Shown: positions 1-64,000 of the stretch, piece by piece
Layout of the letters: the number at the start of each line of letters is the position of its first letter
Position numbering within the stretch: position 1 is the stretch's first letter
Assembly (NCBI GenBank): GCA_021805985.1
Contig: JAJZDN010000001.1
Coordinates: forward strand, 62,001-126,000
DNA: 64,000 nt
Direction: 5' to 3'
Source: Planctomycetota bacterium
GTDB taxonomy: Bacteria; Planctomycetota; Phycisphaerae; WQYP01
Program-made: the position numbers and the translations under genes
Notes under the pieces: model-generated
The model's database searches: none
Seen by the model: only the letters and a program-made list of their open reading frames with translations
Told to the model about the DNA's origin: nothing

Positions 1-668
1 TCCGCATCCGGATCTTGCCGCAGGCCCTGCGTAAAATCCCGCAAGGCATCCGTCTGGACCAGGGGAAATTGCTGAAGTTCACGCAGCCACTGCGTCTTTT
101 GTTCGCCTTGCGGTGATGACAGGAATTCCGCCGGTAAGGCTGAAGCGTCACCCCACGTTACCATCTTTTTTTCCAGTCGGGAGCCGTTCCATTGGGGCAA
201 CGCATATCCCAGATGATCTACCGTGTCGTGATCCACCAGTAAATCAACGGCCATGGCCCGGCTGTGGTTAGCCAGAGCGTGCGTTAAAATAACCTTGCTC
301 CATACACCGGTATGATAAAACTCCACCTGATGGCCCGTGATAACCCAGGGCCGGGTGAAAGAAACCGCCGGCGGGGGGGGAAAGCCGGTTTCTTGGGCAA
401 AGCGGTTGATCGCGTCCATAAGTTCCTGCCGCGCCACGTTCGCAAGAGAATCTATCGAGGTATCCCAGACCGCATCGCAAGGCGCGGGGGAAGGGCGGGT
501 CGTGGTAGGAAACGCAGCAAGATACGCGGCAAGAAACTGGGCAAGTTCCGCAGCGGGCGGCTCAATAAGAACTTCATGATGGCGGCGCGGTACGATGATG
601 GCGGCCGGATTAGGAATAAGGGTTTCGGGAGTTGGGGATATCGGGCGTAATTCAGCGGGCGTTTCCAT
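1..668 (-). CDS. BshC-like hypothetical protein (C-terminus cut by window edge)
   Basis: The frame is open for 222 codons from an ATG at 668-666 to the left edge, with no stop, so only the N-terminal part is visible. Residues around 115-155 read WVITGHQVEFYHTGVW and later LLVDHDTVDH. This resembles the conserved TGQQ-Gly-Pro-Lys and SEDHD-type segments of the BshC family (the putative cysteine-adding enzyme of bacillithiol synthesis), but with His for Gln and without an obvious Lys-rich nucleotide site. The N-terminal 70 residues are Pro/Ala rich. The gene may belong to a BshC-related family of unknown function. Coding status is well supported by frame length; the family assignment is a motif-level inference. 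Confidence 0.6.
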   Translation of the reverse strand, partial: METPAELRPISPTPETLIPNPAAIIVPRRHHEVLIEPPAAELAQFLAAYLAAFPTTTRPSPAPCDAVWDTSIDSLANVARQELMDAINRFAQETGFPPPPAVSFTRPWVITGHQVEFYHTGVWSKVILTHALANHSRAMAVDLLVDHDTVDHLGYALPQWNGSRLEKKMVTWGDASALPAEFLSSPQGEQKTQWLRELQQFPLVQTDALRDFTQGLRQDPDA

Positions 669-749
669 GTGATACACTGATTCCTCTTATGGAAACATAC
701 GCGGGAGCATTGGATATTTCAAATCTCATCCATTAATTGAACATCCGAT

Positions 750-1484
750 TTATCCCGCCGCCAAAGTTTGGCAGCATTCGTTGGAATGCAAGGTGCGGAA
801 GAAGACGTTGAGATAATGTCGCAGGCGATGATTCGGATTATCCAGTCGGCCGCCGAAGTGCCGATTGGGGTCGTTGTAAATCAGGCGAATGGGCAACTCG
901 GAAATACGCAGCGATGCCTGCGCCGCACGTACCCAGAATTCCAGCGGGAAGGCATAACCGGTTTCACACAGCTCCAATTTTTCCATCGCCGCCACACGGT
1001 GGGCCTTAAAGCCGCAAAAGCTGTCCGTGAGGTCCAGATTCAGATTGCGATTAATGACTTCTGTAATCAGATGATTGATCAAGCGACGATCCATGGGCGG
1101 TTCATCTTTCCGCGACTTGGTAAGCAGGTAACGCGAGCCGCTGATAATATCGGCATCATCTGCTTCCGCAGCGGCAATAAATTCCGGCAGCGCCGCCGGC
1201 TCATGCTGTTCATCGCAATCCATGGTAATAACCCAGTCGTAACCATGGCGGGATGAATAATCGAAGGCATCAATCAGGCTTTGGCCATAACCCATATTCC
1301 GGGAATGGCGCAAGATGGAAATATCGGACATTGAACGGAGAATTTGCGGCGTGGCATCGGTAGAGCCATCATCAATAACCAGCACGTCGGCATTTGTGTG
1401 CAGACGGATTTCGCCCAGCACCTTGCGCAGGTAGCGTTGTTCGTTGAAGACCGGAATAGCAATAAGCGTTTTCATCGTGCGCAT
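750..1484 (-). CDS. Family 2 glycosyltransferase (dolichyl-phosphate mannose synthase-like)
   Basis: This is a 244-aa soluble GT-A fold enzyme predicted to move a sugar from a nucleotide donor to a lipid or glycan acceptor. The N-terminus has IAIPVFNEQ followed by VLVIDDGSTDATP, the usual nucleotide-sugar site, and MDCDEQHEP supplies the DXD-like metal site near residue 90. A SGSRYL segment follows, as in DPM1-like and polyprenyl-phosphate transferases. There is no C-terminal membrane anchor. Two starts are possible: ATG at 1484 and a second in-frame ATG nine bases downstream (MKTLIAIP); neither has a strong Shine-Dalgarno, and the shorter one begins closer to the domain. Substrate and acceptor cannot be told from sequence. 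Confidence 0.85.
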   Translation of the reverse strand: MRTMKTLIAIPVFNEQRYLRKVLGEIRLHTNADVLVIDDGSTDATPQILRSMSDISILRHSRNMGYGQSLIDAFDYSSRHGYDWVITMDCDEQHEPAALPEFIAAAEADDADIISGSRYLLTKSRKDEPPMDRRLINHLITEVINRNLNLDLTDSFCGFKAHRVAAMEKLELCETGYAFPLEFWVRAAQASLRISELPIRLIYNDPNRHFGGRLDNPNHRLRHYLNVFFRTLHSNECCQTLAAG

Positions 1485-1580
1485 TTTCTCAATGCAAATA
1501 GTAGGCTACTAAACCAAGATGTCAAGGACGGCCGAAAAAAAGCCTCAAATTCCGCCGCAAACACCGCGACGGGGAGGACT

Positions 1581-1840
1581 GCGCCATTCAATCAAAACGC
1601 ATTCCGCATCCAACTCAACGCTTCCGCATTGAGCTAATACGCGCGTCATGATTGGATGCGAAACGCAAGAAAAACAAATGTTAGCCTGACGCGGCAGCGT
1701 CACGGTTGGATGCGGAACACGGTCGTGGACAATAGCTGCACTCCCACGCGGCGCGTGCCGGACCAATCCCGCCGGGGCGAAGCGCATTGCGCCATAAAAC
1801 CGCATTCCACGGCAAACTCAACGATTCCGCATTGAGCTAA
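1581..1840. repeat. Degenerate intergenic repeat cluster, two direct copies plus inverted partial copies
   Basis: The 400-base gap between the glycosyltransferase and rdgB holds no convincing gene but carries a repeat. Copy 1 (1581-1637) and copy 2 (1789-1840) begin with GCGCCAT, pass through a CGCATTCC block and end with a 26-base stretch (1612-1637 and 1815-1840) that differs at one base. Each 26-base stretch contains CTCAA and TTGAG arms that can form a small hairpin. The segment at 1705-1718 is a near-exact reverse complement of 1601-1614, and 1651-1663 is a weaker relative. Short minus-strand frames across these copies encode similar peptides only because they are copies of the same DNA, so I do not call them genes. 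Confidence 0.7.
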
Positions 1841-1908
1841 CGCCGATCTTGCGGTTGAGTGCCCGGCGTTGTCAGGAAAAGTTATTGCGGCTCGAAAAAC
1901 GAGGTGCG

Positions 1909-2520
1909 TTATTGGCTGGGAATCGGATTTTCCAACAGCCACTGGGCCAGCCGCCGAACGGCTTTCCCCCGGTGACTGACTTGGGATTTCTCCTCCATGG
2001 ATAATTCGGCGGTGGTAAGCCGGCGTTCCGGAAGTACAAACAGCGGATCATAGCCGAAGCCGTTATCCCCGCGTGGCGCAAAGGCGATCCCCCCGATGAC
2101 ATAATCCGACAGCACCACCAGCGGCCTATTTGGCAAAGCCAGCGCCAGAGCACAGACAAATTGTGCATGGCGCTTCTCCGCCGGGACATCTTTTAGTGCC
2201 GCCAGAAGTTTGCGATTATTCGCCGCGTCGTCACACGGTTGGCCGGCATAGCGGGCGCTGTATATTCCCGGGGCACCGTTAAGTGCGTCAACGCAAAGTC
2301 CGGAATCATCCGCCAAGGTAAGCACATTGCTGTGTGCCGCATAATGCCGGGCTTTTTTCATGGCGTTTCCGCCAAACGTTGGCTGGTCTTCAACGACATC
2401 GGGAATTTCCCGAAAGTCGCGGAGCGTGAGCAATTCCAGTCCGCCTATGCCGGCACCCAGCAATTCCGCCTTAATTTCCCGTGCTTTGCCTAGATTGGTT
2501 GTCGCAATGAGTATACGCAT
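1909..2520 (-). CDS. rdgB: XTP/dITP diphosphatase (RdgB/HAM1 family)
   Basis: This 203-aa cytosolic enzyme hydrolyses non-canonical purine nucleoside triphosphates (dITP, XTP, ITP) to monophosphates, cleansing the nucleotide pool. It starts with MRILIATTNLGKAREI, the family's nucleotide-binding N-terminus. It contains TLADDSGLCVDAL (the metal-binding acidic pair), GIYSARYAG, then GDNGFGYDPLF and a C-terminal SHRGKA motif, all diagnostic of RdgB, and the length is normal. The ATG at 2520 follows an AAGGA about seven bases upstream. It stands alone between two spacers. Confidence 0.95.
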   Translation of the reverse strand: MRILIATTNLGKAREIKAELLGAGIGGLELLTLRDFREIPDVVEDQPTFGGNAMKKARHYAAHSNVLTLADDSGLCVDALNGAPGIYSARYAGQPCDDAANNRKLLAALKDVPAEKRHAQFVCALALALPNRPLVVLSDYVIGGIAFAPRGDNGFGYDPLFVLPERRLTTAELSMEEKSQVSHRGKAVRRLAQWLLENPIPSQ

Positions 2521-2607
2521 CTCGATCCTTAAAGAAGTGCCGCGTCTTAACGCCGGTTTATCAGTGCATTGTGGCTTGTAAATACGTTATTCAGCGGGTT
2601 ACGGGCA

Positions 2608-3783
2608 TCATGTATGGGCATCATCAGGCAGAGCATTTAACAGCCGGGATATATCCTCGGCGCTTTGATAAAAATGCGGCGAGACGCGCAAGCGTCCCTC
2701 GCGCTCGACAATGATGATTTTCTGCTTTTCCAGATTGCTGATAATCTCGGCATGGCTGTGGCTGCGACTTTTGAAACTTACGATCCCGCTGGTTTCATGA
2801 TCCCGCCGGCTGGAAATAAGGGTGTAAGATTTTTGTGCCAGGCCAGAGCAAAGCTGCGCAGTTAAACCCAGCACACGTCCCATCACGATGTCCGACCCGA
2901 TATCTGAAAGCAGTTGCAGAGATGCACCCAGTGCCAGTATGCCCGGAATATTGTGCGATCCGCATTCAAATCTCCGGGCATCGGTGCGCAGCGTAAAATC
3001 ATACTGGCCGTAATCGTTGGCGTTAACCACATTCATCCAGCCGATTTCCGGCCGCAGGGATGTCAGCAGATCTTTGCGGCAGTAAAAAATCCCGGCTCCT
3101 TCCGGCCCCAGCAACCATTTGTGTCCATCGGCGGAAAGAAAATCAATATTCATCGCCCGCACATCTACCGGCAACACGCCACAGGCTTGTATACCATCCA
3201 CGCACAGTAGAATTCCACGGGCTCGGCAGAATTGGCCGATCGCGGCAATATCATGGCGGAAGCCGCTGGCGTATTCAACGTGTGACAGCGCAATCATGCG
3301 CGTGCGTGCGGTGACGGCTTGGAATATACTTTGAATATCCACGCGAGCGTCAACCTCCGGCAGCATGATGTGTTTGGCTCCGTAGCGTTGTGCAACATCC
3401 ATCCATGGATATACATTAGATGGATATTCTACAGAGGTTGAGATAATTTCATCGCCGGCTTTCCAGTCCAGTCCGTTGGCGACAAAGGCAAGTCCTTCGC
3501 TGGTATTTTTGATAAAAGCCATTTCCTCCGGCAGGGCACCAATGAATGCGGCAGCCAATTTCCGCACCAGCTCAATTTTCTGGTACCAACGGCCGGTCAG
3601 ATAGGCGTCATCACGCGCTTCACGCGCAAAGCGTTCGATTTCCGATGCGGCGCGCCCGGAAATGGGTGCTACGCCCGCATGGTTAAAAAAAGTCCAGCGG
3701 CGAGTAATCGGAAATTCGACAGCAACATCAAAGTCTGCGGGTAATGGCGGTAATGCTGTAGCATTTGCGGGAGATAGGGGCAT
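2608..3783 (-). CDS. Class V PLP-dependent aminotransferase-family protein (not a typical cysteine desulfurase)
   Basis: A 391-aa fold-type I PLP enzyme. ADGHKWLLGPEG places the Schiff-base lysine at about residue 222. NTSEGLAF (about 93-100), SHVEYASG and CVDGIQ are the other cofactor-pocket segments of the class V family. The C-terminal region, which in SufS or IscS carries the persulfide cysteine in an Arg-x-Gly-x-x-Cys context, here reads EREGRLRVSPHF with no Cys. A desulfurase role is therefore unlikely; an isopenicillin-N-epimerase-like or other lyase/aminotransferase role is more plausible. The ATG at 3783 is preceded by AAGGAA at eight bases. A second class V enzyme that does keep the Cys lies at 6803-7981. 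Confidence 0.85.
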   Translation of the reverse strand: MPLSPANATALPPLPADFDVAVEFPITRRWTFFNHAGVAPISGRAASEIERFAREARDDAYLTGRWYQKIELVRKLAAAFIGALPEEMAFIKNTSEGLAFVANGLDWKAGDEIISTSVEYPSNVYPWMDVAQRYGAKHIMLPEVDARVDIQSIFQAVTARTRMIALSHVEYASGFRHDIAAIGQFCRARGILLCVDGIQACGVLPVDVRAMNIDFLSADGHKWLLGPEGAGIFYCRKDLLTSLRPEIGWMNVVNANDYGQYDFTLRTDARRFECGSHNIPGILALGASLQLLSDIGSDIVMGRVLGLTAQLCSGLAQKSYTLISSRRDHETSGIVSFKSRSHSHAEIISNLEKQKIIIVEREGRLRVSPHFYQSAEDISRLLNALPDDAHT

Positions 3784-3909
3784 GGTATAGCTTCCTTTTT
3801 TCGATCCTGTGGCAGTATGACCGACAGATTATAAATTGGCCAGCCCACCGTAACACCCACCGTAACAGTCCCTGGTAACAGCCCATGTAACGGGCGTGAC
3901 TGACCCGTA
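3784..3909. repeat. Short spacer with CCACCGTAACA-type imperfect repeats
   Basis: The 126-base gap between two minus-strand genes contains CCACCGTAACA twice in tandem (around 3844-3868), then GGTAACAG and TGTAACGG variants. It may be a short tandem array that has drifted. No terminator or ORF was recognised. Confidence 0.4.
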
Positions 3910-6648
3910 TCAGTGGGCCGGCAAATGCGCTGATGCGTTAACGCGATGCGCAATGGCATACATAAGAATGTTACACGCCAGGGATTGTGCGGACCTTGGT
4001 GAGTAGCCCCGGATGGCCCACGTGTTGGTTCCCAGCAGACCCGAGGTTATATCTTTTGAGGAAAAGACCACGGCCCAGCGGTGATTAAGGCGAATGCCGA
4101 ATAATTGCGGCGTAGTGCGCGGGTGATTCGCATCGGCGCCATATTGCCGGTAGGTCACCTTGCTGGCGTTGACGCCGCCGGGAATCGTTCCGGTAATAAG
4201 GGGGCTGTGGGCCGGAATATCCTCAAGCTTACTGCCGGGATAAAGTGATTGAATCAGCAGAGCGCAGGAATGGGTGAACGCGGTTTTCCCGCCGCTGCTG
4301 TCGGCGAAGAGCATCCCACCAGCGTTGAGGTACACGCGTAATGCTGCAATATCTGCCGTAGAAAAAGCAATGCCGCCCACGCCCGTGAGGTGCACCAGCG
4401 GTAATATGCCGGCCCGAGCCGCATTGAGCTGTGCCGGGGCAATGCTCTGCAACGAGACATCCGTCCGATCATACGCGGCGAGCATGGCGGCCAGGCGCGG
4501 CCACGCGCCGGGTTCTGGATTCCAATTGCCATGAAATGACAATAAGCCTACGGAAAGTTTTCGCACTGCCGGCTCGTCGGGCCGCGGGACGCTCAGGCTC
4601 TGAAGGCGGTTAGCAAGGTACCCTTTTCCCGTGGCATAGAGATAAAAATTCAGCGGTAGTTCCCAGTACTGCTTGTGGTTGTGCAGACGGCTTTGCCATA
4701 CGCCGGCCATATCGGAAGGACTGATGATCCATAAATACCGCACGCCATTGGATATCGCCAGCAGCGGAGAGGCAATATGGAACCATGGCTGCATGGTCAT
4801 CAGTGGGCTGGTGGCGGGCACCGGCCGAAATTTGAAGGAATTTCTAACGCATGACTCTCCCGCCTGTATCATCGCCCGGCGGAAACGTTTGGAATCTCCA
4901 TCACAGGAGCACACCACCATCCCACCGGCCTGAATATATTGTCTCAACTTACTAAGAACCGGCGCGGTAAAATGCGGATTTTTGTGGCCCGTAATCAGAA
5001 GAATTGGTGAATCCAGCCATTGGCTGACCGGCGAAGTTGTTGTGACCACCTGCCAGTTCAGCGGGGTTTCCATTTCATGAGAAAGATAAGACGTGATATT
5101 GGCCGCATCACGCTGACGGGCGTTCCACTGGCCATAAAAATGAGAAGAATATTGCAATTTGTTGATAAACACCGGGTTTAAGCCCCGGTCAAGAACCAGC
5201 AGTGAATACGCTGTGCCAATGATGTGGTTGCCCTGCTGCGGAGCGGGAAAATTAGAGCTCCAACTGCCATTGGACTTTTGCGTAGCCAACAATGTGCTTA
5301 CATAATCACGGTACCAGTTGTGTTTGCCGAAATATTTTATGCCGCTGGCCAGGCCAACACGTTCGTAGCCATACATGACATACTGATTAATCGTGGTGGG
5401 GTTAAAATGCGTGTTCAGCCACCGCAGGCCGCGGACAATATTGACATCCGGATGCGGGTGGATATTAAGATCAGTAGCATTGATAAATTCATCGGAAATA
5501 AACAGGCTGGCAACCCCGGCAGGCGTAAAACTTTGCGGGTGCGTGTGGTCACTGGTGTATCCCCATGAGCCATCCATGTGTTGGGTATGGCGCCAATGTA
5601 AGGCCAATAGTCGCCACTGCGTGGTAAGAACCTTCAACCCCGCGTGGGCGCACGCCCAAATGCCCAGCACGCCATATTGCGTATTGGAATTATCCCATAA
5701 AAATCCATCCTGCTGCCAGGAATAGGAAAAGCTTCCACCATGAATCATGGCGCGGAACAAATATCGGCGGTCGCGATTGAGCGCCGCCATGTAGGCTTTT
5801 CGTTTCACATTGGGCAGTAGCGTCAACGCCTGGGCCTGAAAAGACGCGGCATACGTGGCTTGCGTATTCAGGGCGGCCAGATAGTTCAATGCCTTGTGCA
5901 TGCGTGGCGAAAAACTATACAGTTGCGGCGGGTGCAGACTTTGGTTGATATCAATAAGCGCCTCCAGCACCAGCGCCGTTTCACCGCCGTGCTCCGGGGT
6001 ACCAACCCAGTCCAAGCCATCGTTCCAGTAGTGTTTCCCATTCTCCTGCTTGAGAAGAAAATTTACCCCCCGGGTAATAGCCCGAAGTACCTTCCGGGCT
6101 GTAGCACGGTTGATATCAACGGATGGATTAGCGGCCGTCAGGCTTAATGGGCGGGGCCGTGTGGGCACGATGGCTGGTAACGGGGCAATCGCGCGCGCGG
6201 GAATAATACGTTTTGGCAAAGGCGCGGATGTTTTGGGAAAAGCGGTGGATGCTTTTGCCTTCACGGCAATTCGGGCGGGAAGTGGCGCAACGGGTTGTTT
6301 AACGGGTACGACCAATGCCACGGCGTGCGGTGCCTTTATGGCGGGTCTGGGCATGGGGGAGGCGGTCTTCTCAGGCATGGAAGATAAATGACTGTACCCC
6401 AGAATGAACGCTGCCCCAATGCCACCAACGATCAGAATGATCACGACCGCAACGGCCAGGACAAGCCGGCTCTGCCGCAGAAAACTAGTAGTTTCCAATG
6501 GAACTTCTGTTTGCAGGGGTGTTGCTGAAGGGGTCGCGGAAAGTCGCGCCCAGCATGTGGGGCAAACAACATGCTGTTCCCAGACGTGAGGGCTGTCAAA
6601 AGCACCTATCACGCGGCCACAGTTTTCGCAGTTCGTGGTTTCTGTCAT
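3910..6648 (-). CDS. Membrane-anchored DUF4159 protein with terpenoid-cyclase-like toroid
   Basis: A 912-aa protein with four parts. Residues 1-40 hold a zinc-ribbon-like pair of CxxC motifs (C7/C10 and C29/C32). Residues about 55-83 form one transmembrane helix, followed by a Pro/Ala/Lys-rich linker to about 180. The middle region (about 185-540) looks like an alpha/alpha toroid of prenyltransferase or squalene-cyclase type, with repeats such as GGETALVLEAL, GVLGIWACAHAG and GSWGYTSDH. The last ~220 residues (from KLSVGLLSFHGNWNPEPGAW) match DUF4159, which resembles a glutamine-amidotransferase-like fold. The catalytic Asp-rich motif of true cyclases is not evident, so enzymatic cyclisation is not claimed. 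Function is unknown; the architecture is known to me mainly from Planctomycetota. It is flanked by two class V PLP enzymes on the same strand. Confidence 0.8.
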   Translation of the reverse strand: MTETTNCENCGRVIGAFDSPHVWEQHVVCPTCWARLSATPSATPLQTEVPLETTSFLRQSRLVLAVAVVIILIVGGIGAAFILGYSHLSSMPEKTASPMPRPAIKAPHAVALVVPVKQPVAPLPARIAVKAKASTAFPKTSAPLPKRIIPARAIAPLPAIVPTRPRPLSLTAANPSVDINRATARKVLRAITRGVNFLLKQENGKHYWNDGLDWVGTPEHGGETALVLEALIDINQSLHPPQLYSFSPRMHKALNYLAALNTQATYAASFQAQALTLLPNVKRKAYMAALNRDRRYLFRAMIHGGSFSYSWQQDGFLWDNSNTQYGVLGIWACAHAGLKVLTTQWRLLALHWRHTQHMDGSWGYTSDHTHPQSFTPAGVASLFISDEFINATDLNIHPHPDVNIVRGLRWLNTHFNPTTINQYVMYGYERVGLASGIKYFGKHNWYRDYVSTLLATQKSNGSWSSNFPAPQQGNHIIGTAYSLLVLDRGLNPVFINKLQYSSHFYGQWNARQRDAANITSYLSHEMETPLNWQVVTTTSPVSQWLDSPILLITGHKNPHFTAPVLSKLRQYIQAGGMVVCSCDGDSKRFRRAMIQAGESCVRNSFKFRPVPATSPLMTMQPWFHIASPLLAISNGVRYLWIISPSDMAGVWQSRLHNHKQYWELPLNFYLYATGKGYLANRLQSLSVPRPDEPAVRKLSVGLLSFHGNWNPEPGAWPRLAAMLAAYDRTDVSLQSIAPAQLNAARAGILPLVHLTGVGGIAFSTADIAALRVYLNAGGMLFADSSGGKTAFTHSCALLIQSLYPGSKLEDIPAHSPLITGTIPGGVNASKVTYRQYGADANHPRTTPQLFGIRLNHRWAVVFSSKDITSGLLGTNTWAIRGYSPRSAQSLACNILMYAIAHRVNASAHLPAH

Positions 6649-6730
6649 GTTGCAACTCGATGGTTTTATGGTCTAGTAATTTAACCGGCGACATTTATAC
6701 GTAGCCGCCCGGCGGCGGTGTCAAACTTAC

Positions 6731-6759
6731 GCGTCACGGGATCCTGCGTCACGGGATCC
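6731..6759. repeat. Two tandem copies of a 15-base unit
   Basis: GCGTCACGGGATCC occurs at 6731-6744 and again at 6746-6759, separated by a single T, in the spacer between the cysteine desulfurase and the DUF4159 gene. It is probably a simple slippage duplication; I see no role. Confidence 0.7.
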
Positions 6760-6802
6760 ACGACAACGCCCGAGATTCGATTATAACATCGCTCGCGGAA
6801 AG

Positions 6803-7981
6803 CTACGCCGCGATTTCGTGCAGCGCTTGAATCAGCAGATCAATATCTTCTGCCGAATTAAAGTGGCCGGGGCTTACGCGCACGGCACCGTCAGGAAATG
6901 AATTCAGCACGCGATGGGCGTAAGGGGAGCAGTGCAAACCGGGTCGCACGGCGATGGAAAAGGATTCATCCAGAATGCCACCAAGCTCCTGCGGACTAAA
7001 CCCTTCCACATTGAAGCAGACGGTGCCCACGCGATTAGCGGCGGCATGGGGGCCGCTTGGGCCATAAATATTCAGAGCGGCAATATCCGCTACGCCATCG
7101 ATAAAGCGTTGCACCAGAGCCTGTTCATGCGCCAGTGTCTTAGCGGGATCATGTTTGATTACGAATTCAGTCGCCGCCTCCAGGCCCGCGATGCCCACGG
7201 TGTTGGGCGTGCCGCCTTCCAGCAGGTACGGCATCAGCCTCGGCTGCGTTGCCGTGGAAGAATCACCGCCGGTACCGCCCTCACGGAAAGCCATCAAATC
7301 ATCCATATTAACGGTGGTATGCAGATACAGTCCGCCGGTGCCGGTAGGGCCTAAAAGTGATTTATGGCCCGGGAACGCCAACATATCTACATGCTCAATC
7401 GCGATGTTAATCGGAACTGCGCCGATGGTCTGGGCGGTATCCAGCAGAAACAATACACCATGTTCACGTGCGATTTTTCCAACCGCTGCCGCCGGTTGAA
7501 TGGTGCCCAGCACATTGCTGGCATGGGTAATAGCAATCATGCGAGTTTTGGGCGTTATGGCTTTTTTAACTTCATCAGGATCAATCACGCCGGTTTGCGG
7601 CGAAAAACCGACGCGCGTCAACGTAATAAAACCAGCATCCGCCATGCTCTGCAATGGCCGGCTGACGCTGTTATGTTCCAGCATGGTGGTAATGACGTGA
7701 TCACCAGATCGCAGAATACTTTTGAACGCGATATTTAGAGCATCGGTGCAATTCATGGAAAAAATGAGCCGGTGAATATCCGTTCCACCAACGAATTCCG
7801 TTAATTGTTTCCGGACGCGATCAATCATTTTCTCCGCCGCCACAGCCATGCGATGCCCGGCCCGCCCCGGGTTGGCGGCATCATGGGCTAGAAATTCCGT
7901 CATGGCCCTGGCGACTTCCGGCGGCTTAGGCCAACTGGTTGCCGCATTATCAAGATAGGTAACATCGTTTTGTGAATTCAT
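6803..7981 (-). CDS. SufS-type cysteine desulfurase (class V aminotransferase)
   Basis: A 392-aa PLP enzyme that should remove sulfur from L-cysteine as a protein-bound persulfide, to feed Fe-S clusters or sulfur carriers. It begins VTYLDNAATSWPKPP. FPGHKSLLGPTG places the PLP lysine at about residue 207. LLDTAQTIG gives the cofactor Asp and Gln. The C-terminal RPGLHCSPYAH carries the persulfide cysteine missing from its neighbour at 2608-3783. It belongs to the SufS-like subfamily with the GGTGGDS motif. I prefer the ATG at 7981 (a GAGG lies ten bases upstream) over the one at 7999, which has no ribosome site. It lies downstream of a carrier/activating-enzyme operon, so it could supply sulfur to that carrier; this is inference. 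Confidence 0.9.
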   Translation of the reverse strand: MNSQNDVTYLDNAATSWPKPPEVARAMTEFLAHDAANPGRAGHRMAVAAEKMIDRVRKQLTEFVGGTDIHRLIFSMNCTDALNIAFKSILRSGDHVITTMLEHNSVSRPLQSMADAGFITLTRVGFSPQTGVIDPDEVKKAITPKTRMIAITHASNVLGTIQPAAAVGKIAREHGVLFLLDTAQTIGAVPINIAIEHVDMLAFPGHKSLLGPTGTGGLYLHTTVNMDDLMAFREGGTGGDSSTATQPRLMPYLLEGGTPNTVGIAGLEAATEFVIKHDPAKTLAHEQALVQRFIDGVADIAALNIYGPSGPHAAANRVGTVCFNVEGFSPQELGGILDESFSIAVRPGLHCSPYAHRVLNSFPDGAVRVSPGHFNSAEDIDLLIQALHEIAA

Positions 7982-8040
7982 GGGTTGGTGGCCTCGCATC
8001 CAATTTCTATAATTATTCCCATCGCGCAGCTAACTTAACC

Positions 8041-8112
8041 GCGTGTGCTTGCACCGCGCGGAAACGCCCCGAGAACCAAGTCAACCGAAGAACGCGCGGT
8101 GCAAGCACACGC
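8041..8112. repeat. 20-bp perfect inverted repeat (large hairpin) between DinB-like gene and cysteine desulfurase
   Basis: Arms at 8041-8060 and 8093-8112 are perfectly complementary over 20 bases, with a 32-base loop. The arm starts GCGTGTGCTTGC. There is no T-run directly after it on the minus strand, so it is not a standard intrinsic terminator. It could be a processing or stability hairpin within one long minus-strand transcript, a rho-type boundary, or a small palindromic element. Confidence 0.85.
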
Positions 8113-8138
8113 AGCGAAAAAAGCCTGGTTTCGCCTGA

Positions 8139-8639
8139 TCACATCCCCACGTGGGGCATCGCCATGGCCTTGCGCCACGTTGCCAACTGGCCGCTGTGGT
8201 AAGCGCGATGCGTCGGTGCTACCGCCAGTGCAATAGCAATCGTGGGAAAAAATTGCCCCGACTGCGGGTCCGGATTCGGTGCTTCCAGATCCGCATCGGT
8301 CTTTTCTTTTACAAAGGCTGCAATCGCGTCAGCAGTTTCAGTCAGACCATCCATGTAGAACCCTTCATTTTTATATATTTTCCGATCGTTGCTGGGCACA
8401 GAGCCAATGCCGTAAACGTCCCACCAGTTGGCATCTAAGGTGTTTTTCAGTGGGCGTCCCAGAATATCGCGCGCGATTTTCTGCTCCACCACCAACAGGT
8501 GTCCCAAAATCCACGCCGGATGATTCATCCCCGCAATCGGTTGTGCAGCAAGTTGCTCTTCGGAAATGCCGTCGAGCAAGGCGGGCAGCATCGCTTCCTG
8601 ATGGAGTGAAATGAGAAATGAAAATGTGTCCTTGATCAT
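8139..8639 (-). CDS. DinB-family protein (second of a tandem pair)
   Basis: A 166-aa four-helix-bundle protein of the DinB/YfiT superfamily, whose members use a three-histidine metal site and include thiol-dependent transferases. It shows MNHPAWILGHLLVVEQ (first His region, about 40-55), DANWWDVYGIGS, and a C-terminal HRAYHSGQLATWRKAMAM that supplies the remaining His ligands. The ATG at 8639 has AAGGGAT upstream; a TTG six codons earlier is an unlikely start. It is clearly homologous to the next gene upstream (8756-9241), sharing HPAWxLGHLL, DANWxDVYGxGS and YHxGQLxxWR, so this is a tandem duplication. Substrate unknown. Confidence 0.85.
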   Translation of the reverse strand: MIKDTFSFLISLHQEAMLPALLDGISEEQLAAQPIAGMNHPAWILGHLLVVEQKIARDILGRPLKNTLDANWWDVYGIGSVPSNDRKIYKNEGFYMDGLTETADAIAAFVKEKTDADLEAPNPDPQSGQFFPTIAIALAVAPTHRAYHSGQLATWRKAMAMPHVGM

Positions 8640-8755
8640 AAAATTATCCCTTGGCAAAATCTGAACTCAAGCGCACCAACCCGCCGTTACAAGATTAAAT
8701 TCTTCACGAAAATTGTGCGCGGTTCGATGCTAACATTTACGCGCGGGCCGCCGCA

Positions 8756-9241
8756 TTACACCGCTGCCAGCCCCTGCACGCGCCGCCATGCGGAAAGCTG
8801 CCCAGCGTGGTAGCCCTCATGCCATGTGCCGTACATAAAAATGGTATGGCCGATGGTCGGAAATCGTTCGCGGCGGGCGGGGTCCGGGTGCTCCTGGGCG
8901 AGTTGTTCGGGCTTCACAGTTTTGAGCCGCTCAATAATCTGTGCCCGAATCGCCGCCAAATGATCCAGATAAAACTGTTTGGGCTTATAGAGCGTTTTAT
9001 CCGCACTGGGGGTGCTGCCGCCGCCGTAAACATCTTTCCAGTTTGCATCCAGCGCCGGAGCCGTTCCGCCCAGCAATGCCAAAAAATTTCCTTCTACCAG
9101 CAGCAGGTGTCCCAGCACCCATGCCGGATGGTTGGTTTTGGGAGCCGGTTGCAGCGTCATTTGATCATCTTTCAGATCAGAGACCAGTTTCAGTGTGGCA
9201 TTGCGCGTGTGGGTAATTGTCGCGATAAAAGCTTCGAGCAT
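8756..9241 (-). CDS. DinB-family protein (first of a tandem pair)
   Basis: This 161-aa DinB-like protein starts MLEAFIATI at 9241, with AGGAG seven bases upstream. The longer frame to 9361 runs into the upstream ThiF-like gene and lacks a ribosome site, so I reject it. Motifs: TNHPAWVLGHLLLVEGN, DANWKDVYGGGSTPSADK, and GTWHEGYHAGQLSAWRRVQG, with histidines placed for a metal site. It sits only 37 bases after the ThiF/MoeB-like gene on the same strand, so it is probably transcribed with that sulfur-carrier operon. The DinB superfamily contains thiol S-transferases, which would fit a sulfur context, but no substrate can be assigned. Confidence 0.85.
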   Translation of the reverse strand: MLEAFIATITHTRNATLKLVSDLKDDQMTLQPAPKTNHPAWVLGHLLLVEGNFLALLGGTAPALDANWKDVYGGGSTPSADKTLYKPKQFYLDHLAAIRAQIIERLKTVKPEQLAQEHPDPARRERFPTIGHTIFMYGTWHEGYHAGQLSAWRRVQGLAAV

Positions 9242-9278
9242 GGGAAAACTCCTGAAAGAGGTTAACAAAATACCAAAT

Positions 9279-10373
9279 TTAACTGCCAACATACTTGGCA
9301 TAAATCGCCTTGGCCACGGCGGCCTCGTGCGTGCCTTTAATAATAGCTCGACCATCGGCAAAAAGCGTCAGTTCATATTCTTTCCGCCGCTCACCCTGCC
9401 CTTCACCAATGGCGCATTTAAGCATAAATTTGTTAAAACTCGGTGTGCCCACCGCCCGCAAATTTGCCGCAATGTGGTCAAAATCCACCTTGCCGCCCGC
9501 CGGCTGGGAAATCTGAACGGCGTTTCGTCCGCACAAGGCCGTGGTGCTGGAACCGAATTTCCCGGACAAATACTCATAGTTATGATGTTTACACGCCGGG
9601 CAATCCGCAATTTCCCGTGCCCGTGAAACATTCAACTGCTGGAATCGATTATCCCACAAATCAAAACTAAAGAGCCGCGTGCTCACCGCATCAATATTGC
9701 CGGTCAACAGCTTCATGGCTTCCATAGCCTGCCAGCTGGCCACCACATTAACCGTCGGCCCCAGCACGCCTGCCGTATCACACGTCGGATTCATTCCCGC
9801 CGGCGGAGAAGTTTCAAAAATGCACCGCAGGCATGGGGTAATACCGGGACGGATCACCATGCCTAAGCCCATGGCGCTGATACACGCCCCGTAAATCCAG
9901 GGGATATTGAGCTTGATGGAAACATCGTTGATCAAAAACCGTGTTTCAAAGTTATCCGTGCCATCCAGCAGCAGATGTTTATCTTTGGCGTATTGTTCAA
10001 TATTATTATGATTCACATCCGCCACCACCGCCTCCACGTGCACATCAGAATTTATGCCCGCGATTTTGCGCTGTGCCGCGATTGATTTCGGCAACTGATC
10101 TTTGATATCCTGCTGATCAAAGAGCACCTGCCGCTGCAAATTGTTCAGTTCAATAAAGTCACGGTCAATAATGGTCATGTGCCCGACGCCGGCGCGTGAA
10201 AGTGTATTGGCCAACACCGTGCCCAAAGCTCCGCAACCGACCATCAACACCCGCGCCGCTTTCAGCTTCTTCTGCCCCTCTACGCCAATCGGTGCCCAAA
10301 GCATCTGCCGGTTATACCGCGCCAAAGACGGGTCCGCTTTCTCCAATTGTTCCGCTAATTCAGAAATTGCCAT
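9279..10373 (-). CDS. ThiF/MoeB/HesA-family sulfur-carrier adenylyltransferase
   Basis: A 364-aa E1-like enzyme that should adenylate the C-terminal Gly-Gly of the MoaD/ThiS-like protein encoded two genes upstream, as the first step to a thiocarboxylate. VLMVGCGALGTVLANTL (about 43-58) is the ATP-binding Rossmann motif; FIELNNLQRQVLF contains the conserved Asn and Arg. The zinc cysteines are C181/C184 (CLRC) and C258/C261 (CPAC), and C198 in PTCDTAGVLGP is at the position of the conserved catalytic cysteine. About 100 residues follow the last zinc Cys, longer than minimal MoeB/ThiF, with no rhodanese signature seen. AAGGA lies five bases before the ATG, and the NIL gene ends two bases upstream, so the genes are co-translated. 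Confidence 0.92.
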   Translation of the reverse strand: MAISELAEQLEKADPSLARYNRQMLWAPIGVEGQKKLKAARVLMVGCGALGTVLANTLSRAGVGHMTIIDRDFIELNNLQRQVLFDQQDIKDQLPKSIAAQRKIAGINSDVHVEAVVADVNHNNIEQYAKDKHLLLDGTDNFETRFLINDVSIKLNIPWIYGACISAMGLGMVIRPGITPCLRCIFETSPPAGMNPTCDTAGVLGPTVNVVASWQAMEAMKLLTGNIDAVSTRLFSFDLWDNRFQQLNVSRAREIADCPACKHHNYEYLSGKFGSSTTALCGRNAVQISQPAGGKVDFDHIAANLRAVGTPSFNKFMLKCAIGEGQGERRKEYELTLFADGRAIIKGTHEAAVAKAIYAKYVGS

Positions 10374-10375
10374 AT

Positions 10376-10630
10376 TTATCCTTCAACTACGCTGCCTTCA
10401 ATGGGTTCCACCGTGACGCCCTGCTCCCGCAAAAACGTCAGTGCGGCGGCTACATCCCGGCTTTCACCCTCAAACAATACCGCCATGATCCCGATTTCCG
10501 CAGTCACACTGGCCTGCCGAATGTCAAAACTGACGTTGGGAAATTGCCGGGCCATACGCCACAGCGCTGGTGTTTCCACCATTGCTTTTCCGTTGAACGT
10601 CAGCCAAACGCGTTTGCTGGTTTTAGCCAT
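10376..10630 (-). CDS. NIL-domain protein
   Basis: This 84-aa protein consists almost wholly of a NIL domain (ACT/ferredoxin-like alpha-beta sandwich), with VWLTFNGKAMVETPALWRMA, FPNVSFDIRQASV and a C-terminal REQGVTVEPIEG. NIL domains occur at the C-terminus of methionine ABC transporter ATPases, where they sense methionine, and beside ferredoxin domains in proteins needed for homocysteine synthesis. Its Shine-Dalgarno GGAGGA is formed by the codons for the C-terminal Gly-Gly of the upstream MoaD-like protein. It may sense methionine or deliver sulfur for this operon; the exact role is unknown. Confidence 0.85.
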   Translation of the reverse strand: MAKTSKRVWLTFNGKAMVETPALWRMARQFPNVSFDIRQASVTAEIGIMAVLFEGESRDVAAALTFLREQGVTVEPIEGSVVEG

Positions 10631-10632
10631 GT

Positions 10633-10908
10633 TTATCCTCCGGCAATGGCGGGTACTACGCTAATATCATCGCCATCCTTAATGGGGGTTTGCAGGTTAT
10701 TCAAAAAGCGGATGTCTTCATCATTGACATAGATATTTACAAAGCGATTCAATTCGCCCGGCTGTTTATAGAGTCGCTTTTCCATGCCGCTGAATTGCGC
10801 GCATAGATTTTTCAACGCCTCATCCACCGTGCCCGCCTGCACTTCCACCATATCCGCACCATTGGTGACTGATCGCAGGGGAGTGGGAATTCTGATTTTT
10901 ACTGCCAT
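10633..10908 (-). CDS. MoaD/ThiS-family sulfur carrier protein
   Basis: A 91-aa ubiquitin-like sulfur carrier ending in AIAGG, the di-glycine tail that is adenylated and converted to a thiocarboxylate. It begins MAVKIRIPTPLRSVT and contains GTVDEALKNL and FVNIYVNDEDIRFL, NNLQTPIKDGDDISVVPA, the beta-grasp pattern of MoaD. The ATG at 10908 with GGAG six bases upstream is preferred to the ATG four codons earlier. It is one base-pair step from the NIL gene and about 100 bases from the threonine-synthase-like gene. With no MoaA, MoaE or thiazole genes near, cofactor synthesis is less likely than amino-acid sulfur transfer. The SAM-I riboswitch upstream supports that reading. Confidence 0.92.
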   Translation of the reverse strand: MAVKIRIPTPLRSVTNGADMVEVQAGTVDEALKNLCAQFSGMEKRLYKQPGELNRFVNIYVNDEDIRFLNNLQTPIKDGDDISVVPAIAGG

Positions 10909-11008
10909 AATTTTCTCCATATTTAAGTGCGGGGTTATCCGCGCTTAGCAATTTTTTCAATCCTTATTACCACCGGCATAAAGCCGGGGGCTCACTATTG
11001 CGTTTGCA

Positions 11009-12283
11009 TTATACGCCAGCCGGAACCTTTGCCGGCGTCTTGGCCTGCTGTGCCTGATACGTGGCCATCAGGGCGTCAAACGCATCAAGTTTTGGCGGAA
11101 TGGACGTCGGCGGCTCCAACTGATCCACGACCACTTCCACCGTTTTTAATCCATTGCCCGTGATGCATACACAAATACTCTCATCCCGCGGAATCCGCCC
11201 ACTGTTAATTAACTTTATGGTGGCAGCCAATGTGGTGCCGCCCGCCGGTTCAGTCCAGGTGCCTTCTGTGCGTGCCAGAAGTTTAATGGCATCAACAATT
11301 TCCGCATCGGTCGCATCTTCGCCCCAACCGCCGGATTGCTTAACCGCCTGCACCACATAAAAGCCATCCGCCGGATTACCGATGGCAATGCTTTTGGCGA
11401 TGGTTTTGGGTTTCTGCGGTTTAATCAGATCATGTCCGGCGCGAATCGCCTCTACCACGGGATTGCATCCGGCGGCCTGAGCAGAATAAATTTTTGGAGC
11501 ATTATCCGCCACCAGCCCCAGATCAATAAATTCCTGATACGCTTTGTAAATCTTGGGCAAAATGGTGCCGCCCGCAGTCGGGCATACGGTGTGCTTCGGC
11601 AACCGCCAGCCCAATTGCTCGGCCACCTCAAAGCCAAAGGTCTTGGCCCCTTCGGTATAAAATGGTCGCAGATTCACATTCACAATCGCCCATTTATATT
11701 TGTCGGCAATTTCCGAACACAGACGATTAACATCATCATAATTGCCCTCAATGCGCACCATGGTGGGGCCAAAAATCAGGGATCCCAGCACCTTGCCTTG
11801 CTCAAGATCATGCGGGATCATGACAAATGCCTTCAGCCCCGCAACCGCCGCGTGCGCTGCCACGCTGTTGGCTAAATTGCCGGTGCTGGCGCAGCCCACG
11901 GTGTCATAGCCCAATTCAATAGCTTTGGTAATGGCAACCGAAACCACGCGCTCTTTATAGCTCCACGTGGGATAATTAGCCGAGTCATCTTTAATGTATA
12001 ACTCTTTAACGCCCAGAACCTTTTCCAGGTTGTGCGCGCGGCGCAAAGGCGTCCACCCGGAAGACAACCCGGCCTTAGGTTCGCCATTAATGGGAAGTAA
12101 ATCGCGATAACGCCATAAATTCCGTGGTTTGCTTTCTATGGATTCACGCGTGACTTTGCCGCGCATGGCCGCGTAATCATATTGAACCTCCAGCGGCCCA
12201 AAGCATACTTCGCACACATGCACGCCTTTTTGCGGGTATTTCTCCCCGCATTCTCGGCACTTGAGTCCCAGCACATACGACAT
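11009..12283 (-). CDS. thrC: Threonine-synthase-family PLP enzyme, riboswitch-controlled; possible homocysteine synthase
   Basis: A 424-aa fold-type II PLP enzyme. Residues 9-27 form a four-Cys zinc ribbon (C9, C12, C24, C27). TPLRRAHNLE and NYPTWSYKERV place the PLP lysine at about residue 110, in the position of the PTxSFKDR motif of threonine synthases. GCASTGNLANSVAAHAA binds cofactor phosphate; TGNGLKT near the C-terminus is also typical. Threonine synthase converts O-phosphohomoserine to threonine. Here the gene follows a SAM-I riboswitch and leads an operon with a sulfur carrier, a NIL protein and an activating enzyme, which is unusual for threonine synthesis. Sulfur addition to O-phosphohomoserine, or another sulfur-amino-acid step, is plausible. 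ThrC-family membership is firm; the altered reaction is inference. Confidence 0.9.
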   Translation of the reverse strand: MSYVLGLKCRECGEKYPQKGVHVCEVCFGPLEVQYDYAAMRGKVTRESIESKPRNLWRYRDLLPINGEPKAGLSSGWTPLRRAHNLEKVLGVKELYIKDDSANYPTWSYKERVVSVAITKAIELGYDTVGCASTGNLANSVAAHAAVAGLKAFVMIPHDLEQGKVLGSLIFGPTMVRIEGNYDDVNRLCSEIADKYKWAIVNVNLRPFYTEGAKTFGFEVAEQLGWRLPKHTVCPTAGGTILPKIYKAYQEFIDLGLVADNAPKIYSAQAAGCNPVVEAIRAGHDLIKPQKPKTIAKSIAIGNPADGFYVVQAVKQSGGWGEDATDAEIVDAIKLLARTEGTWTEPAGGTTLAATIKLINSGRIPRDESICVCITGNGLKTVEVVVDQLEPPTSIPPKLDAFDALMATYQAQQAKTPAKVPAGV

Positions 12284-12333
12284 TTACAACCTCCGCCCGG
12301 CTACACCAGCATGGTGATTGATCCGGAAAATAA

Positions 12334-12391
12334 CGCGGCCTCTTATCAGGATGCACCGTTTTAGGATGCTGATTCCCGATAAGAGGCCGCG
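12334..12391 (-). terminator. Riboswitch expression-platform terminator hairpin
   Basis: Arms at 12334-12347 and 12378-12391 are complementary over 14 bases (core GCGGCCTCTTATC), with a 30-base loop. On the minus strand the stem is followed by TTATTTT. The CTTATC in its upstream arm (minus sense) can pair instead with GATAAG from the 3' side of riboswitch helix P1. This provides the usual antiterminator/terminator switch: SAM bound gives the terminator and low expression. Confidence 0.88.
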
Positions 12392-12419
12392 CGATAAAAC
12401 CAAAAGAGACGCTGATCCG

Positions 12420-12555
12420 CTTATCTATCCCCAGGTTCGCCGGAAATTCCGGCAAGCGGGAGGGAATTAGCACCCGCTTCTTACACCATAAAAGGCGTAA
12501 AGATGGGTTGCTGTGCCGTCAACGGGCCCGTCCCTCAGGCACTCTTGATAAGAGC
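12420..12555 (-). ncRNA. SAM-I (S-box) riboswitch
   Basis: Read on the minus strand from 12555, the sequence has the S-box core in order: CTCTTATCAAGAG, GAGGGACGGGCCCG, CAGCAACC, a P3 hairpin built from CTTTACGCC and GGTGTAAG, GGTGCTAATTCC, a small GCCGGAATTTCCGGC hairpin, and a closing GATAAG that pairs with the initial CTTATC. These match the consensus of the S-adenosylmethionine class I riboswitch. The size (about 136 nt) is typical. A terminator hairpin follows at 12334-12391 and the threonine-synthase-like gene starts at 12283, so SAM should repress that operon. Confidence 0.97.
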
Positions 12556-12705
12556 CTTATTCAATTGTCAAGGGAAATAGTAGAATCCTTAGCCCATATT
12601 GTCAAGACTTCTTCAAACACAGTGACGGGTTGCGAAAATTTGAACTACCACGCTGTTGTATTACACTATCCTGCAATCACGGCCTGCGTGGCGTTTGGAG
12701 CAACT

Positions 12706-12885
12706 ATGCACGACCCGGACATTTTACTGCCCGCTGAACCCCAAGCCTCTAAGTCAGCATGTATTATGGTCGTGCTGATTTTATTTGTTGTTGCGATTTC
12801 CGCCATTGCGGTAGTGAACTGGAAAGTGGGGCGCGGTGTGCCCATTTCGCGCGGCTCAATCGCCGGGGGACATCATCGTCCATGA
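12706..12885 (+). CDS. Small single-pass membrane protein, hypothetical
   Basis: A 59-aa ORF starting MHDPDILLPAEPQ with GGAG five bases upstream. Residues about 25-47 (CIMVVLILFVVAISAIAVV) form one strong transmembrane helix, followed by a basic, glycine-rich tail. It is divergent from the riboswitch operon, and a plausible promoter (TTGAAC, 16 bases, TACACT) lies just upstream. Its last 13 bases overlap the 3' end of the convergent nucleotidyltransferase. I do not recognise a family. The ribosome site and clean helix make it a likely real small gene, but it is short. Confidence 0.5.
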   Translation: MHDPDILLPAEPQASKSACIMVVLILFVVAISAIAVVNWKVGRGVPISRGSIAGGHHRP

Positions 12886-14117
12886 ATTAACTCTTCCGCC
12901 GCCTTCAGCGCACTGGGCCGATCAGTAAACTTGTCCTCCAATTGACGATCATAGAGTTCTTCGAGCCATCGCTTAAATCGCGGTCCGGGTTTTACACCCA
13001 TGGCAATTAAATCGCTGCCATCGACGAATCGCTCCGGTGCCAGGGGCTTTTTTTTCAGTTCCGTAATATATTCAGTTAATCCCCGGAGTTCATCATCACG
13101 CTGTTCCGTGGCGTAAAGTGCCAGCAGATCCGCTGACCAGATATGGGCCAACAGTCGTTTAAAGGCGGCTAATCGTAGCGTGCGCCATTGGGCAATTATC
13201 GGCAAATTGGTTAAAAGCCATTGCGTCCACTGCGTTTCTTCCGAGCTTAGAACCAGATTTGTCTGCAATGCTGTGGTTTGTCGGACCAGTGCTGCGGCAT
13301 CATGCCTGTGGTCTTCAATAAGGTCTAAAACCGTAGCTGCCAAGGCCAGAGGGAAAGACGTTTTTTTAGGCAGCGCCGCCAGCCGGGACAAGTTCGTACC
13401 CGCCTTGTCCATCGCCGCATATTCCGGCCAGAAGCTTTGCAGCAGCCCGCTGCGGGCCAGCATCTGAACTGCACTGTGTCGCTGCGGGGCAATCAGCATT
13501 TTACGCAGTTCCAGGCCGATGCGTTCGCGGCTGATTTCTGCAAGACGGCTGGCATGGGTTACGATGGCTGTCCATGTCGCTGGTTCAATGGAAAAGTTCA
13601 AACGCGCCGCAAAGCGCATCGCCCGCATCATCCGCAGGTGATCTTCACGGAACCTGTGGGCCGGCTCGCCAATGGCCCGGAGAATTCTGGCGTTAATATC
13701 CTCCTGCCCGCCAACGTAATCAATGAGCTTCTCGGCCATGGGATCAAAAAATAATCCATTGCAGGTAAAATCACGCCTTTGGGCATCATGCTCGGCGGTG
13801 GTAAAATGAACCGTATCAGGTCGGCGGCCATCTGAATAAACGCCGTCGGTGCGGAATGTGGCTACCTCCATAGGGCGGTTACAATGGCGCACCATTACCA
13901 CGCCAAACGCCGCGCCGACATGCATGCTGCGGGGAAAAAGTCTCATGACCTGTTCCGGGTGGGCGGACGTAGCAATATCATAATCTTCCGGCGTGTTGCC
14001 CATGATCTGATCGCGCACGCATCCGCCGGCAAAATAAGCCTCAAAACCCGATGCCTGCAATGTCTGCACAACCTCGGCGGCAATCCGCCGCGGGTCTGAT
14101 ATGTTTAACTCATCCAT
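12873..14117 (-). CDS. CCA tRNA nucleotidyltransferase / poly(A) polymerase family protein
   Basis: A 414-aa class II nucleotidyltransferase, expected to add or repair the 3' CCA of tRNA. FAGGCVRDQIMG and EDYDIATSA carry the G(G/S) motif and the catalytic Asp pair (DYD, about residues 41-43). RRDFTCNGLFFDP is the ribose-selecting motif, and RFREDHLRMMRAMRFAARL is the R-x-EDxLRxLRAxRFA motif shared with bacterial CCA enzymes and poly(A) polymerases. The remaining C-terminal helices are as in class II enzymes. The start at 14117 (MDELNISDP) is chosen because the longer frame to 14252 overlaps the next gene and encodes unlikely basic sequence; the ribosome site is weak. The tRNA-Ile in this window has no encoded CCA, so the host needs such an enzyme. 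Confidence 0.88.
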   Translation of the reverse strand: MDELNISDPRRIAAEVVQTLQASGFEAYFAGGCVRDQIMGNTPEDYDIATSAHPEQVMRLFPRSMHVGAAFGVVMVRHCNRPMEVATFRTDGVYSDGRRPDTVHFTTAEHDAQRRDFTCNGLFFDPMAEKLIDYVGGQEDINARILRAIGEPAHRFREDHLRMMRAMRFAARLNFSIEPATWTAIVTHASRLAEISRERIGLELRKMLIAPQRHSAVQMLARSGLLQSFWPEYAAMDKAGTNLSRLAALPKKTSFPLALAATVLDLIEDHRHDAAALVRQTTALQTNLVLSSEETQWTQWLLTNLPIIAQWRTLRLAAFKRLLAHIWSADLLALYATEQRDDELRGLTEYITELKKKPLAPERFVDGSDLIAMGVKPGPRFKRWLEELYDRQLEDKFTDRPSALKAAEELIHGR

Positions 14118-14157
14118 AGCACAAAGTATACCGGCAGGCCGGCCGCGTGGGCAGTCG

Positions 14158-15804
14158 CTACGGCGACTTCTGCGCCTCAAATGGCATCGCTGGAAGTCCC
14201 GCTTTATTGGCCAGATTGGGTACTGCAACACAACTCCAGCCAAAACGGACAAAGCGGGGATGCTCTACGCCCGTAGCCGATACCACGACTGTATCGCCGA
14301 CAATACGCGCCTTCGCCGAGACAAAGTGGTCATTCTCCCTGGCCAGCTGGAACCAGTTCAGAGCGTTGCCATATCGCAAAACCAGGCCGCCATCTACGTG
14401 TGAGTAGTGAATGACAACATGATTTGTGCCATACATTGCGTTGTGGAATGTCGGACCGGCGAAGGGTAGTTTTTTCCAGCCGTAAGTCTTGGAGAGTGCT
14501 AAAAGCGCCAGGCGATGGCCAACCGCGTGCTTATCCTTAGGATGAATGTTGTTGCCGTTAGTATCAAGAATCTGCTTGGCCCCCGGTCCAATATCCATGG
14601 TGCCCACGATTCCCGAATTTTTTAATTCCGCGGCGGCTTTTTCTTCGGCTTGCCAGATGAGCGGTTCAAACGGCGCATCGTTGCCGTTGGGACCGCACCA
14701 TTTCTGCCCATAGTTAAATGGTGCAATTTGCACAAGGTAGAAAGGAAAATCGCCTTGGTGCCATAAGTGCCGCCATCCCATGATCAAGGCTTTTAGCTGG
14801 GCATAATAATGCGTGTCATGGGACAAAACGTTATTTTCCCCTTGATACCAGATGACGCCGCGAATGGCATAGGGAATCAAGGGATGAATCATGCCATTAA
14901 AAAGCGTGGTGGGATTTTGATGTGGATCGGGGCGCCATGTGCTCTGAAAATCATAAGGATATCCGCCGGGAGCGTTAACCAAGTGGGCGCGATTTTCCGG
15001 CGCGGCCGAGCCATGCAGCGCCGCTTCACACGCCATGGCATGTTTCAGCCAAATTTGTTCTTTTTTCAAGTGAGAGTACTTAAAAAAGCCTACGGGGGCA
15101 GTCCATGCTTCAATGCTCGTGCCACCCCAATCGGCTTCAATTAAGCCGATCGGCACATGGAGTCGCTTTCGCAGCGCGTTGCCAAAAAAATAGGCCACTG
15201 CGCTAAAACCCGCTGCTGTTTTCGGCGTGCAAGGTTGCCATTTCGCCGGGGCCGTCACGTGCGGTCTCCCGGCAAACATCGACTCGACCATCGGCACATG
15301 ATACAGCCGTATCATTTGATGATGTGCCGCCGCCAGAGCGTGACTAAGGTTAGTGCGGTGAAACCAACCCGCCATCGGGTATTGCATATTGGACTGTCCG
15401 GAACAAAGCCACACGTCACCGACGAGAACATCATGCACTACAATCGTATGCTTTCCGTCGCTTACATCCAGGCTTTGTGGTAACGCGCTGGGAGTCAGCA
15501 AATTAAGGTGCGTTTCCCACCGCCCGTCTGACCGCACACGCGTTGTGAAGGTATGGTTTGCGAACCGAATAATGATCCTGTCGCCGGGGGCGCCCCATCC
15601 CCATACCGGGTCGCGCATCCCCCGCTGGAGCACCATGTGATTGGTGAACATGCTGGATAACACCAGTGGCGCATGAGTTGCGCGGGTCAAGCTAAGCGGT
15701 TTGCTGCAGGCTTTGCCCGCGAAAGTAGTGAGCGTAACGCCGGTAAAAATGACAATGGTTAAGCACCATGTTGCTGACAAAATGCAACGTAGGATAGTTT
15801 TCAT
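14158..15804 (-). CDS. Secreted sialate O-acetylesterase-like SGNH hydrolase
   Basis: A 548-aa exported carbohydrate esterase. The N-terminus is a signal peptide (MKTILRCIL, hydrophobic to about residue 30). A beta-sandwich region follows (SSMFTNHMVLQRG), then WLCSGQSNMQYPMAGW with the catalytic Ser at about 138. GVIWYQGENN is the family's block III, and NIHPKDKHAVGHRLAL near residue 460 gives the Asp/His pair. These are the marks of the 9-O-acetylesterase (DUF303) family that removes acetyl groups from sialic acids or acetylated polysaccharides. AGGGA lies seven bases before the ATG. It is the last gene of a carbohydrate locus running from the ROK kinase. Confidence 0.9.
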   Translation of the reverse strand: MKTILRCILSATWCLTIVIFTGVTLTTFAGKACSKPLSLTRATHAPLVLSSMFTNHMVLQRGMRDPVWGWGAPGDRIIIRFANHTFTTRVRSDGRWETHLNLLTPSALPQSLDVSDGKHTIVVHDVLVGDVWLCSGQSNMQYPMAGWFHRTNLSHALAAAHHQMIRLYHVPMVESMFAGRPHVTAPAKWQPCTPKTAAGFSAVAYFFGNALRKRLHVPIGLIEADWGGTSIEAWTAPVGFFKYSHLKKEQIWLKHAMACEAALHGSAAPENRAHLVNAPGGYPYDFQSTWRPDPHQNPTTLFNGMIHPLIPYAIRGVIWYQGENNVLSHDTHYYAQLKALIMGWRHLWHQGDFPFYLVQIAPFNYGQKWCGPNGNDAPFEPLIWQAEEKAAAELKNSGIVGTMDIGPGAKQILDTNGNNIHPKDKHAVGHRLALLALSKTYGWKKLPFAGPTFHNAMYGTNHVVIHYSHVDGGLVLRYGNALNWFQLARENDHFVSAKARIVGDTVVVSATGVEHPRFVRFGWSCVAVPNLANKAGLPAMPFEAQKSP

Positions 15805-15946
15805 GTGGCTGTCCCTTTTTACGTTCGATGACTCGGGTATCCGAAAGTCGGCTTTTCACCTATCGCAATGGTGCCGTGGCCTGGTGCGATCCGATGCAGT
15901 TGTGCGCCTCAAGGGAGCCTTCCGAAGGCACCCCTTATATAGGAAT

Positions 15947-16954
15947 TCACGATCCGGCATCGCGTTCCTCCGCGAGCGCAAGGCCCTTGGCTCCGCTGTG
16001 GATCGTCCATGATTTCCCCTTTGCCCGTACATGGGTGAGCGTCCCGGTAAAGCCTCGATCGGAACCGGGAGAATAAAGAGCGATCGTACCAGAAATATCA
16101 CATTGAAAGCCAAAAAAATTTCGGATAATAATTTCTGCGAACGCCCCGGAACATGAACAATTATACATTTGGGCTGTTGCGACAGCGCCTCGGCTTGCAC
16201 GGTCTGCCGGGAACGATGGCGCAGTTCCGCGGTTTGCCGCATCATCCAGACGTTGGCAGCATTGAGTGACGCAACGACATGGGTATATGTCGGAACACAT
16301 TCCAGCAAATTAGATCGGCCACCGTAATCGGCCAGTGGGCTATAGGGTTTTACCAGTCTCTTCCACCAGAGCGACATTTGCTCTAACTGTTCGATGACCG
16401 GCCGGCCCCGGATAATTTCATTTAAAAATTCTGTATCGCCGGTGGTTTTTATGTAGGTGATAAACTGATTAAACACGACAAAATCATTAAAGCTGTACCA
16501 TGGCCCCACGCCGTGTCCGGTGACCATGTCCTGCGCATAACAACTGTGAATATTAAGTTCAAGCCAGCGTCGCAGCATATTTTTCATATTAACCGGGTCC
16601 AGGAGTGCATGAAGCGTCGCCCAGGTAAAGGTGTCCCAGAAATACATTAAGGATGCGGCGCATTGCGGGCTGCCGGTGATATAAGCACGATGCGCTGTGG
16701 AAAAGCAGCCTCGTACCATGGCCAGCAGGGATACAACCGACACCGGAATCGACGAATCGCACGTGTAGATTCGGGAAGCGGGTTCGCACGTAAGTTTCCA
16801 CGTCCACCGCGTAGTATCGCTGCTCAGTGATGCTGTCGCCATAAAAGCAGACATGATCCCCATTTTTAAGAAAAAACTTCTGCGCCGCGCCGGCATGGGC
16901 GGAAAGGCCGCATGTCATAACCATCGCCCCGATGCACGCCTTAGCTGTTTTCAT
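15947..16954 (-). pseudogene. Decayed chimera: GDSL esterase N-terminus joined to glycosidase C-terminal remnants
   Basis: Three reading frames in succession carry recognisable protein. From the ATG at 16954 (AGGA eight bases upstream) a signal peptide leads into CFYGDSITEQ and RFVDSGVG, the first block of a GDSL/SGNH esterase, until about 16735. The frame then changes and encodes YFWDTFTWATLHALLDPVN, MVTGHGVGPWYSFNDF and a helical region, which looks like an alpha/alpha-toroid glycoside hydrolase of the GH63/trehalase-like type, until about 16170. A third frame adds AEIIIRNFFGFQCD and a beta-rich tail to 15947. The pieces come from two different proteins, so at least one deletion fused them and a second deletion or frameshift broke the rest. 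No full-length product is possible. Confidence 0.8.
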
Positions 16955-17002
16955 CAAAGAATTCCTGATAGGACGGAGAAATAATTCTAAGACTCTCTTT
17001 GT

Positions 17003-18847
17003 TCAGCCGCCGGAAAATTCGACTTTGGTCAGACGCTTGGGAACCCGATCCATAAGATTTTGTGTGCCATGGCGACTCTCGGCCGGAACCGGTCGCACGA
17101 AAGCTTTGATCGTGGCGTAGGTTTGATCTCCCCCGGGTGTAAGCGGACGAATGGTATACGCACCCACCGCAGCCGGTACAATAAATGTCTCGGCATAGTG
17201 GATAACCACCGGGTCAAAAGCTCCGGTGGGGCTTTCCACCGTTATGGCATCTCCCTGAACCAGATTCAATACATTTACTCCGCCGCCGGTGTGATGGAGG
17301 ACCTCACGGGTGAACCAGTGGCGGCGGGTTTCAATGAACTCCATTTCGTGCAGGCCGGTTCGTTCTTCGCGCCAGCCCGGCCCGGACCCCAGTGCGGTCA
17401 CATGGTTAATCAAATGTTGCTGCGTCCATTCACGCGTGCGATCCCATTGCAGATTGGCCAGGCCATGGTCCAAATGGACCGGTCGCGGCGCGCCGTCCAA
17501 ACCCTTACGATTCCAATCCCAGAGCTTAAATGTAAATATGTAGGGTGTGGCGCTGATTTCCAGAACCAGTCCGCCTGCCCCGGAACAATGGCACGTTCCG
17601 GCAGGAATCAGAAAGTGGTCGTGGCGTTGCGCGGGCCAGCGATTGGCATACAGATCCGTTGGAAAGGCCGTGGTACCTTGTTGCGCTTTATAAAGATCCG
17701 CCGCCATATCCGCGGCATTCACACCGTTGCGCAGCCCGAGATACACATAGGCATCCGAAGCGGCATCCAGCATGTAATAGCTTTCATCCTGCGTGTAGTG
17801 CATTCCAAAGTGCTTCTGGATATAGCCGGTCAAGGGATGCACCTGAAAGCTCAAATTTCCTCCGCCCATGGTATCTAACAGGTCAAAACGGATGGGAAAT
17901 TCCGGACCAAAGCGGGCGTAGACGCTGTCGCCCAGCAACTCCCGAGGTTGGCGATATACCACATTGATCGCGGGAAATTCTGTAAGGATAGTGCCGAATT
18001 GCAGGCTGAGAGAATTTTCTTCCGGCACACAGTCAAAGCCCCACCCGTAGTTGGGTTGACCGCGATCTAAGTTAAATTTGTCTTTCAGCCATTGGCCGCC
18101 CCAGGGGGCAGGATCAAAAAACGGTACCACCCGAAAAGGCCGTTGCGCTACTTGGCCCAGCGCCCCGCGAAGCGCATCGCCGCTTACAAGCTTCGGTGAA
18201 TGGGGAGTATTGCTGTCCAGAAAAAAATCGACGGAATCAAACACGCGGAATTTGTGTTGATCGCACACACGCCAGTCCACAAAATATCCCTGCTTATACT
18301 GTGCCGCCCACGCTTGCCCAATGTTGTTACAGCCCAAATTGCTGATGGCCCGCTGGCGGAATCGCCGCTGAATTTCCCAGCGTGCCAGGTCCGCGTAAAT
18401 GAGAATATCCGGTGACGCAGCAACCAGTGCCGCGCCAGGCCCGTAAATGAGTACCGTCCGATCTTGCCCGGACCTGACCTGATTTTGGGCCGCCCGAAGT
18501 TTTTCAGTATCGAAATAATCCTGCATTTCCAGATAAGTCATGCGGCCGAAAACCGGATCCGTACCAAGAAACGGCGCTATCATGGATGCTATTTCAGACG
18601 CAGACTTCATGAGCGAATGGGTATGAATCACCGAATCTGACTTGATGGCCTCACGCAACTGCGCCAGGACTTCGTCGTCCAGAACACCGGTATAGCAATC
18701 TACGGCAATTAAGCCAGAAGATCGGGGTTTTTCGCGCAGAACCTCACGCAAGTGGCTACCTATAGATTGCCATCCGTCCCAGGCGCAGTTGTCGCCACAG
18801 GTCACGTTGACAACGGGATGTTTATTGTAATTACCGATAGGGTCCAT
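17003..18847 (-). CDS. Phosphomannose-isomerase-like protein with N-terminal degenerate kinase-like domain
   Basis: A 614-aa two-domain protein. Residues about 240-610 are a class I mannose-6-phosphate isomerase-type cupin: PFFDPAPWGGQWL (about 243-253), the metal ligands Q335 and H337 in NLSFQVHP, E355 in TQDESYYML and H420 in PAGTCHCSG. Residues 1-230 resemble a nucleoside/uridine-kinase-like fold (IYGPGAALVAASPDILIYADLARWEIQRRF) but show no GxxxxGK(S/T) P-loop, so that part is probably not an active kinase. It would interconvert mannose- and fructose-6-phosphate or act on a related sugar phosphate. Its ATG overlaps the stop of the ROK kinase (TGATG), so the two are translationally coupled. 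Confidence 0.82.
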   Translation of the reverse strand: MDPIGNYNKHPVVNVTCGDNCAWDGWQSIGSHLREVLREKPRSSGLIAVDCYTGVLDDEVLAQLREAIKSDSVIHTHSLMKSASEIASMIAPFLGTDPVFGRMTYLEMQDYFDTEKLRAAQNQVRSGQDRTVLIYGPGAALVAASPDILIYADLARWEIQRRFRQRAISNLGCNNIGQAWAAQYKQGYFVDWRVCDQHKFRVFDSVDFFLDSNTPHSPKLVSGDALRGALGQVAQRPFRVVPFFDPAPWGGQWLKDKFNLDRGQPNYGWGFDCVPEENSLSLQFGTILTEFPAINVVYRQPRELLGDSVYARFGPEFPIRFDLLDTMGGGNLSFQVHPLTGYIQKHFGMHYTQDESYYMLDAASDAYVYLGLRNGVNAADMAADLYKAQQGTTAFPTDLYANRWPAQRHDHFLIPAGTCHCSGAGGLVLEISATPYIFTFKLWDWNRKGLDGAPRPVHLDHGLANLQWDRTREWTQQHLINHVTALGSGPGWREERTGLHEMEFIETRRHWFTREVLHHTGGGVNVLNLVQGDAITVESPTGAFDPVVIHYAETFIVPAAVGAYTIRPLTPGGDQTYATIKAFVRPVPAESRHGTQNLMDRVPKRLTKVEFSGG

Positions 18848-19797
18848 CAGCGGCTCCGTTTAGCATCCTTTGTGGCCAGATAAGCAATGCCCTTGATCCC
18901 TGCTTCATTGCCCAGAGCCGCAGGGCGGATAGGTACATTCCATTTTGCCCAGCAATGGGCACGAATAAACTTATGCATGTAAGGCACGATGACATCGGCG
19001 CATTGCGCGATCTTGCCGCCGAGGACCAACAGATCCGGGTCGTAATTATGTATCAACGTGGTGGCTGTGATAGCCCATATTTTAAGCGCGTGTGCTCTAA
19101 GCTGCCGGGCCAGTAAGTCCCCTTTCCCTGCCAGTCGAAAAACAGCCTCATAGGTAATGGCAGCTTCTGCGGCCAAGGCGCTTTGGGAAAATAAAGGGGA
19201 ATTGGCCGCTTGTGCCGGCAAAGCCCATGACGAAGCGTGCATTTCAACGCATCCAATATTCCCACATCCGCACGGCCCACCGCCGGCATCCAGAGTGTTG
19301 TGGCCGCCTGCGTTTCCTGCCAATCCGTGGGTACCGGTAAGCGCTTTACCCTGCATGACGACCGCGGTTCCCACTCCGGTGCCCATGGTGATCATGCCCA
19401 CATTTTTGGCCCCGCGTGCCACACCGTATTTTAGTTCACCCGCCAGTGCCGCATGAGCGTCGTTGCACCAGTACGCCGGTTTGCTGAATTTTTTATCAAT
19501 CCATGCGGCAAGCTTGAATTTTGGAGCGTCGGCAAACTTGCCGCCGGGCACCGCCCAGATTTTTCCGGATTCCGGAGCCACAATCGCGGGAATCGCAAGG
19601 CCGATCGCGGTGATATCACATTGCGCGATACCCGTTTGCTCACAGAGTTCCAGCCAGACGGGGGCGATACGATCCATGGCGCGGCGCAGGCCGTCGGCCG
19701 GGATTGCCGCGATTTCGCGCATTCGCAGAATTCTGCCGCGATCCACAATCGCCAGTTTGATATTCGTACCTCCAATATCCGCCGCCCATACTGCCAT
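18847..19797 (-). CDS. ROK-family sugar kinase
   Basis: A 316-aa cytosolic kinase, probably phosphorylating glucose, mannose or another hexose. MAVWAADIGGTNIKLAIVD is the phosphate-binding N-terminus, TMGTGVGTAVVMQGK and LAGNAGGHNTLD the sugar-binding and ROK signature regions, and GGGPCGCGNIGCVEMHAS contains the zinc-binding C-x-C-x(4)-C. NYDPDLLVLGGKI is the adenosine motif. I choose the ATG at 19797 because AAGGAG lies nine bases upstream and the protein starts directly with the domain; the longer frame overlaps the divergent regulator. It is first in the operon with the isomerase-like gene, and the divergent XylR-like regulator (19895) is the likely controller. Confidence 0.92.
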   Translation of the reverse strand: MAVWAADIGGTNIKLAIVDRGRILRMREIAAIPADGLRRAMDRIAPVWLELCEQTGIAQCDITAIGLAIPAIVAPESGKIWAVPGGKFADAPKFKLAAWIDKKFSKPAYWCNDAHAALAGELKYGVARGAKNVGMITMGTGVGTAVVMQGKALTGTHGLAGNAGGHNTLDAGGGPCGCGNIGCVEMHASSWALPAQAANSPLFSQSALAAEAAITYEAVFRLAGKGDLLARQLRAHALKIWAITATTLIHNYDPDLLVLGGKIAQCADVIVPYMHKFIRAHCWAKWNVPIRPAALGNEAGIKGIAYLATKDAKRSR

Positions 19798-19848
19798 AAG
19801 CAGAAACTCCTTGCCTTGAATCTTTCGTCTACGATACGGGAAAATAGT

Positions 19849-19856
19849 ATTGCAAT
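19849..19856. promoter_or_regulatory. Palindrome ATTGCAAT in the divergent control region
   Basis: An 8-base perfect palindrome with imperfect ATAG/CTAT flanks lies midway between the ROK kinase start (19797) and the XylR-like start (19895). It is a candidate operator or activator site for the kinase operon. Short palindromes arise by chance, so confidence is low. Confidence 0.35.
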
Positions 19857-19875
19857 CTATAGCTTTTTCGCCATA

Positions 19876-19890
19876 ATAATGTATCATTAT
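19876..19890. promoter_or_regulatory. 15-bp dyad directly before the XylR-like start codon
   Basis: ATAATG (19876-19881) and CATTAT (19885-19890) are inverted arms around a three-base centre, ending five bases before the regulator's ATG. This position would let a bound protein block translation initiation or transcription of its own gene, so an autoregulatory operator is possible. Confidence 0.4.
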
Positions 19891-19894
19891 CGCT

Positions 19895-21070
19895 ATGAAT
19901 GCCGGTTCGACATCATTTTCTGCAGCTCTACGCAAGCCCTCGGCCGGTGCCAAGCGGCCTAAGCATGTATTATTGGCCCTTTGGTGGTGGGACGAGCGGA
20001 TGTTGCGGGGCATAGCCCAGCACGGCGCTGCGCACGGTTGGATCTTGGACACCCGGGTGCGTTTTGCCAATCGTTTGCCCATCCGGCGTAAGTACGACGG
20101 CGTAATCGTATTTAGCGGGCGTGACGCCACCTTGCAGCGCATGGCCCGGGCGATCCATTGTCCGATTGTAAATTTGGACCAGCACCGGCCTGTGCCCGGT
20201 GCCTGCACGGTCTGCTGCGATGATGCAGCAGTGGGGCAGGCGGCCGGTGAGCATTTGCTGGCCTGTGGGCTTGAACGCATTGCATTTGTTCAAATGCGCT
20301 CCCGCCGCAGTAAATCCGAGCGCGCAAGGTTTGCGGGCCTGCGCCGGGCGGCGCTGGCCGCAGGAATTCATGCCAAAGCCGTCGCCATCAAGGACTTGAA
20401 ACGCAAACTCGTCAAGACGGCAATCCCCATGGGCCTGATGGCAGGTAATGATGAGGCGGCCGTGGAAGCAATCGGAGTGTGTCTGGAAGCAGGTTTAACC
20501 GTACCGGATGATGTTGCGGTTGTCGGCGTAGACAATTTTCCGACCGTCTGTCTGCATGCGCCGGTGCAATTATCCAGTATTGACCTGAACCTGGAGCACT
20601 GGGGACAGCGGGCGGCCGAAACATTGGATTCTATGATGTCCGGCTTAAAATCCTCAATCGACAAACAAGTGATTCCCAACGCCGGCGTCATTGCCCGTGC
20701 TTCCACCGATGTCGCCCACCGCCTGGACCCGCGGTTGGCCAAGGCTGTGCGTTATATCCGTGATAACTTTCACCGGCCTATGAAAATTTCCGAGTTGGTG
20801 CGGCATGTCGGTCTTTCGCGGCAGTCGCTGCAAAATTATTTTCAGATGCAACTTCATCGCTCCATGCACCAGCAGTTGTCCATGGTGCGAATCGCTCATG
20901 CCACACAGCTTATGCGCCGCGGGGATGAAGGCCTTGCGCGTATTGCCCAAGCCAGCGGATTCCGTGATTACCAGCACTTTCATCGCGTTTTTCGCAAACT
21001 CAATGGTCTGACTCCTTCCGCCTGGCGGCAGCGCCGCGCTGCCGCGACGGACCTTGAAGAAATCAAATAG
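19895..21070 (+). CDS. XylR-like transcriptional regulator (LacI-type sensor, AraC-type HTH)
   Basis: A 391-aa regulator. Residues about 25-280 form a periplasmic-binding-protein-like sensor (HVLLALWWWDERMLRGIAQHG at the start, DDVAVVGVDNFPTVC later), as in LacI and XylR. Residues about 285-385 are an AraC-type double helix-turn-helix (RYIRDNFHRPMKISELVRHVGLSRQSLQNYF ... GFRDYQHFHRVFRKLNG). This order, sensor first and AraC HTH last, is that of the xylose regulator XylR. It is divergent from the ROK kinase/isomerase operon and probably activates or represses it on binding a sugar. No clear Shine-Dalgarno precedes the ATG. Confidence 0.9.
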   Translation: MNAGSTSFSAALRKPSAGAKRPKHVLLALWWWDERMLRGIAQHGAAHGWILDTRVRFANRLPIRRKYDGVIVFSGRDATLQRMARAIHCPIVNLDQHRPVPGACTVCCDDAAVGQAAGEHLLACGLERIAFVQMRSRRSKSERARFAGLRRAALAAGIHAKAVAIKDLKRKLVKTAIPMGLMAGNDEAAVEAIGVCLEAGLTVPDDVAVVGVDNFPTVCLHAPVQLSSIDLNLEHWGQRAAETLDSMMSGLKSSIDKQVIPNAGVIARASTDVAHRLDPRLAKAVRYIRDNFHRPMKISELVRHVGLSRQSLQNYFQMQLHRSMHQQLSMVRIAHATQLMRRGDEGLARIAQASGFRDYQHFHRVFRKLNGLTPSAWRQRRAAATDLEEIK

Positions 21071-21324
21071 AATCAACCTCTTCTGCGCCGTGTAAACGCG
21101 ACGATTAAACCTCGCGGCACCCCATGTCCACGCTCGTATAAGAAAATTCTGATTACTCCAAATGGTGCGTACCCAAACTTCTTTTGGTCCATGCAAATGG
21201 AAGTCCGGGAACGGTTCCACACATTTTTTGGCAACGGCCTGATAACGAGGTGCCCCGATAGCAATTGTGATGCAAACCTGCGAAGCGCTTTACTCGGCGC
21301 GCTGCCGGATGTAAATTCTTAGGC
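21071..21324. other. Spacer with no recognised feature
   Basis: The 254 bases between the XylR-like gene and scpB hold no convincing ORF, RNA or terminator that I can see. Confidence 0.5.
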
Positions 21325-22053
21325 ATGAATACAGCCATTGAATCAACCTCTGCATCACAAGAACCGCTGGAGCAACCGGCTCAAAGTGTGCCTTCCCAAA
21401 CAACCGAGATAGCTTCCGGTGAAGATATTCCGCTTGCTCCGGGGCAGCCGGCAGCGGCCGAAGGTGAAATCGCCCCCGCCGAGCTTGAGACAAATGATCG
21501 CGTATCACCGGAAGAGCCGCTCTCTGCGGAACCCATGCCGTTGCGACAAGTGCTTGAGGCCCTGCTGTTTGCCAGTGATGTACCTTTGTCCGCCGCCAAA
21601 ATTGCGCAGACGCTGGGTTTGGATTCAGCGCGGACAATAAAAGCGGCGGTTGAAGAATTAAATGAGCTATACAATCAGCGCGAAGCCGCTTTCAGAATTG
21701 AAGAGCGGGCCGGCGGCTATCAAATACTGACTTTGCCGCAGTATGCTCAATACATTCAACGCTTAATGCGCAAGCGTGATGAAGGCCGACTGACTCCCGC
21801 CGCTCTGGAAACCTTAGCCATTATTGCCTACAAGCAGCCAATCTTACGCGTGGATGTCGAAGCCATCCGCGGCGTGGCCTGCGGCGAAGTGATCCGCACG
21901 CTGATGGAATATAATCTGGTCAAAATTGTGGGCCGGGCCGAAGATGTCGGGCGGCCCATGCTGTATGGCACATCCAAACATTTTCTGGAAGTTTTCGGAT
22001 TAGCAAGCCTGAAAGATTTGCCCAAATCGGATCAACTCAAAGAACCTGCCTGA
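21325..22053 (+). CDS. scpB: Segregation and condensation protein B
   Basis: A 242-aa kleisin-interacting subunit of the SMC-ScpAB complex, which organises and segregates the chromosome. After an acidic, Glu/Pro-rich tail of about 65 residues, the two winged-helix domains start at LRQVLEALLFASDVPLSAAKIAQTLG. The second includes LTPAALETLAIIAYKQPILRVDVEAIRGV, the family hallmark, then EDVGRPMLYGTSKHFLEVFGL at the end. The length is normal apart from the extended acidic N-terminus. No scpA is present in the window. It converges with the VWA gene, whose stop is eight bases away. Confidence 0.93.
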   Translation: MNTAIESTSASQEPLEQPAQSVPSQTTEIASGEDIPLAPGQPAAAEGEIAPAELETNDRVSPEEPLSAEPMPLRQVLEALLFASDVPLSAAKIAQTLGLDSARTIKAAVEELNELYNQREAAFRIEERAGGYQILTLPQYAQYIQRLMRKRDEGRLTPAALETLAIIAYKQPILRVDVEAIRGVACGEVIRTLMEYNLVKIVGRAEDVGRPMLYGTSKHFLEVFGLASLKDLPKSDQLKEPA

Positions 22054-22061
22054 AAACCCCG

Positions 22062-23141
22062 TTATGGAATGGCTCCCGAACCCTCGCGCTCCAGTATGCG
22101 CTTAGATAAATATAAAAATTTTCCGCCGGTTTCGGCAGCGATCTTCCGCAGGTTTTCCTGATGCCTTTTATTATCACCCATAAATGTAAACGTGTATACA
22201 CGAATGGGATAGTGGCTGTTTAACTCGCCAATATCCGTAATTAATCGCGGATCGACATAACCGTCAGTAAGAAAAAAGATGACCTGAGGGTGCATCGCCC
22301 AGGCGGCTTTAAAGGGGCGGAGAAAAGGCTGCAATTCTCCCATGTCTTTATTTTCTGCAATGATGTTGTGAACCTGCGGCAGCACCATGGCTCGGTTGGC
22401 CGGCGAAGCCCGCAGGAGTTTGTCGGGGCCTAAAATTTTGTACTGGGCGGAAATTTTAATAACCGCAAATCTCTGGAAGGGCAGTAAATGCCGAATGGAT
22501 CGCTGCACTTCCCGCCTGAGCAAGTAAAGATGCCCGACCATTCGCCCGCCATGATCCACCAGAAAAACTACGCGCTTAGCCCGGGTTTGTACGCCGAAGA
22601 AAGATACCGCCGGCATGCCGCCAATGGTTTTTCCCGGCACGCCCATGACACCCATGGATCCGTTATTGGAAGCCAACTCGCCGCCTTTTCCAAGACTGAT
22701 GGCAAAGAGATGCTCATTGGCGGCAGTGCCATTGAGCATCGCGTTTAGCGCGGTCGGAGATACGGAATTGCTGGCGTGGCGCGTGGAAAGAAAACGCTTA
22801 AGGGCCGATACCCGCGTGGGGGCCGCTGTTACCCTATCCGGGTGCGAAAGTTGGTTGCCGGACAAAAAAGATTGCGGAACAATCAACGGCAGGGGCCGGG
22901 ACGGTGGAGCTTTGATCAGCATCCGAATCGCCAGCACAAAAGCAAACAATAGCAGCACATGCACAAGCATCGAGAGTACCACGCTAAGCCAGGTTCCACT
23001 GCCAATACTTCGAGTTGCCGCGCCAGGCGTTTTCGAAATCCGCGGTGCCGATCTTTTGGGAAGTTTGAAGCGCGTGCGTGAACGAAACGAAAACGCCGGG
23101 CGGCGGGAAAAGGTGCGTCCGAATTTTGGTGCACGCGCCAT
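22062..23141 (-). CDS. Membrane-anchored VWA-domain protein with degenerate MIDAS
   Basis: A 359-aa protein. A basic, Arg/Phe-rich N-terminal tail (about 45 residues) is followed by one transmembrane helix (LSVVLSMLVHVLLLFAFVLAIRML), a Ser/Thr-rich linker and a von Willebrand A domain from about residue 180. VVFLVDHGGRM stands where VWA domains have D-x-S-x-S, so both metal-binding serines are lost. FLTDGYVDP keeps the downstream TDG motif. The domain may bind partners without a metal. Function unknown; it may be part of a planctomycete envelope complex. Confidence 0.75.
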   Translation of the reverse strand: MARAPKFGRTFSRRPAFSFRSRTRFKLPKRSAPRISKTPGAATRSIGSGTWLSVVLSMLVHVLLLFAFVLAIRMLIKAPPSRPLPLIVPQSFLSGNQLSHPDRVTAAPTRVSALKRFLSTRHASNSVSPTALNAMLNGTAANEHLFAISLGKGGELASNNGSMGVMGVPGKTIGGMPAVSFFGVQTRAKRVVFLVDHGGRMVGHLYLLRREVQRSIRHLLPFQRFAVIKISAQYKILGPDKLLRASPANRAMVLPQVHNIIAENKDMGELQPFLRPFKAAWAMHPQVIFFLTDGYVDPRLITDIGELNSHYPIRVYTFTFMGDNKRHQENLRKIAAETGGKFLYLSKRILEREGSGAIP

Positions 23142-23673
23142 ACGTTATTTTCCCTTTGTTATTGCGGCGCCTGTAAACTACTTCTAACTTTCTACCCCAA
23201 AGCGGAAATCTTCTGATTTCTCCTGATCGCCGGGAATAATTATCGACAAGCTGGCCACTGCGCAGGTCAACTTCCAGTATAGCCGTCCCGCCAAAAAACC
23301 TGAAAAACCTGCTATTTTCACCGGTTTCTTACCCAGTCTGCTATAGATCCATGCCCGAATATCACCGGCCGATACGGTGGGGGGGCCTGATGTTTATCGA
23401 CCATAAGCGGTGGGTCGCTTGACTTACGCCCTATAAATTCATACAACGGATACCGCAGTTAGTAAAGCGTCCGCCGAAAAATATTAATTTTCGGCTTTTT
23501 GGAGGCTTTAAACTGCCCGCATGCCGTCGCGGTGGAATTGAGACCTGCGAGGGGGCTTATGAGGGGCTTACATGAGGGCATAGGTGCTGAAATGCTAGCG
23601 CCCATGACGGTCATGGACGACGAATTAGTTCTTGGCTTGTTTTATTCAGGCCGCCATTACAGGAGTTTATATT
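23142..23673. other. 530-base spacer with possible promoter and orphan terminator
   Basis: No gene is supported here. A candidate promoter (TTGACT near 23419, 17 bases, TACAAC) reads to the right, and a terminator-like hairpin with a T-tract follows at 23473-23500. Together they could make a very short transcript or a leader that attenuates the DUF2934 gene at 23674. Confidence 0.4.
23473..23500 (+). terminator. Intrinsic-terminator-like hairpin not preceded by a recognised gene
   Basis: GCCGAAAA (23473-23480) pairs with TTTTCGGC (23488-23495) around a seven-base loop and is followed by TTTTT on the plus strand. The minus-strand reading also has an A/T-rich flank. The nearest plus-strand gene upstream is scpB, with the convergent VWA gene in between. 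It may end a small RNA or act as a leader attenuator for the DUF2934 gene. Confidence 0.6.
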
Positions 23674-23946
23674 ATGCCTATTCGCAAAACAAAAACGTCG
23701 GAAGTTGCACCGGTTAAAGCACCCGCTGCTACCCCCGTTGCCGCCGCCACTCCGGTCGCCCGATCAGAATCCAAGGGCAGCGGTACGTTGTCTGCCAAGG
23801 GGGGCGCTTCCGCTGTGAAAGTCCCCGTAACATATGAACAAATTGCCGAACGTGCTTATCAGATTTACCTGAAGCGCGGATTTGGCCCCGGCGATGCCAC
23901 CTCGGACTGGGTAGAAGCCGAGCGCCAACTGAAAGCCGCCCGATAA
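23674..23946 (+). CDS. DUF2934-domain small protein
   Basis: A 90-aa protein starting MPIRKTKTSE with AGGAG eight bases before the ATG. The first 55 residues are a low-complexity Ala/Pro/Lys/Ser tail. The last 35, YEQIAERAYQIYLKRGFGPGDATSDWVEAERQL, match DUF2934, a short helical domain of unknown function common in small bacterial proteins. The basic, Ala/Pro-rich tail hints at nucleic-acid binding, but nothing shows this directly. Confidence 0.85.
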   Translation: MPIRKTKTSEVAPVKAPAATPVAAATPVARSESKGSGTLSAKGGASAVKVPVTYEQIAERAYQIYLKRGFGPGDATSDWVEAERQLKAAR

Positions 23947-24047
23947 CTCACAAGGTCCCGGCTTCGGTATTTTTTGACAACTTTGTGTCGCATGGTGCGT
24001 GTAACTCCAACAGGAAGGCCTGAAGCTTTCCTTGAAGGAGTTACATC

Positions 24048-24266
24048 ATGAAAAAATCGGCCGCAAAAGTTATCCTTGCAGGTTTACTGGGTGCTTCGGC
24101 TTTAGCGGGTTGCGCCACACGAGCGGTTATTGTCGCCCGACCCGGACCTCCAATCGCCGGGGTGGTCATTGCCCCCGCCGGGCCGCGCGCCGTATGGGTT
24201 CCAGGCCATTGGGTCTGGCGTCCGTATTGGGGGCGGTATGTCTGGGTGCGCGGTCATTGGCGGTAA
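24048..24266 (+). CDS. Small lipoprotein with YXWGXW/WXXGXW-type repeat
   Basis: A 72-aa exported lipoprotein. The signal peptide MKKSAAKVILAGLLGASALAGC ends in a lipobox (ALAGC). The mature part is short, with AVWVPGHWVWRPYWGRYVWVRGHW at the C-terminus, two W-x-x-GHW units of the YXWGXW repeat family found in bacterial surface lipoproteins. The start is preceded by AAGGAG. Function unknown. Confidence 0.85.
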   Translation: MKKSAAKVILAGLLGASALAGCATRAVIVARPGPPIAGVVIAPAGPRAVWVPGHWVWRPYWGRYVWVRGHWR

Positions 24267-24356
24267 AATGCCTTCGCGGCGCGTGCCAAGTCGCTTCCGG
24301 CGCGATAAAATGATTCCCTTGGAATTGTTGGATTTGCTACGAAAGCGAGTTTGTGA

Positions 24357-27110
24357 ATGTCGTCGGCTATAAGTCATAACCCCTTCTCTGCACAAAGCGT
24401 TATTGATACACCCTTGGGAAAAAAGACGATTTATCGTCTGGATGCCTTGGATAAAATTGCGTCCGTAGGTCACCTTCCTTACAGCATTAAGGTGCTGCTG
24501 GAAGCCTGCCTGCGGAATTGTGACGGCCACCTGGTGACTGCAAAAGATGTCGAAGCGGTGCTGCGGTATGATGCAAAGAATACCGGATCTGCTGAAATTC
24601 CGTTCATGCCGGGACGCGTTGTGCTGCAGGATTTTACGGGCGTTCCGGCTGTGGTAGATCTGGCCGCCATGCGGGCCGCGATGAAACGTCTCGGCGGTGA
24701 TCCTAAAAAAGTCAATCCGCTTGTGCCGTGCGACTTGGTTATTGACCACAGCGTGCAGGTCGATGCTTTTGGCAATGGCATGGCCTTGCAGATTAACAGT
24801 GAGCATGAATTTCAACGCAATCAGGAGCGGTACCAATTTCTCAAGTGGGGGCAACAGGCGTTTAATAATTTTCGCGTAGTGCCGCCGGCCACGGGCATTG
24901 TGCATCAGGTAAATCTGGAATATCTCGCCAAGGTTGTCTGGGAGAAAAATGGCGTACTCTATCCGGATTCTCTGGTGGGAACCGATTCTCATACAACCAT
25001 GATTAACGGCTTGGGCGTAGTGGGATGGGGAGTTGGCGGCATTGAGGCCGAAGCCGTCATGCTGGGACAGCCCATTTACATGCTATTGCCAGAAGTTGTG
25101 GGCTTCAAACTCATCGGTAAACTGCGCGAAGGGTGTACCGCCACGGATATGGTTCTTACCGTCACTCAAATGTTGCGCGAACATGGCGTGGTGGAAAAAT
25201 TTGTTGAATTTTACGGTCCGGGTTTAGCTGACATGCCCGTGGCCAACCGCGCAACGATTGCCAACATGGCTCCGGAATATGGAGCTACCATTGGCTATTT
25301 CCCGATTGATGAGCAGACCTTAACCTATATGCGCTTATCCAGCCGCGATGAGAATTTAATTAAAACTGTTGAGCAGTATGCCAAAATCCAAGGCCTGTGG
25401 CGGGACGACAGCCACCACATTATCTATTCCAGCACACTGGAACTGGACCTAAGCAGCGTAGAGCCATCCCTGGCAGGACCCCGACGTCCGCAGGATCGCA
25501 TCGCCCTGACCGCCATGCAATCACAATGGCGGCAGGATTTGTCAGTAACTTACGGTAAAAATGGTGCTGCCCGCGGGTCTAATATGGAAAGCTGGCAGGA
25601 TGAAGGCGGAAATTTGGCACTGGCCCAGGCACCCGCAAAAGCTGATCCTGGTTTGGATGGCGTGCCGGTTGAATATGACGGAAAACAGTTCAAACTCAAA
25701 CATGGTGCTGTAGTTATCGCCGCCATTACCAGTTGCACCAATACCAGCAACCCCAGTGTGATGGTGGCCGCGGGGCTGGTAGCGCAAAAAGCCGCCGCAC
25801 GGGGATTAACGCGCAAGCCCTGGGTAAAAACTTCTCTGGCCCCCGGCTCCAAGGTGGTCATGGAATATCTGAACGCTGCAGGCCTTGTGAAAGCATTGGA
25901 TTCTTGCGGCTTTTATCTTGTGGGCTTCGGCTGCACGACGTGTATTGGCAATTCTGGTCCGCTGCCCGAACCGATCAGCAAGGCGATTAATGCGCATGAT
26001 CTGGTGGCCGCGGCAGTGCTGTCGGGCAACCGGAATTTTGAAGGCCGCATCAGCCCCGATGTGAAGGCTAATTATCTGGCCTCTCCACCTCTGGTGGTAG
26101 CCTACGCTTTGGCCGGGACGGTGGATATTGATTTAAACAATGATCCCCTCGGCGTGGATAAATCCGGTAAGCCCGTGTATCTGCGTGAAATCTGGCCCAG
26201 CCAGAAAGAAATCGATGATACGGTTGCCAAATCGGTATTAAGTTCGCAATTTAAGCACGAATATGCCAATGTATTTGCTGGTTCCGAAGAGTGGAAAGCC
26301 ATTGAAACCAGCACGGGTGATCAGTTCGAATGGAATCAAAAAAGTACCTATATTCAGGAACCCCCATTTTTTGTCGGCATCGAGCCGGCCGTTAAACCGA
26401 TCAAGCCCATTCAAGCGGCGCGATGTTTGGCGGTTCTCGGCGATTCCATTACCACCGACCACATCAGCCCCGCAGGATCCATTAAGAAAGACAGCCCGGC
26501 CGGAAAATTCCTTTTGGAAAACGATGTTGAAGCCAAAATGTTCAACAGTTACGGGGCGCGCCGCGGAAATGACCGTGTGATGACCCGCGGCACGTTTGCC
26601 AATATCCGCGTGAAAAATAAACTCGCACCAGGAACCGAAGGCGGCGTCACCACCGATCTGCTGGATGGAAAAGTCAAACCAATCTTTGATGCCAGCACGC
26701 ATTACAAGCAGGCCGGTGTGCCTCTGATTGTTCTCGCCGGTAAAGATTACGGCATGGGCTCCAGCCGGGACTGGGCGGCCAAGGGAACGTTCCTCCTAGG
26801 CGTGCGGGCAGTGATTGCGGAATCCTTTGAACGCATTCACCGCAGCAATTTAGTCGGTATGGGTGTGTTGCCCCTGACATTTAAAAAAGGCGAAACCGCC
26901 GCAAGCTGCGGCCTGACCGGCAAAGAGACTTTTGAAATCCATCTGACCGATGCCCTGACTCCGCGGCAAGATGTAAAAGTAATTGCCGTGAAAGAGGATG
27001 GCGGAAAAATTGAATTCACCGCCACCTGCCGCATCGATACCCCCGTAGAAGTCGAATACTACCGCAACGGCGGAATTCTGCACACCGTGCTACGGCGCAT
27101 GGCGAAGTAG
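24357..27110 (+). CDS. acnA: Aconitate hydratase A
   Basis: This 917-aa [4Fe-4S] enzyme isomerises citrate to isocitrate in the TCA cycle. Cluster cysteines are visible in [13 protein letters not shown] and in [15 protein letters not shown], the two aconitase signatures. [23 protein letters not shown] contains active-site residues. The C-terminal swivel domain includes [19 protein letters not shown] and [14 protein letters not shown] (substrate-binding Ser/Arg), then [12 protein letters not shown]. The length is typical of AcnA/IRP1-type enzymes. The ATG at 24357 follows only a weak purine-rich site. It appears monocistronic. Confidence 0.97.
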
Positions 27111-27337
27111 CAGCGGCTGGCATAAAAAAAAAGGCCTGCGAGTGCGGGGGGGCGAGCACGAATAACAGGTATGAGCGTGGAAAAGGGTTGCTAACTGTGT
27201 AAAATTTAAGGGTGGGGTGGCGACCGATAACTCGGTTGTACATATAGAATTTCGCCGAAGGGAAAAAACTCGTTTCTCCTCTACGCTAGCCCCGCTCGAC
27301 CGGTTAAGATAAATTAGTAACGGGAAAGGCAAACACC
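27111..27337. other. Spacer between acnA and the accessory cassette
   Basis: 227 bases with an A-run after the acnA stop and no recognised hairpin terminator. The promoter of the following three-gene cassette must lie here; no confident -35/-10 pair was identified. Confidence 0.4.
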
Positions 27338-28018
27338 ATGACGCCGCAAATGAAATTGAATAGGCAAAACCTGCAGGACCTGCAGTGTATTCGGGACATC
27401 GGCCCGGAAAAGTTGAAACAGATCATCGCGGAAGCGGGCGGAAGGGCTGTTGCACCGATTCATCCCAAAGAGTTGCAGAAATTAATGGATCATGCCCTCG
27501 GCGGAGACCCCGTAACCGCCGATGTATTGCTAAAGCAGTTGCTGTCACTACACGGTATGCGCCGACAATTGGATTTGGATTCAGGCGATATTATCGCGGG
27601 CATCACCGCCGGTATACGTTGCGATTCCGGTTGGGATGAATCTCAGATTGGGCAGTGGGAGAGCGTCTCGGCAAAGTTTCAGGAACTATTTGATCTTCCG
27701 ATTGTCCACCTTACCGCCAAAGCTTTGGACCTGTCCTATCAGCACTCACATTTGCTGCAGAGCTCGCATGTCATTACCGACATAAGGCCGCTATTCAACA
27801 AAGATGCCAGCGAAATTCAAGGTATGACGATCTCACATAAGCTTCTGCTTCGCTATGATGATGTGGAGGGTGAGCACGGACTAAGTGTGGCATTGGATGA
27901 ACGAGACCTTAAAGCACTCATTAGACAGTGTGAACGGGCGCTTACAAAATCCAGGACAACTCAGACGCAACTGAAGAAGAAGGCGAATTTAGAGACTTTA
28001 ATTCCAGGAGCAGATTGA
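27338..28018 (+). CDS. Hypothetical protein, first gene of a three-gene cassette
   Basis: A 226-aa soluble protein with no recognised domain. The first half is helical (QDLQCIRDIGPEKLKQII, ELQKLMDHALGG). The second half holds a beta-rich segment around VITDIRPLFNKDASEIQGMTISHKLLLRYDD and a final SVALDERDLKALIRQCERALTK helix. The pattern 'VITDIRPLF ... ISHKLLLRYDD ... ALDERDL' looks like a conserved core to me, but I cannot name a family. AAAGG lies eight bases before the ATG. The stop is one base from the next start, so the genes form one operon. Confidence 0.75.
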   Translation: MTPQMKLNRQNLQDLQCIRDIGPEKLKQIIAEAGGRAVAPIHPKELQKLMDHALGGDPVTADVLLKQLLSLHGMRRQLDLDSGDIIAGITAGIRCDSGWDESQIGQWESVSAKFQELFDLPIVHLTAKALDLSYQHSHLLQSSHVITDIRPLFNKDASEIQGMTISHKLLLRYDDVEGEHGLSVALDERDLKALIRQCERALTKSRTTQTQLKKKANLETLIPGAD

Positions 28019-28019
28019 T

Positions 28020-28688
28020 ATGAACAAGAATGCTCTGATGTACAACTCCGGCGAAGAACTAAGCGGAAAGCAACTTTACCAAAGAAGTTTCACCAACCGA
28101 CTGCGTGGCGACGTCCAGCCAAATATTGGGCGTATTCAACAAGCCGGCGCAGAATCTTATCGCGAGTCTTATTTGGCTGGCGCGCAGGTTTGTATGGAAT
28201 ATCGTCGGGCCGGGATTGCGGGATTACCGAACGATATTAAGACAGATGTGCTTTATTTTCTGGTAGCGGAATATAAACTATCCCGCCACGGTTGGTTAAT
28301 ATTCCATATTTCCAGCGTAACCGATTCCTCCCCCAGCCCCGTCAAATTGCGGTCCATCTCAACGCCAGAAGCGGTGCGCCGTACTGAGACTTTTCTCGAC
28401 CGGGCAAGGCGGTTGGACAATGCCGGAAATACCGATGCGGCGCTGGACCTGCTATATGAAAACGTTAATGGTAAGCTCTCTCTTGGGCGTTTCAAAGATG
28501 TTGACTCAGTGTTGGAAACCACGGAACCGATGTCACTGTCAGTCGACCTCATGCTGGGATTGTTGACATCGACTTTGCCTGCCAGGACGAAATTGCCGTC
28601 TCGCAGTACTTTTTTCCAGAAATCTGAAGCGGCCATAAGAGATCGTAATGAATGGGAAGATGGACTCTTGACGGGGTTGGAAAATTGA
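28020..28688 (+). CDS. Hypothetical protein, second gene of a three-gene cassette
   Basis: A 222-aa protein with CAGGAG about nine bases before the ATG. The N-terminal half is of mixed composition (RLRGDVQPNIGRIQQAGAESYRESY). The C-terminal half, NAGNTDAALDLLYENVNGKLSLGRFKDVDSVL, then LMLGLLTSTLPARTKLPSRSTFFQ, has the spacing of a helical-repeat (TPR-like) adaptor. I know no function. Its 3' end overlaps the 5' end of the third gene, which indicates coupled translation. Confidence 0.7.
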   Translation: MNKNALMYNSGEELSGKQLYQRSFTNRLRGDVQPNIGRIQQAGAESYRESYLAGAQVCMEYRRAGIAGLPNDIKTDVLYFLVAEYKLSRHGWLIFHISSVTDSSPSPVKLRSISTPEAVRRTETFLDRARRLDNAGNTDAALDLLYENVNGKLSLGRFKDVDSVLETTEPMSLSVDLMLGLLTSTLPARTKLPSRSTFFQKSEAAIRDRNEWEDGLLTGLEN

Positions 28689-29380
28689 GCCAGACAGCAC
28701 TGGGCCGCGTTTTTACCGCACATGAACGGCCGTTTGAGCAAATAGATTTTGCGGCACTGGCCATCACGCAGTTGGGGGCAGACACCGAACAGCGCCACAT
28801 CGGAATATTGTACAAAGGCGAGTCAGATGGGGGCGTTTTGATGCTGCATCTTGCATGGCATTATAAACTAAAATCCGAACCTCCGGAAAGCACTTACGCA
28901 TGGATTAGGCCGCCGATACCAAGGCCACGGTCTCGACAAGTCGCAGCATTCTGCCGCATGATTCTTAAAGAGAATCCGAATGGGATTCCGTACGCGTTCA
29001 GTCCCGCAAGTGATAGTCTTGATAAGCAATCGGGGAAATTTAGCAACGGGTCCGGTGGCTATGGCCTGACCTGCACCACGTTCGTGCTCGCTGTTTTCGA
29101 CGCCACCGGCCTGCCGCTGGCCCAATACAACACGTGGCCGTCAAACCGCCAAGAAGATGAGCGATGGCGCGAGCATATCATCGGCCTCCTTGAGCGGAGC
29201 GGCGCGGAGCCAGAACATATCCAAAAAGTGCGAGCTGAACGGGATGCAATTCGTTATCGCCCGGAGGAAGTTGCCGGTGCCGCTGCTTGTACGATGATTC
29301 CCGCTCATTTTAATGATGCGTATGAACTCGCGGGACAAATCGTGGCAAAGCTTCAAAATACCGGTTGTGTCACTTGGTAA
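28652..29380 (+). CDS. Putative permuted papain-fold (NlpC/P60-like) protein, third gene of the cassette
   Basis: A 242-aa protein. RHIGILYKG with a nearby LMLHLAWHYKL gives an early His, and GYGLTCTTFVLAVFDATGLPLAQ gives a later Cys at the head of a helix. The His-before-Cys order, with a Cys-x-x-Phe-helix, is that of circularly permuted NlpC/P60-like enzymes (YiiX/LRAT type), which act as amidases, peptidases or acyltransferases. No signal peptide is present. Two starts are possible: the ATG at 28652, inside the upstream gene, and a TTG at 28685 that overlaps the upstream stop. The fold is an inference from motif order only. Confidence 0.6.
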   Translation: MGRWTLDGVGKLSQTALGRVFTAHERPFEQIDFAALAITQLGADTEQRHIGILYKGESDGGVLMLHLAWHYKLKSEPPESTYAWIRPPIPRPRSRQVAAFCRMILKENPNGIPYAFSPASDSLDKQSGKFSNGSGGYGLTCTTFVLAVFDATGLPLAQYNTWPSNRQEDERWREHIIGLLERSGAEPEHIQKVRAERDAIRYRPEEVAGAAACTMIPAHFNDAYELAGQIVAKLQNTGCVTW

Positions 29381-29536
29381 ATACGCCCCGGCCGGTGTGC
29401 CGCCACTTGGCGGCATTTGGCCGGACAATTCGCCGTCGTAGGGCCCACACTCTGGATCGGGCAGCCGGGTGCGGGCGCAAACTTTTCATGCAATTCCCTT
29501 GCGCGGCCAACATCAAGAATCTCGTGATTATGAAGC

Positions 29537-30355
29537 TTAATTTCCGGTGCCTGGGCTTTGGCCGTTGGGTGGAAGGCTACGCAGCAATGGGCCTCGGCGA
29601 GCGGCTTCATGCAAAAACAGCAGCACAATGCCAGGCCCGAAGGTCCAGAGCAGCACCGTACCACCGAGGATCAATCCGGTATATGACCCGGTTTCGCAAT
29701 AACATTCTCCCTTGCTTTTTGACCGCAGAATCATCACATGCACGGGGGCACTTACCAGCAGTTCCAGAATGCTTCCGGCAAACAGGACCCGCAAGGTGCG
29801 TTCCAACTGGGTCCCGCGACTGCCCGGGCGCCAGTAGAAAAAAAATATCACCGCCCAAAGTGCCCACAATGCGGCCAGAACCAGCAGTACCGGCCAACTG
29901 CGAAACGTCATACCGTTTTGCGTGCCGTGATTGTACACGCATATCAATTTATCCCAAACGCCGATCAGCTCCGCCAGAGTGGCCAGAAATCCGACGCTCA
30001 AAAGCGCCGCCATGAGCGATGCAACCATCACCGATAGCCGTAATGGCCGGCCGTTGTCATGTATGCGGATCCGCCAGCCATGACTCGGGCACAGAAAAAG
30101 CCACTGGCTTAAAAGAAAGAAACCGGCCACAATCGTGGCGGAAAAAAAGTACGTAGACTGATGCTCCGCGAAAAGCCCCATGACGCCTTCCAACCCCCAA
30201 CGGCCGAGGGTCAAGCCGCCCGGTTTAGCCAAGTCAGTGAGCCGGTTCGACGGGAGCGGGGCAAACACCCAGAACAGCGCCGCCAGCCAGCAGCAGATCA
30301 CCCCTGCCAACAGCCACCACCGGATGCGTCCCGCCGTGATCTGATAACGTGACAT
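29537..30355 (-). CDS. Six-helix membrane protein, hypothetical
   Basis: A 272-aa integral membrane protein with about six hydrophobic helices (for example WWLLAGVICCWLAALFWVF, YFFSATIVAGFFLLSQW, LVLAALWALWAVIFFFYW and the C-terminal LILGGTVLLWTFGPGIVLLF). Between helices 2 and 3 is a short hydrophilic loop, and a KSKGECYCETGSY segment lies before the last helix. No family recognised. It is convergent with the three-gene cassette, and both lie in the stretch between acnA and tRNA-Ile. Confidence 0.7.
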   Translation of the reverse strand: MSRYQITAGRIRWWLLAGVICCWLAALFWVFAPLPSNRLTDLAKPGGLTLGRWGLEGVMGLFAEHQSTYFFSATIVAGFFLLSQWLFLCPSHGWRIRIHDNGRPLRLSVMVASLMAALLSVGFLATLAELIGVWDKLICVYNHGTQNGMTFRSWPVLLVLAALWALWAVIFFFYWRPGSRGTQLERTLRVLFAGSILELLVSAPVHVMILRSKSKGECYCETGSYTGLILGGTVLLWTFGPGIVLLFLHEAARRGPLLRSLPPNGQSPGTGN

Positions 30356-30454
30356 CGCTAACCCTTTTTGCAGGCAACGTTATTATGATGGTCGTATGAT
30401 AATCCGCAGGGGGTTAAAGTCAAAAAATAAGTAACATCCCATGAGGTGCTTCCA

Positions 30455-30619
30455 ATGGCTGTCAAAGGTATCAATCGTCGCTTTTGCATTCTAATGGTTT
30501 TCGCCGCACTAACATCGATTCTCCGGTCGTCATACGTATCGGGCAAGGTTATGTCGGTGGGAGAGGATCGCTGGGTGGCGCAATCCATCTCGCGAAAATG
30601 CGACAAACTACACATATAG
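30455..30619 (+). CDS. Possible 54-aa small protein
   Basis: ATG at 30455 has GAGG about eight bases upstream and gives MAVKGINRRFCILMVFAALTS followed by a polar tail ending DKLHI. A weak hydrophobic stretch could be a membrane helix or signal. No family; coding is uncertain because the ORF is short. Confidence 0.3.
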   Translation: MAVKGINRRFCILMVFAALTSILRSSYVSGKVMSVGEDRWVAQSISRKCDKLHI

Positions 30620-30633
30620 TCGTGTAAATATGA

Positions 30634-30707
30634 TGGGCCTGAATGGATTCGAACCATTGACCTCGTCATTATCAGTGACGCGCTCTAACCAGCTGAGCTA
30701 CAAGCCC
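30634..30707 (-). tRNA. tRNA-Ile (anticodon GAT)
   Basis: A 74-nt cloverleaf on the minus strand: acceptor GGGCTTG pairs with CAGGCCC (one G-U), the D-loop region is TAGCTCAGCTGGTTAGAGC, the anticodon loop is CTGATAA (GAT), the T-loop is GGTTCGAATCC, and the discriminator is A. The 3' CCA is not encoded; the next bases are TCA. It stands alone. The accessory stretch 27.3-30.4 kb lies on its 3' side, the usual side for integration. Confidence 0.97.
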
Positions 30708-31037
30708 GAACATCCCGGGAAAGCCTCACCCGCAGACAGTAAATGACTGCTGAGCTTCGCCCGAAGTCCAGACCCGTAATCATCCATCGATTTGCCGCTA
30801 AAGTCAAGGGTATGCCGAGCGTATTTTACGGGGCATCGTCCTGGGTTGAATTTTCCTGGCCTGAACGTCTCACGATAGTCTTTTTGACACAAATTCCGAC
30901 TATAAAACCGCTCTTAAATACCACTGAACCCCGCAGCCCATGCCGGCATATGCAATGTTCCGACACATGCCGGGCACCGATCGCGGGGAACGGCTGCAAC
31001 ATCGCTGCGGATTGAATCCGGCTTTACCCCATTGCTA
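30708..31037. other. Spacer upstream of tRNA-Ile
   Basis: 330 bases between the tRNA and the convergent end of the cobalamin-binding-protein gene. It should hold the minus-strand tRNA promoter. I see no ORF with a ribosome site, no terminator and no repeat. Confidence 0.45.
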
Positions 31038-31931
31038 TTATACCGCCTGCCAGATTGCGGAATCTGCGGGTTTTCCTGAACTGTGCAGGATCTGTGCGAG
31101 AATTTCAATGCTGTCGGTAATGCTTGTGCCGGAACGGTTAAAATATCGGTTGCCGTCCGCCAGAAATACTTTACCATCGCGCACAGCTTTTAACGATTTC
31201 CACCCGGGGATAAGCTCCAGCACTGCCGCTTCTCGGCGTGCTCTTTGAATATCAAAACCGCATGGAGCAATGATGATGATATCCGGGTCAGCTTCCAACA
31301 GCCGCTGGGCGTCAATGGCCGCCGAATGCTGGCCGCTGTTACCCAGCAGGCACACGCCGCCGGCAAGTTCCACCATCTCCGGACCCCAGTTGCCCATGGC
31401 AAATAGCGGCTCAATCCATTCCAGCACGACCACGCTGGGCTTGTCGCGCCCGGCAACACTTCGTCCAATTTTCTCTCTGCGTTGCAGATCGCTTTCAACG
31501 TAGTGCCGCGCTTCAGTTATTTTGCCGATCGCTTCACCAATGCGCAGTATGTCGCGCTGAATCCCGGCCAGTGTCCCGGCCTTTAATGAGACAATCCTGC
31601 CGTGCAGCCGCTGGCAATGCTGCGCCAGGTCATGATCCGCGGCGGCGCAAAGTACGCAGTGGGACTGGGTGATAATCACATCCGGATTCAGGGATTCCAA
31701 AAGTTCAATATCAACATGATACAGTGGTTCACCAGATGCCAGATGGCGTCGTACTGCGGTGTCAATATCCCGGCTGGACATGGTGATATCAAACGTTGGA
31801 CGGGTAATAACCGGCAAGGCGGTTACCGCTGGCGGATAGTCACATTCATGCGAACGTCCCACGAGATTCCCGCCGGCGTTCAGGGCACAGACGATTTCCG
31901 TCCCCGCGGATAAAAGTGATGCGATTTTCAT
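31038..31931 (-). CDS. Cobalamin-binding BtuF-like protein
   Basis: A 297-aa periplasmic-binding-protein-fold (class III) protein. It starts MKIASLLSAGTEIVCALNAGGNLVGRSHECDYPP, the hallmark of the BtuF-like cobalamin-binding branch. It then has ESLNPDVIITQSHCVLCAA, VVVLEWIEPLFAMGNWGPEMVELAGG and DPDIIIIAPCGFD. There is no signal peptide, so it is either cytoplasmic or exported in another way. No permease or ATPase gene is adjacent. Its start overlaps the end of gpsA by four bases (ATGA), making it the last gene of a three-gene minus-strand operon. A substrate-binding role for B12-type corrinoids is likely from family. Confidence 0.85.
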   Translation of the reverse strand: MKIASLLSAGTEIVCALNAGGNLVGRSHECDYPPAVTALPVITRPTFDITMSSRDIDTAVRRHLASGEPLYHVDIELLESLNPDVIITQSHCVLCAAADHDLAQHCQRLHGRIVSLKAGTLAGIQRDILRIGEAIGKITEARHYVESDLQRREKIGRSVAGRDKPSVVVLEWIEPLFAMGNWGPEMVELAGGVCLLGNSGQHSAAIDAQRLLEADPDIIIIAPCGFDIQRARREAAVLELIPGWKSLKAVRDGKVFLADGNRYFNRSGTSITDSIEILAQILHSSGKPADSAIWQAV

Positions 31932-32977
31932 GCACAGCCACCGCTGGATGATGTAACGGTAGCTACTGGTTGCAATTCATTGCACTGCCGCCGGCTCATG
32001 AGTTCCGCGATGCCCTCGGCCGGCTTTTTACCTTCAAATAATACGGCGTGAAGGCAGCGGGTAATCGGCATGTCAACATTGTATTTTCGGGCCAATTCAA
32101 CGACGCTTTGGGTGGTCGCTACGCCTTCGGCAATGCCGGAAAATTTTTCCAGGGCTTCCCTCCGTGAAAACCCCTCCCCGATATACTGCCCGAAACTGCG
32201 GTTGCGGCTGGAGGGCGAAAAACAGGTCGTCGCCAGATCACCAAGCCCCGCCAAACCGCTGAAAGTCAGAGGTTTAGCACCCATAGCTGCGCCCAGGCGC
32301 GATATTTCCACCAACCCGCGCGTCAGTAAGGATGCTTTGGCGTTTATGCCCGCATGGATTCCATCCAAAATCCCTGCCGCCACGGCGATAATATTTTTCG
32401 TCGCCCCGGCCAGTTCCACGCCAATAACATCATCATTGGTGTAAACGCGAAGATTGGCCGCGCTTAAAATATCCTGCGTTCGCTGAGCTAATGCTGAATC
32501 AGTCGTGGCGGCGACGATAGATGCCGGCAGACCCGAGGCGATTTCTCCCGCGATCGCCGGGCCGGCAATCGCAACGGTCGGCCGCGGCCCCCATACCTGT
32601 TCAATAATCTCGGTGGGCCGCAGGAGCGTGTTATTTTCAATTCCCTTAGCCAGGCTTATTACCGGAATTCCCGCGGGAACATGCGCCGCCAGCCGCTTTA
32701 GTGTCGCACGGATAAATTGCGTTGGCACGGCACAAAGAATTAACTGACAGTTGATAAACGCCACGGAATCGTCCGCCGTTAATTGAAGCTGTTGCGGGAT
32801 GGAAAAACCCGGCAGATAGAGCCTGTTTTCACGCTCCTGGCGAAGTGCCGCAACGTGTTCCGCCCGGCGGCCCCATAGCGTGGCTAAGTGGCCGTTGTTA
32901 GCCGCAATGGCACCGAACAGAGTACCCGTGGCACCATCCCCAATGATCGTTATGCGATGTCCGGCAGGTTCGATCAT
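31928..32977 (-). CDS. gpsA: NAD(P)-dependent glycerol-3-phosphate dehydrogenase
   Basis: This 349-aa cytosolic enzyme reduces dihydroxyacetone phosphate to sn-glycerol 3-phosphate for phospholipid synthesis. ITIIGDGATGTLFGAIAANNGH is the Rossmann motif; ISLAKGIEN and VAIAGPAIAGEIASGLPASIV are family motifs. LAGATKNIIAVAAGILDGI contains the catalytic Lys, and FSGLAGLGDLATTCFSPSSRNRSFG is the substrate-binding signature. Asp stands for the usual Gly at one Rossmann position (GDGATG), which is tolerated in some members. It lies four bases after the cyclodeaminase-like gene and overlaps the BtuF-like gene. Confidence 0.95.
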   Translation of the reverse strand: MIEPAGHRITIIGDGATGTLFGAIAANNGHLATLWGRRAEHVAALRQERENRLYLPGFSIPQQLQLTADDSVAFINCQLILCAVPTQFIRATLKRLAAHVPAGIPVISLAKGIENNTLLRPTEIIEQVWGPRPTVAIAGPAIAGEIASGLPASIVAATTDSALAQRTQDILSAANLRVYTNDDVIGVELAGATKNIIAVAAGILDGIHAGINAKASLLTRGLVEISRLGAAMGAKPLTFSGLAGLGDLATTCFSPSSRNRSFGQYIGEGFSRREALEKFSGIAEGVATTQSVVELARKYNVDMPITRCLHAVLFEGKKPAEGIAELMSRRQCNELQPVATVTSSSGGCA

Positions 32978-32981
32978 GCGG

Positions 32982-33665
32982 CTAGCTCCTATCCGCTGGG
33001 TGCAAAAAGGCGTCGGATAAATTGTTAAGTAGCATTTCTGAAATTAGCCTGTATCGCCGGCGCGACTCCTGGCGTAATTCAAATAACGATAAAGCGATAG
33101 ATTTGGCTGCAGCAGTATCTTCCAGCAGCGGCAGGTTTACCAGCACATTGAAATTCGCGGATTCCACCGCCGCCATGGCCGTGCCTGCGGCGACGCCTAA
33201 ATCAGAAATCAGCATCTTATTGACTTTATCTTGCAGAATGTCTGCCGCTTCGACAATTTGCGCGGCCGTCACACCCACCGCCTGCGGGATGCCGATGGCT
33301 GCCGTCACCACCGCAGAATACCTTGGATCAGCGCGGCGCTGCGCCAGCGGCATTTTCATAAACGGGTTCAATGCCTCATAGGCCGCCTTATCCTCTTGCA
33401 TCAGTTCGCATAGTATTTCGCCAGCCCGCATCAGACGAGCGTCATAATCTGTAAGAATGTGTTCAAAGGCAGAAAATTTTGGCTTGCCGCGGGTATACGC
33501 AATTACCATCCGCAATTGCGCCGCCGCCAGAGCCGCCGTTAGTGCTGTCATAGAGCCACCGCCTGGCGCAGGTGTGCGGGCGGCCAGCGCCGCAAGAAAT
33601 TCCTGTACCGGCAATTCCGGCAAAGCTGTATCGGATGTTAAGTGGGTCGGTTCAGTTTGGCTCAT
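32982..33665 (-). CDS. Cyclodeaminase/cyclohydrolase-family protein (FTCD-C/FchA type)
   Basis: A 227-aa protein of the formiminotransferase-cyclodeaminase C-terminal family, whose members interconvert formimino-, methenyl- and formyl-tetrahydrofolate. PVQEFLAALAARTPAPGGGSMTALTAALAAAQLRMV is the family N-terminus, and helical MGVA-type segments follow (DLGVAAGTAMAAVESANFNVLVNL). It probably acts as methenyl-THF cyclohydrolase (FchA-like). It leads an operon with gpsA and the BtuF-like gene; the reason for that grouping is unclear. Confidence 0.87.
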   Translation of the reverse strand: MSQTEPTHLTSDTALPELPVQEFLAALAARTPAPGGGSMTALTAALAAAQLRMVIAYTRGKPKFSAFEHILTDYDARLMRAGEILCELMQEDKAAYEALNPFMKMPLAQRRADPRYSAVVTAAIGIPQAVGVTAAQIVEAADILQDKVNKMLISDLGVAAGTAMAAVESANFNVLVNLPLLEDTAAAKSIALSLFELRQESRRRYRLISEMLLNNLSDAFLHPADRS

Positions 33666-33918
33666 CCCAGTGATCCTTTAGTAGCAGCTTATTATGGAGC
33701 TGTATCGTAAGGGCCGGGGCCAAAAATATCCATACCGGAAAGCGTGCCTCTTGCCTGGGGTCAGCTCGTGCTCTGTCAAACCAAGATTTCAGGATGGATC
33801 CGTTCAAATCACACCCCTCCCTGCCCCACGATCTCATTACGTACCTTGATTTGTTGGCTAGACTCAGCACGGCAACGGCGTTTGAATGTAGCGGGATAGT
33901 GGTAGCTGCCGTGTTGCC
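33666..33918. other. Spacer with no recognised feature
   Basis: 253 bases between the cyclodeaminase-like and cupin genes. A minus-strand frame crosses it but overlaps the start of the downstream gene, has no ribosome site and no recognisable protein. Confidence 0.45.
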
Positions 33919-34326
33919 TCACAACATTCCGGCAAACATTTCCTCGGTGGCAATTACCGGCGGCCCGCTGGTAAACAGGCCGTCGACAAAAACAATTTCG
34001 GAATTGCCTTTCGGCAAAATCGCCAGCATGCGTACGTGGCCGATGCCGGTATTATAAAAGCAGTGGGGCGTGGTGGCCGGAATGGTTACGGTAGTGCCCG
34101 CGAAAACGGGCCGCGGCTCCTGCCCGACAAACAAAGTCCCTTCCCCCTCCAGAAACACCAGCACCTCATCACAATCATGGTAATGCGGTGGGCAGTGCCC
34201 GCAGGCTTCATAGTGCTCTTCCAGAACTGTACAATTAGCTGATCCATTCTCGGATGATGCCAATGCGCGAACTTTGCCCAGGCGTTGCTTTTCTTCCAAT
34301 TGCTTAAGAATTTCCTGCGCTTCCAT
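33919..34326 (-). CDS. Single-domain cupin protein
   Basis: A 135-aa cupin. HCPPHYHDCDEVLVFLEGEGTLFVG matches cupin motif 1 (His-x-His ... Glu ... Gly) and GTTVTIPATTPHCFYNTG matches motif 2, so a metal site is complete. The first 25 residues are a charged helix. GGAGGT lies nine bases before the ATG. Small cupins of this kind can be sugar-binding, dioxygenase-like or regulatory, and nothing nearby fixes the role. Confidence 0.85.
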   Translation of the reverse strand: MEAQEILKQLEEKQRLGKVRALASSENGSANCTVLEEHYEACGHCPPHYHDCDEVLVFLEGEGTLFVGQEPRPVFAGTTVTIPATTPHCFYNTGIGHVRMLAILPKGNSEIVFVDGLFTSGPPVIATEEMFAGML

Positions 34327-34400
34327 AAATAAATGACCTCCGTTAACACAAATCGGACCAAACGTTACTTTTCACCAGCCCGGAACGGTACAAACTATCA

Positions 34401-34425
34401 GGGAATCCTGTTTGATAAGATTCCC
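34401..34425. promoter_or_regulatory. Inverted repeat GGGAATC-N11-GATTCCC upstream of tpx
   Basis: Seven-base arms (34401-34407 and 34419-34425) flank an 11-base centre in the spacer between the divergent cupin and thiol peroxidase genes. A TATAAT lies ten or so bases further right (about 34437). It could be an operator shared by both genes or a transcript hairpin. Confidence 0.4.
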
Positions 34426-34521
34426 CAAACGGGCTGTTATAATCTTCGGCATAATGGCGCGGGGAGTTTATCTTAATTGCAGGGGAGATGATTATGGGAT
34501 GTTTTAATGATCGTCATGGTC

Positions 34522-34527
34522 TATAAT
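34522..34527 (+). promoter_or_regulatory. TATAAT -10 element ahead of the thiol peroxidase gene
   Basis: A perfect TATAAT stands about 47 bases before the tpx ATG; the -35 side is poor. A second TATAAT occurs near 34437. Likely sigma-70-type promoter, by similarity to consensus only. Confidence 0.4.
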
Positions 34528-34573
34528 ACGCGTCGGTACCCGCAATCGCTGCTCAATTTTCAGGAGTAACATA

Positions 34574-35176
34574 ATGAAAATCGTCCAACGCTTTCTTGTC
34601 GCGTCAATGTCCGTATTACTGCTGACTCTCGCCGGATGTGCCGTTGCCCCGCCGGTCCAGCGCAAGGGGCTTGTAACGCTTAACGGCCAGCCGATGACAT
34701 TACTCGGTAATACGGTGCATGTGGGGGAAAAGGCTCCGGTATTCAAGGCGGTAGCCAACAATATGACCGTATTTCATTTTCAACCCGGCCACGGCAAAGT
34801 GTGGATCTTGTCCAGCGTTCCTTCGCTGGATACTCCGGTATGCAGCTTGGAAACCCGGCACTTTAATTTAGTAGCCTCTACGCTGGGGAAGAATGTGGGA
34901 ATTATCACCATCAGTATGGACCTGCCATTTGCGCAAAAACGCTGGTGCGGTGATAAAGGCATCCAACATATTATGACCGTTTCCGACTACCGCTTTCATA
35001 GCTTCGCCAAGGCGTATGGCGTGCTGATGAAACAAAATGGCTTGCTGGCACGCCAGGTGGTTGTGGTCGGAAAGAACGGAAAAATTATCTACATACAATT
35101 GGTGCCCAATATCGCTCATCCGCCGCATTACGCCCCCGTACTGGCCGCTGCGCGACAGGCCGCCGCAGCCCCTTGA
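34574..35176 (+). CDS. tpx: Thiol peroxidase (Tpx-type peroxiredoxin) as a lipoprotein
   Basis: A 200-aa atypical 2-Cys peroxiredoxin that reduces hydroperoxides. The N-terminus is a lipoprotein signal with lipobox LAGC (Cys22), so the enzyme should be anchored in an envelope membrane. The Tpx domain starts LVTLNGQPMTLLGNTVHVGEKAPVF. The peroxidatic Cys90 is in SSVPSLDTPVCSLET and the resolving Cys125 in KRWCGDKGI, a spacing close to that of E. coli Tpx. CAGGAG lies before the ATG. Tpx proteins usually lack a lipobox, so the envelope location is notable. Confidence 0.92.
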   Translation: MKIVQRFLVASMSVLLLTLAGCAVAPPVQRKGLVTLNGQPMTLLGNTVHVGEKAPVFKAVANNMTVFHFQPGHGKVWILSSVPSLDTPVCSLETRHFNLVASTLGKNVGIITISMDLPFAQKRWCGDKGIQHIMTVSDYRFHSFAKAYGVLMKQNGLLARQVVVVGKNGKIIYIQLVPNIAHPPHYAPVLAAARQAAAAP

Positions 35177-35275
35177 CACCCTGATCGGAAAGGCTCGCGG
35201 CCCCGGCCTGAAAGTTCACCCACGAGAATATGCCCAGCGCGGTTGCTAGGATATTTCATCCGGAAGTATTGCTGC

Positions 35276-35300
35276 TCCTGCGAATTCGGTAAAATGTGGC
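35276..35300 (+). repeat. Copy of the 3' end of the downstream glycosidase gene (remnant)
   Basis: These 25 bases differ at two positions from 38386-38410, which spans the last codons (ILRIR), the stop and eight bases after the big glycosidase gene. Read in frame here they give LLLLRIR-stop. This looks like the last trace of a deleted tandem paralogue. Confidence 0.6.
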
Positions 35301-35378
35301 TTGAGAAGTTGCGGGCGGGTTACCCGCTTAAGTCTGCGGGGTATTTCAATGGTGTGTTGCTTACTCTTGGAGCGTTGA

Positions 35379-38300
35379 GTGCGAATATCTCAATTAAGCG
35401 GAATATTTATGAATAGGGCCGTGAGGCCCGGGAACATATCAAACATTTATTCCGCACCGGCATGTGGATGTTTGGATGGGCGGTGTGCGAGACATGCGAT
35501 TCATTGGCAATGCCTGAAAAAAACTATACTAACGATGCTCGTGCTTGTTCTTACGCTTGGCGTGGGGTGGCCAGTGTTCGCAGCCCCGCTGATGCAAGTC
35601 ACCGGCCCCAATCTTGCACTCAATGGCAGCTTTGAAAAGCTCAACCTGGCTGGCAACCATTTTCCGGTTGGGTGGACTGCCGGAGCGGCGGGGGGTACTT
35701 CGGTGACCATCACGAAAACTGCGTACTCCGGCAGCCTGGCGGTGGAAATGAAAGCCACCGCTCCTGTGCCCTGCCTGATGAACTCGCGGGTTATCCCGGT
35801 TCGGGAAGGGCGAGTAACGTTTTGGTTTCGTGCGCTTTTCTCAACCGTGGCGGGAAAGAATCTTGCTTTCTATATCATGGGGGTAAATGCGGCGGGCGTT
35901 AAGTCTGCCCCCCGTGTCGCATACGTCGTTCCGGCGGCCGATGTCGGTGATGGGCGGTGGCACAAAGGCACCCTGCAATTTGATTACCGCAATGAGCCGG
36001 AAATCAAGGGGATCGTTCTGGCTCCGCGGATTAATGAAGACGCTGCGCGGGGCAAGGGCACCTGGATCGTGGATGATGTGGACCTGCGCCGGGGCCGGCG
36101 TCCCGCCGACATTCAGGTCTCCGCCTTCTGGACGCCAACTCCTCTGCTTTTGGTAGGACGGCCCGCCACACTGGGCGTACAAATTACCAATATCGGGGAA
36201 TTGCGTTCCGGGGCAACTACCGTCAAACTCACGCCCCCGGCTGGCACCGGGTTGGCACCGGGATTTCCCTCCGTGATCCATATCGGGCCGCTCGCCAGTG
36301 AGCAATCCGGGCGCGGCAAATGGCGCGTTACCGCGGGCCGGCCAATGAACGCGACTTTCCATATCGTTGCTGAAATGGCGGGCCGCACCGTGCAGGCGAC
36401 CCGCCGGATTCTATTTGTTTCGCATCAGAGCCGTCGTTACCTGTATACCGGCCCCCACGGAAACTGGGAACACTATCCCGCGCTAAAAACGCTGCAGCAA
36501 GGCGACCACGCTCCCCTTCGCCCGCTTCATTTTCTAACCTCGGCACAATTGCCCGACAGCCCCTTTGGCATGAATTGTATGCTGCCGCGCGCGCACAATA
36601 TGGAGACCATCTTCGCGCCGCGTTTTCTCATTGACGGCAATCCGCACACCTACTGGGCTGGCGAGGCACAAGATGCCGCGATGCCCGGGCCGCCCGATTG
36701 GGTGGTGATACGCCTTCCGCATAGTGTGAAGGTGGATGCGGTCGGCTTGACGCCCTACTGGCACGGCCAAGGTTTTCCGGTTGATTTCCAGATTGCGGCG
36801 GCGTCCAAGCGTGGCCCGTGGCGCACCGTGGTGAACAAGTACGCCTATCACTTGGCATCCGGGAAAGAGCAGCAGTCGGTGACGTTCAATTTCCCGGCGG
36901 TAACCGCGGATCGAATCCGCCTCAGGGTCACCCGGTTCTCCCAGGTTCCCGGTTTTTACGCCAGTACCAGCAATCCGTTTCAATGCCGTCTGGCCGAGAT
37001 CGTGGTGCTGAACACGCGCGGCCATAACGTGGCGCTGGCTTCGCGCGGTGCTCATGTGACCTGCTCCCCCACGTGGCATAGTTTCTTTTCGGATCGCCGC
37101 AACATCGCGAAAACTTTTCCCGAGTTATTCAAACTGGGCATCAAGTGGATACGCGTCGGGCAGTGGGGCGATCCAACCACCTGGAGCGCAGTGGAACGCG
37201 TGAAAGGCCACTACGCCATGGATCCGGCGACTGACGCGGCGATTACCGAGTGTGCCAAGCGCGGGATTCATGTTCTCTGCACGCTGGATTATGGCAATAC
37301 GCTCTACCAGCGAACCCCCTCGGACGGCGATCCCGGACCACTATGGCACCAGGGGGAGCCTCTTGACGGTAATGGGGGACCGACCACGCGGGCGGCGCGG
37401 CGCGGCTTTGTAAATTATGCCGGCTGGATGGCAAAACACTTCAAAGGTCGGATACCGGCCTATGAGATTTGGAACGAAGAAAACGGCGGCGCTTGGTACA
37501 GCCTTCCGCCCAATCCAGTCGCATACGGACGGTTGCTTCGTGATGCCGCGCGTCGGATTAAACATATTGATCCGCAGGCCAAGGTGGTCTTCGGCGGAAC
37601 GGTGTACGTGGCTCCGACTTATCTGAAGACGGCCTTGGCACAGGGTGCCGGACCTTATCTCAATGCGGTCGCCTTCCACCCCTACGGCGCGCCGAAACCC
37701 GAAGGCGCAGTGGGTGCCCTTGATGCGGTGGATGGTAAGCTAGTCCTAATCTCAGCGGCAAAATTGGGCTTCCACAACTATGATCAGGAGCTAGCCGGCT
37801 TGCGTCGCTGGATTGCGCCCTATTGCCCGAAAGCGCAGCTTTGGGCCGGTGAATGGGCCGTATTTGCACATCGACAGGGTATGGCCTACCCCGGCGTAAG
37901 CGAGCTGACCCAGGCCAAAATGTTGGCGCGGTTCTATGTCACTAACCTGTTTTATGGCGTTCACGCGCTTTGGTGGGCGTTCTATAACGGCGACAACGGC
38001 GATGCGGAATGGGGCATATTGCGTTCCACCGACATGAGCCGTATGCCTGCATTTTATACCGGCCAGGCGATATGCACCACGTTCAGTGGTGCCACGCCCG
38101 ACCCGCACGTGAAAGCTCAACTGCGTACGGCCGCGCCCGATAAGACGCTATGGACTTTTCGTGGTCGGCACGGCTCGCTGCTGCTGGCGGCCTACTCGGC
38201 AATCGCCACTGTACGGATGAAAGACCACGCGCCCGGTGTTCCGGGAACAATTGTCATCCACGGTATGCATCCTCACTTCGTTGAGGCGATCGATCCGCTA

Positions 38301-38402
38301 TACGGCAAGTCCCAACGCCTTGACTTCACGGACACCGCCGGCTCCGTGAAAATACGGGGGCTTATTATCCGAAATTATCCGCTGATCCTGCGGATTCGGT
38401 AA
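35379..38402 (+). CDS. Large secreted glycoside hydrolase-like protein (clan A type) with binding modules
   Basis: A 1007-aa exported protein. After a long N-terminal tail, a hydrophobic signal (TMLVLVLTLGVGWPVFA) ends near residue 68. LALNGSFEKLNLAGNHFPVGW begins a carbohydrate-binding-like beta-sandwich, a CARF/NEW-like domain follows, and a discoidin-like module spans about 380-550. A TIM barrel follows (KLGIKWIRVGQWGDP, GRIPAYEIWNEENGG, AQLWAGEWAVFAH). The Glu in WNEE is the likely acid/base and the Glu in AGEW the nucleophile, as in clan GH-A families such as GH39. The substrate is unknown. The GTG at 35379 has GGAG six bases upstream; an ATG at 35409 is the alternative. It stands alone next to a remnant paralogue end at 35276. 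Confidence 0.8.
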   Translation: MRISQLSGIFMNRAVRPGNISNIYSAPACGCLDGRCARHAIHWQCLKKTILTMLVLVLTLGVGWPVFAAPLMQVTGPNLALNGSFEKLNLAGNHFPVGWTAGAAGGTSVTITKTAYSGSLAVEMKATAPVPCLMNSRVIPVREGRVTFWFRALFSTVAGKNLAFYIMGVNAAGVKSAPRVAYVVPAADVGDGRWHKGTLQFDYRNEPEIKGIVLAPRINEDAARGKGTWIVDDVDLRRGRRPADIQVSAFWTPTPLLLVGRPATLGVQITNIGELRSGATTVKLTPPAGTGLAPGFPSVIHIGPLASEQSGRGKWRVTAGRPMNATFHIVAEMAGRTVQATRRILFVSHQSRRYLYTGPHGNWEHYPALKTLQQGDHAPLRPLHFLTSAQLPDSPFGMNCMLPRAHNMETIFAPRFLIDGNPHTYWAGEAQDAAMPGPPDWVVIRLPHSVKVDAVGLTPYWHGQGFPVDFQIAAASKRGPWRTVVNKYAYHLASGKEQQSVTFNFPAVTADRIRLRVTRFSQVPGFYASTSNPFQCRLAEIVVLNTRGHNVALASRGAHVTCSPTWHSFFSDRRNIAKTFPELFKLGIKWIRVGQWGDPTTWSAVERVKGHYAMDPATDAAITECAKRGIHVLCTLDYGNTLYQRTPSDGDPGPLWHQGEPLDGNGGPTTRAARRGFVNYAGWMAKHFKGRIPAYEIWNEENGGAWYSLPPNPVAYGRLLRDAARRIKHIDPQAKVVFGGTVYVAPTYLKTALAQGAGPYLNAVAFHPYGAPKPEGAVGALDAVDGKLVLISAAKLGFHNYDQELAGLRRWIAPYCPKAQLWAGEWAVFAHRQGMAYPGVSELTQAKMLARFYVTNLFYGVHALWWAFYNGDNGDAEWGILRSTDMSRMPAFYTGQAICTTFSGATPDPHVKAQLRTAAPDKTLWTFRGRHGSLLLAAYSAIATVRMKDHAPGVPGTIVIHGMHPHFVEAIDPLYGKSQRLDFTDTAGSVKIRGLIIRNYPLILRIR

Positions 38403-38410
38403 AATATGGC
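38386..38410 (+). repeat. Intact partner of the 25-bp repeat at 35276-35300
   Basis: This covers the 3' end of the glycosidase gene and its stop. The near-identical copy 3.1 kb upstream suggests a former tandem duplication of this gene. Confidence 0.6.
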
Positions 38411-38446
38411 AGGATAGAGCCTGGCACAGTGGGTTGACTAAGCTAT

Positions 38447-38850
38447 ATGCAACCTTCAGCCTCCAGCGGTAAGTATCGGGCAGCGGACTCGAAGAAATTT
38501 ATCGATCGGTTGTCGCGAAGACTTGTCATATGGACATGGTATCAAACCGCGATGCAACCTGCTAAAATTACGCGGCTTGCCGTACGCTACTCCAATCGGC
38601 TGGACCTGCCGGTGCCATTTTTGGGGATTTTAAGGACTATCTTCGCGCCACGCCGGAGATAGGCAATGGTTTGCCGTCCGCGGGTAGCGGCTTTATTATC
38701 CAGTTGCAAATTCCTTTGATGCCAATGGCAAGCGGTCAATTTTTTGCAGGACAGCCCGGCGTTCCCTATGTATACGTGCAAAAGCATCTGATGAGCATTT
38801 CTCAATCAGTCCGGCAATTCACCGAATCGCTGGAGTTGACCAAGGCATAA
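38447..38850 (+). pseudogene. Frameshifted fragment resembling TIGR04255-family protein
   Basis: The first frame (from 38447) encodes MQPAKITRLAVRYSNRLDLPVPF, which resembles the RlxLRYINRIxLP core of TIGR04255 proteins. It then stops soon after a run of five T and four G near 38625. A different frame continues GDFKDYLRATPEIGNGLPSAGSGF and QFTESLELTKA to a TAA at 38848. A one-base slip at the T/G run explains the break. The N-terminal half is missing. It is the first element of a three-part module, with the next ORF starting directly after its stop (TAAATG). The family call is by motif memory. Confidence 0.55.
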
Positions 38851-39129
38851 ATGCTGGCTCCCATCAACATGAGATCCTCCGCATATGGAGTAAGGTGTCC
38901 GACCTCACATACAAATTTGCATCAAGATGACGACACACAAATTTATTTCGCCGCAGCCAGCTTAGCGATGCGCGAACTCGCCGAACAGCACGGCGTGGAT
39001 TTTGACGGCCTGCTGACAGATGCCTCAGAACACTTCCGCCAACCCAGCGTCAAGCCTGCCCTCCCGCGGCTGACAGACGACATTATCAAGGAACTTGTCG
39101 AAGATGATAACCAGTCGCTTGATGGATAA
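38851..39129 (+). CDS. Small hypothetical protein preceding Fic remnant
   Basis: A 92-aa ORF whose second half, FAAASLAMRELAEQHGVDFDGLLTDASEHFRQP followed by TDDIIKELVEDDNQSL, is charged and helical. Its start abuts the stop of the TIGR04255-like fragment and its end overlaps the Fic start by eight bases, as in toxin-antitoxin-like pairs. It may be the partner of the Fic protein. The first 30 residues look non-native, so the true start may be further in. No family recognised. Confidence 0.5.
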   Translation: MLAPINMRSSAYGVRCPTSHTNLHQDDDTQIYFAAASLAMRELAEQHGVDFDGLLTDASEHFRQPSVKPALPRLTDDIIKELVEDDNQSLDG

Positions 39130-39765
39130 ATGTCCGCCATGGTCTTCCGACGGTCCCGATCCTCGCGACGGCGATTTCCGGCAATCGTGTGTCAACGCCT
39201 ATCATGCGGCGCAGGGGTGCGCAGCGGCAAAAATTATTAACTCGCAGCATTGCGGCATCTGGCACAAAATAATGTTCAAATTGCATGTCCCATTGGCCTA
39301 TTATGCCGGCAATTTTCGCCAGATGAATCCTTTATGGCCACGCCTGCAGGTGAACGTACAGGTCGAGGGAATCCAGGGCGAATCTCCAGATCGCGTCGGC
39401 GACGAAATTGAACGGCTTTTCGAATCTGTGCATCGGCAGATGGCATCCATGGAGATCCGATGGCCGGAGTTAACGCCGAAGGAGCGGACTCTACGCTTGG
39501 CTGTGATACTGGGGCACATGGTGGGGCGATTTATACAGATTCATCCATTCATCAACGGAAATAGCCTAACATCACGGTTGCTTTGGGCCTGAGGGTTGAT
39601 GCGTTTCGAAGTGCCCCCTCAGACACGCGTGCGCCCGCATCCGGAAGACCCAACATATGATTTTATTATGTCCAGGCAATGCGGGGTGACTTTAGCCACG
39701 TTTCACTGTTCGTTCGCAATCACTTGGTGGCAAATCCACCCCGAATAAAAGCATCCGAGGACTGA
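39122..39765 (+). pseudogene. Fic/DOC-family protein, broken by a stop and a frameshift
   Basis: From the ATG at 39122 the frame reads MDKCPPWSSDGPDPRDGDFRQ, LAYYAGNFRQMNPLWP and then FIQIHPFINGNSLTSRLLWA before a TGA at 39590. The Fic motif HPFx(D/E/N)GNGRxxR is recognisable, but the G-R of GNGR is replaced by S-L. After the TGA the same frame continues GLMRFEVPPQTRVRPHPEDPTY, as expected for a Fic protein in which TGG (Trp) mutated to TGA. A second break near 39680 shifts to a frame reading GDFSHVSLFVRNHLVANPP and ending at 39763-39765. Fic proteins transfer AMP or similar groups; this one should be inactive. Confidence 0.8.
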
Positions 39766-39884
39766 GGCTTGAGAATCCCAAGAGGAACCTTCTGGTCCAT
39801 TCCGGCGGCTGTGGCGAGGCAACGTCCGTGATAACGTTGTTTGAACCTGTCACCGCTTTGCTTTTTTATCAGGGGTGCTGGCTT

Positions 39885-40400
39885 TTACCGCACTTCATCG
39901 GAACTATAAATCCATTTACGCTGCCCGGACTGCATCGGGAGTTCAACGGCAAAGCAGGGGGCGTGCAGATTCTTAGCGGGATTATTGAGAAAATGTATCA
40001 CATGGCCGAACCCATCGCGTACGCAAACCATTCCCCGCATCTTCCCACCTCCAGGCATGGAAATCCAGCCCATGGTCGTGAGTTTCGGCCGCAGATAAAT
40101 CAGTAAATGCGGGCTGTTATTCCAGTGCCCCTGTGCATTGCGACTGGCATAAAACCGCTGATAAGCCACAAGAAAACTGTAAATGCTGGAGTGCCCCGGC
40201 CGCAACTTGGGCATGGGGCCGCCAAATTCCTGATATTGTTGAAATGCCACTTGCAGAGATGCCAGCGTAATGCGGGTATTGGTCATCGCATCGGTGCGCT
40301 TTTGCTCGGTGTGGCTCCAGGATATGACACCGATGATAATAATCACCGCAGCCAGAATGACCGGCAATTCAGACCGATTAATGCCAATGCGTTTTGCCAT
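39885..40400 (-). CDS. Pilin/pseudopilin-like exported protein, hypothetical
   Basis: A 171-aa protein starting MAKRIGINRSELPVILAAVIIIIGVISW, a short basic head followed directly by a hydrophobic helix, then a polar domain. This layout resembles type IV pilin-like or type II secretion pseudopilins of Planctomycetota, but the G-F-T-L-x-E prepilin cleavage motif is absent (only a lone Ser-Glu is at the right place). AGGAGA lies six bases before the ATG at 40400; the start five codons earlier is rejected. The function is unknown. Confidence 0.65.
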   Translation of the reverse strand: MAKRIGINRSELPVILAAVIIIIGVISWSHTEQKRTDAMTNTRITLASLQVAFQQYQEFGGPMPKLRPGHSSIYSFLVAYQRFYASRNAQGHWNNSPHLLIYLRPKLTTMGWISMPGGGKMRGMVCVRDGFGHVIHFLNNPAKNLHAPCFAVELPMQSGQRKWIYSSDEVR

Positions 40401-40603
40401 AAAAACTCTCCTCATCTCACTATTCTTCCGACCCGATTAACAATGGACACCGGGCTATGAGATGATACTAGCACATCGTTTTAACGAAAGGAAGAAAAAA
40501 CTTTAATATTTTTTTACCGGCCAGAATAAATCAAAGTGTCCGGAAAAAGGGGCTTTTATGGAAAAATACTGGGCACGGTCTGGACGGAACCGTTTTGTTA
40601 CCG

Positions 40604-41977
40604 CTAACGGGTGCCACTAATGCGCTGTACCCGGGCGATGAGTTCCTGAGCGGTTTTTTCATCCGCGGCTTCGGCGATTACCCGGGCGATGGGTTCAGTG
40701 TTGCTCGGGCGCACATGCACCCAGCCTTCCGGCCAGTCGATGCGAACACCATCCTGTAAATCCAATTTTTGATCGGAGAATTCCACCTTCACTTTTTCCA
40801 CCAATTCATCGGCATCCGCTCGCGTGGCGGAAAATTTGGTTTTAATCATGGCGTACCGGGGAATAGCATTGACGAGTTGGGAGAGCGTTTTCCCGGTGCG
40901 GTTCATAAGTTCGAGAATAAGCGTCATGCCGATCAACGAATCACGAATCAGCCCAATGCGGGGATCAATAACACCGCCGTTACCCTCTCCCCCGATCACA
41001 GCCTGATGTTCCATCATGGCCGCCGCCACATTGGCCTCTCCCACCGGCGTGCGAATGACGGTGGAATGGAATTTGGCGGCGATATCATCGACCATTCGGC
41101 TGGTGGAAAGATTGCAGACAATTACCCCGGGCTTGACCATTACCCGGCTTAAAGCCGCCAGCGCCAGCGTATACTCCTCACCGATGTACGTGCCGCATTC
41201 ATCCACCACCGCGAGGCGGTCGGCATCAGGGTCCTGGGCGAAGCCAACCGCGGCGCGATGGCGCGTTACCTGATGGCACAAGTCCGTGAGGTTTTCCCGA
41301 GTCGGTTCCGGCGGATGGGCAAAACGGCCCGTGGCCTGATTATTCACGTGCGCCAGCTCCACGCCGAGCTTACCTAGCAGCATGGGTGACGGTGCGCAGC
41401 CCGCGCCATTAATACTGTCGAGCACCACGCGGTACCGGTGGGTACTAATACCCTTGGCATCCACGAGTTGAAGGATGGCCTGAACATGATTGGCATGGGA
41501 GCGGCTGTCGGTGGTCAGTGATCCGATATGATCAATGGATTCCAGTTTCCATGACCGCGATTCATACATCTTGCGAAGCTGATAAATAATATCGCCCGAA
41601 TAAGCGATTCCGTCATGGGAAATAAATTTTATACCGTTATATTCCGGCGGATTATGGGATGCGGTAATGACCACCGCTGCATCGGATTTCAGAAATCGAC
41701 CCATCAGGGCAGCACTGGGCGTTGTAGTGATACCCAGATCCACAGCATGTACCCCTACCGACATCAGACCGGCGGAAAAAGCGGCTTGAATCATAGGCCC
41801 GGAAATACGTGAATCCCGACCGATGGCCACTTTCACCGGCGTAACGCTCTGGTCATCCAGGGCCGTCTGCTTTAACAATTCGCCGAACGCCTGACCTAAT
41901 TCCATGGCCACAGAGGGTGTTAGAGAATCCCCGATAATTCCCCGCACCCCCGACACACTGATAATCAGATCACTCAT
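40604..41977 (-). CDS. glmM: Phosphoglucosamine mutase / phosphomannomutase family
   Basis: A 457-aa alpha-D-phosphohexomutase. SVSGVRGIIGDSLTP opens the family, VVITASHNPPEYNGIKFIS holds the active phosphoserine, DPDADRLAVVDE is the metal-binding loop, GEGNGGVIDP selects the sugar and RPSNTEPIARVIAEA binds the phosphate. The GEGNGG sugar loop is closest to GlmM, which makes glucosamine-1-phosphate for peptidoglycan and LPS; a phosphomannomutase role cannot be excluded. The preceding gap holds no recognised terminator. Confidence 0.88.
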   Translation of the reverse strand: MSDLIISVSGVRGIIGDSLTPSVAMELGQAFGELLKQTALDDQSVTPVKVAIGRDSRISGPMIQAAFSAGLMSVGVHAVDLGITTTPSAALMGRFLKSDAAVVITASHNPPEYNGIKFISHDGIAYSGDIIYQLRKMYESRSWKLESIDHIGSLTTDSRSHANHVQAILQLVDAKGISTHRYRVVLDSINGAGCAPSPMLLGKLGVELAHVNNQATGRFAHPPEPTRENLTDLCHQVTRHRAAVGFAQDPDADRLAVVDECGTYIGEEYTLALAALSRVMVKPGVIVCNLSTSRMVDDIAAKFHSTVIRTPVGEANVAAAMMEHQAVIGGEGNGGVIDPRIGLIRDSLIGMTLILELMNRTGKTLSQLVNAIPRYAMIKTKFSATRADADELVEKVKVEFSDQKLDLQDGVRIDWPEGWVHVRPSNTEPIARVIAEAADEKTAQELIARVQRISGTR

Positions 41978-42175
41978 CGCTTAACCTTTGTATAAAGCAC
42001 CAGACAATTACAAAATGGCAGGATATACGCATGAATGTTCTTTGCAAGTGCGCAGGAGCCTTTCTGCCCAGCTTGCCGCGCGTAGTGTATCGGGGGCAAT
42101 TAAGGGGGCATCCGAGAGTCGATAGTCCTGACGGATTGGTTATAATTGAAGAAATGCAAAGACAGGTGTTGAATT

Positions 42176-43201
42176 ATGGCTGACAAAAAAAGAGATTTCT
42201 ACGACGTACTGGGTGTGGGCAAATCCGCAGCGGCAGATCAGATTAAAACTGCGTACCGCAAGCTGGCCCGTAAATTTCATCCGGACGTCAACAGAAACGA
42301 CAAATCGGCGGAATCTAAATTTAAAGAGGTGCAGGAAGCCTACGATATTTTAAGTGACACAAAAAAACGCCAGGCGTATGATCAGTTCGGCCATGCCGGC
42401 GTAAGCAGTGCGGCCGCCGCCGAAGCAGCCGCTGCTGCGGCCGCGGCAGGGTCGCCGCGGGAAGGCTCCGGATTCCGCTATTCGCGCCGCACGCCGGGAG
42501 GCGCGACGGTGGATTTCGGGGATGTGGATATTGAGGATCTTTTTGCCTCCATGGGGGGACCGCGACGCAAAAAGAGTCGGCGCAATGCAGCCGCCTCACC
42601 GTTTGCCGCGGAAACCAGTGATATGCCGGAAGCGGCAGGCACGGATATCGTACATCACGTGACGTTGAGTTTTGAAGAAGCCGCGCGCGGGCGAACCTTG
42701 GACTTGCGTTTTGACGCGGCCAATAAGGCCCTTTCTGAAACAATCAGCATAAAAATTCCTCCCGGCGTGGATGAAGGGTCCAAGGTTCGCGTGCGTGGAA
42801 AAGGGCAGCCCTCCATGATGGGCAGCAGCCGCGGTGATCTAGTCATTATTACGCATATTACCCCCCACCCCTACTTCACACGTTCGGGGCAGGATGTGTT
42901 ACTGGAATTGCCGTTAAGTGCCTCCGAGGCTGCCGCCGGTACCACGATACGTGTGCCCACGCTGGATGGACCGGTGGAATTGCGTGTTCCACCGGGGATC
43001 AACTCCGGCAAAAAATTGCGGATTAAAGAACGGGGAATCGCCGGTCGCGAGGGGACTCGGGGCGATCAATTATGCCGGGTTCTTGTTGTGCTTCCTGATT
43101 CTCTGACAGAATCAGAAAAGGCAGCGTTAGCCGATATGGACCAAGCTCACCATTTTGACGCGCGACATACGGTAATTTGGAAATTCCCTGGCGCAAGTTG
43201 A
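42176..43201 (+). CDS. DnaJ/CbpA-like co-chaperone without zinc finger
   Basis: A 341-aa Hsp40. Residues 6-75 form the J domain (FYDVLGVGKSAAADQIKTAYRK with HPD at about 40-42 and YDQFGH at its end), which stimulates DnaK ATPase. An Ala-run (AAAEAAAAAAAAGSP) and a Gly/Arg/Lys-rich linker replace the usual G/F region and zinc finger. The rest is the two-part peptide-binding C-terminal domain (DIVHHVTLSFEEAARGRTLDLRF, KIPPGVDEGSKVRVRGKG, ELPLSASEAAAGTTIRVPTLDG). This is type II, like CbpA. TATAAT occurs near 42141. dnaK and grpE are not in the window. Confidence 0.92.
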   Translation: MADKKRDFYDVLGVGKSAAADQIKTAYRKLARKFHPDVNRNDKSAESKFKEVQEAYDILSDTKKRQAYDQFGHAGVSSAAAAEAAAAAAAAGSPREGSGFRYSRRTPGGATVDFGDVDIEDLFASMGGPRRKKSRRNAAASPFAAETSDMPEAAGTDIVHHVTLSFEEAARGRTLDLRFDAANKALSETISIKIPPGVDEGSKVRVRGKGQPSMMGSSRGDLVIITHITPHPYFTRSGQDVLLELPLSASEAAAGTTIRVPTLDGPVELRVPPGINSGKKLRIKERGIAGREGTRGDQLCRVLVVLPDSLTESEKAALADMDQAHHFDARHTVIWKFPGAS

Positions 43202-43302
43202 ACGGGATGCGGCGCTATGCGGGTTGGAACAGCCCAACTGATCACGACAGATAGCCCGGAAAACGGGCAATTTGGCGGGGTTGTTAAGGAAGGGATATAT
43301 CC

Positions 43303-43647
43303 GTGAAAAGCAAAGCGTATTGGCGAGGGTGCGGCAGTCTTTGTGCAGGAATGGTTCCGGTGGTGTTTGCCGCAGTGAGCGTGGCAGATGGGACAGGCCG
43401 GCCGATGTCGCCGGTAATAAAATCCGCCCATACGGTATCAAGCTTGGTACAGTTGATGATTCTTACCATTTTTTTGATCCTGCTTTTTATTTTTATGGTC
43501 AGCCTGCTGGTTGCGATACGAAGAATTATGCTGGCAAAGCGGGCCAAGGGCCATGAAAGAACGGCGCATGTTGATGCGTGGAAGATCGCCGGCCAGCGGC
43601 TAAAAGCCGATCCGGATACGGAAACACACGAAGACTCCCCCGAATAA
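43303..43647 (+). CDS. Small membrane protein, hypothetical
   Basis: A 114-aa protein with a GTG start (GGAAGGG eight bases upstream). The first 25 residues look like a signal peptide (VPVVFAAVSVADG). A strong helix (LVQLMILTIFLILLFIFMVSLLVAIRR) spans about 48-75, and a charged tail of about 40 residues follows. It sits 100 bases after the DnaJ-like gene and converges with the next gene. No family recognised. Confidence 0.65.
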   Translation: MKSKAYWRGCGSLCAGMVPVVFAAVSVADGTGRPMSPVIKSAHTVSSLVQLMILTIFLILLFIFMVSLLVAIRRIMLAKRAKGHERTAHVDAWKIAGQRLKADPDTETHEDSPE

Positions 43648-43688
43648 AGCGATGACTGCGAAGACGAAAATTCAGGCCCAGAGCGGCA

Positions 43689-44462
43689 TTATTTGGCCGG
43701 TGGTGGTGGTGGCGGCGACGCGGTCATGACTGGCGGTGCGGATTGGGCTTGGCGGCGGGATTCCATCGCGGCTTGAGCTTCAAGGATATGTAATTCCATA
43801 TCCTTCTCCAGGCTCATCCACGTTTTTATTTTTCCAGAATTAATATCACTTGTGGTTTGATTTAATGCGGCGGTCAGGGAATTGAGCTGGGCGGCACGAC
43901 GCTGCACCGCGCTGGCGGTTATTCCACGCTGGTTTAAATGCAGGAGTCGGGCGCCATCCACGTGCCAGCCATGGGAGGATTGTCGTACAAAAATTGTCTG
44001 ACCAGGCCCCGTGGCGCTGGCGGGAAACGTGACTTGAGCGGCGGTGCCATGAATCGTTACAACAGCCTTGGGCAAAAGAGCCAAAAGCCGATCCATACCC
44101 GCTTTAATAGAACCAAAGGCATGAGCCATGCCGGAAGGCGGAGTTCCGAGTTTTGCGACAGCGGTTTTTGTAAAACTTTCACTGGCGGAGGAGATATTTG
44201 CGAAGGCCGCCACCGCCGCCCGCCCGGCATGGCCTTGAATGGCCACGCACCGGCAAATGGATTTCCCATTTCCGGATTCAATCGCCAGGGCCAAGGTTTT
44301 GATAACGGCGGTTGGTGTGGCGTAGCGTGCGTCCGTGCTAGCGGCCGCCGGTGCCGGACCGGTCGTCGCGGTGCTGTTTGCGGATACGCTGTCGCCCACA
44401 ACAACAGGGGCGGAAGCCAACAAAGTGACAAGAACGGAACAGCGTAAAAGGTAATTCTTCAT
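43689..44462 (-). CDS. Secreted hypothetical protein
   Basis: A 257-aa exported protein. The start at 44462 (MKNYLLRCSVLVTLLASAPVVVG) is set by GGAGG eight bases upstream; the longer frame is rejected. After the signal peptide the sequence is Ala/Ser/Thr-rich. It then has two related helical stretches around SICRCVAIQGHAGRAAVAAFANISSAS and SLTAALNQTTSDINSGK, and a C-terminal PPPPPPAK. No domain recognised. It may be a periplasmic or cell-surface protein. Confidence 0.7.
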   Translation of the reverse strand: MKNYLLRCSVLVTLLASAPVVVGDSVSANSTATTGPAPAAASTDARYATPTAVIKTLALAIESGNGKSICRCVAIQGHAGRAAVAAFANISSASESFTKTAVAKLGTPPSGMAHAFGSIKAGMDRLLALLPKAVVTIHGTAAQVTFPASATGPGQTIFVRQSSHGWHVDGARLLHLNQRGITASAVQRRAAQLNSLTAALNQTTSDINSGKIKTWMSLEKDMELHILEAQAAMESRRQAQSAPPVMTASPPPPPPAK

Positions 44463-44696
44463 AGCAAAGTCCTCCAAGGAACGTGTTTTCTGGCAAATGC
44501 CACGCGCCAGTGAGACAGATGCCGACCTTAACCCTCTAGAGTTCAACGCTCCAGTAGACCCGGGATTGCAGAGAATTTGCACTTCCGGGGATGCAGAGAC
44601 GGAATTATCTCGATGAGGCCGGGGTACAATAATTCAACGCCTATACGAATGTATGTATGGTACGCAAAAAGCTGAATTTCCATCGCGCCGGGAGCA

Positions 44697-45221
44697 TCAT
44701 TCCTGCATGTAATTTATTACGCTGTGGAGATCATATTTTTCAAATTTTTTCCGCCCGTTGAGGAAGCTTAATTCAATGAGCACTGCGATGCCAACGATAT
44801 TGCCGCCCAGACTTTCCACAAGCTGGCAACATGCATCCATGGTGCCCCCGGTGGCTAGCAGGTCATCCACAAGCAGGCACTTCTGGCCGGGTTGAATGGC
44901 ATCAAAGTGAATCTCCAGCGTGTCGTGACCATATTCAAGATCATAGGTGATCGAGGTTTTCCTTGCAGGCAGTTTTTTGGGTTTGCGAATAGGCACAAAA
45001 CCGCATGATAATGCCTGCGCCAAAGCAGTACCAAAAATAAATCCACGCGATTCGGCACCGATGACCAGTTCCACACCCTGGCCCCGAAATGGATTAGCCA
45101 GCAACTCGACGGATAGCGCCAGGCCGGCAGGGTCGCGTAACAACGGCGTAATATCCTTAAAATTGATCCCCGGCTTGGGAAAATCCGGCACGTCACGTAT
45201 AAGTTTATGCAATTCCATCAT
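44697..45221 (-). CDS. apt: Adenine phosphoribosyltransferase
   Basis: This 174-aa cytosolic enzyme salvages adenine with PRPP to make AMP. FPKPGINFKDITPLLRDPAGL is the APRT N-terminus, ESRGFIFGTALAQAL the base-binding region, and CLLVDDLLATGGTMDACCQLVE the PRPP-binding 13-residue motif. The length is normal. The first of two adjacent ATGs (45221) is preceded by GGAG nine bases upstream. It is co-directional with comEC, with a 130-base spacer between. Confidence 0.96.
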   Translation of the reverse strand: MMELHKLIRDVPDFPKPGINFKDITPLLRDPAGLALSVELLANPFRGQGVELVIGAESRGFIFGTALAQALSCGFVPIRKPKKLPARKTSITYDLEYGHDTLEIHFDAIQPGQKCLLVDDLLATGGTMDACCQLVESLGGNIVGIAVLIELSFLNGRKKFEKYDLHSVINYMQE

Positions 45222-45354
45222 TCAACAACACTCCAAAACAAGTCGTAATCGACAGCGATATGATACGTTGTTATGTGGCTTTTTCGAGTCTGTTAACTTA
45301 AGTCATAGCAGCATGGAAAAATCAGCTTGATATACATTCGGCCCATCATGCCTG

Positions 45355-48006
45355 CTATCGCGGGTCAGCGATGGGCGTGCCAATCACCGCGACATGTGCC
45401 CTTGGCTGCGACTGACTGCGAATCAATGACGCGCCATGGTGCAAAACAATATGGATAGCTCCGATCGCACGCGTCTCGAAAAAATGCAGAGCCGTACGTG
45501 CCAACATGGTTTTATCGGACAGGCTTGCTGCGCGAGCTTCGCCCGTGGCAATAACCCACTGCGGATTCTCCTTGACCAGCCAATGCACCAGCGGCGGATG
45601 GATCGCGCCTGACCCCAGCAGCACTACACCGGTCAACGGCCTGGCGGTATGAATTTGCCGCAGAACCGCAGCGACAGCTTCGGTGCGTGCGATGAACAGC
45701 ACGCGTTGGGTTCGGCGGTGCAGCAGTAGAATCAAGCCGCGAAGCTTTCGCGCTATTTTGTTTCCTGATTTGGGCCAAAGCACGGAGATGTGATAATGCA
45801 GGCCAAGGTCCATGACCTGCCCCGATTGCGCGGCCTGAGGTATGAATCCGGCGGTAGCGGCGGCTTTTAAAAATTTCGCCGATGCAGGCAGCCGGTGGTG
45901 AATGTCCCAGGCATCGCACCAGCCGGTCAAACCGCCGTGACGCTGCGCAATATTGGGTATGGCGGCAGCATGTGCTGAATCAATCTGGGTGATAATCGCG
46001 CTATGGATATGCCAGCAGCCCAGTTGTCTTAGGGCGCTATCCACAGTTTCAGCCATCCGTGTGGCAGAACCCAGAGAGCCTGCGTCTAATAACACCGTGT
46101 GCTGCGCATGGATCACGACACAATCGCCGCTGCCGACATTAAGCACCCATATATGTACACCATTATTTGAGGCGGCGGCGGTATACCATACGCCGCAGCC
46201 CGCTGCCCAGCATGCAAATGCTCCGGCGATAACCCAACGCGGCAGTCGCATATTTCGGCGGAACATCCAGGCGAAGAGAATTAAGAAGAATAGAAGGACC
46301 AATATAATCGGTGGAGATCGCACGATAAGTTCACTGCCCGGCAGGGCCGCCAGATGCGTTACCGTCCAGGCCAGCGCATGGGCGACCGGGCCGGCAACCA
46401 TGGCCGCGGCATGGCCAAGAGTTGAAGAACCGAAACCTGCCGCCATTTCAATGAGGCCAGCGAGCAGCGCCGCCGCCACCGGTGGCAACAGGATCAGGCC
46501 GTTGATGATCGCCAGCGGATTAAACTGATTGTAGTGATACGCCACAAGCGGCAGGGCTACAAAAGACCCGACCATATTGGCGGTGGTGATGGCCGCCAGC
46601 CAAGCCAAAACACTGACTTTGAACATGGCCCAGCGACTGCCGATGGCTCGCGCGATATCACCCTGCCGCGTAAGCCAGGCGTGAAAGAGCACCACATGCA
46701 CCCGGTGGGCCAGGAGAATAAGCCCCAGCGTGACGATGAAACTAAGTTGGAACGGCGGCTGAAATAATTCCGCAGGTCGCCAGAGCGTGACAACCAGTGC
46801 GGTGGTGGCAAGAATATTGAGCGCCCGAACTGGCCGCCCCAACATCCAGGAGATCAGCACCAGACCGGTTCCGACAGCGGCCCGGACGACGGGCGGCCCG
46901 CAAGGTGTCATAAGCATATAAATGAATACAAGAATAAGAGTTGCCAGGGCGCGATAACGCGGGCGGTGAATGAAGAACTTTAACAGCAGCCAAATAGCGG
47001 CGGCAATAATGACAACATGCATGCCGGACAGCGCCAGCAGGTGGGCCGCACCAGCTCTGGAGAAGGCTCTGGCCAGCGGGCGGATAGCGGGATCACGGTA
47101 GCCTAACAGTAACGCGATTAACGCATAGCCGTCAGTGCGCTGATTTTTCGGATGATCCGCAATGAGCCTTTGACGCAGGTGCGATCTCCAGGCGTCCAGC
47201 CAACCGCTTAGAGGAAAGAGCGTTTGTTTGGTGGAAAGGACATGAATTTGTTCCACGTGCGATGCCGAGAGTTCCGCAAAGACCCGAAACGCCGTGAGGT
47301 ATTGACGATAATCAAAACCGCCGGGGTTTTCCGACGGCGGCGGTCGAGCCAGCCATCCGGTTAACGCGACGTACTGATTATTGCGCAGGGCCGGCAAATA
47401 GCCCGGTACCCGCACGACCACGTTTCCAGTAGCCGGTATCCAGCGACGCTTGACGCGCGTGGCGGTCACGCGGGCGAAAAAGGTCGTTGACGGGCCCACC
47501 GCGGAAAACAGAATGCCGCGCGGCGGAGCAGGATGAAACTGCGGCTCGGAAATAATAAGCATGCGGGCGGTAATAAATCTGCGACCTTTCGCGGGTGCGG
47601 CTCGGGCTATATTCGTACTGGCCAACTGGCGTTGATTTATCTGCCAACGAGCCATTCCAACGGCCACCAAAGTTAAGGCCATAAGTGCCCATGCCGTATA
47701 CCGTCCGAATCGCGGATAATTAAAAATCAATTCAGGACAAATCCGGTTTAATTTTGTTAGTGCCGCTTTTCCGGAGGGTGGCGACGTGGTGGGGCGCGTG
47801 CGATTATCTGGGGCTAAAGCCGCCCCGACTAGCAGCAAGAGTGCTGTGGTAAAAAACGCGGTGGCGGCTATCCATATAGTGGTCATTGGCAAACTGGTGT
47901 ATCGGCCAAGGATAATTCCAATGATAAACAGCACCGCCACAATGACCATGGGATCGGTGTACAACCACTTTTTCGGATGCGGATGATCTATTGCGATAGG
48001 TTCCAA
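45355..48006 (-). CDS. comEC: ComEC/Rec2-family DNA-uptake channel protein
   Basis: An 883-aa multi-pass inner-membrane protein that should move single-stranded DNA into the cell. Several N-terminal helices and a DUF4131/OB-like region (about 140-260) precede the competence domain, with LLLGYRDPAIRPLARAFSRAGAAHLLALSGMHVVIIAA at about 290-330. The C-terminal metallo-beta-lactamase-like domain starts VHIWVLNVGSGDCVVIHAQHTVLLDAG. The usual TH-x-H-x-DH metal motif is replaced by ITQIDSAHAAAI, so hydrolase activity is probably lost. It starts at TTG 48006 (AGGGA upstream); an ATG at 47949 is an alternative. No other competence genes are near. Confidence 0.9.
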   Translation of the reverse strand: MEPIAIDHPHPKKWLYTDPMVIVAVLFIIGIILGRYTSLPMTTIWIAATAFFTTALLLLVGAALAPDNRTRPTTSPPSGKAALTKLNRICPELIFNYPRFGRYTAWALMALTLVAVGMARWQINQRQLASTNIARAAPAKGRRFITARMLIISEPQFHPAPPRGILFSAVGPSTTFFARVTATRVKRRWIPATGNVVVRVPGYLPALRNNQYVALTGWLARPPPSENPGGFDYRQYLTAFRVFAELSASHVEQIHVLSTKQTLFPLSGWLDAWRSHLRQRLIADHPKNQRTDGYALIALLLGYRDPAIRPLARAFSRAGAAHLLALSGMHVVIIAAAIWLLLKFFIHRPRYRALATLILVFIYMLMTPCGPPVVRAAVGTGLVLISWMLGRPVRALNILATTALVVTLWRPAELFQPPFQLSFIVTLGLILLAHRVHVVLFHAWLTRQGDIARAIGSRWAMFKVSVLAWLAAITTANMVGSFVALPLVAYHYNQFNPLAIINGLILLPPVAAALLAGLIEMAAGFGSSTLGHAAAMVAGPVAHALAWTVTHLAALPGSELIVRSPPIILVLLFFLILFAWMFRRNMRLPRWVIAGAFACWAAGCGVWYTAAASNNGVHIWVLNVGSGDCVVIHAQHTVLLDAGSLGSATRMAETVDSALRQLGCWHIHSAIITQIDSAHAAAIPNIAQRHGGLTGWCDAWDIHHRLPASAKFLKAAATAGFIPQAAQSGQVMDLGLHYHISVLWPKSGNKIARKLRGLILLLHRRTQRVLFIARTEAVAAVLRQIHTARPLTGVVLLGSGAIHPPLVHWLVKENPQWVIATGEARAASLSDKTMLARTALHFFETRAIGAIHIVLHHGASLIRSQSQPRAHVAVIGTPIADPR

Positions 48007-48276
48007 TTCATCCCTCGCCGGCGCAAGCGTAAAATAAGACTTCCGAATTCAGGTAACCGCCATGTTGCCGGAAAAAAAAATGATTGTCAACGTCAGGTTC
48101 GTCAAACGGGAAGCGTCGGCGATTCGAAGGCTGGAACTGATGACGATGGCGCGCCTGCGCGGGCAGTGGCCAGAAGGGGGCATTTTATGGTAAAATAATA
48201 GGATTCAATAGCGGCTGGAGTTGGCCGCTCCCATGGCGACGGGTGCCACACAAATAAACGGTAGAGGAACGCGATA
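48007..48276. other. Divergent spacer between comEC and gyrA
   Basis: 270 bases that should hold both promoters. A TAAAATAAT-like A/T box lies near 48192. No ORF or RNA gene was found. Confidence 0.4.
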
Positions 48277-50922
48277 ATGCTCGAAAATGAATCCCGGATA
48301 ACCGATCTGCAAATTGAAACGGAACTTTCCGAAAGTTATCTCACCTACGCCATGAGCACGATTATGGATCGTGCTCTACCGGATGTTCGCGATGGCCTGA
48401 AGCCCTCGCAGCGGCGAATTCTCGTGGCCATGAATGATTTGCAACTTGGGCCTCGATCGAAACACCGTAAATGCGCCAAGATCGCCGGCGACACGTCCGG
48501 AAATTACCACCCGCACGGTGAAGCGGTCATTTATCCTACACTGGTGCGTATGGCCCAAAGCTGGAATATGCGGCACCTGCTGGTGGATGGCCAGGGAAAC
48601 TTTGGTTCGCTGGATGGCGATCCACCGGCTGCCATGCGGTACACCGAAGCCCGCATGGCCGAAGCGGCAGCGGAAATGATGGAGGATTTGAAGGAAGACA
48701 CCGTAGATTTCATCCCCAATTATGATGAGGTCCGGATGGAGCCAACGGTCCTGCCCAGCAAATTCCCCAACCTGCTGGTCAACGGCTCGCAGGGCATCGC
48801 GGTGGGCATGGCCACGAGTCTGCCGCCGCATAATTTGCGCGAGGTGTGTGATGGCATCATTAAAATGATTGATGAACCCACCACCACGGTGCGCGATCTC
48901 ATGAAAATCATTAAAGGCCCCGATTTCCCCACCGGTGGCGTGATCTGCGGGCGATCGGGAATTGTGGATGGTTACGAAACCGGCCGGGGCAAGGTAACTG
49001 TTCGCGGCAGAGTGCACACCGAACAGCTCAAAGGCAGCAAAGAACAAATTGTCATTACAGAAATTCCGTATCAGGTTTTGAAGAAAACCATTATTGAATC
49101 GATCGCGGAACGGGTAAAAGAAGAGCAGATCAAAGATATTTCCGATGTGCGTGATGAATCCGACCGGGAGCACGCGGTGCGCGTGGTGGTGGAACTGAAG
49201 CGCGATGCAGACCCCAATGTGGTTATCAATCAGTTGTATCAGTACACGCCGCTGCAAAGCACCATTTCCATTATTAATATTGCTCTGGTGAATCGGCAGC
49301 CGCGTACGCTAAGCATCCGCGATATGATTGAGCAGTTTATTCTGCACCGTAAGGAAGTCATTCGCCGCAGAACCGCGTTTCGCCTGAAAAAAGCCCGGCA
49401 GCGCGCCCATATTCTGGAAGGTTTGATTCTGGCGTTGGCGGATATTCATACGGAAGAAGTCAACGGTAAATCCACCGGCGGAAAAATTGAAGTCATGGGC
49501 ATTATTGAGCTGTTGCGCAATCGCAAAATCAGCCCGGATGTCCCCACCGCCAAAGCCAACCTCATGCGTAAACGCTTTACCATTGATGAAGCTTTGACCT
49601 GGAAGGCAGCCATTCCCAAAGCGTTTAAGAAACGCATTGATCAGGCCACAACGGAACTTGGCGGCATGTTGCTGTCGTCGGCGCAGGCTGATGCGATTCT
49701 GTCCATGCAGTTGCAACGCCTGGTGGGTCTGGAAATTGACAAACTCACAGAGGAATACAACAAACTCGTGGGTGAAATTGAAGATTTCGAACTGATTCTC
49801 AGCGATGAAAAACGCGTCTTGGATATCATCCGGGAAGACACCATTGAATTAAAAGAAAAGTTTGGCGATGAACGCCGGACGCAAATTACCAACGATGCCA
49901 CGGATATTAACATTGAAGACCTCATCGCCGATGAGCAGGTGGTGGTCACCATCAGCCACGAGGGATATATCAAGCGTATGCCACTGGATACGTACCGCAA
50001 ACAGGGCCGAGGGGGGCGCGGCATTGTGGGGGCGGATTCTAAAGAAGGCGATTTTATTGAACATCTTTTCATCGGCTCTACGCATGATTACCTGATGTTC
50101 TTCACCAACCTGGGCCGATGCTATTGGCATAAGGTTTATGACGTACCGCAGATGAGTCGGCAAAGCAAAGGCCGATCCATTGCCAATTTGGTAGAAATGC
50201 AGGCGGATGAAAAACTCGCTGCGGTTCTGGTCGTGCGGGATTTCTCGGATGAAGCCAAGCACCTGGTCATGACCACAGCCAAGGGCATTATCAAAAAGAC
50301 ACTCCTGAAGGCCTATGGCAATCCGATGAAGCGCGGCATTATTGCCATTGGTTTGGATAAAGGCGATAGCGTGATCGGCGTGGGGGTTACCAACGGTAAG
50401 GATCAGATTGTCCTGGCCACTCGCGGCGGCATGGCGGTGCGCTTTGAAGAAACCGAAGTGCGCGACATGGGTCGGCAGGCTGGTGGTGTCAAAGGCGTGG
50501 AACTGGATAAAGACGACGCGGTTGTGGAAATGGTCATCGTGCCGCAGGGGCTGGATCATGGCGACAATCAGGTCACATTGCTGACGGCGTGCGAACACGG
50601 CTACGGCAAACGCACACGTGTGGAAGAATACCGCCTGACCCATCGTGGCGGCAAAGGCGTTATCAACATCCGCACCACAGATCGCAACGGGGCGGTAGTC
50701 TCGGTTAAGCCGGTCAATGACGCGGATGAACTCATGATGATCACCCGCAACGGTCAGGTCGTGCGGATCGGTGTAACCGGCGAACTACGTGAAATGGGCC
50801 GCGCAACCCAAGGCGTCCGCCTGATCCGCCTGGACGAAGACGACATCCTGGTGAATGTCGCCCGCGTCGCCCCCGAAGACAAAGATGACGAAACCCCGCT
50901 GCTGGACGGCGCGGGGAAGTGA
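48277..50922 (+). CDS. gyrA: DNA gyrase subunit A
   Basis: This 881-aa type IIA topoisomerase subunit cuts and rejoins DNA with GyrB to add negative supercoils. The winged-helix and tower region carries the catalytic Tyr122 ([10 protein letters not shown]). The quinolone-determining region reads GEAVIYP at 81-87, with Ala at 83 and Pro at 87 (E. coli has Ser83 and Asp87). The C-terminal beta-pinwheel contains a GyrA-box-like HRGGKG, and further repeats such as [16 protein letters not shown]. The GyrA-box points to gyrase rather than topoisomerase IV. GAGG precedes the ATG. gyrB is not in the window. Confidence 0.95.
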
Positions 50923-51080
50923 TGGTAAAGGCTGCAGGAATGGCTTATTCCGAAAGTTGCGCCAATCCGCACGCTCGAAGAACCGGAGGGGTCGGAATGA
51001 GCCGGGCGAAATAGTGCCAGACTCTGACGGTAGCTCGTTCGTCTTCCCTCCGAACGTGGCGCATCTCGAAGCAGGAGAAA

Positions 51081-51815
51081 TTACTGTGGAGCGTACGATT
51101 TCCATTGGAAGTTAATCCGCTCGCGGTGTTGCCGCATGAACTGAGGCTCCGGATGAAATTCTTTCGGGGGCCGATATCTCGTGTGCTGCGTTAAGATGAC
51201 CGTTAAGGTCTGGCTGGCGGTAGTTTTGATCAAGACTCGATTGTCATCTGCCAGAGTAAAGTAGCCTTGTTCGAAAAGTGCATCATGTATGAGGCACATA
51301 CTGATCACATTGTGCAGATTGGCCCGGGCTTCGATATTGTCCGTCCAGCGTGCTATATGCGATGCCCGAAGGAAACCCTGCTCCTGCACGTCGCAGAGCG
51401 CACAACGGCCTCGATAGTTGTCCAGCGTCAGCGCTCTGATCCGATCTTGGCCTGTACGGCAGCGTCTTAAAGCAATAACGTCATCTGCATGGATATCGCC
51501 AAGTCTCAACTTGCCGTGTTTGATTGCAAGATCAATAGCTTCGTCCGGGAGATCTTCCATTTCAGCCTGCAATGGGGAGTCGAGGAGTAAATACTTTCCA
51601 TCACCAAGGAATTCAATAAGTCTCTCATCACGAAGCTCCTGCAAGACTCTGCTGACGGTTTGATCGGGAGTATGGCCAAGGCTACCCGCCTCATTAATCA
51701 TGGCGTTGCGCTCTTCCAGGAGGAAGCTTTGACGGTCAATGCTTCGCGTTCCGTGACGTATACTGAAACGGTGCAGAGCACTTAGCACCACATCTCGCCA
51801 TTTCATAGCCAACAT
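51081..51815 (-). CDS. Orphan HNH endonuclease (restriction-like)
   Basis: A 244-aa protein. Residues about 1-100 look like a helical or winged-helix DNA-binding part (WRDVVLSALHRF ... RVLQELRDERLIEFLGDGKYLLL). The C-terminal half is an HNH nuclease of the HNH_2 type. YRGRCALCDV carries the zinc-type Cys pair, FLRASHIARWTD the first His, and ANLHNVISMCLIHDALFEQGYF the Asn and second His. Such proteins are common as restriction endonucleases. No methyltransferase is near, so it may be an orphan nuclease or part of a lost system. GGGAGG lies just before the ATG. Confidence 0.85.
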   Translation of the reverse strand: MLAMKWRDVVLSALHRFSIRHGTRSIDRQSFLLEERNAMINEAGSLGHTPDQTVSRVLQELRDERLIEFLGDGKYLLLDSPLQAEMEDLPDEAIDLAIKHGKLRLGDIHADDVIALRRCRTGQDRIRALTLDNYRGRCALCDVQEQGFLRASHIARWTDNIEARANLHNVISMCLIHDALFEQGYFTLADDNRVLIKTTASQTLTVILTQHTRYRPPKEFHPEPQFMRQHRERINFQWKSYAPQ

Positions 51816-51959
51816 CTTCCTCCCAAATTATCCGAGTTCCCCATCGGTGGGGCCACCGTTCTATTATACCTATAGGGGATTTGCTACGCGCGAGAAGAGA
51901 AAGTATCATGTTGTTATTGGGAATTCAGGAAGCCCCCATTGCATGAAAAGGTTGCGGTT

Positions 51960-52436
51960 ATGACTGCAGAATCCACCCAAAACCAAGCCACCCATGTGCA
52001 TGAATCGCGTGATGGAGAACGCAATTTTGTATTTCATTTGTCCGATAACGATATTTTCGTTCGCACCGGACGGCAACTCATAGAGGCCTGTCAACTGAAC
52101 ATCAGCATTGAACTATGGAGACAGGAACTCGACCTGATGTTCGCTTGCCTCAAAGAATGGTGTGCGAAATCCCCGCACCACGTCCGCACCTGTATTTGCG
52201 AACCCCGGCGGGCACGCCTGATGTTGCATTTTATTCCAGCAGGTGAGCAATTCGATTTCGATCTGGCTGACGCTATTGCCGAGTTGGACAGTTATTTGTG
52301 CCGCAATTATAAGAATGTCGGCTTGGTGGAGGCCGGGCAGATTCCATGGAATGAAGTAGATCGCTTCGTCAATTATTCTCTCTGTTTTGTGATTTATGGC
52401 GAACATCTAGTCGCACCTGAACCAGTGGGTTCATAA
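51960..52436 (+). CDS. Hypothetical accessory protein
   Basis: A 158-aa soluble protein from the ATG at 51960 (an AAAGG about eight bases upstream; the TTG seven codons earlier is less likely). It has ELWRQELDLMFACLKEWC, then CICEPRRARLMLHFIPAGEQFDFDLADAIAELDSYL, and ends WNEVDRFVNYSLCFVIYGEHL. I recognise no family. It is followed directly by a HEPN-like remnant and preceded by an orphan HNH nuclease, an accessory neighbourhood. Confidence 0.6.
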   Translation: MTAESTQNQATHVHESRDGERNFVFHLSDNDIFVRTGRQLIEACQLNISIELWRQELDLMFACLKEWCAKSPHHVRTCICEPRRARLMLHFIPAGEQFDFDLADAIAELDSYLCRNYKNVGLVEAGQIPWNEVDRFVNYSLCFVIYGEHLVAPEPVGS

Positions 52437-52707
52437 CCGATCCCTTTTGGAGCATATTCCGCCGGAGTATCCTGACTGGATTGTCACGGTTGCGTTCTAC
52501 GCCGCGCTCCAAGCGGTGGACGCCCTGCTGACGTACGACAATGTGACAGTTTATAGCCGTTTCTATAGCCCTGCCGCAAGGTCCTTGCCGCAAGGTTTTA
52601 TCCGGCGTTTACTTCGGCTAGACTACGTGATTACACGCTACGGGCGTGCGCGACATGCAGGAGTTGGTTGTTATGCGTTATCGTTTAATTCCGGGTACAG
52701 AACTTAG
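52431..52707 (+). pseudogene. HEPN-like remnant
   Basis: A frame beginning in or just before HNRSLLEHIPPEYPDWIVT and continuing VAFYAALQAVDALLTYDNV resembles the N-terminal part of HEPN-type proteins, which are often toxins or nuclease partners. After about 45 residues the frame runs into sequence with no HEPN RxxxxH-like core, and it overlaps the start of the aldo/keto reductase gene (52673). It is probably truncated. The family resemblance is by pattern only. Confidence 0.4.
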
Positions 52708-53800
52708 CGTTTCTGAACTTTCTTTTGGCAATTTTATCTTTGGCAGTTTTATGTGGGGCAAGGGGCCGGCTGATGAGCCGGAGGGGGTTCGCCTGCAAAA
52801 TCGGGCGTTTGAACTGGGCGTGAATTTTTTTGATACTGCCGACGCGTATGATAATGGTCGGGCGGAAAAGCTCATGACGGAAACGCTGCGTTTTGCGGGG
52901 CGGGAAAAAATTATCCTTTCCACCAAATTCGGCTACGACTTCTACGCTGATCCAGGAACTGAAGGCTCTCACAAGGAACGTAAACAGGATTTTTCCCCGG
53001 CATTTATTCAAAAAGCTCTGGAAGAGTCGCTTAAGCGGCTGCAAACGGATTATATTGATCTCTGGCAGGCGCATAACATCAAGCTGCCGCAAATGAATGA
53101 TACGCTGGTTGATGCACTGAATAACCTGCAAAAGCAGGGAAAAATCCGCCACTGGGGAATCGCGTTAGGGCCGGCCATCGGCTGGCGGGAAGAGGGCGTG
53201 GTGGCCTTGAAGGATTGGAAAGTCGCAACGGTACAAACTGTATTTAATATGCTGGAACAGCACCCCGGAAGAGAATTTTGCGAACTGGCCCAGGAACTGG
53301 GTGTTGGCGGCATTATCAGCCGCGTACCGCACAGCTCGGGCATTTTGCAGGACCTATACACGGAAGATTCTACGTTTACTGATCACCGTAAATTCCGGGA
53401 CCGCAATTGGCTGGTCTACGGATTGAAAAAAGTTGAAAAACTGCGACACATTCAGAAACGTCACGGCTGTACGATGGGGCAATTGGCGCTCAAATGGCTG
53501 TTGACGTGGCCCAGCTGCGTTAGTGTGCAACCGAATATCGCCACGGAAGCTGAATTGAATGAATTTGTGGCGGCCTGCGATGGTGGTTTACTTTCCGCTG
53601 AAGAAATGCGCGAAATCCAGGACTTGGTTGAAAGCGATTTTGGCTTCGGAACCGACGCCCATGCCTGCGACATTAAAAGCAGCGTGTCCGTTTCCGGTAT
53701 CGCACGCAGCAGCTACCAGAAAGGCCAGAGCGTTCCCAGCCTGCCGTTTGCCGGCCCGGAACATAAATTAACCGTCGGTTTGGCTGGGGCACGCGGGTAA
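52673..53800 (+). CDS. Aldo/keto reductase family protein
   Basis: A 375-aa NAD(P)H-dependent TIM-barrel reductase. The ATG at 52673 is fixed by AGGAG nine bases upstream. FFDTADAYDNGRAEKLM gives the catalytic Asp and Tyr, LSTKFGYDFY the Lys and DYIDLWQAHNI the His, so the tetrad is complete. The C-terminal 70 residues extend beyond the standard barrel. It lies in the branch of larger sugar-type or oxidoreductase AKRs; the substrate is unknown. Confidence 0.9.
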   Translation: MRYRLIPGTELSVSELSFGNFIFGSFMWGKGPADEPEGVRLQNRAFELGVNFFDTADAYDNGRAEKLMTETLRFAGREKIILSTKFGYDFYADPGTEGSHKERKQDFSPAFIQKALEESLKRLQTDYIDLWQAHNIKLPQMNDTLVDALNNLQKQGKIRHWGIALGPAIGWREEGVVALKDWKVATVQTVFNMLEQHPGREFCELAQELGVGGIISRVPHSSGILQDLYTEDSTFTDHRKFRDRNWLVYGLKKVEKLRHIQKRHGCTMGQLALKWLLTWPSCVSVQPNIATEAELNEFVAACDGGLLSAEEMREIQDLVESDFGFGTDAHACDIKSSVSVSGIARSSYQKGQSVPSLPFAGPEHKLTVGLAGARG

Positions 53801-54005
53801 ATGCGGTGATTGCATGGCAGATCACAAGCGAAAAATCCGGGTGGCAGCGGTGCCTTATCAGCCGCAAAAGAGGCCATTGAGTAACTTGCGGGAGATATAG
53901 CGGGCCGGCACCCCGCGCGGCATACTGGCCGAGAGGCAATCCGGCGCGTATGATGGAATGTGTCGCAGGTGGACACAGTTAAGAAAGTAATTGGAAGTAA
54001 ACACA
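53801..54005. other. Spacer upstream of clpP
   Basis: 205 bases with no recognised gene, terminator or repeat. The clpP ribosome site GGAAG lies at its right end. Confidence 0.4.
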
Positions 54006-54728
54006 ATGACACTTTTTGATTCACAGGGTCGCCCGGTTTCCCCGATTGCCAATCCGGTGCAGCAGGTATTTTCCCCGGAGATGGTCACGCCGTCAGATCA
54101 CATGCCCATGCGCCCGCGGATTGCGGAATACCAGCGATGGCGGCAAATGACCGTGGATGAAATGTTGCTGGAGAACCGCGTGGTGTTTCTGGTGGGCGAA
54201 ATTGATCACGCCTCAGCCACCGGCGTAATTATGCGATTGCTATATCTGCAATCCATCCGCAAAGATCAGGATATCAATTTGTATGTGAACTCTCCCGGCG
54301 GCGCAGTGGATGATACGCTGGCTATCTACGACACCATGAAGTTTATGACATGCGATGTGGCGACATTCTGTGTGGGCAAGGCTATGAGCGGCGGTGCGGT
54401 GGTATTGGCCGCCGGCACCAAAGGTAAGCGGTATGCCCTAGCCCATGCAAAGGTGATGATTCACCAGCCGTTTGGCGGTATCTACGGCCAAACCGCGGAT
54501 ATTGCCATCCAGGCGGAAGAAATTCTGAAAACCAAAGAAACGCTGACTGATCTTTTGGCGAAACTCACCGGCCAACCGCGCGAGAAAGTCGCGGAAGATC
54601 AGGAACGCGATAAATATTTTGACGCCAAAGAAGCGAAAGCCTACGGCCTGGTGGATGAAGTGCTGGAAGAAACGGATAAAGCCGCGAAGGAAGCTATCGC
54701 CAAAAGCCAGATGGCCAGACCTTCATGA
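54006..54728 (+). CDS. clpP: ATP-dependent Clp protease proteolytic subunit
   Basis: A 240-aa serine peptidase that forms the 14-mer chamber of Clp proteases. The catalytic Ser128 (GKAMSGGAVVLAAG), His153 (VMIHQP) and Asp198 (AEDQERD) are all present, and the domain core reads DQDINLYVNSPGGAVDDTLAIYDTMKFM. The N-terminal 45 residues are longer than in E. coli ClpP and may be a propeptide or axial loop. The ATG at 54006 has GGAAG about nine bases upstream. Planctomycetes usually have two clpP copies; the unfoldase genes are not in the window. Confidence 0.93.
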   Translation: MTLFDSQGRPVSPIANPVQQVFSPEMVTPSDHMPMRPRIAEYQRWRQMTVDEMLLENRVVFLVGEIDHASATGVIMRLLYLQSIRKDQDINLYVNSPGGAVDDTLAIYDTMKFMTCDVATFCVGKAMSGGAVVLAAGTKGKRYALAHAKVMIHQPFGGIYGQTADIAIQAEEILKTKETLTDLLAKLTGQPREKVAEDQERDKYFDAKEAKAYGLVDEVLEETDKAAKEAIAKSQMARPS

Positions 54729-54832
54729 CGTTGCGCACGGATAGATAAGCATTGTTATAGTGCGTGCAAATACTGCGGGCGGTCCAACATTAGAATTCCG
54801 TATCACATCTTTTCAAGCGCCAAGGAGAGATC

Positions 54833-56002
54833 GTGAAAATTGCCATTTATGCCGCCCCGTTGGTCACCCGGCATATTACGGGCATTGAGCAGCTTGCGCG
54901 AAATATTGTGGCCCAATGGGTCAAACTGGCAGGCCAACATACATTTTTCATATTGCTGGAAGATCATCTCCCGTATCACCGGGACTTTGATTCCAGCGTG
55001 ATTGATGCCTTACCTGCCAATTTTCACATTACCCGTATTCATCCTGAACGGCGATTTTCCACCATGGAAAGCATTGAGGGGTTATGGCGACGAAACGCGG
55101 CTCGGCCGGGGGGAAGAGAGCCGTGGGAAATATTACACAGTTTTTCGGCTTGGCTGCCGCGGGTTTCAGGTGCCCCGATGGTTCACACCATTCACGATTT
55201 ATCCTGCGAACTTGATCCGCATGTGCGCCGCACCCATGAAGGCGCCATGCAACGGGAAATTCACCGCACTGCCGTGCGGCGGGCCAGCGGCACCATCGCG
55301 GTATCCCAGCAGACCCGTGATGACATAATCGCACTGTATAAAGTGCCACAAACCCGTGTGAATATTATTCATAACGGTATTAATCCGACATTTACCCCTG
55401 AGCCTGACACCGAATTGCATCAGCAACTCATAGAGCACTTTCATACGGATCGCCGTTATATTCTGATGGTGGGGTCAGACATTCCGCGGCGTAATTATCA
55501 GCGTGTCTGGCCGGCTATGGTGCGGGTACTGCGCGCCCATCCCCGCCTGCAACTGATCCTGGCGGGACGAAACCGCTGGAATCAGACCGCCTTATATCAC
55601 CGGATCAGTGCGGCAGGTTTTCTTGGGCGGGTTACCTTTATTGAATCCCCTTCCGACAAGGTGCTGGCGCAGCTTTACCGTGATGCAATGTTAACGTGTT
55701 GCGGGTCCAGCTTTGAAGGTTTTGGATTGTCCGTGCTTGAAGCGATGGCTTGCGGCTGTGCCGTGGCCTGTAGTGACATGATGTCGCTAAGGGAACTAGC
55801 GGGTGATGCGGTACTGTATTTTTCACATGATGAAGAAGAGTCTATGGCCGAGGCTATCTCATCCTTGGCGGATGATCCGGAATTCCGCCGACAGTTGCGA
55901 CAGCGAGGGTTGCAACGCAGCAGCGAATTCACGTGGGAACATTCCGGACGACAATTGCTGACGATTTTTGAAAATACGATTACCGCAAACCAGAAACACT
56001 GA
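54833..56002 (+). CDS. Family 4 glycosyltransferase (GT-B fold)
   Basis: A 389-aa glycosyltransferase. The GTG start at 54833 follows AAGGAGAG. The acceptor-side domain holds GIEQLARNIVAQW and HTIHDLSCELDPHVR. The nucleotide-sugar domain holds YILMVGSDIPRRNYQRVWPAM, LILAGRNRW and FEGFGLSVLEAMACGCAVACSD, in which an E(x7)E-like pair lies. It is typical of GT4 enzymes for surface polysaccharide or lipid glycosylation. Its end overlaps the 3' end of the convergent RlmN gene by 23 bases. Confidence 0.88.
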   Translation: MKIAIYAAPLVTRHITGIEQLARNIVAQWVKLAGQHTFFILLEDHLPYHRDFDSSVIDALPANFHITRIHPERRFSTMESIEGLWRRNAARPGGREPWEILHSFSAWLPRVSGAPMVHTIHDLSCELDPHVRRTHEGAMQREIHRTAVRRASGTIAVSQQTRDDIIALYKVPQTRVNIIHNGINPTFTPEPDTELHQQLIEHFHTDRRYILMVGSDIPRRNYQRVWPAMVRVLRAHPRLQLILAGRNRWNQTALYHRISAAGFLGRVTFIESPSDKVLAQLYRDAMLTCCGSSFEGFGLSVLEAMACGCAVACSDMMSLRELAGDAVLYFSHDEEESMAEAISSLADDPEFRRQLRQRGLQRSSEFTWEHSGRQLLTIFENTITANQKH

Positions 56003-56933
56003 TGGGCCCCCGCCGTAACTCCGGATTTCCCAGTTGGCCGCAGGCTGCCATCAGGGGTTGGCCAATGGTGGCGCGTCGTTTAGCCAGAATTCCCAGTCCC
56101 CGCAAGTGCTGAAGAAACGCCACAATAGTCTCAGAATTACTGGGGGAAAACCGCGCCGGAGTTTGGGGGTTATAGGCGATAAGATTCACAGTTACCGGCA
56201 GGCCCTGACACCACTTGGCCAGATTCTCCGCATCCGCCAGTGAATCATTCACACCGTGCAGCATGACATATTCAATAAGAAATCGCGCGCGGCGCGTCCG
56301 CGGATAATCCAGCAATGCCTGACGCAACTCTGCCAGGGGAACGGCTTTGTTGATGGGCATAAGCGTGCTACGCAAGGCGTCCGTTGCGGCCGTCAGGGAC
56401 ACGGCCAAACGCAGAGATGGCCAATTCATAGCCGCCAGCTTGCGGATACCATCTACTCTTCCCACCGTTGAAACGGTGATGCGCGAAAGCGGGATATTAA
56501 ATTCTCCCGGTGCACAAATTGCTGCAATCGCCTGAGTTACAGCATCAAAATTATCCAGAGGCTCACCCATACCCATAAATACAATGTTGCGGATATCCGG
56601 CATCGGCAGGCCGTCCACGGCATCAGCGCGCAATAGTTCGCGGGCCGTTCTAAGTTGTTGCAAAATCTGTTCTGATGTCAGCTGCGCCAGTAACCCCATC
56701 ATGCCGGTCTGGCAAAAGGTACACCCCATGCGGCAACCCACCTGCGAAGATACACACAGCGTAAACCACTGGTCGCCATGAAAATTCTTCATGGGAATAA
56801 TCACGGATTCGGATTCAAGGCGTTGTTCTTTGTAAGTTCCGGCCGGGAGGCAAAATTTTACCGCCGCCCCCTCCCGCACGATGCGGGAAACGGTAAATGA
56901 TTCGCCTGTGTCCACACGATCCGCCATGGCCAA
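55980..56933 (-). CDS. rlmN: RlmN-type rRNA methyltransferase (radical SAM)
   Basis: A 317-aa radical-SAM methyltransferase of the RlmN/Cfr family, which methylates A2503 of 23S rRNA and A37 of tRNAs. VGCRMGCTFCQTG supplies C67, C71 and C74 (CxxxCxxC) for the cluster. FMGMGEPLDN, LSRITVSTVG, VSLTAATDALRSTLMPINK and the C-terminal VNLIAYNP are family motifs. It is shorter than E. coli RlmN (about 384 aa) because the N-terminal RNA-binding domain is reduced. It converges with the glycosyltransferase, and the purB stop is three bases from its start. Confidence 0.88.
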   Translation of the reverse strand: MAMADRVDTGESFTVSRIVREGAAVKFCLPAGTYKEQRLESESVIIPMKNFHGDQWFTLCVSSQVGCRMGCTFCQTGMMGLLAQLTSEQILQQLRTARELLRADAVDGLPMPDIRNIVFMGMGEPLDNFDAVTQAIAAICAPGEFNIPLSRITVSTVGRVDGIRKLAAMNWPSLRLAVSLTAATDALRSTLMPINKAVPLAELRQALLDYPRTRRARFLIEYVMLHGVNDSLADAENLAKWCQGLPVTVNLIAYNPQTPARFSPSNSETIVAFLQHLRGLGILAKRRATIGQPLMAACGQLGNPELRRGPISVSGLR

Positions 56934-56936
56934 CGA

Positions 56937-58376
56937 TTAGACCTTTAGTACCACATCATGTTCGAGGCGGCCTTGGTAACGCTGGCGGATGGGTTCAACA
57001 ATCTGCCGGACGAAATCGTCAACCTGTTGCGGTGATCGCCCGATATATTTCCGGGCATCCATCAAACCATCAAGGTCCACAGTTTTAAACGCCGCATCCG
57101 CCTTCAGGCGGCTGATCAGGTCATTAGGCCGACCATGCTGTTTAACTTCCGCCGCAGCCGCCATGGAATGCCGCCGAATACGTTCATGCAAATCCTGCCG
57201 GTCGCCGCCCGCCTTCACGGCTGCCATGAGAATGTTTTCGGTAGCCATAAATGGCAATTCCGCCGCGAGGCGCTGGGCAATGACACTCTGATTTACCACC
57301 AAGCCGCGTGACACATGCACCAGCATGTCAAGGATGGCGTCGGCAGTAAGAAATGCTTCCGGAATGGAAAGTCGTTTGTTGGACGAATCGTCGAGTGTGC
57401 GCTCAAACATTTGCTGGGCGGCGGTAAAGAGGGGCTGCTGCACAATGCCCATAAGCCACCGGGCTAGGCCGGTAATGCGTTCGCACAACACGGGGTTGCG
57501 CTTATAAGCCATGGCCGAGGACCCAACCTGGTGATCCTCAAACGGTTCCTCCACTTCCTTAAAGGCGGCCAGCAGTCGCACATCCTGGGCCAATTTATGA
57601 GCGCTGGCCCCCAAGGCCCCAAGGCTTGAAATAATCTGCACATCTACAATGCGGGAATACGTTTGTCCCGAAACCGGATGCACCCGTTTGAAGCCGAGCT
57701 TTTCGGCCACTGCAAATTCGAGCTTTTTGACTTTTTCATGATCCGCGTCAAAAAGCTCCAGGAACGAGGCCTGGGTGCCGGTAGTACCTTTGATACCCCG
57801 CAGCATCAGCGTCTGCTGGCGTAATTCAATATCCGCCAGACATAGAACAAAATCATAGCACCAAAGGACCGCACGTTTACCGAGCGTCGTGGGTTGGGCA
57901 GGTTGCAGGTGGGTGTAGGCCAGCACAGGCAGGTCACGCCATTGCTGGGCAAATGTGGCAACATGATCAATGACAATGGCCAGCTTGCGGGCGATAATAT
58001 CCAGTGCATCGCGCAGCAGCAGCACATCGGTGTTGTCCACAATATCCATGGATGTGGCACCAAGATGCAAAATCGCTTTGGCCGCCGGAGCGGCTTTGGC
58101 AAAGGTATGCAGATGGGCCATGACATCATGGCGCAGCGTAGCCTCCTGGCGGGCGGCCTCATCAAAATCAATATCATGGAGATGCGCCTTCATCTGCGCG
58201 AGCTGCTCAGCGGTGATGGGCATACCGAGCTGTTGCTGGGCTTCCGCCAGCGCCAGCCAGATTCTGCGCCAGGTGGAAAATTTTCTTTGCGGAGAAAACA
58301 CTTCCAGCATTTCAGCCGAAGCGTTACGTGTTACCAGGGGGCTTTGAAAAACGAGCATTTCCGGGGGCGTTTGCAT
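56937..58376 (-). CDS. purB: Adenylosuccinate lyase
   Basis: A 479-aa fumarase/aspartase-superfamily enzyme that acts twice in purine synthesis (SAICAR to AICAR, adenylosuccinate to AMP). HLGATSMDIVDNTDVLLLRDAL contains the catalytic His, LAYTHLQPAQPTTLGKRA is a substrate region, and VGSSAMAYKRNPVLCERI is the signature with the catalytic Ser. The ATG at 58376 (MQTPPEML) is fixed by GGAG five bases upstream; the longer frame upstream is not protein-like. It is followed directly by rlmN. Confidence 0.95.
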   Translation of the reverse strand: MQTPPEMLVFQSPLVTRNASAEMLEVFSPQRKFSTWRRIWLALAEAQQQLGMPITAEQLAQMKAHLHDIDFDEAARQEATLRHDVMAHLHTFAKAAPAAKAILHLGATSMDIVDNTDVLLLRDALDIIARKLAIVIDHVATFAQQWRDLPVLAYTHLQPAQPTTLGKRAVLWCYDFVLCLADIELRQQTLMLRGIKGTTGTQASFLELFDADHEKVKKLEFAVAEKLGFKRVHPVSGQTYSRIVDVQIISSLGALGASAHKLAQDVRLLAAFKEVEEPFEDHQVGSSAMAYKRNPVLCERITGLARWLMGIVQQPLFTAAQQMFERTLDDSSNKRLSIPEAFLTADAILDMLVHVSRGLVVNQSVIAQRLAAELPFMATENILMAAVKAGGDRQDLHERIRRHSMAAAAEVKQHGRPNDLISRLKADAAFKTVDLDGLMDARKYIGRSPQQVDDFVRQIVEPIRQRYQGRLEHDVVLKV

Positions 58377-58921
58377 TGATTCTCCATTGGGCCAGTGCCG
58401 TATATACCACGGACAGTGGTCGCTTGATCTACGGTCCGATACGCCAGGAACTTCAACGAACATCTCGTTACGTGCCTGCGCATAAGACCTTGCTATGTAA
58501 ATAGTAACACAATATCGCTGAACTGGAAATTTGGGACCAGATGCCGCTATGCTCTTGCTTGACGAATATAGGCAGTGCCTTGACGTAAAACCGATGATTG
58601 CCAAAGGCGTGGTTTCTGTTACAACAAGAGTCTCGTGGTTTGCAGGCGACCCCGCAGGGCAGTAAAACTCGGCCTTCAGGGACTTGTTGCCGCAGGCCCA
58701 CGCGGGTTTCCATGTTGTGCCGGTAATTCGAGAGTTGCATCGCACTTTCAGGGGATTGTTAATGAAACGCACGATTTTGCCAGTCATCGGGCCGGCTCGA
58801 CACTCAATAAATGTAAACCGGTCACATTAAGCATGGCGGAGAGTTTGCGGAAGACTGATGGAATTTTTGCCGCTAAAGAAACCAGCTACTTGGGCATGTA
58901 TTTAACATTCAAGGAGTCAGG
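58377..58921. other. 545-base divergent spacer between purB and the sugar permease
   Basis: No ORF here has both a ribosome site and plausible composition; the frames are shadows. It should hold the promoters of purB and the permease. I see no riboswitch or terminator. Confidence 0.45.
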
Positions 58922-60271
58922 ATGAAAAGGTTAACGAGTATGTTCCGCACGTCGGATGGGGCTAACTACTGGCTTACGTTTGCGCTGGTGACCAGCCTTT
59001 TCCTCTTGTGGGGGCTGTTCAGCGGGATGATCGATGTGCTCAACAAACACTTTCAGGATTCGTTGCATGTTACCAAGGCTCAGTCCGCGCTGGTACAGGG
59101 ATCCTGGTATGGGGCCTATTTTCTTTTAGCCCTGCCAGGCGGTTGGGTAGCAAGAAAGCTTGGATATCGGGGCGGTATTCTCGCCGGTTTGATTCTGGCA
59201 CTGGTGGGTTCGCTTTTATTTATTCCGGCCGTGCGGCTTCATGCGTCAGAAGTGACCACGTTCGCGGCATTTCTGGGCGCTTTGTTTGTGGTAGGTGCCG
59301 GAATGACCTTTCTGGAAACCGTGGCTAATCCGTACACCACCGTGCTGGGGCCGGTGGAATCGGCAGTTTCCCGAATCAACCTGGCCCAGAGCTGTAACGC
59401 GATTGGCTGGATGCTTGGGCCTATTGTCATCAGCTACTTTATTATGTCCAAAACTGCCGTTGCCAATACCAGCAACAGTGCCATCTATGTACCGTATCTG
59501 ATCTTGGCTGGTTTGGTTGCTATTTTGATTGTGGCATTTATTGTTTCGCCGGTTCCCGACCTGCATGCACCGCAGGAAGAGCAAGCCTTAACGCGGAAAA
59601 TACAGTACACACGTCCATTGATGAAGGAAAAACATTTTGTACTGGCGGTGGCGACGCAATTCTTTTACGTGGCCGGGCAAACGGGGATATTTAGTTTCTT
59701 TATCAATTATGTGAAAGATGATCGATATTCGCCCGCGTTGCCGCTATGGCTGGCATCGCGGCTGCCGGCTGCGATGAAGTTTTCCCATGCCAATCAGTGG
59801 CACATCACCGAATACGGAGCGAGCATTATGTTATCCGTGGCCTTTGGCTGCTTTTTGGCGGGACGCATTTCCGGCAGTGCAATTCTGCGATTTGCCAAGG
59901 CGCATATTACCTTAGGCGTCTATGCGGCAATTAACGTGGTAATGATGTTGCTGGTATATCTGAATCTGGGCTGGATATCTATTATTGCTTTGATGCTCAG
60001 TTATTTTTTCATGTCCATTATGTATCCAACGATTTTCGCGTTGGGTATCCGCGGTTTGGGTGAAAAAACGAAACTCGCGGCCTCCTGGATTGTCATGTCC
60101 ATTGTAGGCGGCGCGATTATGCCGCTGTTTATGGGGTGGTTGGCGGATCAATATTCAATGCGGGTCGGATTTCTGATGCCACTGGGATGTTTTGTATTTA
60201 TCATGTTCTACGGATTCTTCTGGCAGCGGTTTTTCCGGCAGGACATGGAGCCTGAGACAATCTGGAACTAA
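58922..60271 (+). CDS. FucP-type sugar:proton symporter (major facilitator superfamily)
   Basis: A 449-aa MFS transporter with about twelve hydrophobic helices. LVTSLFLLWGLFSGMIDVLNKHFQDSL, ALPGGWVARKLGYRGGI (the helix 2-3 loop motif) and GAGMTFLETVANPYTTVLGP are the hallmarks of the fucose/glucose/galactose permease branch. It imports a hexose or deoxyhexose with a proton across the inner membrane. AAGGAG lies just before the ATG (TCAAGGAGTCAGG). No sugar enzymes are adjacent. The substrate is not determined by sequence. Confidence 0.88.
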   Translation: MKRLTSMFRTSDGANYWLTFALVTSLFLLWGLFSGMIDVLNKHFQDSLHVTKAQSALVQGSWYGAYFLLALPGGWVARKLGYRGGILAGLILALVGSLLFIPAVRLHASEVTTFAAFLGALFVVGAGMTFLETVANPYTTVLGPVESAVSRINLAQSCNAIGWMLGPIVISYFIMSKTAVANTSNSAIYVPYLILAGLVAILIVAFIVSPVPDLHAPQEEQALTRKIQYTRPLMKEKHFVLAVATQFFYVAGQTGIFSFFINYVKDDRYSPALPLWLASRLPAAMKFSHANQWHITEYGASIMLSVAFGCFLAGRISGSAILRFAKAHITLGVYAAINVVMMLLVYLNLGWISIIALMLSYFFMSIMYPTIFALGIRGLGEKTKLAASWIVMSIVGGAIMPLFMGWLADQYSMRVGFLMPLGCFVFIMFYGFFWQRFFRQDMEPETIWN

Positions 60272-60322
60272 TCATTTCGAGGGCCTTCATGCACCGCTAA
60301 AGCAAGACCAAGCCGGAGGCAT

Positions 60323-61759
60323 TCATATTGCGGGAGCCTCTTCGCGCTGGGCGAGTTTGCGTTGCAAGGTGCGCACCGAGATTCCGATGGCATGGGCGGC
60401 TTTTGTCCGGTTATTGGAAAAACGCACCATTGCGGCGTCAATGACCTGCTGTTCAAGTTGCGCCAGCGTCAGGGGCGGACCGGCCATCCCGATCGGCGCA
60501 ACGGCGTTGGCGCAGCCAGCAGGGTGCGTGGCATTAACCCGATCCGGGGCCACCGGCAGCCCACACTCTGCGATAGGGGTCACGATGTGAGGCGGCAGAT
60601 CACTTAAAGCAAGGGTGGTTCTGGATTTATCAGAAAGCACCATGGCCCGCTCGATGACATTGAGAAGTTCACGCACATTGCCAGGCCAATTATAACGTTC
60701 CAATGCTTCCAACGCTGGCGCACTGACCGAGCTTACATTGCAGTCATTTTGCAGGTTCACGCGTTCGATAAAACCGCGCACCAGCAATGGGATATCTTCC
60801 ACACGCTCGCGTAGCGGCGGCATGCGAATGGTGATGATGTTGAGACGATAGTACAAATCTTCACGGAATTGGCCTTTGGCCACCATGGCTGGCAAATCCC
60901 GGCTTGTGGCTGCCACCACGCGCGTATCGACTTTAATGTCGCGATGGCCGCCCAGCGGGGTCACAATGCGGTTTTCCAGAACCCGCAGCAGCTTGGCCTG
61001 CAGCGGCAGGGAACAATCACCAATTTCATCAATAAATAAGGTGCCTCCCTTGGCGGCTTCGAATCGGCCCACACGCGTACCAACGGCTCCCGTAAAGGCA
61101 CCTTTTTCATAGCCAAATAATTCACTTTCTATCAGGGATTCAGGCATAGCTGCGCAGTTCAGGGCAATAAACGGGCCTGCACTACGGGGAGAATTTCGGT
61201 GAATGGCCTGGGCTGCAAGGTCTTTACCGGTTCCGGATTCTCCCAGAATCAGAACGGTGCTGAAGGCCTGACTGGAGCGGGCGATCAAACGAAAAACATT
61301 TTTCATGGCCGGCGAGTGGCCTAACATCCCATTCTTGGAGCCATCCAATTCCGGTTCGTTGCTGATTTCCTGTTTGGTGTTCTTCTGGCAGGCTTCCACC
61401 AATCCCATGAGCCTGGTGAGCATGAGTTTGGCATCCATGAGATTATCCAAGCTGTGATGCGCGCCAGCGCTGATGGATTTAACCATGTCGTCCACAGATT
61501 GCATTCCATGAACCAGAGGCAAGGGCGTGTCAGGAAAATAAGTCTTCCAGTGGGCGACAAGATCGATGCGTGCAATGTCACCGGGAATCATGTGCGCGAT
61601 CACGCAGTCGATTCCCTCTTCAACAAAACGCAAAGCTCTTTCGGCAGAGTCCGCCAATTTGACGTTATACCCCGCTTGGGTAAGCAGGCCCTCGAGCGTG
61701 GCTCGCTGGGTGGGATTATCTTCAATAACAAGAATTTCATATTCGTCCGTGGTCTTCAT
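60323..61759 (-). CDS. Sigma-54-dependent regulator (NtrC-type) with degenerate receiver
   Basis: A 478-aa activator. Residues 1-120 form a receiver-like domain (EILVIEDNPTQRATLEGLL), but the phosphoacceptor Asp is replaced by His56 (CVIAHMIPG) and the conserved Lys is also lost. The AAA+ domain has LILGESGTGKDL (Walker A), GAFTGA in YEKGAFTGAVG (sigma-54 contact), GGTLFIDEIGDC (Walker B) and the R-finger region. A C-terminal Fis-type HTH is present (RFSNNRTKAAHAIGISVRTLQRKL). It should activate sigma-54 promoters independently of phosphorylation. ATG 61759 has GGAG ten bases upstream. No histidine kinase is nearby. Confidence 0.9.
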   Translation of the reverse strand: MKTTDEYEILVIEDNPTQRATLEGLLTQAGYNVKLADSAERALRFVEEGIDCVIAHMIPGDIARIDLVAHWKTYFPDTPLPLVHGMQSVDDMVKSISAGAHHSLDNLMDAKLMLTRLMGLVEACQKNTKQEISNEPELDGSKNGMLGHSPAMKNVFRLIARSSQAFSTVLILGESGTGKDLAAQAIHRNSPRSAGPFIALNCAAMPESLIESELFGYEKGAFTGAVGTRVGRFEAAKGGTLFIDEIGDCSLPLQAKLLRVLENRIVTPLGGHRDIKVDTRVVAATSRDLPAMVAKGQFREDLYYRLNIITIRMPPLRERVEDIPLLVRGFIERVNLQNDCNVSSVSAPALEALERYNWPGNVRELLNVIERAMVLSDKSRTTLALSDLPPHIVTPIAECGLPVAPDRVNATHPAGCANAVAPIGMAGPPLTLAQLEQQVIDAAMVRFSNNRTKAAHAIGISVRTLQRKLAQREEAPAI

Positions 61760-61892
61760 ATCTTTGGTGCTCCAGAATGTGCGGCGCGGAATATAGAAAT
61801 TGGCGACCGGTTCTTGGACACAATAAGCTTGCCACCTCGTTCCATCTTGACCAGAGAATGACATGATTCTATAACCGGTGCGCCGATAAAGC

Positions 61893-61933
61893 AAAAAAGC
61901 CGGAAATATCATTTTGCAAGGATATTTCCGGCT
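61893..61933 (-). terminator. Intrinsic terminator of the PEP-CTERM gene
   Basis: Arms 61898-61910 and 61921-61933 are complementary over 13 bases (core GCCGGAAATATC), with a ten-base loop, and TTTTTT follows the stem on the minus strand. It lies about 55 bases after the stop of the 61989-62657 gene and before the divergent regulator. Confidence 0.92.
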
Positions 61934-61988
61934 AATTAAAGTCACATCATGGCTTCATCCGAATGAACTTACTTGGTCGTGAGCTCGT

Positions 61989-62657
61989 TTAGAGGGCTCT
62001 GCGACGAAACTTCAGGCCCCCAACCACGCCCATACCGGTTAAGGTCAGAAGCGTTGGCCAAAAAGCCGCCGGAAGCGGAGCGGCACCTGTCGCTACTACT
62101 CCCAGCCCCGGAACGTCAACCTGCTTCTGCGTGAGATCCTGCTGACCATTGGGTGCACTGGATGTCACATTGGTTGCGGCCTGAGTCTCGTAATTAAGCC
62201 CGGGGCCAGATACCCTGTGGGAAGTGGTAGAAACCACGGTGATATAACCCAAGGCTTCCAATCCGTTAGCGGCGGTATAGGTTGTTCCAGTATAAAACCA
62301 CTTATAGGTGCCGCCATCGGCGGTGGTATCGCTGGCACTGCCAAACGATCCCCTTACCCCGGAGTTGGTGATCGTTAACCTGGGGGTCGAAACCAGGGAG
62401 GAAGCGGGCCCATTTAACTGGAGGCTGACAAAGGCCTGATTGGTTGATCCTGTGCCCAGCAAGGTTGTTCCTGCCGCACCAAACATAAGATAATAGGTAA
62501 AATCATATGTTCCGGCGACGGAACCACTGGTGGCCACGGGACTGGCAGAAGTCAGGACGATTTCCGCTTGCGCTGTCTGGGCGGAAGTGGAGATCATTCC
62601 GGCGCATGCCAAAGCCGCCGTAAGAGCGAGGCTGATTTTTGTAAACGTATTCTTCAT
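61989..62657 (-). CDS. PEP-CTERM/VPLPA-type exported surface protein
   Basis: A 222-aa secreted protein. ATG 62657 opens a signal peptide (MKNTFTKISLALTAALACAG). The middle is Ser/Thr/Gly/Val-rich beta structure without a known domain. The C-terminus APLPAAFWPTLLTLTGMGVVGG, then a basic RRR, is the tripartite sorting signal of the VPLPA variant of PEP-CTERM: motif, transmembrane helix and Arg cluster. Such signals are processed by exosortase/EpsH-like enzymes, which are not in this window. A terminator follows at 61893-61933. Confidence 0.88.
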   Translation of the reverse strand: MKNTFTKISLALTAALACAGMISTSAQTAQAEIVLTSASPVATSGSVAGTYDFTYYLMFGAAGTTLLGTGSTNQAFVSLQLNGPASSLVSTPRLTITNSGVRGSFGSASDTTADGGTYKWFYTGTTYTAANGLEALGYITVVSTTSHRVSGPGLNYETQAATNVTSSAPNGQQDLTQKQVDVPGLGVVATGAAPLPAAFWPTLLTLTGMGVVGGLKFRRRAL

Positions 62658-63115
62658 GGTAACACTGTCCTTTTCCAAGTATTTTGGGATTGCCAACGTG
62701 CTTTAAGCGTTGCGCAATGAGCCAAAAACTAAACCAAGCCGGAGTTTAATGGCCGCATAATTGGAACCAACCAATTAGAAAATACGGTCAGAATTCCGAC
62801 AACATTCAATCAACATTCAAACCATTGCTTAAACGGTGGTGCACCACCTTCAGACAAGTATTGAACGTTGAAGAGAGCAAATTCCTTTAAGAGCGTCCCC
62901 ACTACTTAAAGTGTTGCTGCGCGTAGCGCCGACAACTTCATTAAGCCCATGTATAACAGTAGGCCTCACATCAGTTGAAGTCAAATAATTAAATCAAATA
63001 AATAAACCATCAAGGTCGTTTTCTATATGCGGAAAACTCTATCCACTTTTCGGCATTTTCACTAAGACAAAACGTCACATAACCGATGCTTCAACTTAGG
63101 GAAAGTCTTGCCTTT
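62658..63115. promoter_or_regulatory. 458-base control region with repeated sites and a palindrome
   Basis: The spacer upstream of the PEP-CTERM gene carries three TTGAA(T/C)GTTG sites. Two lie in tandem on the minus strand (62800-62809 and 62811-62820) and one on the plus strand (62861-62870). Between them is the perfect 14-base palindrome GGTGGTGCACCACC (62835-62848). The layout suggests binding of an activator or repressor. The rest is A/T-rich, with no ORF or RNA that I recognise. Confidence 0.55.
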
Positions 63116-64000
63116 TCATGTCTTGGAATTAGCAGCTTCAGCAGGATCATCCTCTTTGAGTTCCGTGTGGGCGCTGGAGTTCATATCCAGTTTTACCACG
63201 TCATAGTGAAAAAATAATGCCACCGTCCAGTCGATGATCACCCGTAATCGCCGCGACCAGTGCGGCATCTGCGTGAGATAATAGGTGCGCCACACCCACC
63301 ATGCGGCAAAGCCGCGCACTTGAACCTTCATCACGCGACCAATACCGTCATAATGTCCTAAGGCCGCCAGTGTACCCAGACTCTTGTAAACAAACGGGGC
63401 CAATGCCTCATTGCGCCCTTTGCGACAGATGTTGGCAGCTAACACCCGCGCTTCGCGTAAGGCGTGTTGTGCCAACTGGGGGTATGGCTTGCCTTCAGGA
63501 TCTGGTATCCAGGCACAATCCCCGATTGCCCATATCTCGGGCCGCTGCTGGCACTGCATCGTAGGCTGCACAACAATGCGGCCATGCTGCTTGGGAATGG
63601 GAAGATCGGCCAGCAACGGGTGCGATCCCAGCCCGGCGCACAACAGCGTAAGGTTGGCGGGAATAAAGGTTTTATCCTTGAGCGTAACACCCTGGGGACT
63701 AATTTCCGCCACCGGTGTATTTATGCGGATTTCCACACGTCGCTTTTCCAAAACGGTTTTAGCAAACGCGGCTTGCCCGTCGGGCATTTCCTTTAGAAAT
63801 GTCGCACCAGCCTCACACATCAGCACTTTGATTTCCTCATAACGAATATGCTGATATGTACCGCAAATGTTGCTAAGGAATTCTGTTAATTCCCCCACCA
63901 GTTCCACGCCCACCAGGCCGGCACCTATGATCACTATGGTGAGAAGCTGTTTTTTGCGGGCCGGATCGCTTTCCACATCGGCCTGTTCAAACGCATCAAT
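63116..64000 (-). CDS. ndh: Type II NADH dehydrogenase-like FAD oxidoreductase (N-terminus off window)
   Basis: The frame is open from the right edge; the first ATG inside the window is at 63976, but the upstream codons (IDAFEQADVESDPARKK) continue the protein, so the real start lies outside. TIVIIGAGLVGVELVGELTEF is the second Rossmann (NADH) motif, IWAIGDCAWIPDPEGKPYPQLAQHALREA the FAD-binding C-terminal signature, and LGHYDGIG with a hydrophobic C-terminus follows. This pattern fits membrane-attached NDH-2 enzymes that oxidise NADH with quinone without pumping protons. The visible part is about 295 codons of an expected 430. Confidence 0.88.
   Translation of the reverse strand: MDAFEQADVESDPARKKQLLTIVIIGAGLVGVELVGELTEFLSNICGTYQHIRYEEIKVLMCEAGATFLKEMPDGQAAFAKTVLEKRRVEIRINTPVAEISPQGVTLKDKTFIPANLTLLCAGLGSHPLLADLPIPKQHGRIVVQPTMQCQQRPEIWAIGDCAWIPDPEGKPYPQLAQHALREARVLAANICRKGRNEALAPFVYKSLGTLAALGHYDGIGRVMKVQVRGFAAWWVWRTYYLTQMPHWSRRLRVIIDWTVALFFHYDVVKLDMNSSAHTELKEDDPAEAANSKT

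Follow-up and report, generated by a model that had tools for sequence, protein, structure and literature searches.

The human Commander complex has COMMD proteins among its core subunits. To our knowledge, the reason for COMMD ring formation is poorly understood. Eukaryotic COMMD proteins function in cargo recycling, and their COMM domain contains a strictly conserved Trp (PMC10187114). For bacterial COMMD proteins, no paper was found in the open-access literature, preprints being outside the scope of the search. In this study, we analyzed a stretch of 64,000 nt from a Planctomycetota bacterium (GCA_021805985.1, contig JAJZDN010000001.1, positions 62,001 to 126,000 of the forward strand), hereafter called the window. 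It contains an operon of three co-directional and almost overlapping genes, 2.1 kb in total, of which the first encodes a COMMD-like protein (Table 1).

Table 1. Features of the cassette and of the sequence next to it (positions in the window).
Feature	Position	Strand	Description	Basis
Gene 1	27338-28018	+	226 aa, COMMD-like protein	AF2, Foldseek, profile match
Gene 1 COMM domain (approximate)	27767-27985	+		DSSP of model; alignment A8
Gene 2	28020-28688	+	222 aa, adaptor	Alignment A11, dN/dS, leave-one-out profiles
Gene 3	28685-29380	+	231 aa, predicted cytosolic permuted papain-like enzyme	A5 conservation, AF2
P0004	29537-30355	-	272 aa, membrane ORF	
tRNA-Ile(GAT)	30634-30707	-		

The third ORF can be read from 28652 or 28685. 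Gene 3 most likely starts at 28685 with a TTG that shares bases with the gene 2 stop (TTGA); in the relative G007, gene 3 has an ATG at the equivalent place and likewise overlaps gene 2 by 4 nt. The dN/dS values between G000 and G007 were 0.08 for gene 1, 0.28 for gene 2, and 0.16 for gene 3. These values and the identical gene order in other genomes indicate that the three ORFs did not arise by chance. The three genes are a real unit under purifying selection that recurs in other genomes. The initial annotation had described a tightly coupled, undescribed three-gene unit, and this description holds. The interval that it gave, up to 30707, contains the cassette, but it also takes in the membrane gene and the tRNA, neither of which belongs to the cassette. 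The cassette had further been placed on the integration side of the tRNA. However, a conserved membrane gene lies between the two, no att-like repeat was found when one was looked for, and the relative G006 (aconitase 97% identical) retains both the membrane gene and the tRNA without the cassette. Integration directed by the tRNA was therefore rejected. Since the intergenic sequence of G006 is unrelated, the comparison is one of presence and absence and not of a precise empty site. Because P0004 is conserved where the cassette is absent, it was also ruled out as a fourth member.

Gene 1 had been considered unassignable, and no library provided an annotation for it. In the AF2 model, with secondary structure from DSSP, residues 9-142 form an all-alpha N-terminal part and residues 144-216 a COMM domain of three strands and a helix; three antiparallel strands and a long helix following an all-alpha domain are the arrangement by which a COMM domain is recognised. 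A Foldseek search matched the model to 9q6a_B (E=3.7e-8, prob 1.00) and to the human COMMD ring 8f2r_B (E=9.4e-5). The gene 1 profile matched 9q6a, an octameric Flavobacteriaceae COMMD-like protein, over residues 4-211 (E=3.6e-20). By profile and model, gene 1 is thus assigned as a bacterial COMMD-like protein. An early idea that it resembled SecB or DUF3467 was abandoned after the Foldseek COMMD match. As shown in alignment A8, R150, D187, D190, L194, and K204 were invariant, and the COMM domain carries a conserved TDxRP...ALDxxD signature. The core 'VITDIRPLF...ISHKLLLRYDD' pointed out in the initial annotation is present, and its TDxRP motif was kept down to 18-27% identity. The Pfam COMM domain model matched 0 of 13 bacterial members at E<=1, and this bacterial branch seems to lie beyond its reach. 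Whereas eukaryotic COMMDs share the conserved Trp, no invariant Trp was found across A8, which includes the 9q6a sequence, and for this reason gene 1 was filed as COMMD-like and not as a eukaryotic-type COMMD. Gene 1 probably assembles into a ring; an octamer is known only for its relative 9q6a, from the entry title. The 9q6a sequence gave no COMMD match when searched against plasmids, phages, and viral contigs.

Gene 2 has a variable, fast-evolving N-terminal half and a conserved helical C-terminal region, which ends in LLTGLEN in the window and in LxGL(E) across the family (A11). The dN/dS was 0.445 for the N-terminal half and 0.14 for the C-terminal half. Leave-one-out profiles detected gene 2 at 19 of 19 loci, and also at L031, which was fully held out. 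A search against PDB sequences gave no match. Gene 2 lay directly upstream of gene 3 in all 21 untruncated loci, the window included, in agreement with the helical adaptor that had been suggested.

A His-before-Cys arrangement in gene 3, typical of permuted NlpC/P60-fold enzymes, had also been noted, and it was borne out by His38 and Cys130, both invariant in 20 homologues (A5). Residue 55 was mostly H, E, D, or N. In the AF2 model (pLDDT 92.2), His38 lies on strand 33-44 and Cys130 opens helix 130-140. The fold itself was supported in part, by the confident model, its layout, and the kind of its neighbours. These neighbours were few, papain-like or YiiX-type, but none was significant: 3kw0 gave TM 0.31/0.36 (E=3.6), the Terrestrivirus YiiX C92 protein gave TMt 0.40, and the His strand had a weak local match to CHAP endolysins (LysK, E about 1.2-1.5). 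The fold search pointed to no non-papain fold, without fully excluding one. Gene 3 had no Pfam match, and tblastn against INPHARED phage records gave no match. Since no fold or profile match was significant, gene 3 was called papain-like by its layout and not filed as a member of a family. From conservation and the model, we predict a cytosolic permuted papain-like enzyme with His38, the polar residue 55, and Cys130 as catalytic residues.

The three-gene cassette headed by gene 1 was found at 16 of 16 well-scoring gene 1 loci; marginal matches in frames of about 690 aa (L052 and L070) were left out of the count. The profile searches thus excluded homologues scattered without co-occurrence. The third gene varied. 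It was the permuted papain-like gene 3 in the window, G007, G002:C326, G306, G491, and L021-L023, DUF7689 in L004, L006, and L007, a second papain-like class with an 'FSCxG' motif in L013, L072, and L073, a further His-then-Cys protein in L071, and Fic in L040. The first gene was replaced as well. TIGR04255 took its place before gene 3 (L026, L029, L035, L038), before DUF7689 (L041, L042, L077, L098), and before Fic (L084), while in L031 an XRE-ImmA/IrrE protein was fused to the gene 2 region; L024 and L027 have genes 2 and 3 with no recognisable first gene. DUF7689 and gene 3 profiles were unrelated by hhalign (prob 0.2), and the 'FSCxG' class (A9) aligned with gene 3 around the Cys motif only (prob 59, P=9e-5). 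DUF7689, TIGR04255, and the second papain-like class had no match in the PDB, and no paper on DUF7689 or TIGR04255 was found in the open-access literature. The module occurred in about 1% of the sampled genomes of the phylum, and sampled genomes from the phyla of L023, L022, and L031 gave no further clear matches.

In several relatives, the cassette was found on mobile elements or near defence genes. Gene 3 homologues occur in phage contigs, and the copy in L034 directly follows an integrase. A viral contig carries the COMMD-Fic version, and on two small plasmids of 6.6-6.9 kb the cassette is the main cargo without assigned function. Some chromosomal copies have no phage genes. At L018/L072, the cassette lies co-oriented between pglX and brxC, inside a BREX operon. 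Other copies lie beside NACHT and GIY-YIG genes (L011), beside HsdS (L028), beside the ubiquitin-like E1 genes of a multiubiquitin-E1-DUF6527 set (L038), and about 5 kb from Cas9/Cas1 (L009). The defence-type setting claimed in the initial annotation therefore holds for several relatives, with their BREX, NACHT/GIY-YIG, and Cas9/Cas1 neighbours, but not for the window, where housekeeping genes surround the cassette and no defence gene adjoins it. Overall, that interpretation stood in its coupled unit, adaptor, and His-before-Cys order, and failed in the tRNA integration and the unassignable gene 1. Pfam, PADLOC, and NCBIfam gave no family match of note for the three proteins, and PADLOC-DB 2.0.0 had no match for genes 1-3, the DUF7689-type cassette, or the TIGR04255 partners. 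Since the cassettes have swappable first and third genes and are found on phages, on tiny plasmids, and inside anti-phage clusters, they probably represent an undescribed microbial conflict system. For the window, we lean modestly toward a mobile conflict module with three components, which would probably act against phages (in the manner of abortive infection) or resemble an addiction system.

In such a module, gene 1 would probably form an oligomeric ring that serves as scaffold and sensor platform. The fast-evolving N-terminal half of gene 2 would probably engage the ring or the trigger, and its conserved C-terminal helices and LxGL(E) tail would bind and probably restrain gene 3. Gene 3 would act as the effector. 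It may be a protease, an amidase, or an acyl hydrolase/transferase, and it would be released or activated once the complex detects an infection or the module's loss.

A less likely reading, though one with appreciable weight, is a toxin-antitoxin or addiction system, in which gene 3 is a toxin that gene 2 neutralises jointly with gene 1 or with the regulator that replaces it. Such a unit would persist because it stabilises mobile elements, and phage defence would be no more than a side effect. The minimal gene 2-gene 3 unit of L024 and L027 and the XRE-ImmA/IrrE fusion in L031 are suggestive of this, and the place of the cassette as main unassigned cargo on the small plasmids and the occurrence of Fic and DUF7689 in the third position agree with it. 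However, a two-component antitoxin would not need three genes that include a conserved COMMD-like scaffold, and several copies are located within or next to known defence operons. The integrase-linked copy in L034, the other phage-borne gene 3 homologues, and the viral COMMD-Fic version would also suit an exclusion or counter-defence module with which a phage or another element guards itself from competitors. We consider this improbable, as the chromosomal copies without phage genes and the co-orientation in the BREX operon fit a host-side system. It is similarly doubtful that the three proteins form a complex with a housekeeping or regulatory task, such as protein or lipid modification, and have no role in conflict. 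The neighbours in the window, the low dN/dS, and the cargo recycling by eukaryotic COMMD proteins (PMC10187114) point that way, but the parts are patchy, mobile, and swappable, the cassette is absent in close relatives, and copies are found on plasmids, on phages, and in defence operons.

A wider proposal can be made, which we put forward tentatively and as possible rather than probable. Bacterial COMMD-like proteins may form rings at the centre of a modular immune system, with the adaptor as the docking partner of effectors that can be exchanged for one another (permuted papain-like, DUF7689, Fic). In that case, eukaryotic COMMD/Commander would derive from bacterial conflict systems or have a common ancestor with them. 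COMMD-like heads of mobile cassettes with swappable enzymes suggest a bacterial role, possibly with an origin in conflict, and this role is directly testable with the 2.1-kb cassette. TIGR04255, DUF7689, and phrog_11836, families without context, gain one and hence a testable function.

Among known systems, TIGR04255, a sporadic family, provides an exchangeable first gene in the same architecture, and DUF7689 (PF24738) and Fic (PF02661) provide exchangeable third genes; by the tests used, none of them is homologous to the window proteins. The C-terminal part of gene 3 resembles phrog_11836 (6.5e-7). Permuted NlpC/P60 enzymes (YiiX/YaeF C92, LRAT-like) and CHAP enzymes have the same His-before-Cys order as gene 3, with an HxG strand that carries the His, a polar residue on the strand that follows, and the Cys at a helix start, whereas gene 3 has no significant sequence or fold match to them. 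The closest counterpart of gene 1 is the Flavobacteriaceae protein MBK5214510 (PDB 9q6a, 9q6c, 9q6d); the homology to 9q6a extends over the full length. The architecture of a helical N-terminal part and a COMM domain is also common to gene 1 and the human COMMD subunits of the CCC/Commander ring (8f2r, 8p0w). However, the operon partners of gene 1 are an adaptor and a predicted enzyme and not CCDC22/93 or Retriever.

The genes of the cassette (g1, g2 and g3) were tightly coupled: a single nucleotide separates g1 from g2, and g2 and g3 overlap by 4 nt (TTGA). In G007, a relative of the same genus, g3 starts with ATG at the same place as TTG 28685 of the window, and this TTG was therefore favored over an upstream ATG at 28652. 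Comparison of the window's genome with G007 gave dN/dS values of 0.08 for g1, 0.28 for g2 and 0.16 for g3, and the fastest-evolving part of g2 was its N-terminal half (0.445). These results indicate that all three are real genes under constraint.

Features of the cassette and its flanks in the window
Feature	Positions	Strand	Remark
g1	27338-28018	+	
g2	28020-28688	+	
g3	28685-29380	+	
aconitase	24357-27110		flanks cassette; name from sequence
membrane gene	29537-30355	-	272 aa, family without a name; other flank of cassette
tRNA-Ile(GAT)	30634-30707	-	

g1 had no name in any library searched and had been considered unassignable. An AlphaFold2 model built from 8 homologues (pLDDT 78.8) contained seven helices, three strands and then one long helix. 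The top Foldseek matches were 9q6a/9q6c, an octameric COMMD-like protein from Flavobacteriaceae (E down to 3.7e-8, prob 1.00), followed by human COMMD ring subunits (8f2r_B, 9.4e-5; 8p0w_H, 3.1e-4); the isolated Commd9 COMM domain, 6bp6, gave a TM of 0.56 by target. Independently of the fold search, the g1 sequence profile matched 9q6a over nearly its full length (E=3.6e-20), and the bacterial proteins share the signature TDxRPxF...ALDxxD...R...K. By profile and predicted model, g1 is a COMMD-like protein, and it can now be assigned. The family differs from eukaryotic COMMDs in two tests: the Pfam COMM model matched 0 of 13 g1-family members, and no Trp was invariant among the aligned bacterial g1-family proteins; strict conservation of a Trp has been reported for the eukaryotic COMMDs (PMC10187114).

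In g3, H38 of an HxG motif and C130 of a GLTC motif were invariant among 20 homologues, and position 55 was H, E, D or N in almost all of them. In the g3 model, which is a confident one (pLDDT 92.2), strand 33-44 carries H38, strand 51-57 carries residue 55, and helix 130-140 begins with C130. This His/polar/Cys arrangement matches the layout of permuted papain-like enzymes. Fold matches were weak, comprising the cysteine peptidase 3kw0 (TM 0.31/0.36), which we take to be a YiiX-type permuted NlpC/P60 structure, USP matches and a viral YaeF/YiiX C92 protein (TMt 0.40). A non-significant profile alignment to the CHAP endolysin LysK (E=1.2-1.5) set H38 against its HIGIVY strand, and no obvious signal peptide was seen in g3. 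Since these similarities were weak, the papain-like reading of the initial annotation was retained by layout: g3 is probably papain-like, and we did not file it as a family member.

g2 has a variable N-terminus and about 100 conserved C-terminal residues ending in LxGL(E). Leave-one-out profiles found g2 immediately 5' of g3 in 19/19 loci tested, each time as the sole significant match of its locus. At the fully held-out locus L031, g2 was detected (E=3.4e-10) in fusion with an XRE-ImmA/IrrE protein that precedes it. With the window, g2 lay directly upstream of g3 at all 21 untruncated loci, which bears out the expected co-occurrence; at L024 and L027 the pair was present and the first gene was not recognizable. 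g2 is co-inherited with g3, and its predicted role is that of an adaptor.

The first and third genes were exchangeable. All 16 well-scoring g1 loci had a second and then a third gene downstream. The third gene was of the window's g3 type in 8, DUF7689 in 3, a second class, marked by 'FSCxG', in 3 (alignable with g3 around the Cys only), another His-then-Cys protein in one (L071) and Fic (HPFLNGNGR) in one, the viral contig L040. TIGR04255 stood upstream of g3 (L026 and L029; L035, by sequence; L038, annotated), of DUF7689 (L041, L042, L077, L098) and of a Fic (L084) related to that of L040 (30% identity, E=3e-32). Therefore, each of two kinds of first gene occurs together with the same set of three effector kinds.

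Both Fic genes (L040 6749-7417; L084 2551-3219) encode HPFxNGNGR, in which Asn replaces the Asp/Glu of the usual Fic motif. TIGR04255 occurred in 46/150 sampled genomes of the class (loci L076-L105), heading varied small cassettes with DUF7689, Fic or HTH-containing second genes. At L010 (G017:C58; 6494-7264 and 9305-11057), a TIGR04255 gene and a COMMD-DUF7689 cassette were about 2 kb apart, and the two first-gene types share one neighborhood. A 233-aa protein 5' of a DUF7689 cassette (L044 2424-3125) looks in layout like a very distant COMMD-like protein.

In G404:C172, a BREX operon contained the COMMD-adaptor-enzyme cassette (L072 1721-8850; L018 2244-2897) between its pglX (DUF7008, 8.4e-80) and brxC/pglY (PADLOC BrxC, E=0) genes, and all of these share one strand. 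Elsewhere, the genes for two proteins, NACHT (1426 aa) and GIY-YIG (PDC-S14-like), were directly 5' of a COMMD-DUF7689 cassette (G002:C272; L011 3413-8461), Cas9 and Cas1 were about 5 kb from a cassette (G002:C326), a cassette lay 3' of a type I HsdS (L028), and one on a Rhizobium plasmid adjoined multiubiquitin-ThiF-DUF6527 genes (E1-E2 models matched). Integrases (L023, phage contig L034) and serine recombinases (L071) adjoined the module. On two small plasmids, one of Acinetobacter (6.9 kb) and one of Psychrobacter (6.6 kb), it was the chief unassigned cargo. Among relatives, the module is mobile and, as an impression rather than a statistic, often close to defense genes. The proposed defense setting applies to these relatives, but the window's own cassette has housekeeping neighbors.

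The tRNA-Ile had been taken as the integration side. G006 (aconitase 97% identical) lacks the cassette and keeps the membrane gene and tRNA-Ile, and G004 carries an unrelated gene at the same chromosomal site; the tRNA was therefore rejected as the insertion point. The G004 gene (L065 578-1534) encodes a 318-aa repeat (beta-propeller-like) protein between aconitase and tRNA-Ile, and the site is variable. The membrane gene is conserved next to tRNA-Ile both in relatives that have the cassette and in relatives that lack it.

We propose that g1 would assemble as a ring, as the PDB entry title states for its relative 9q6a, that g2 would join this ring to g3, and that g3 would be kept in check until a trigger frees it, with phage defense, addiction or exclusion as the outcome. 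As a whole, this statement seems to us slightly more probable than improbable. In human Commander, linker regions of CCDC22/CCDC93 weave through the COMMD ring and touch its peripheral domains (PMC10187114); by analogy, g2 may play a comparable role. PADLOC matched no component of the cassette, and no open-access paper was found on bacterial COMMD proteins, TIGR04255 or DUF7689. The existence of bacterial COMMD-like proteins was already implied by PDB entries of 2025; their operon context, swappable effectors and defense neighborhood appear to be new. In kind, the cassette appears akin to known modular sensor-adaptor-effector conflict systems.
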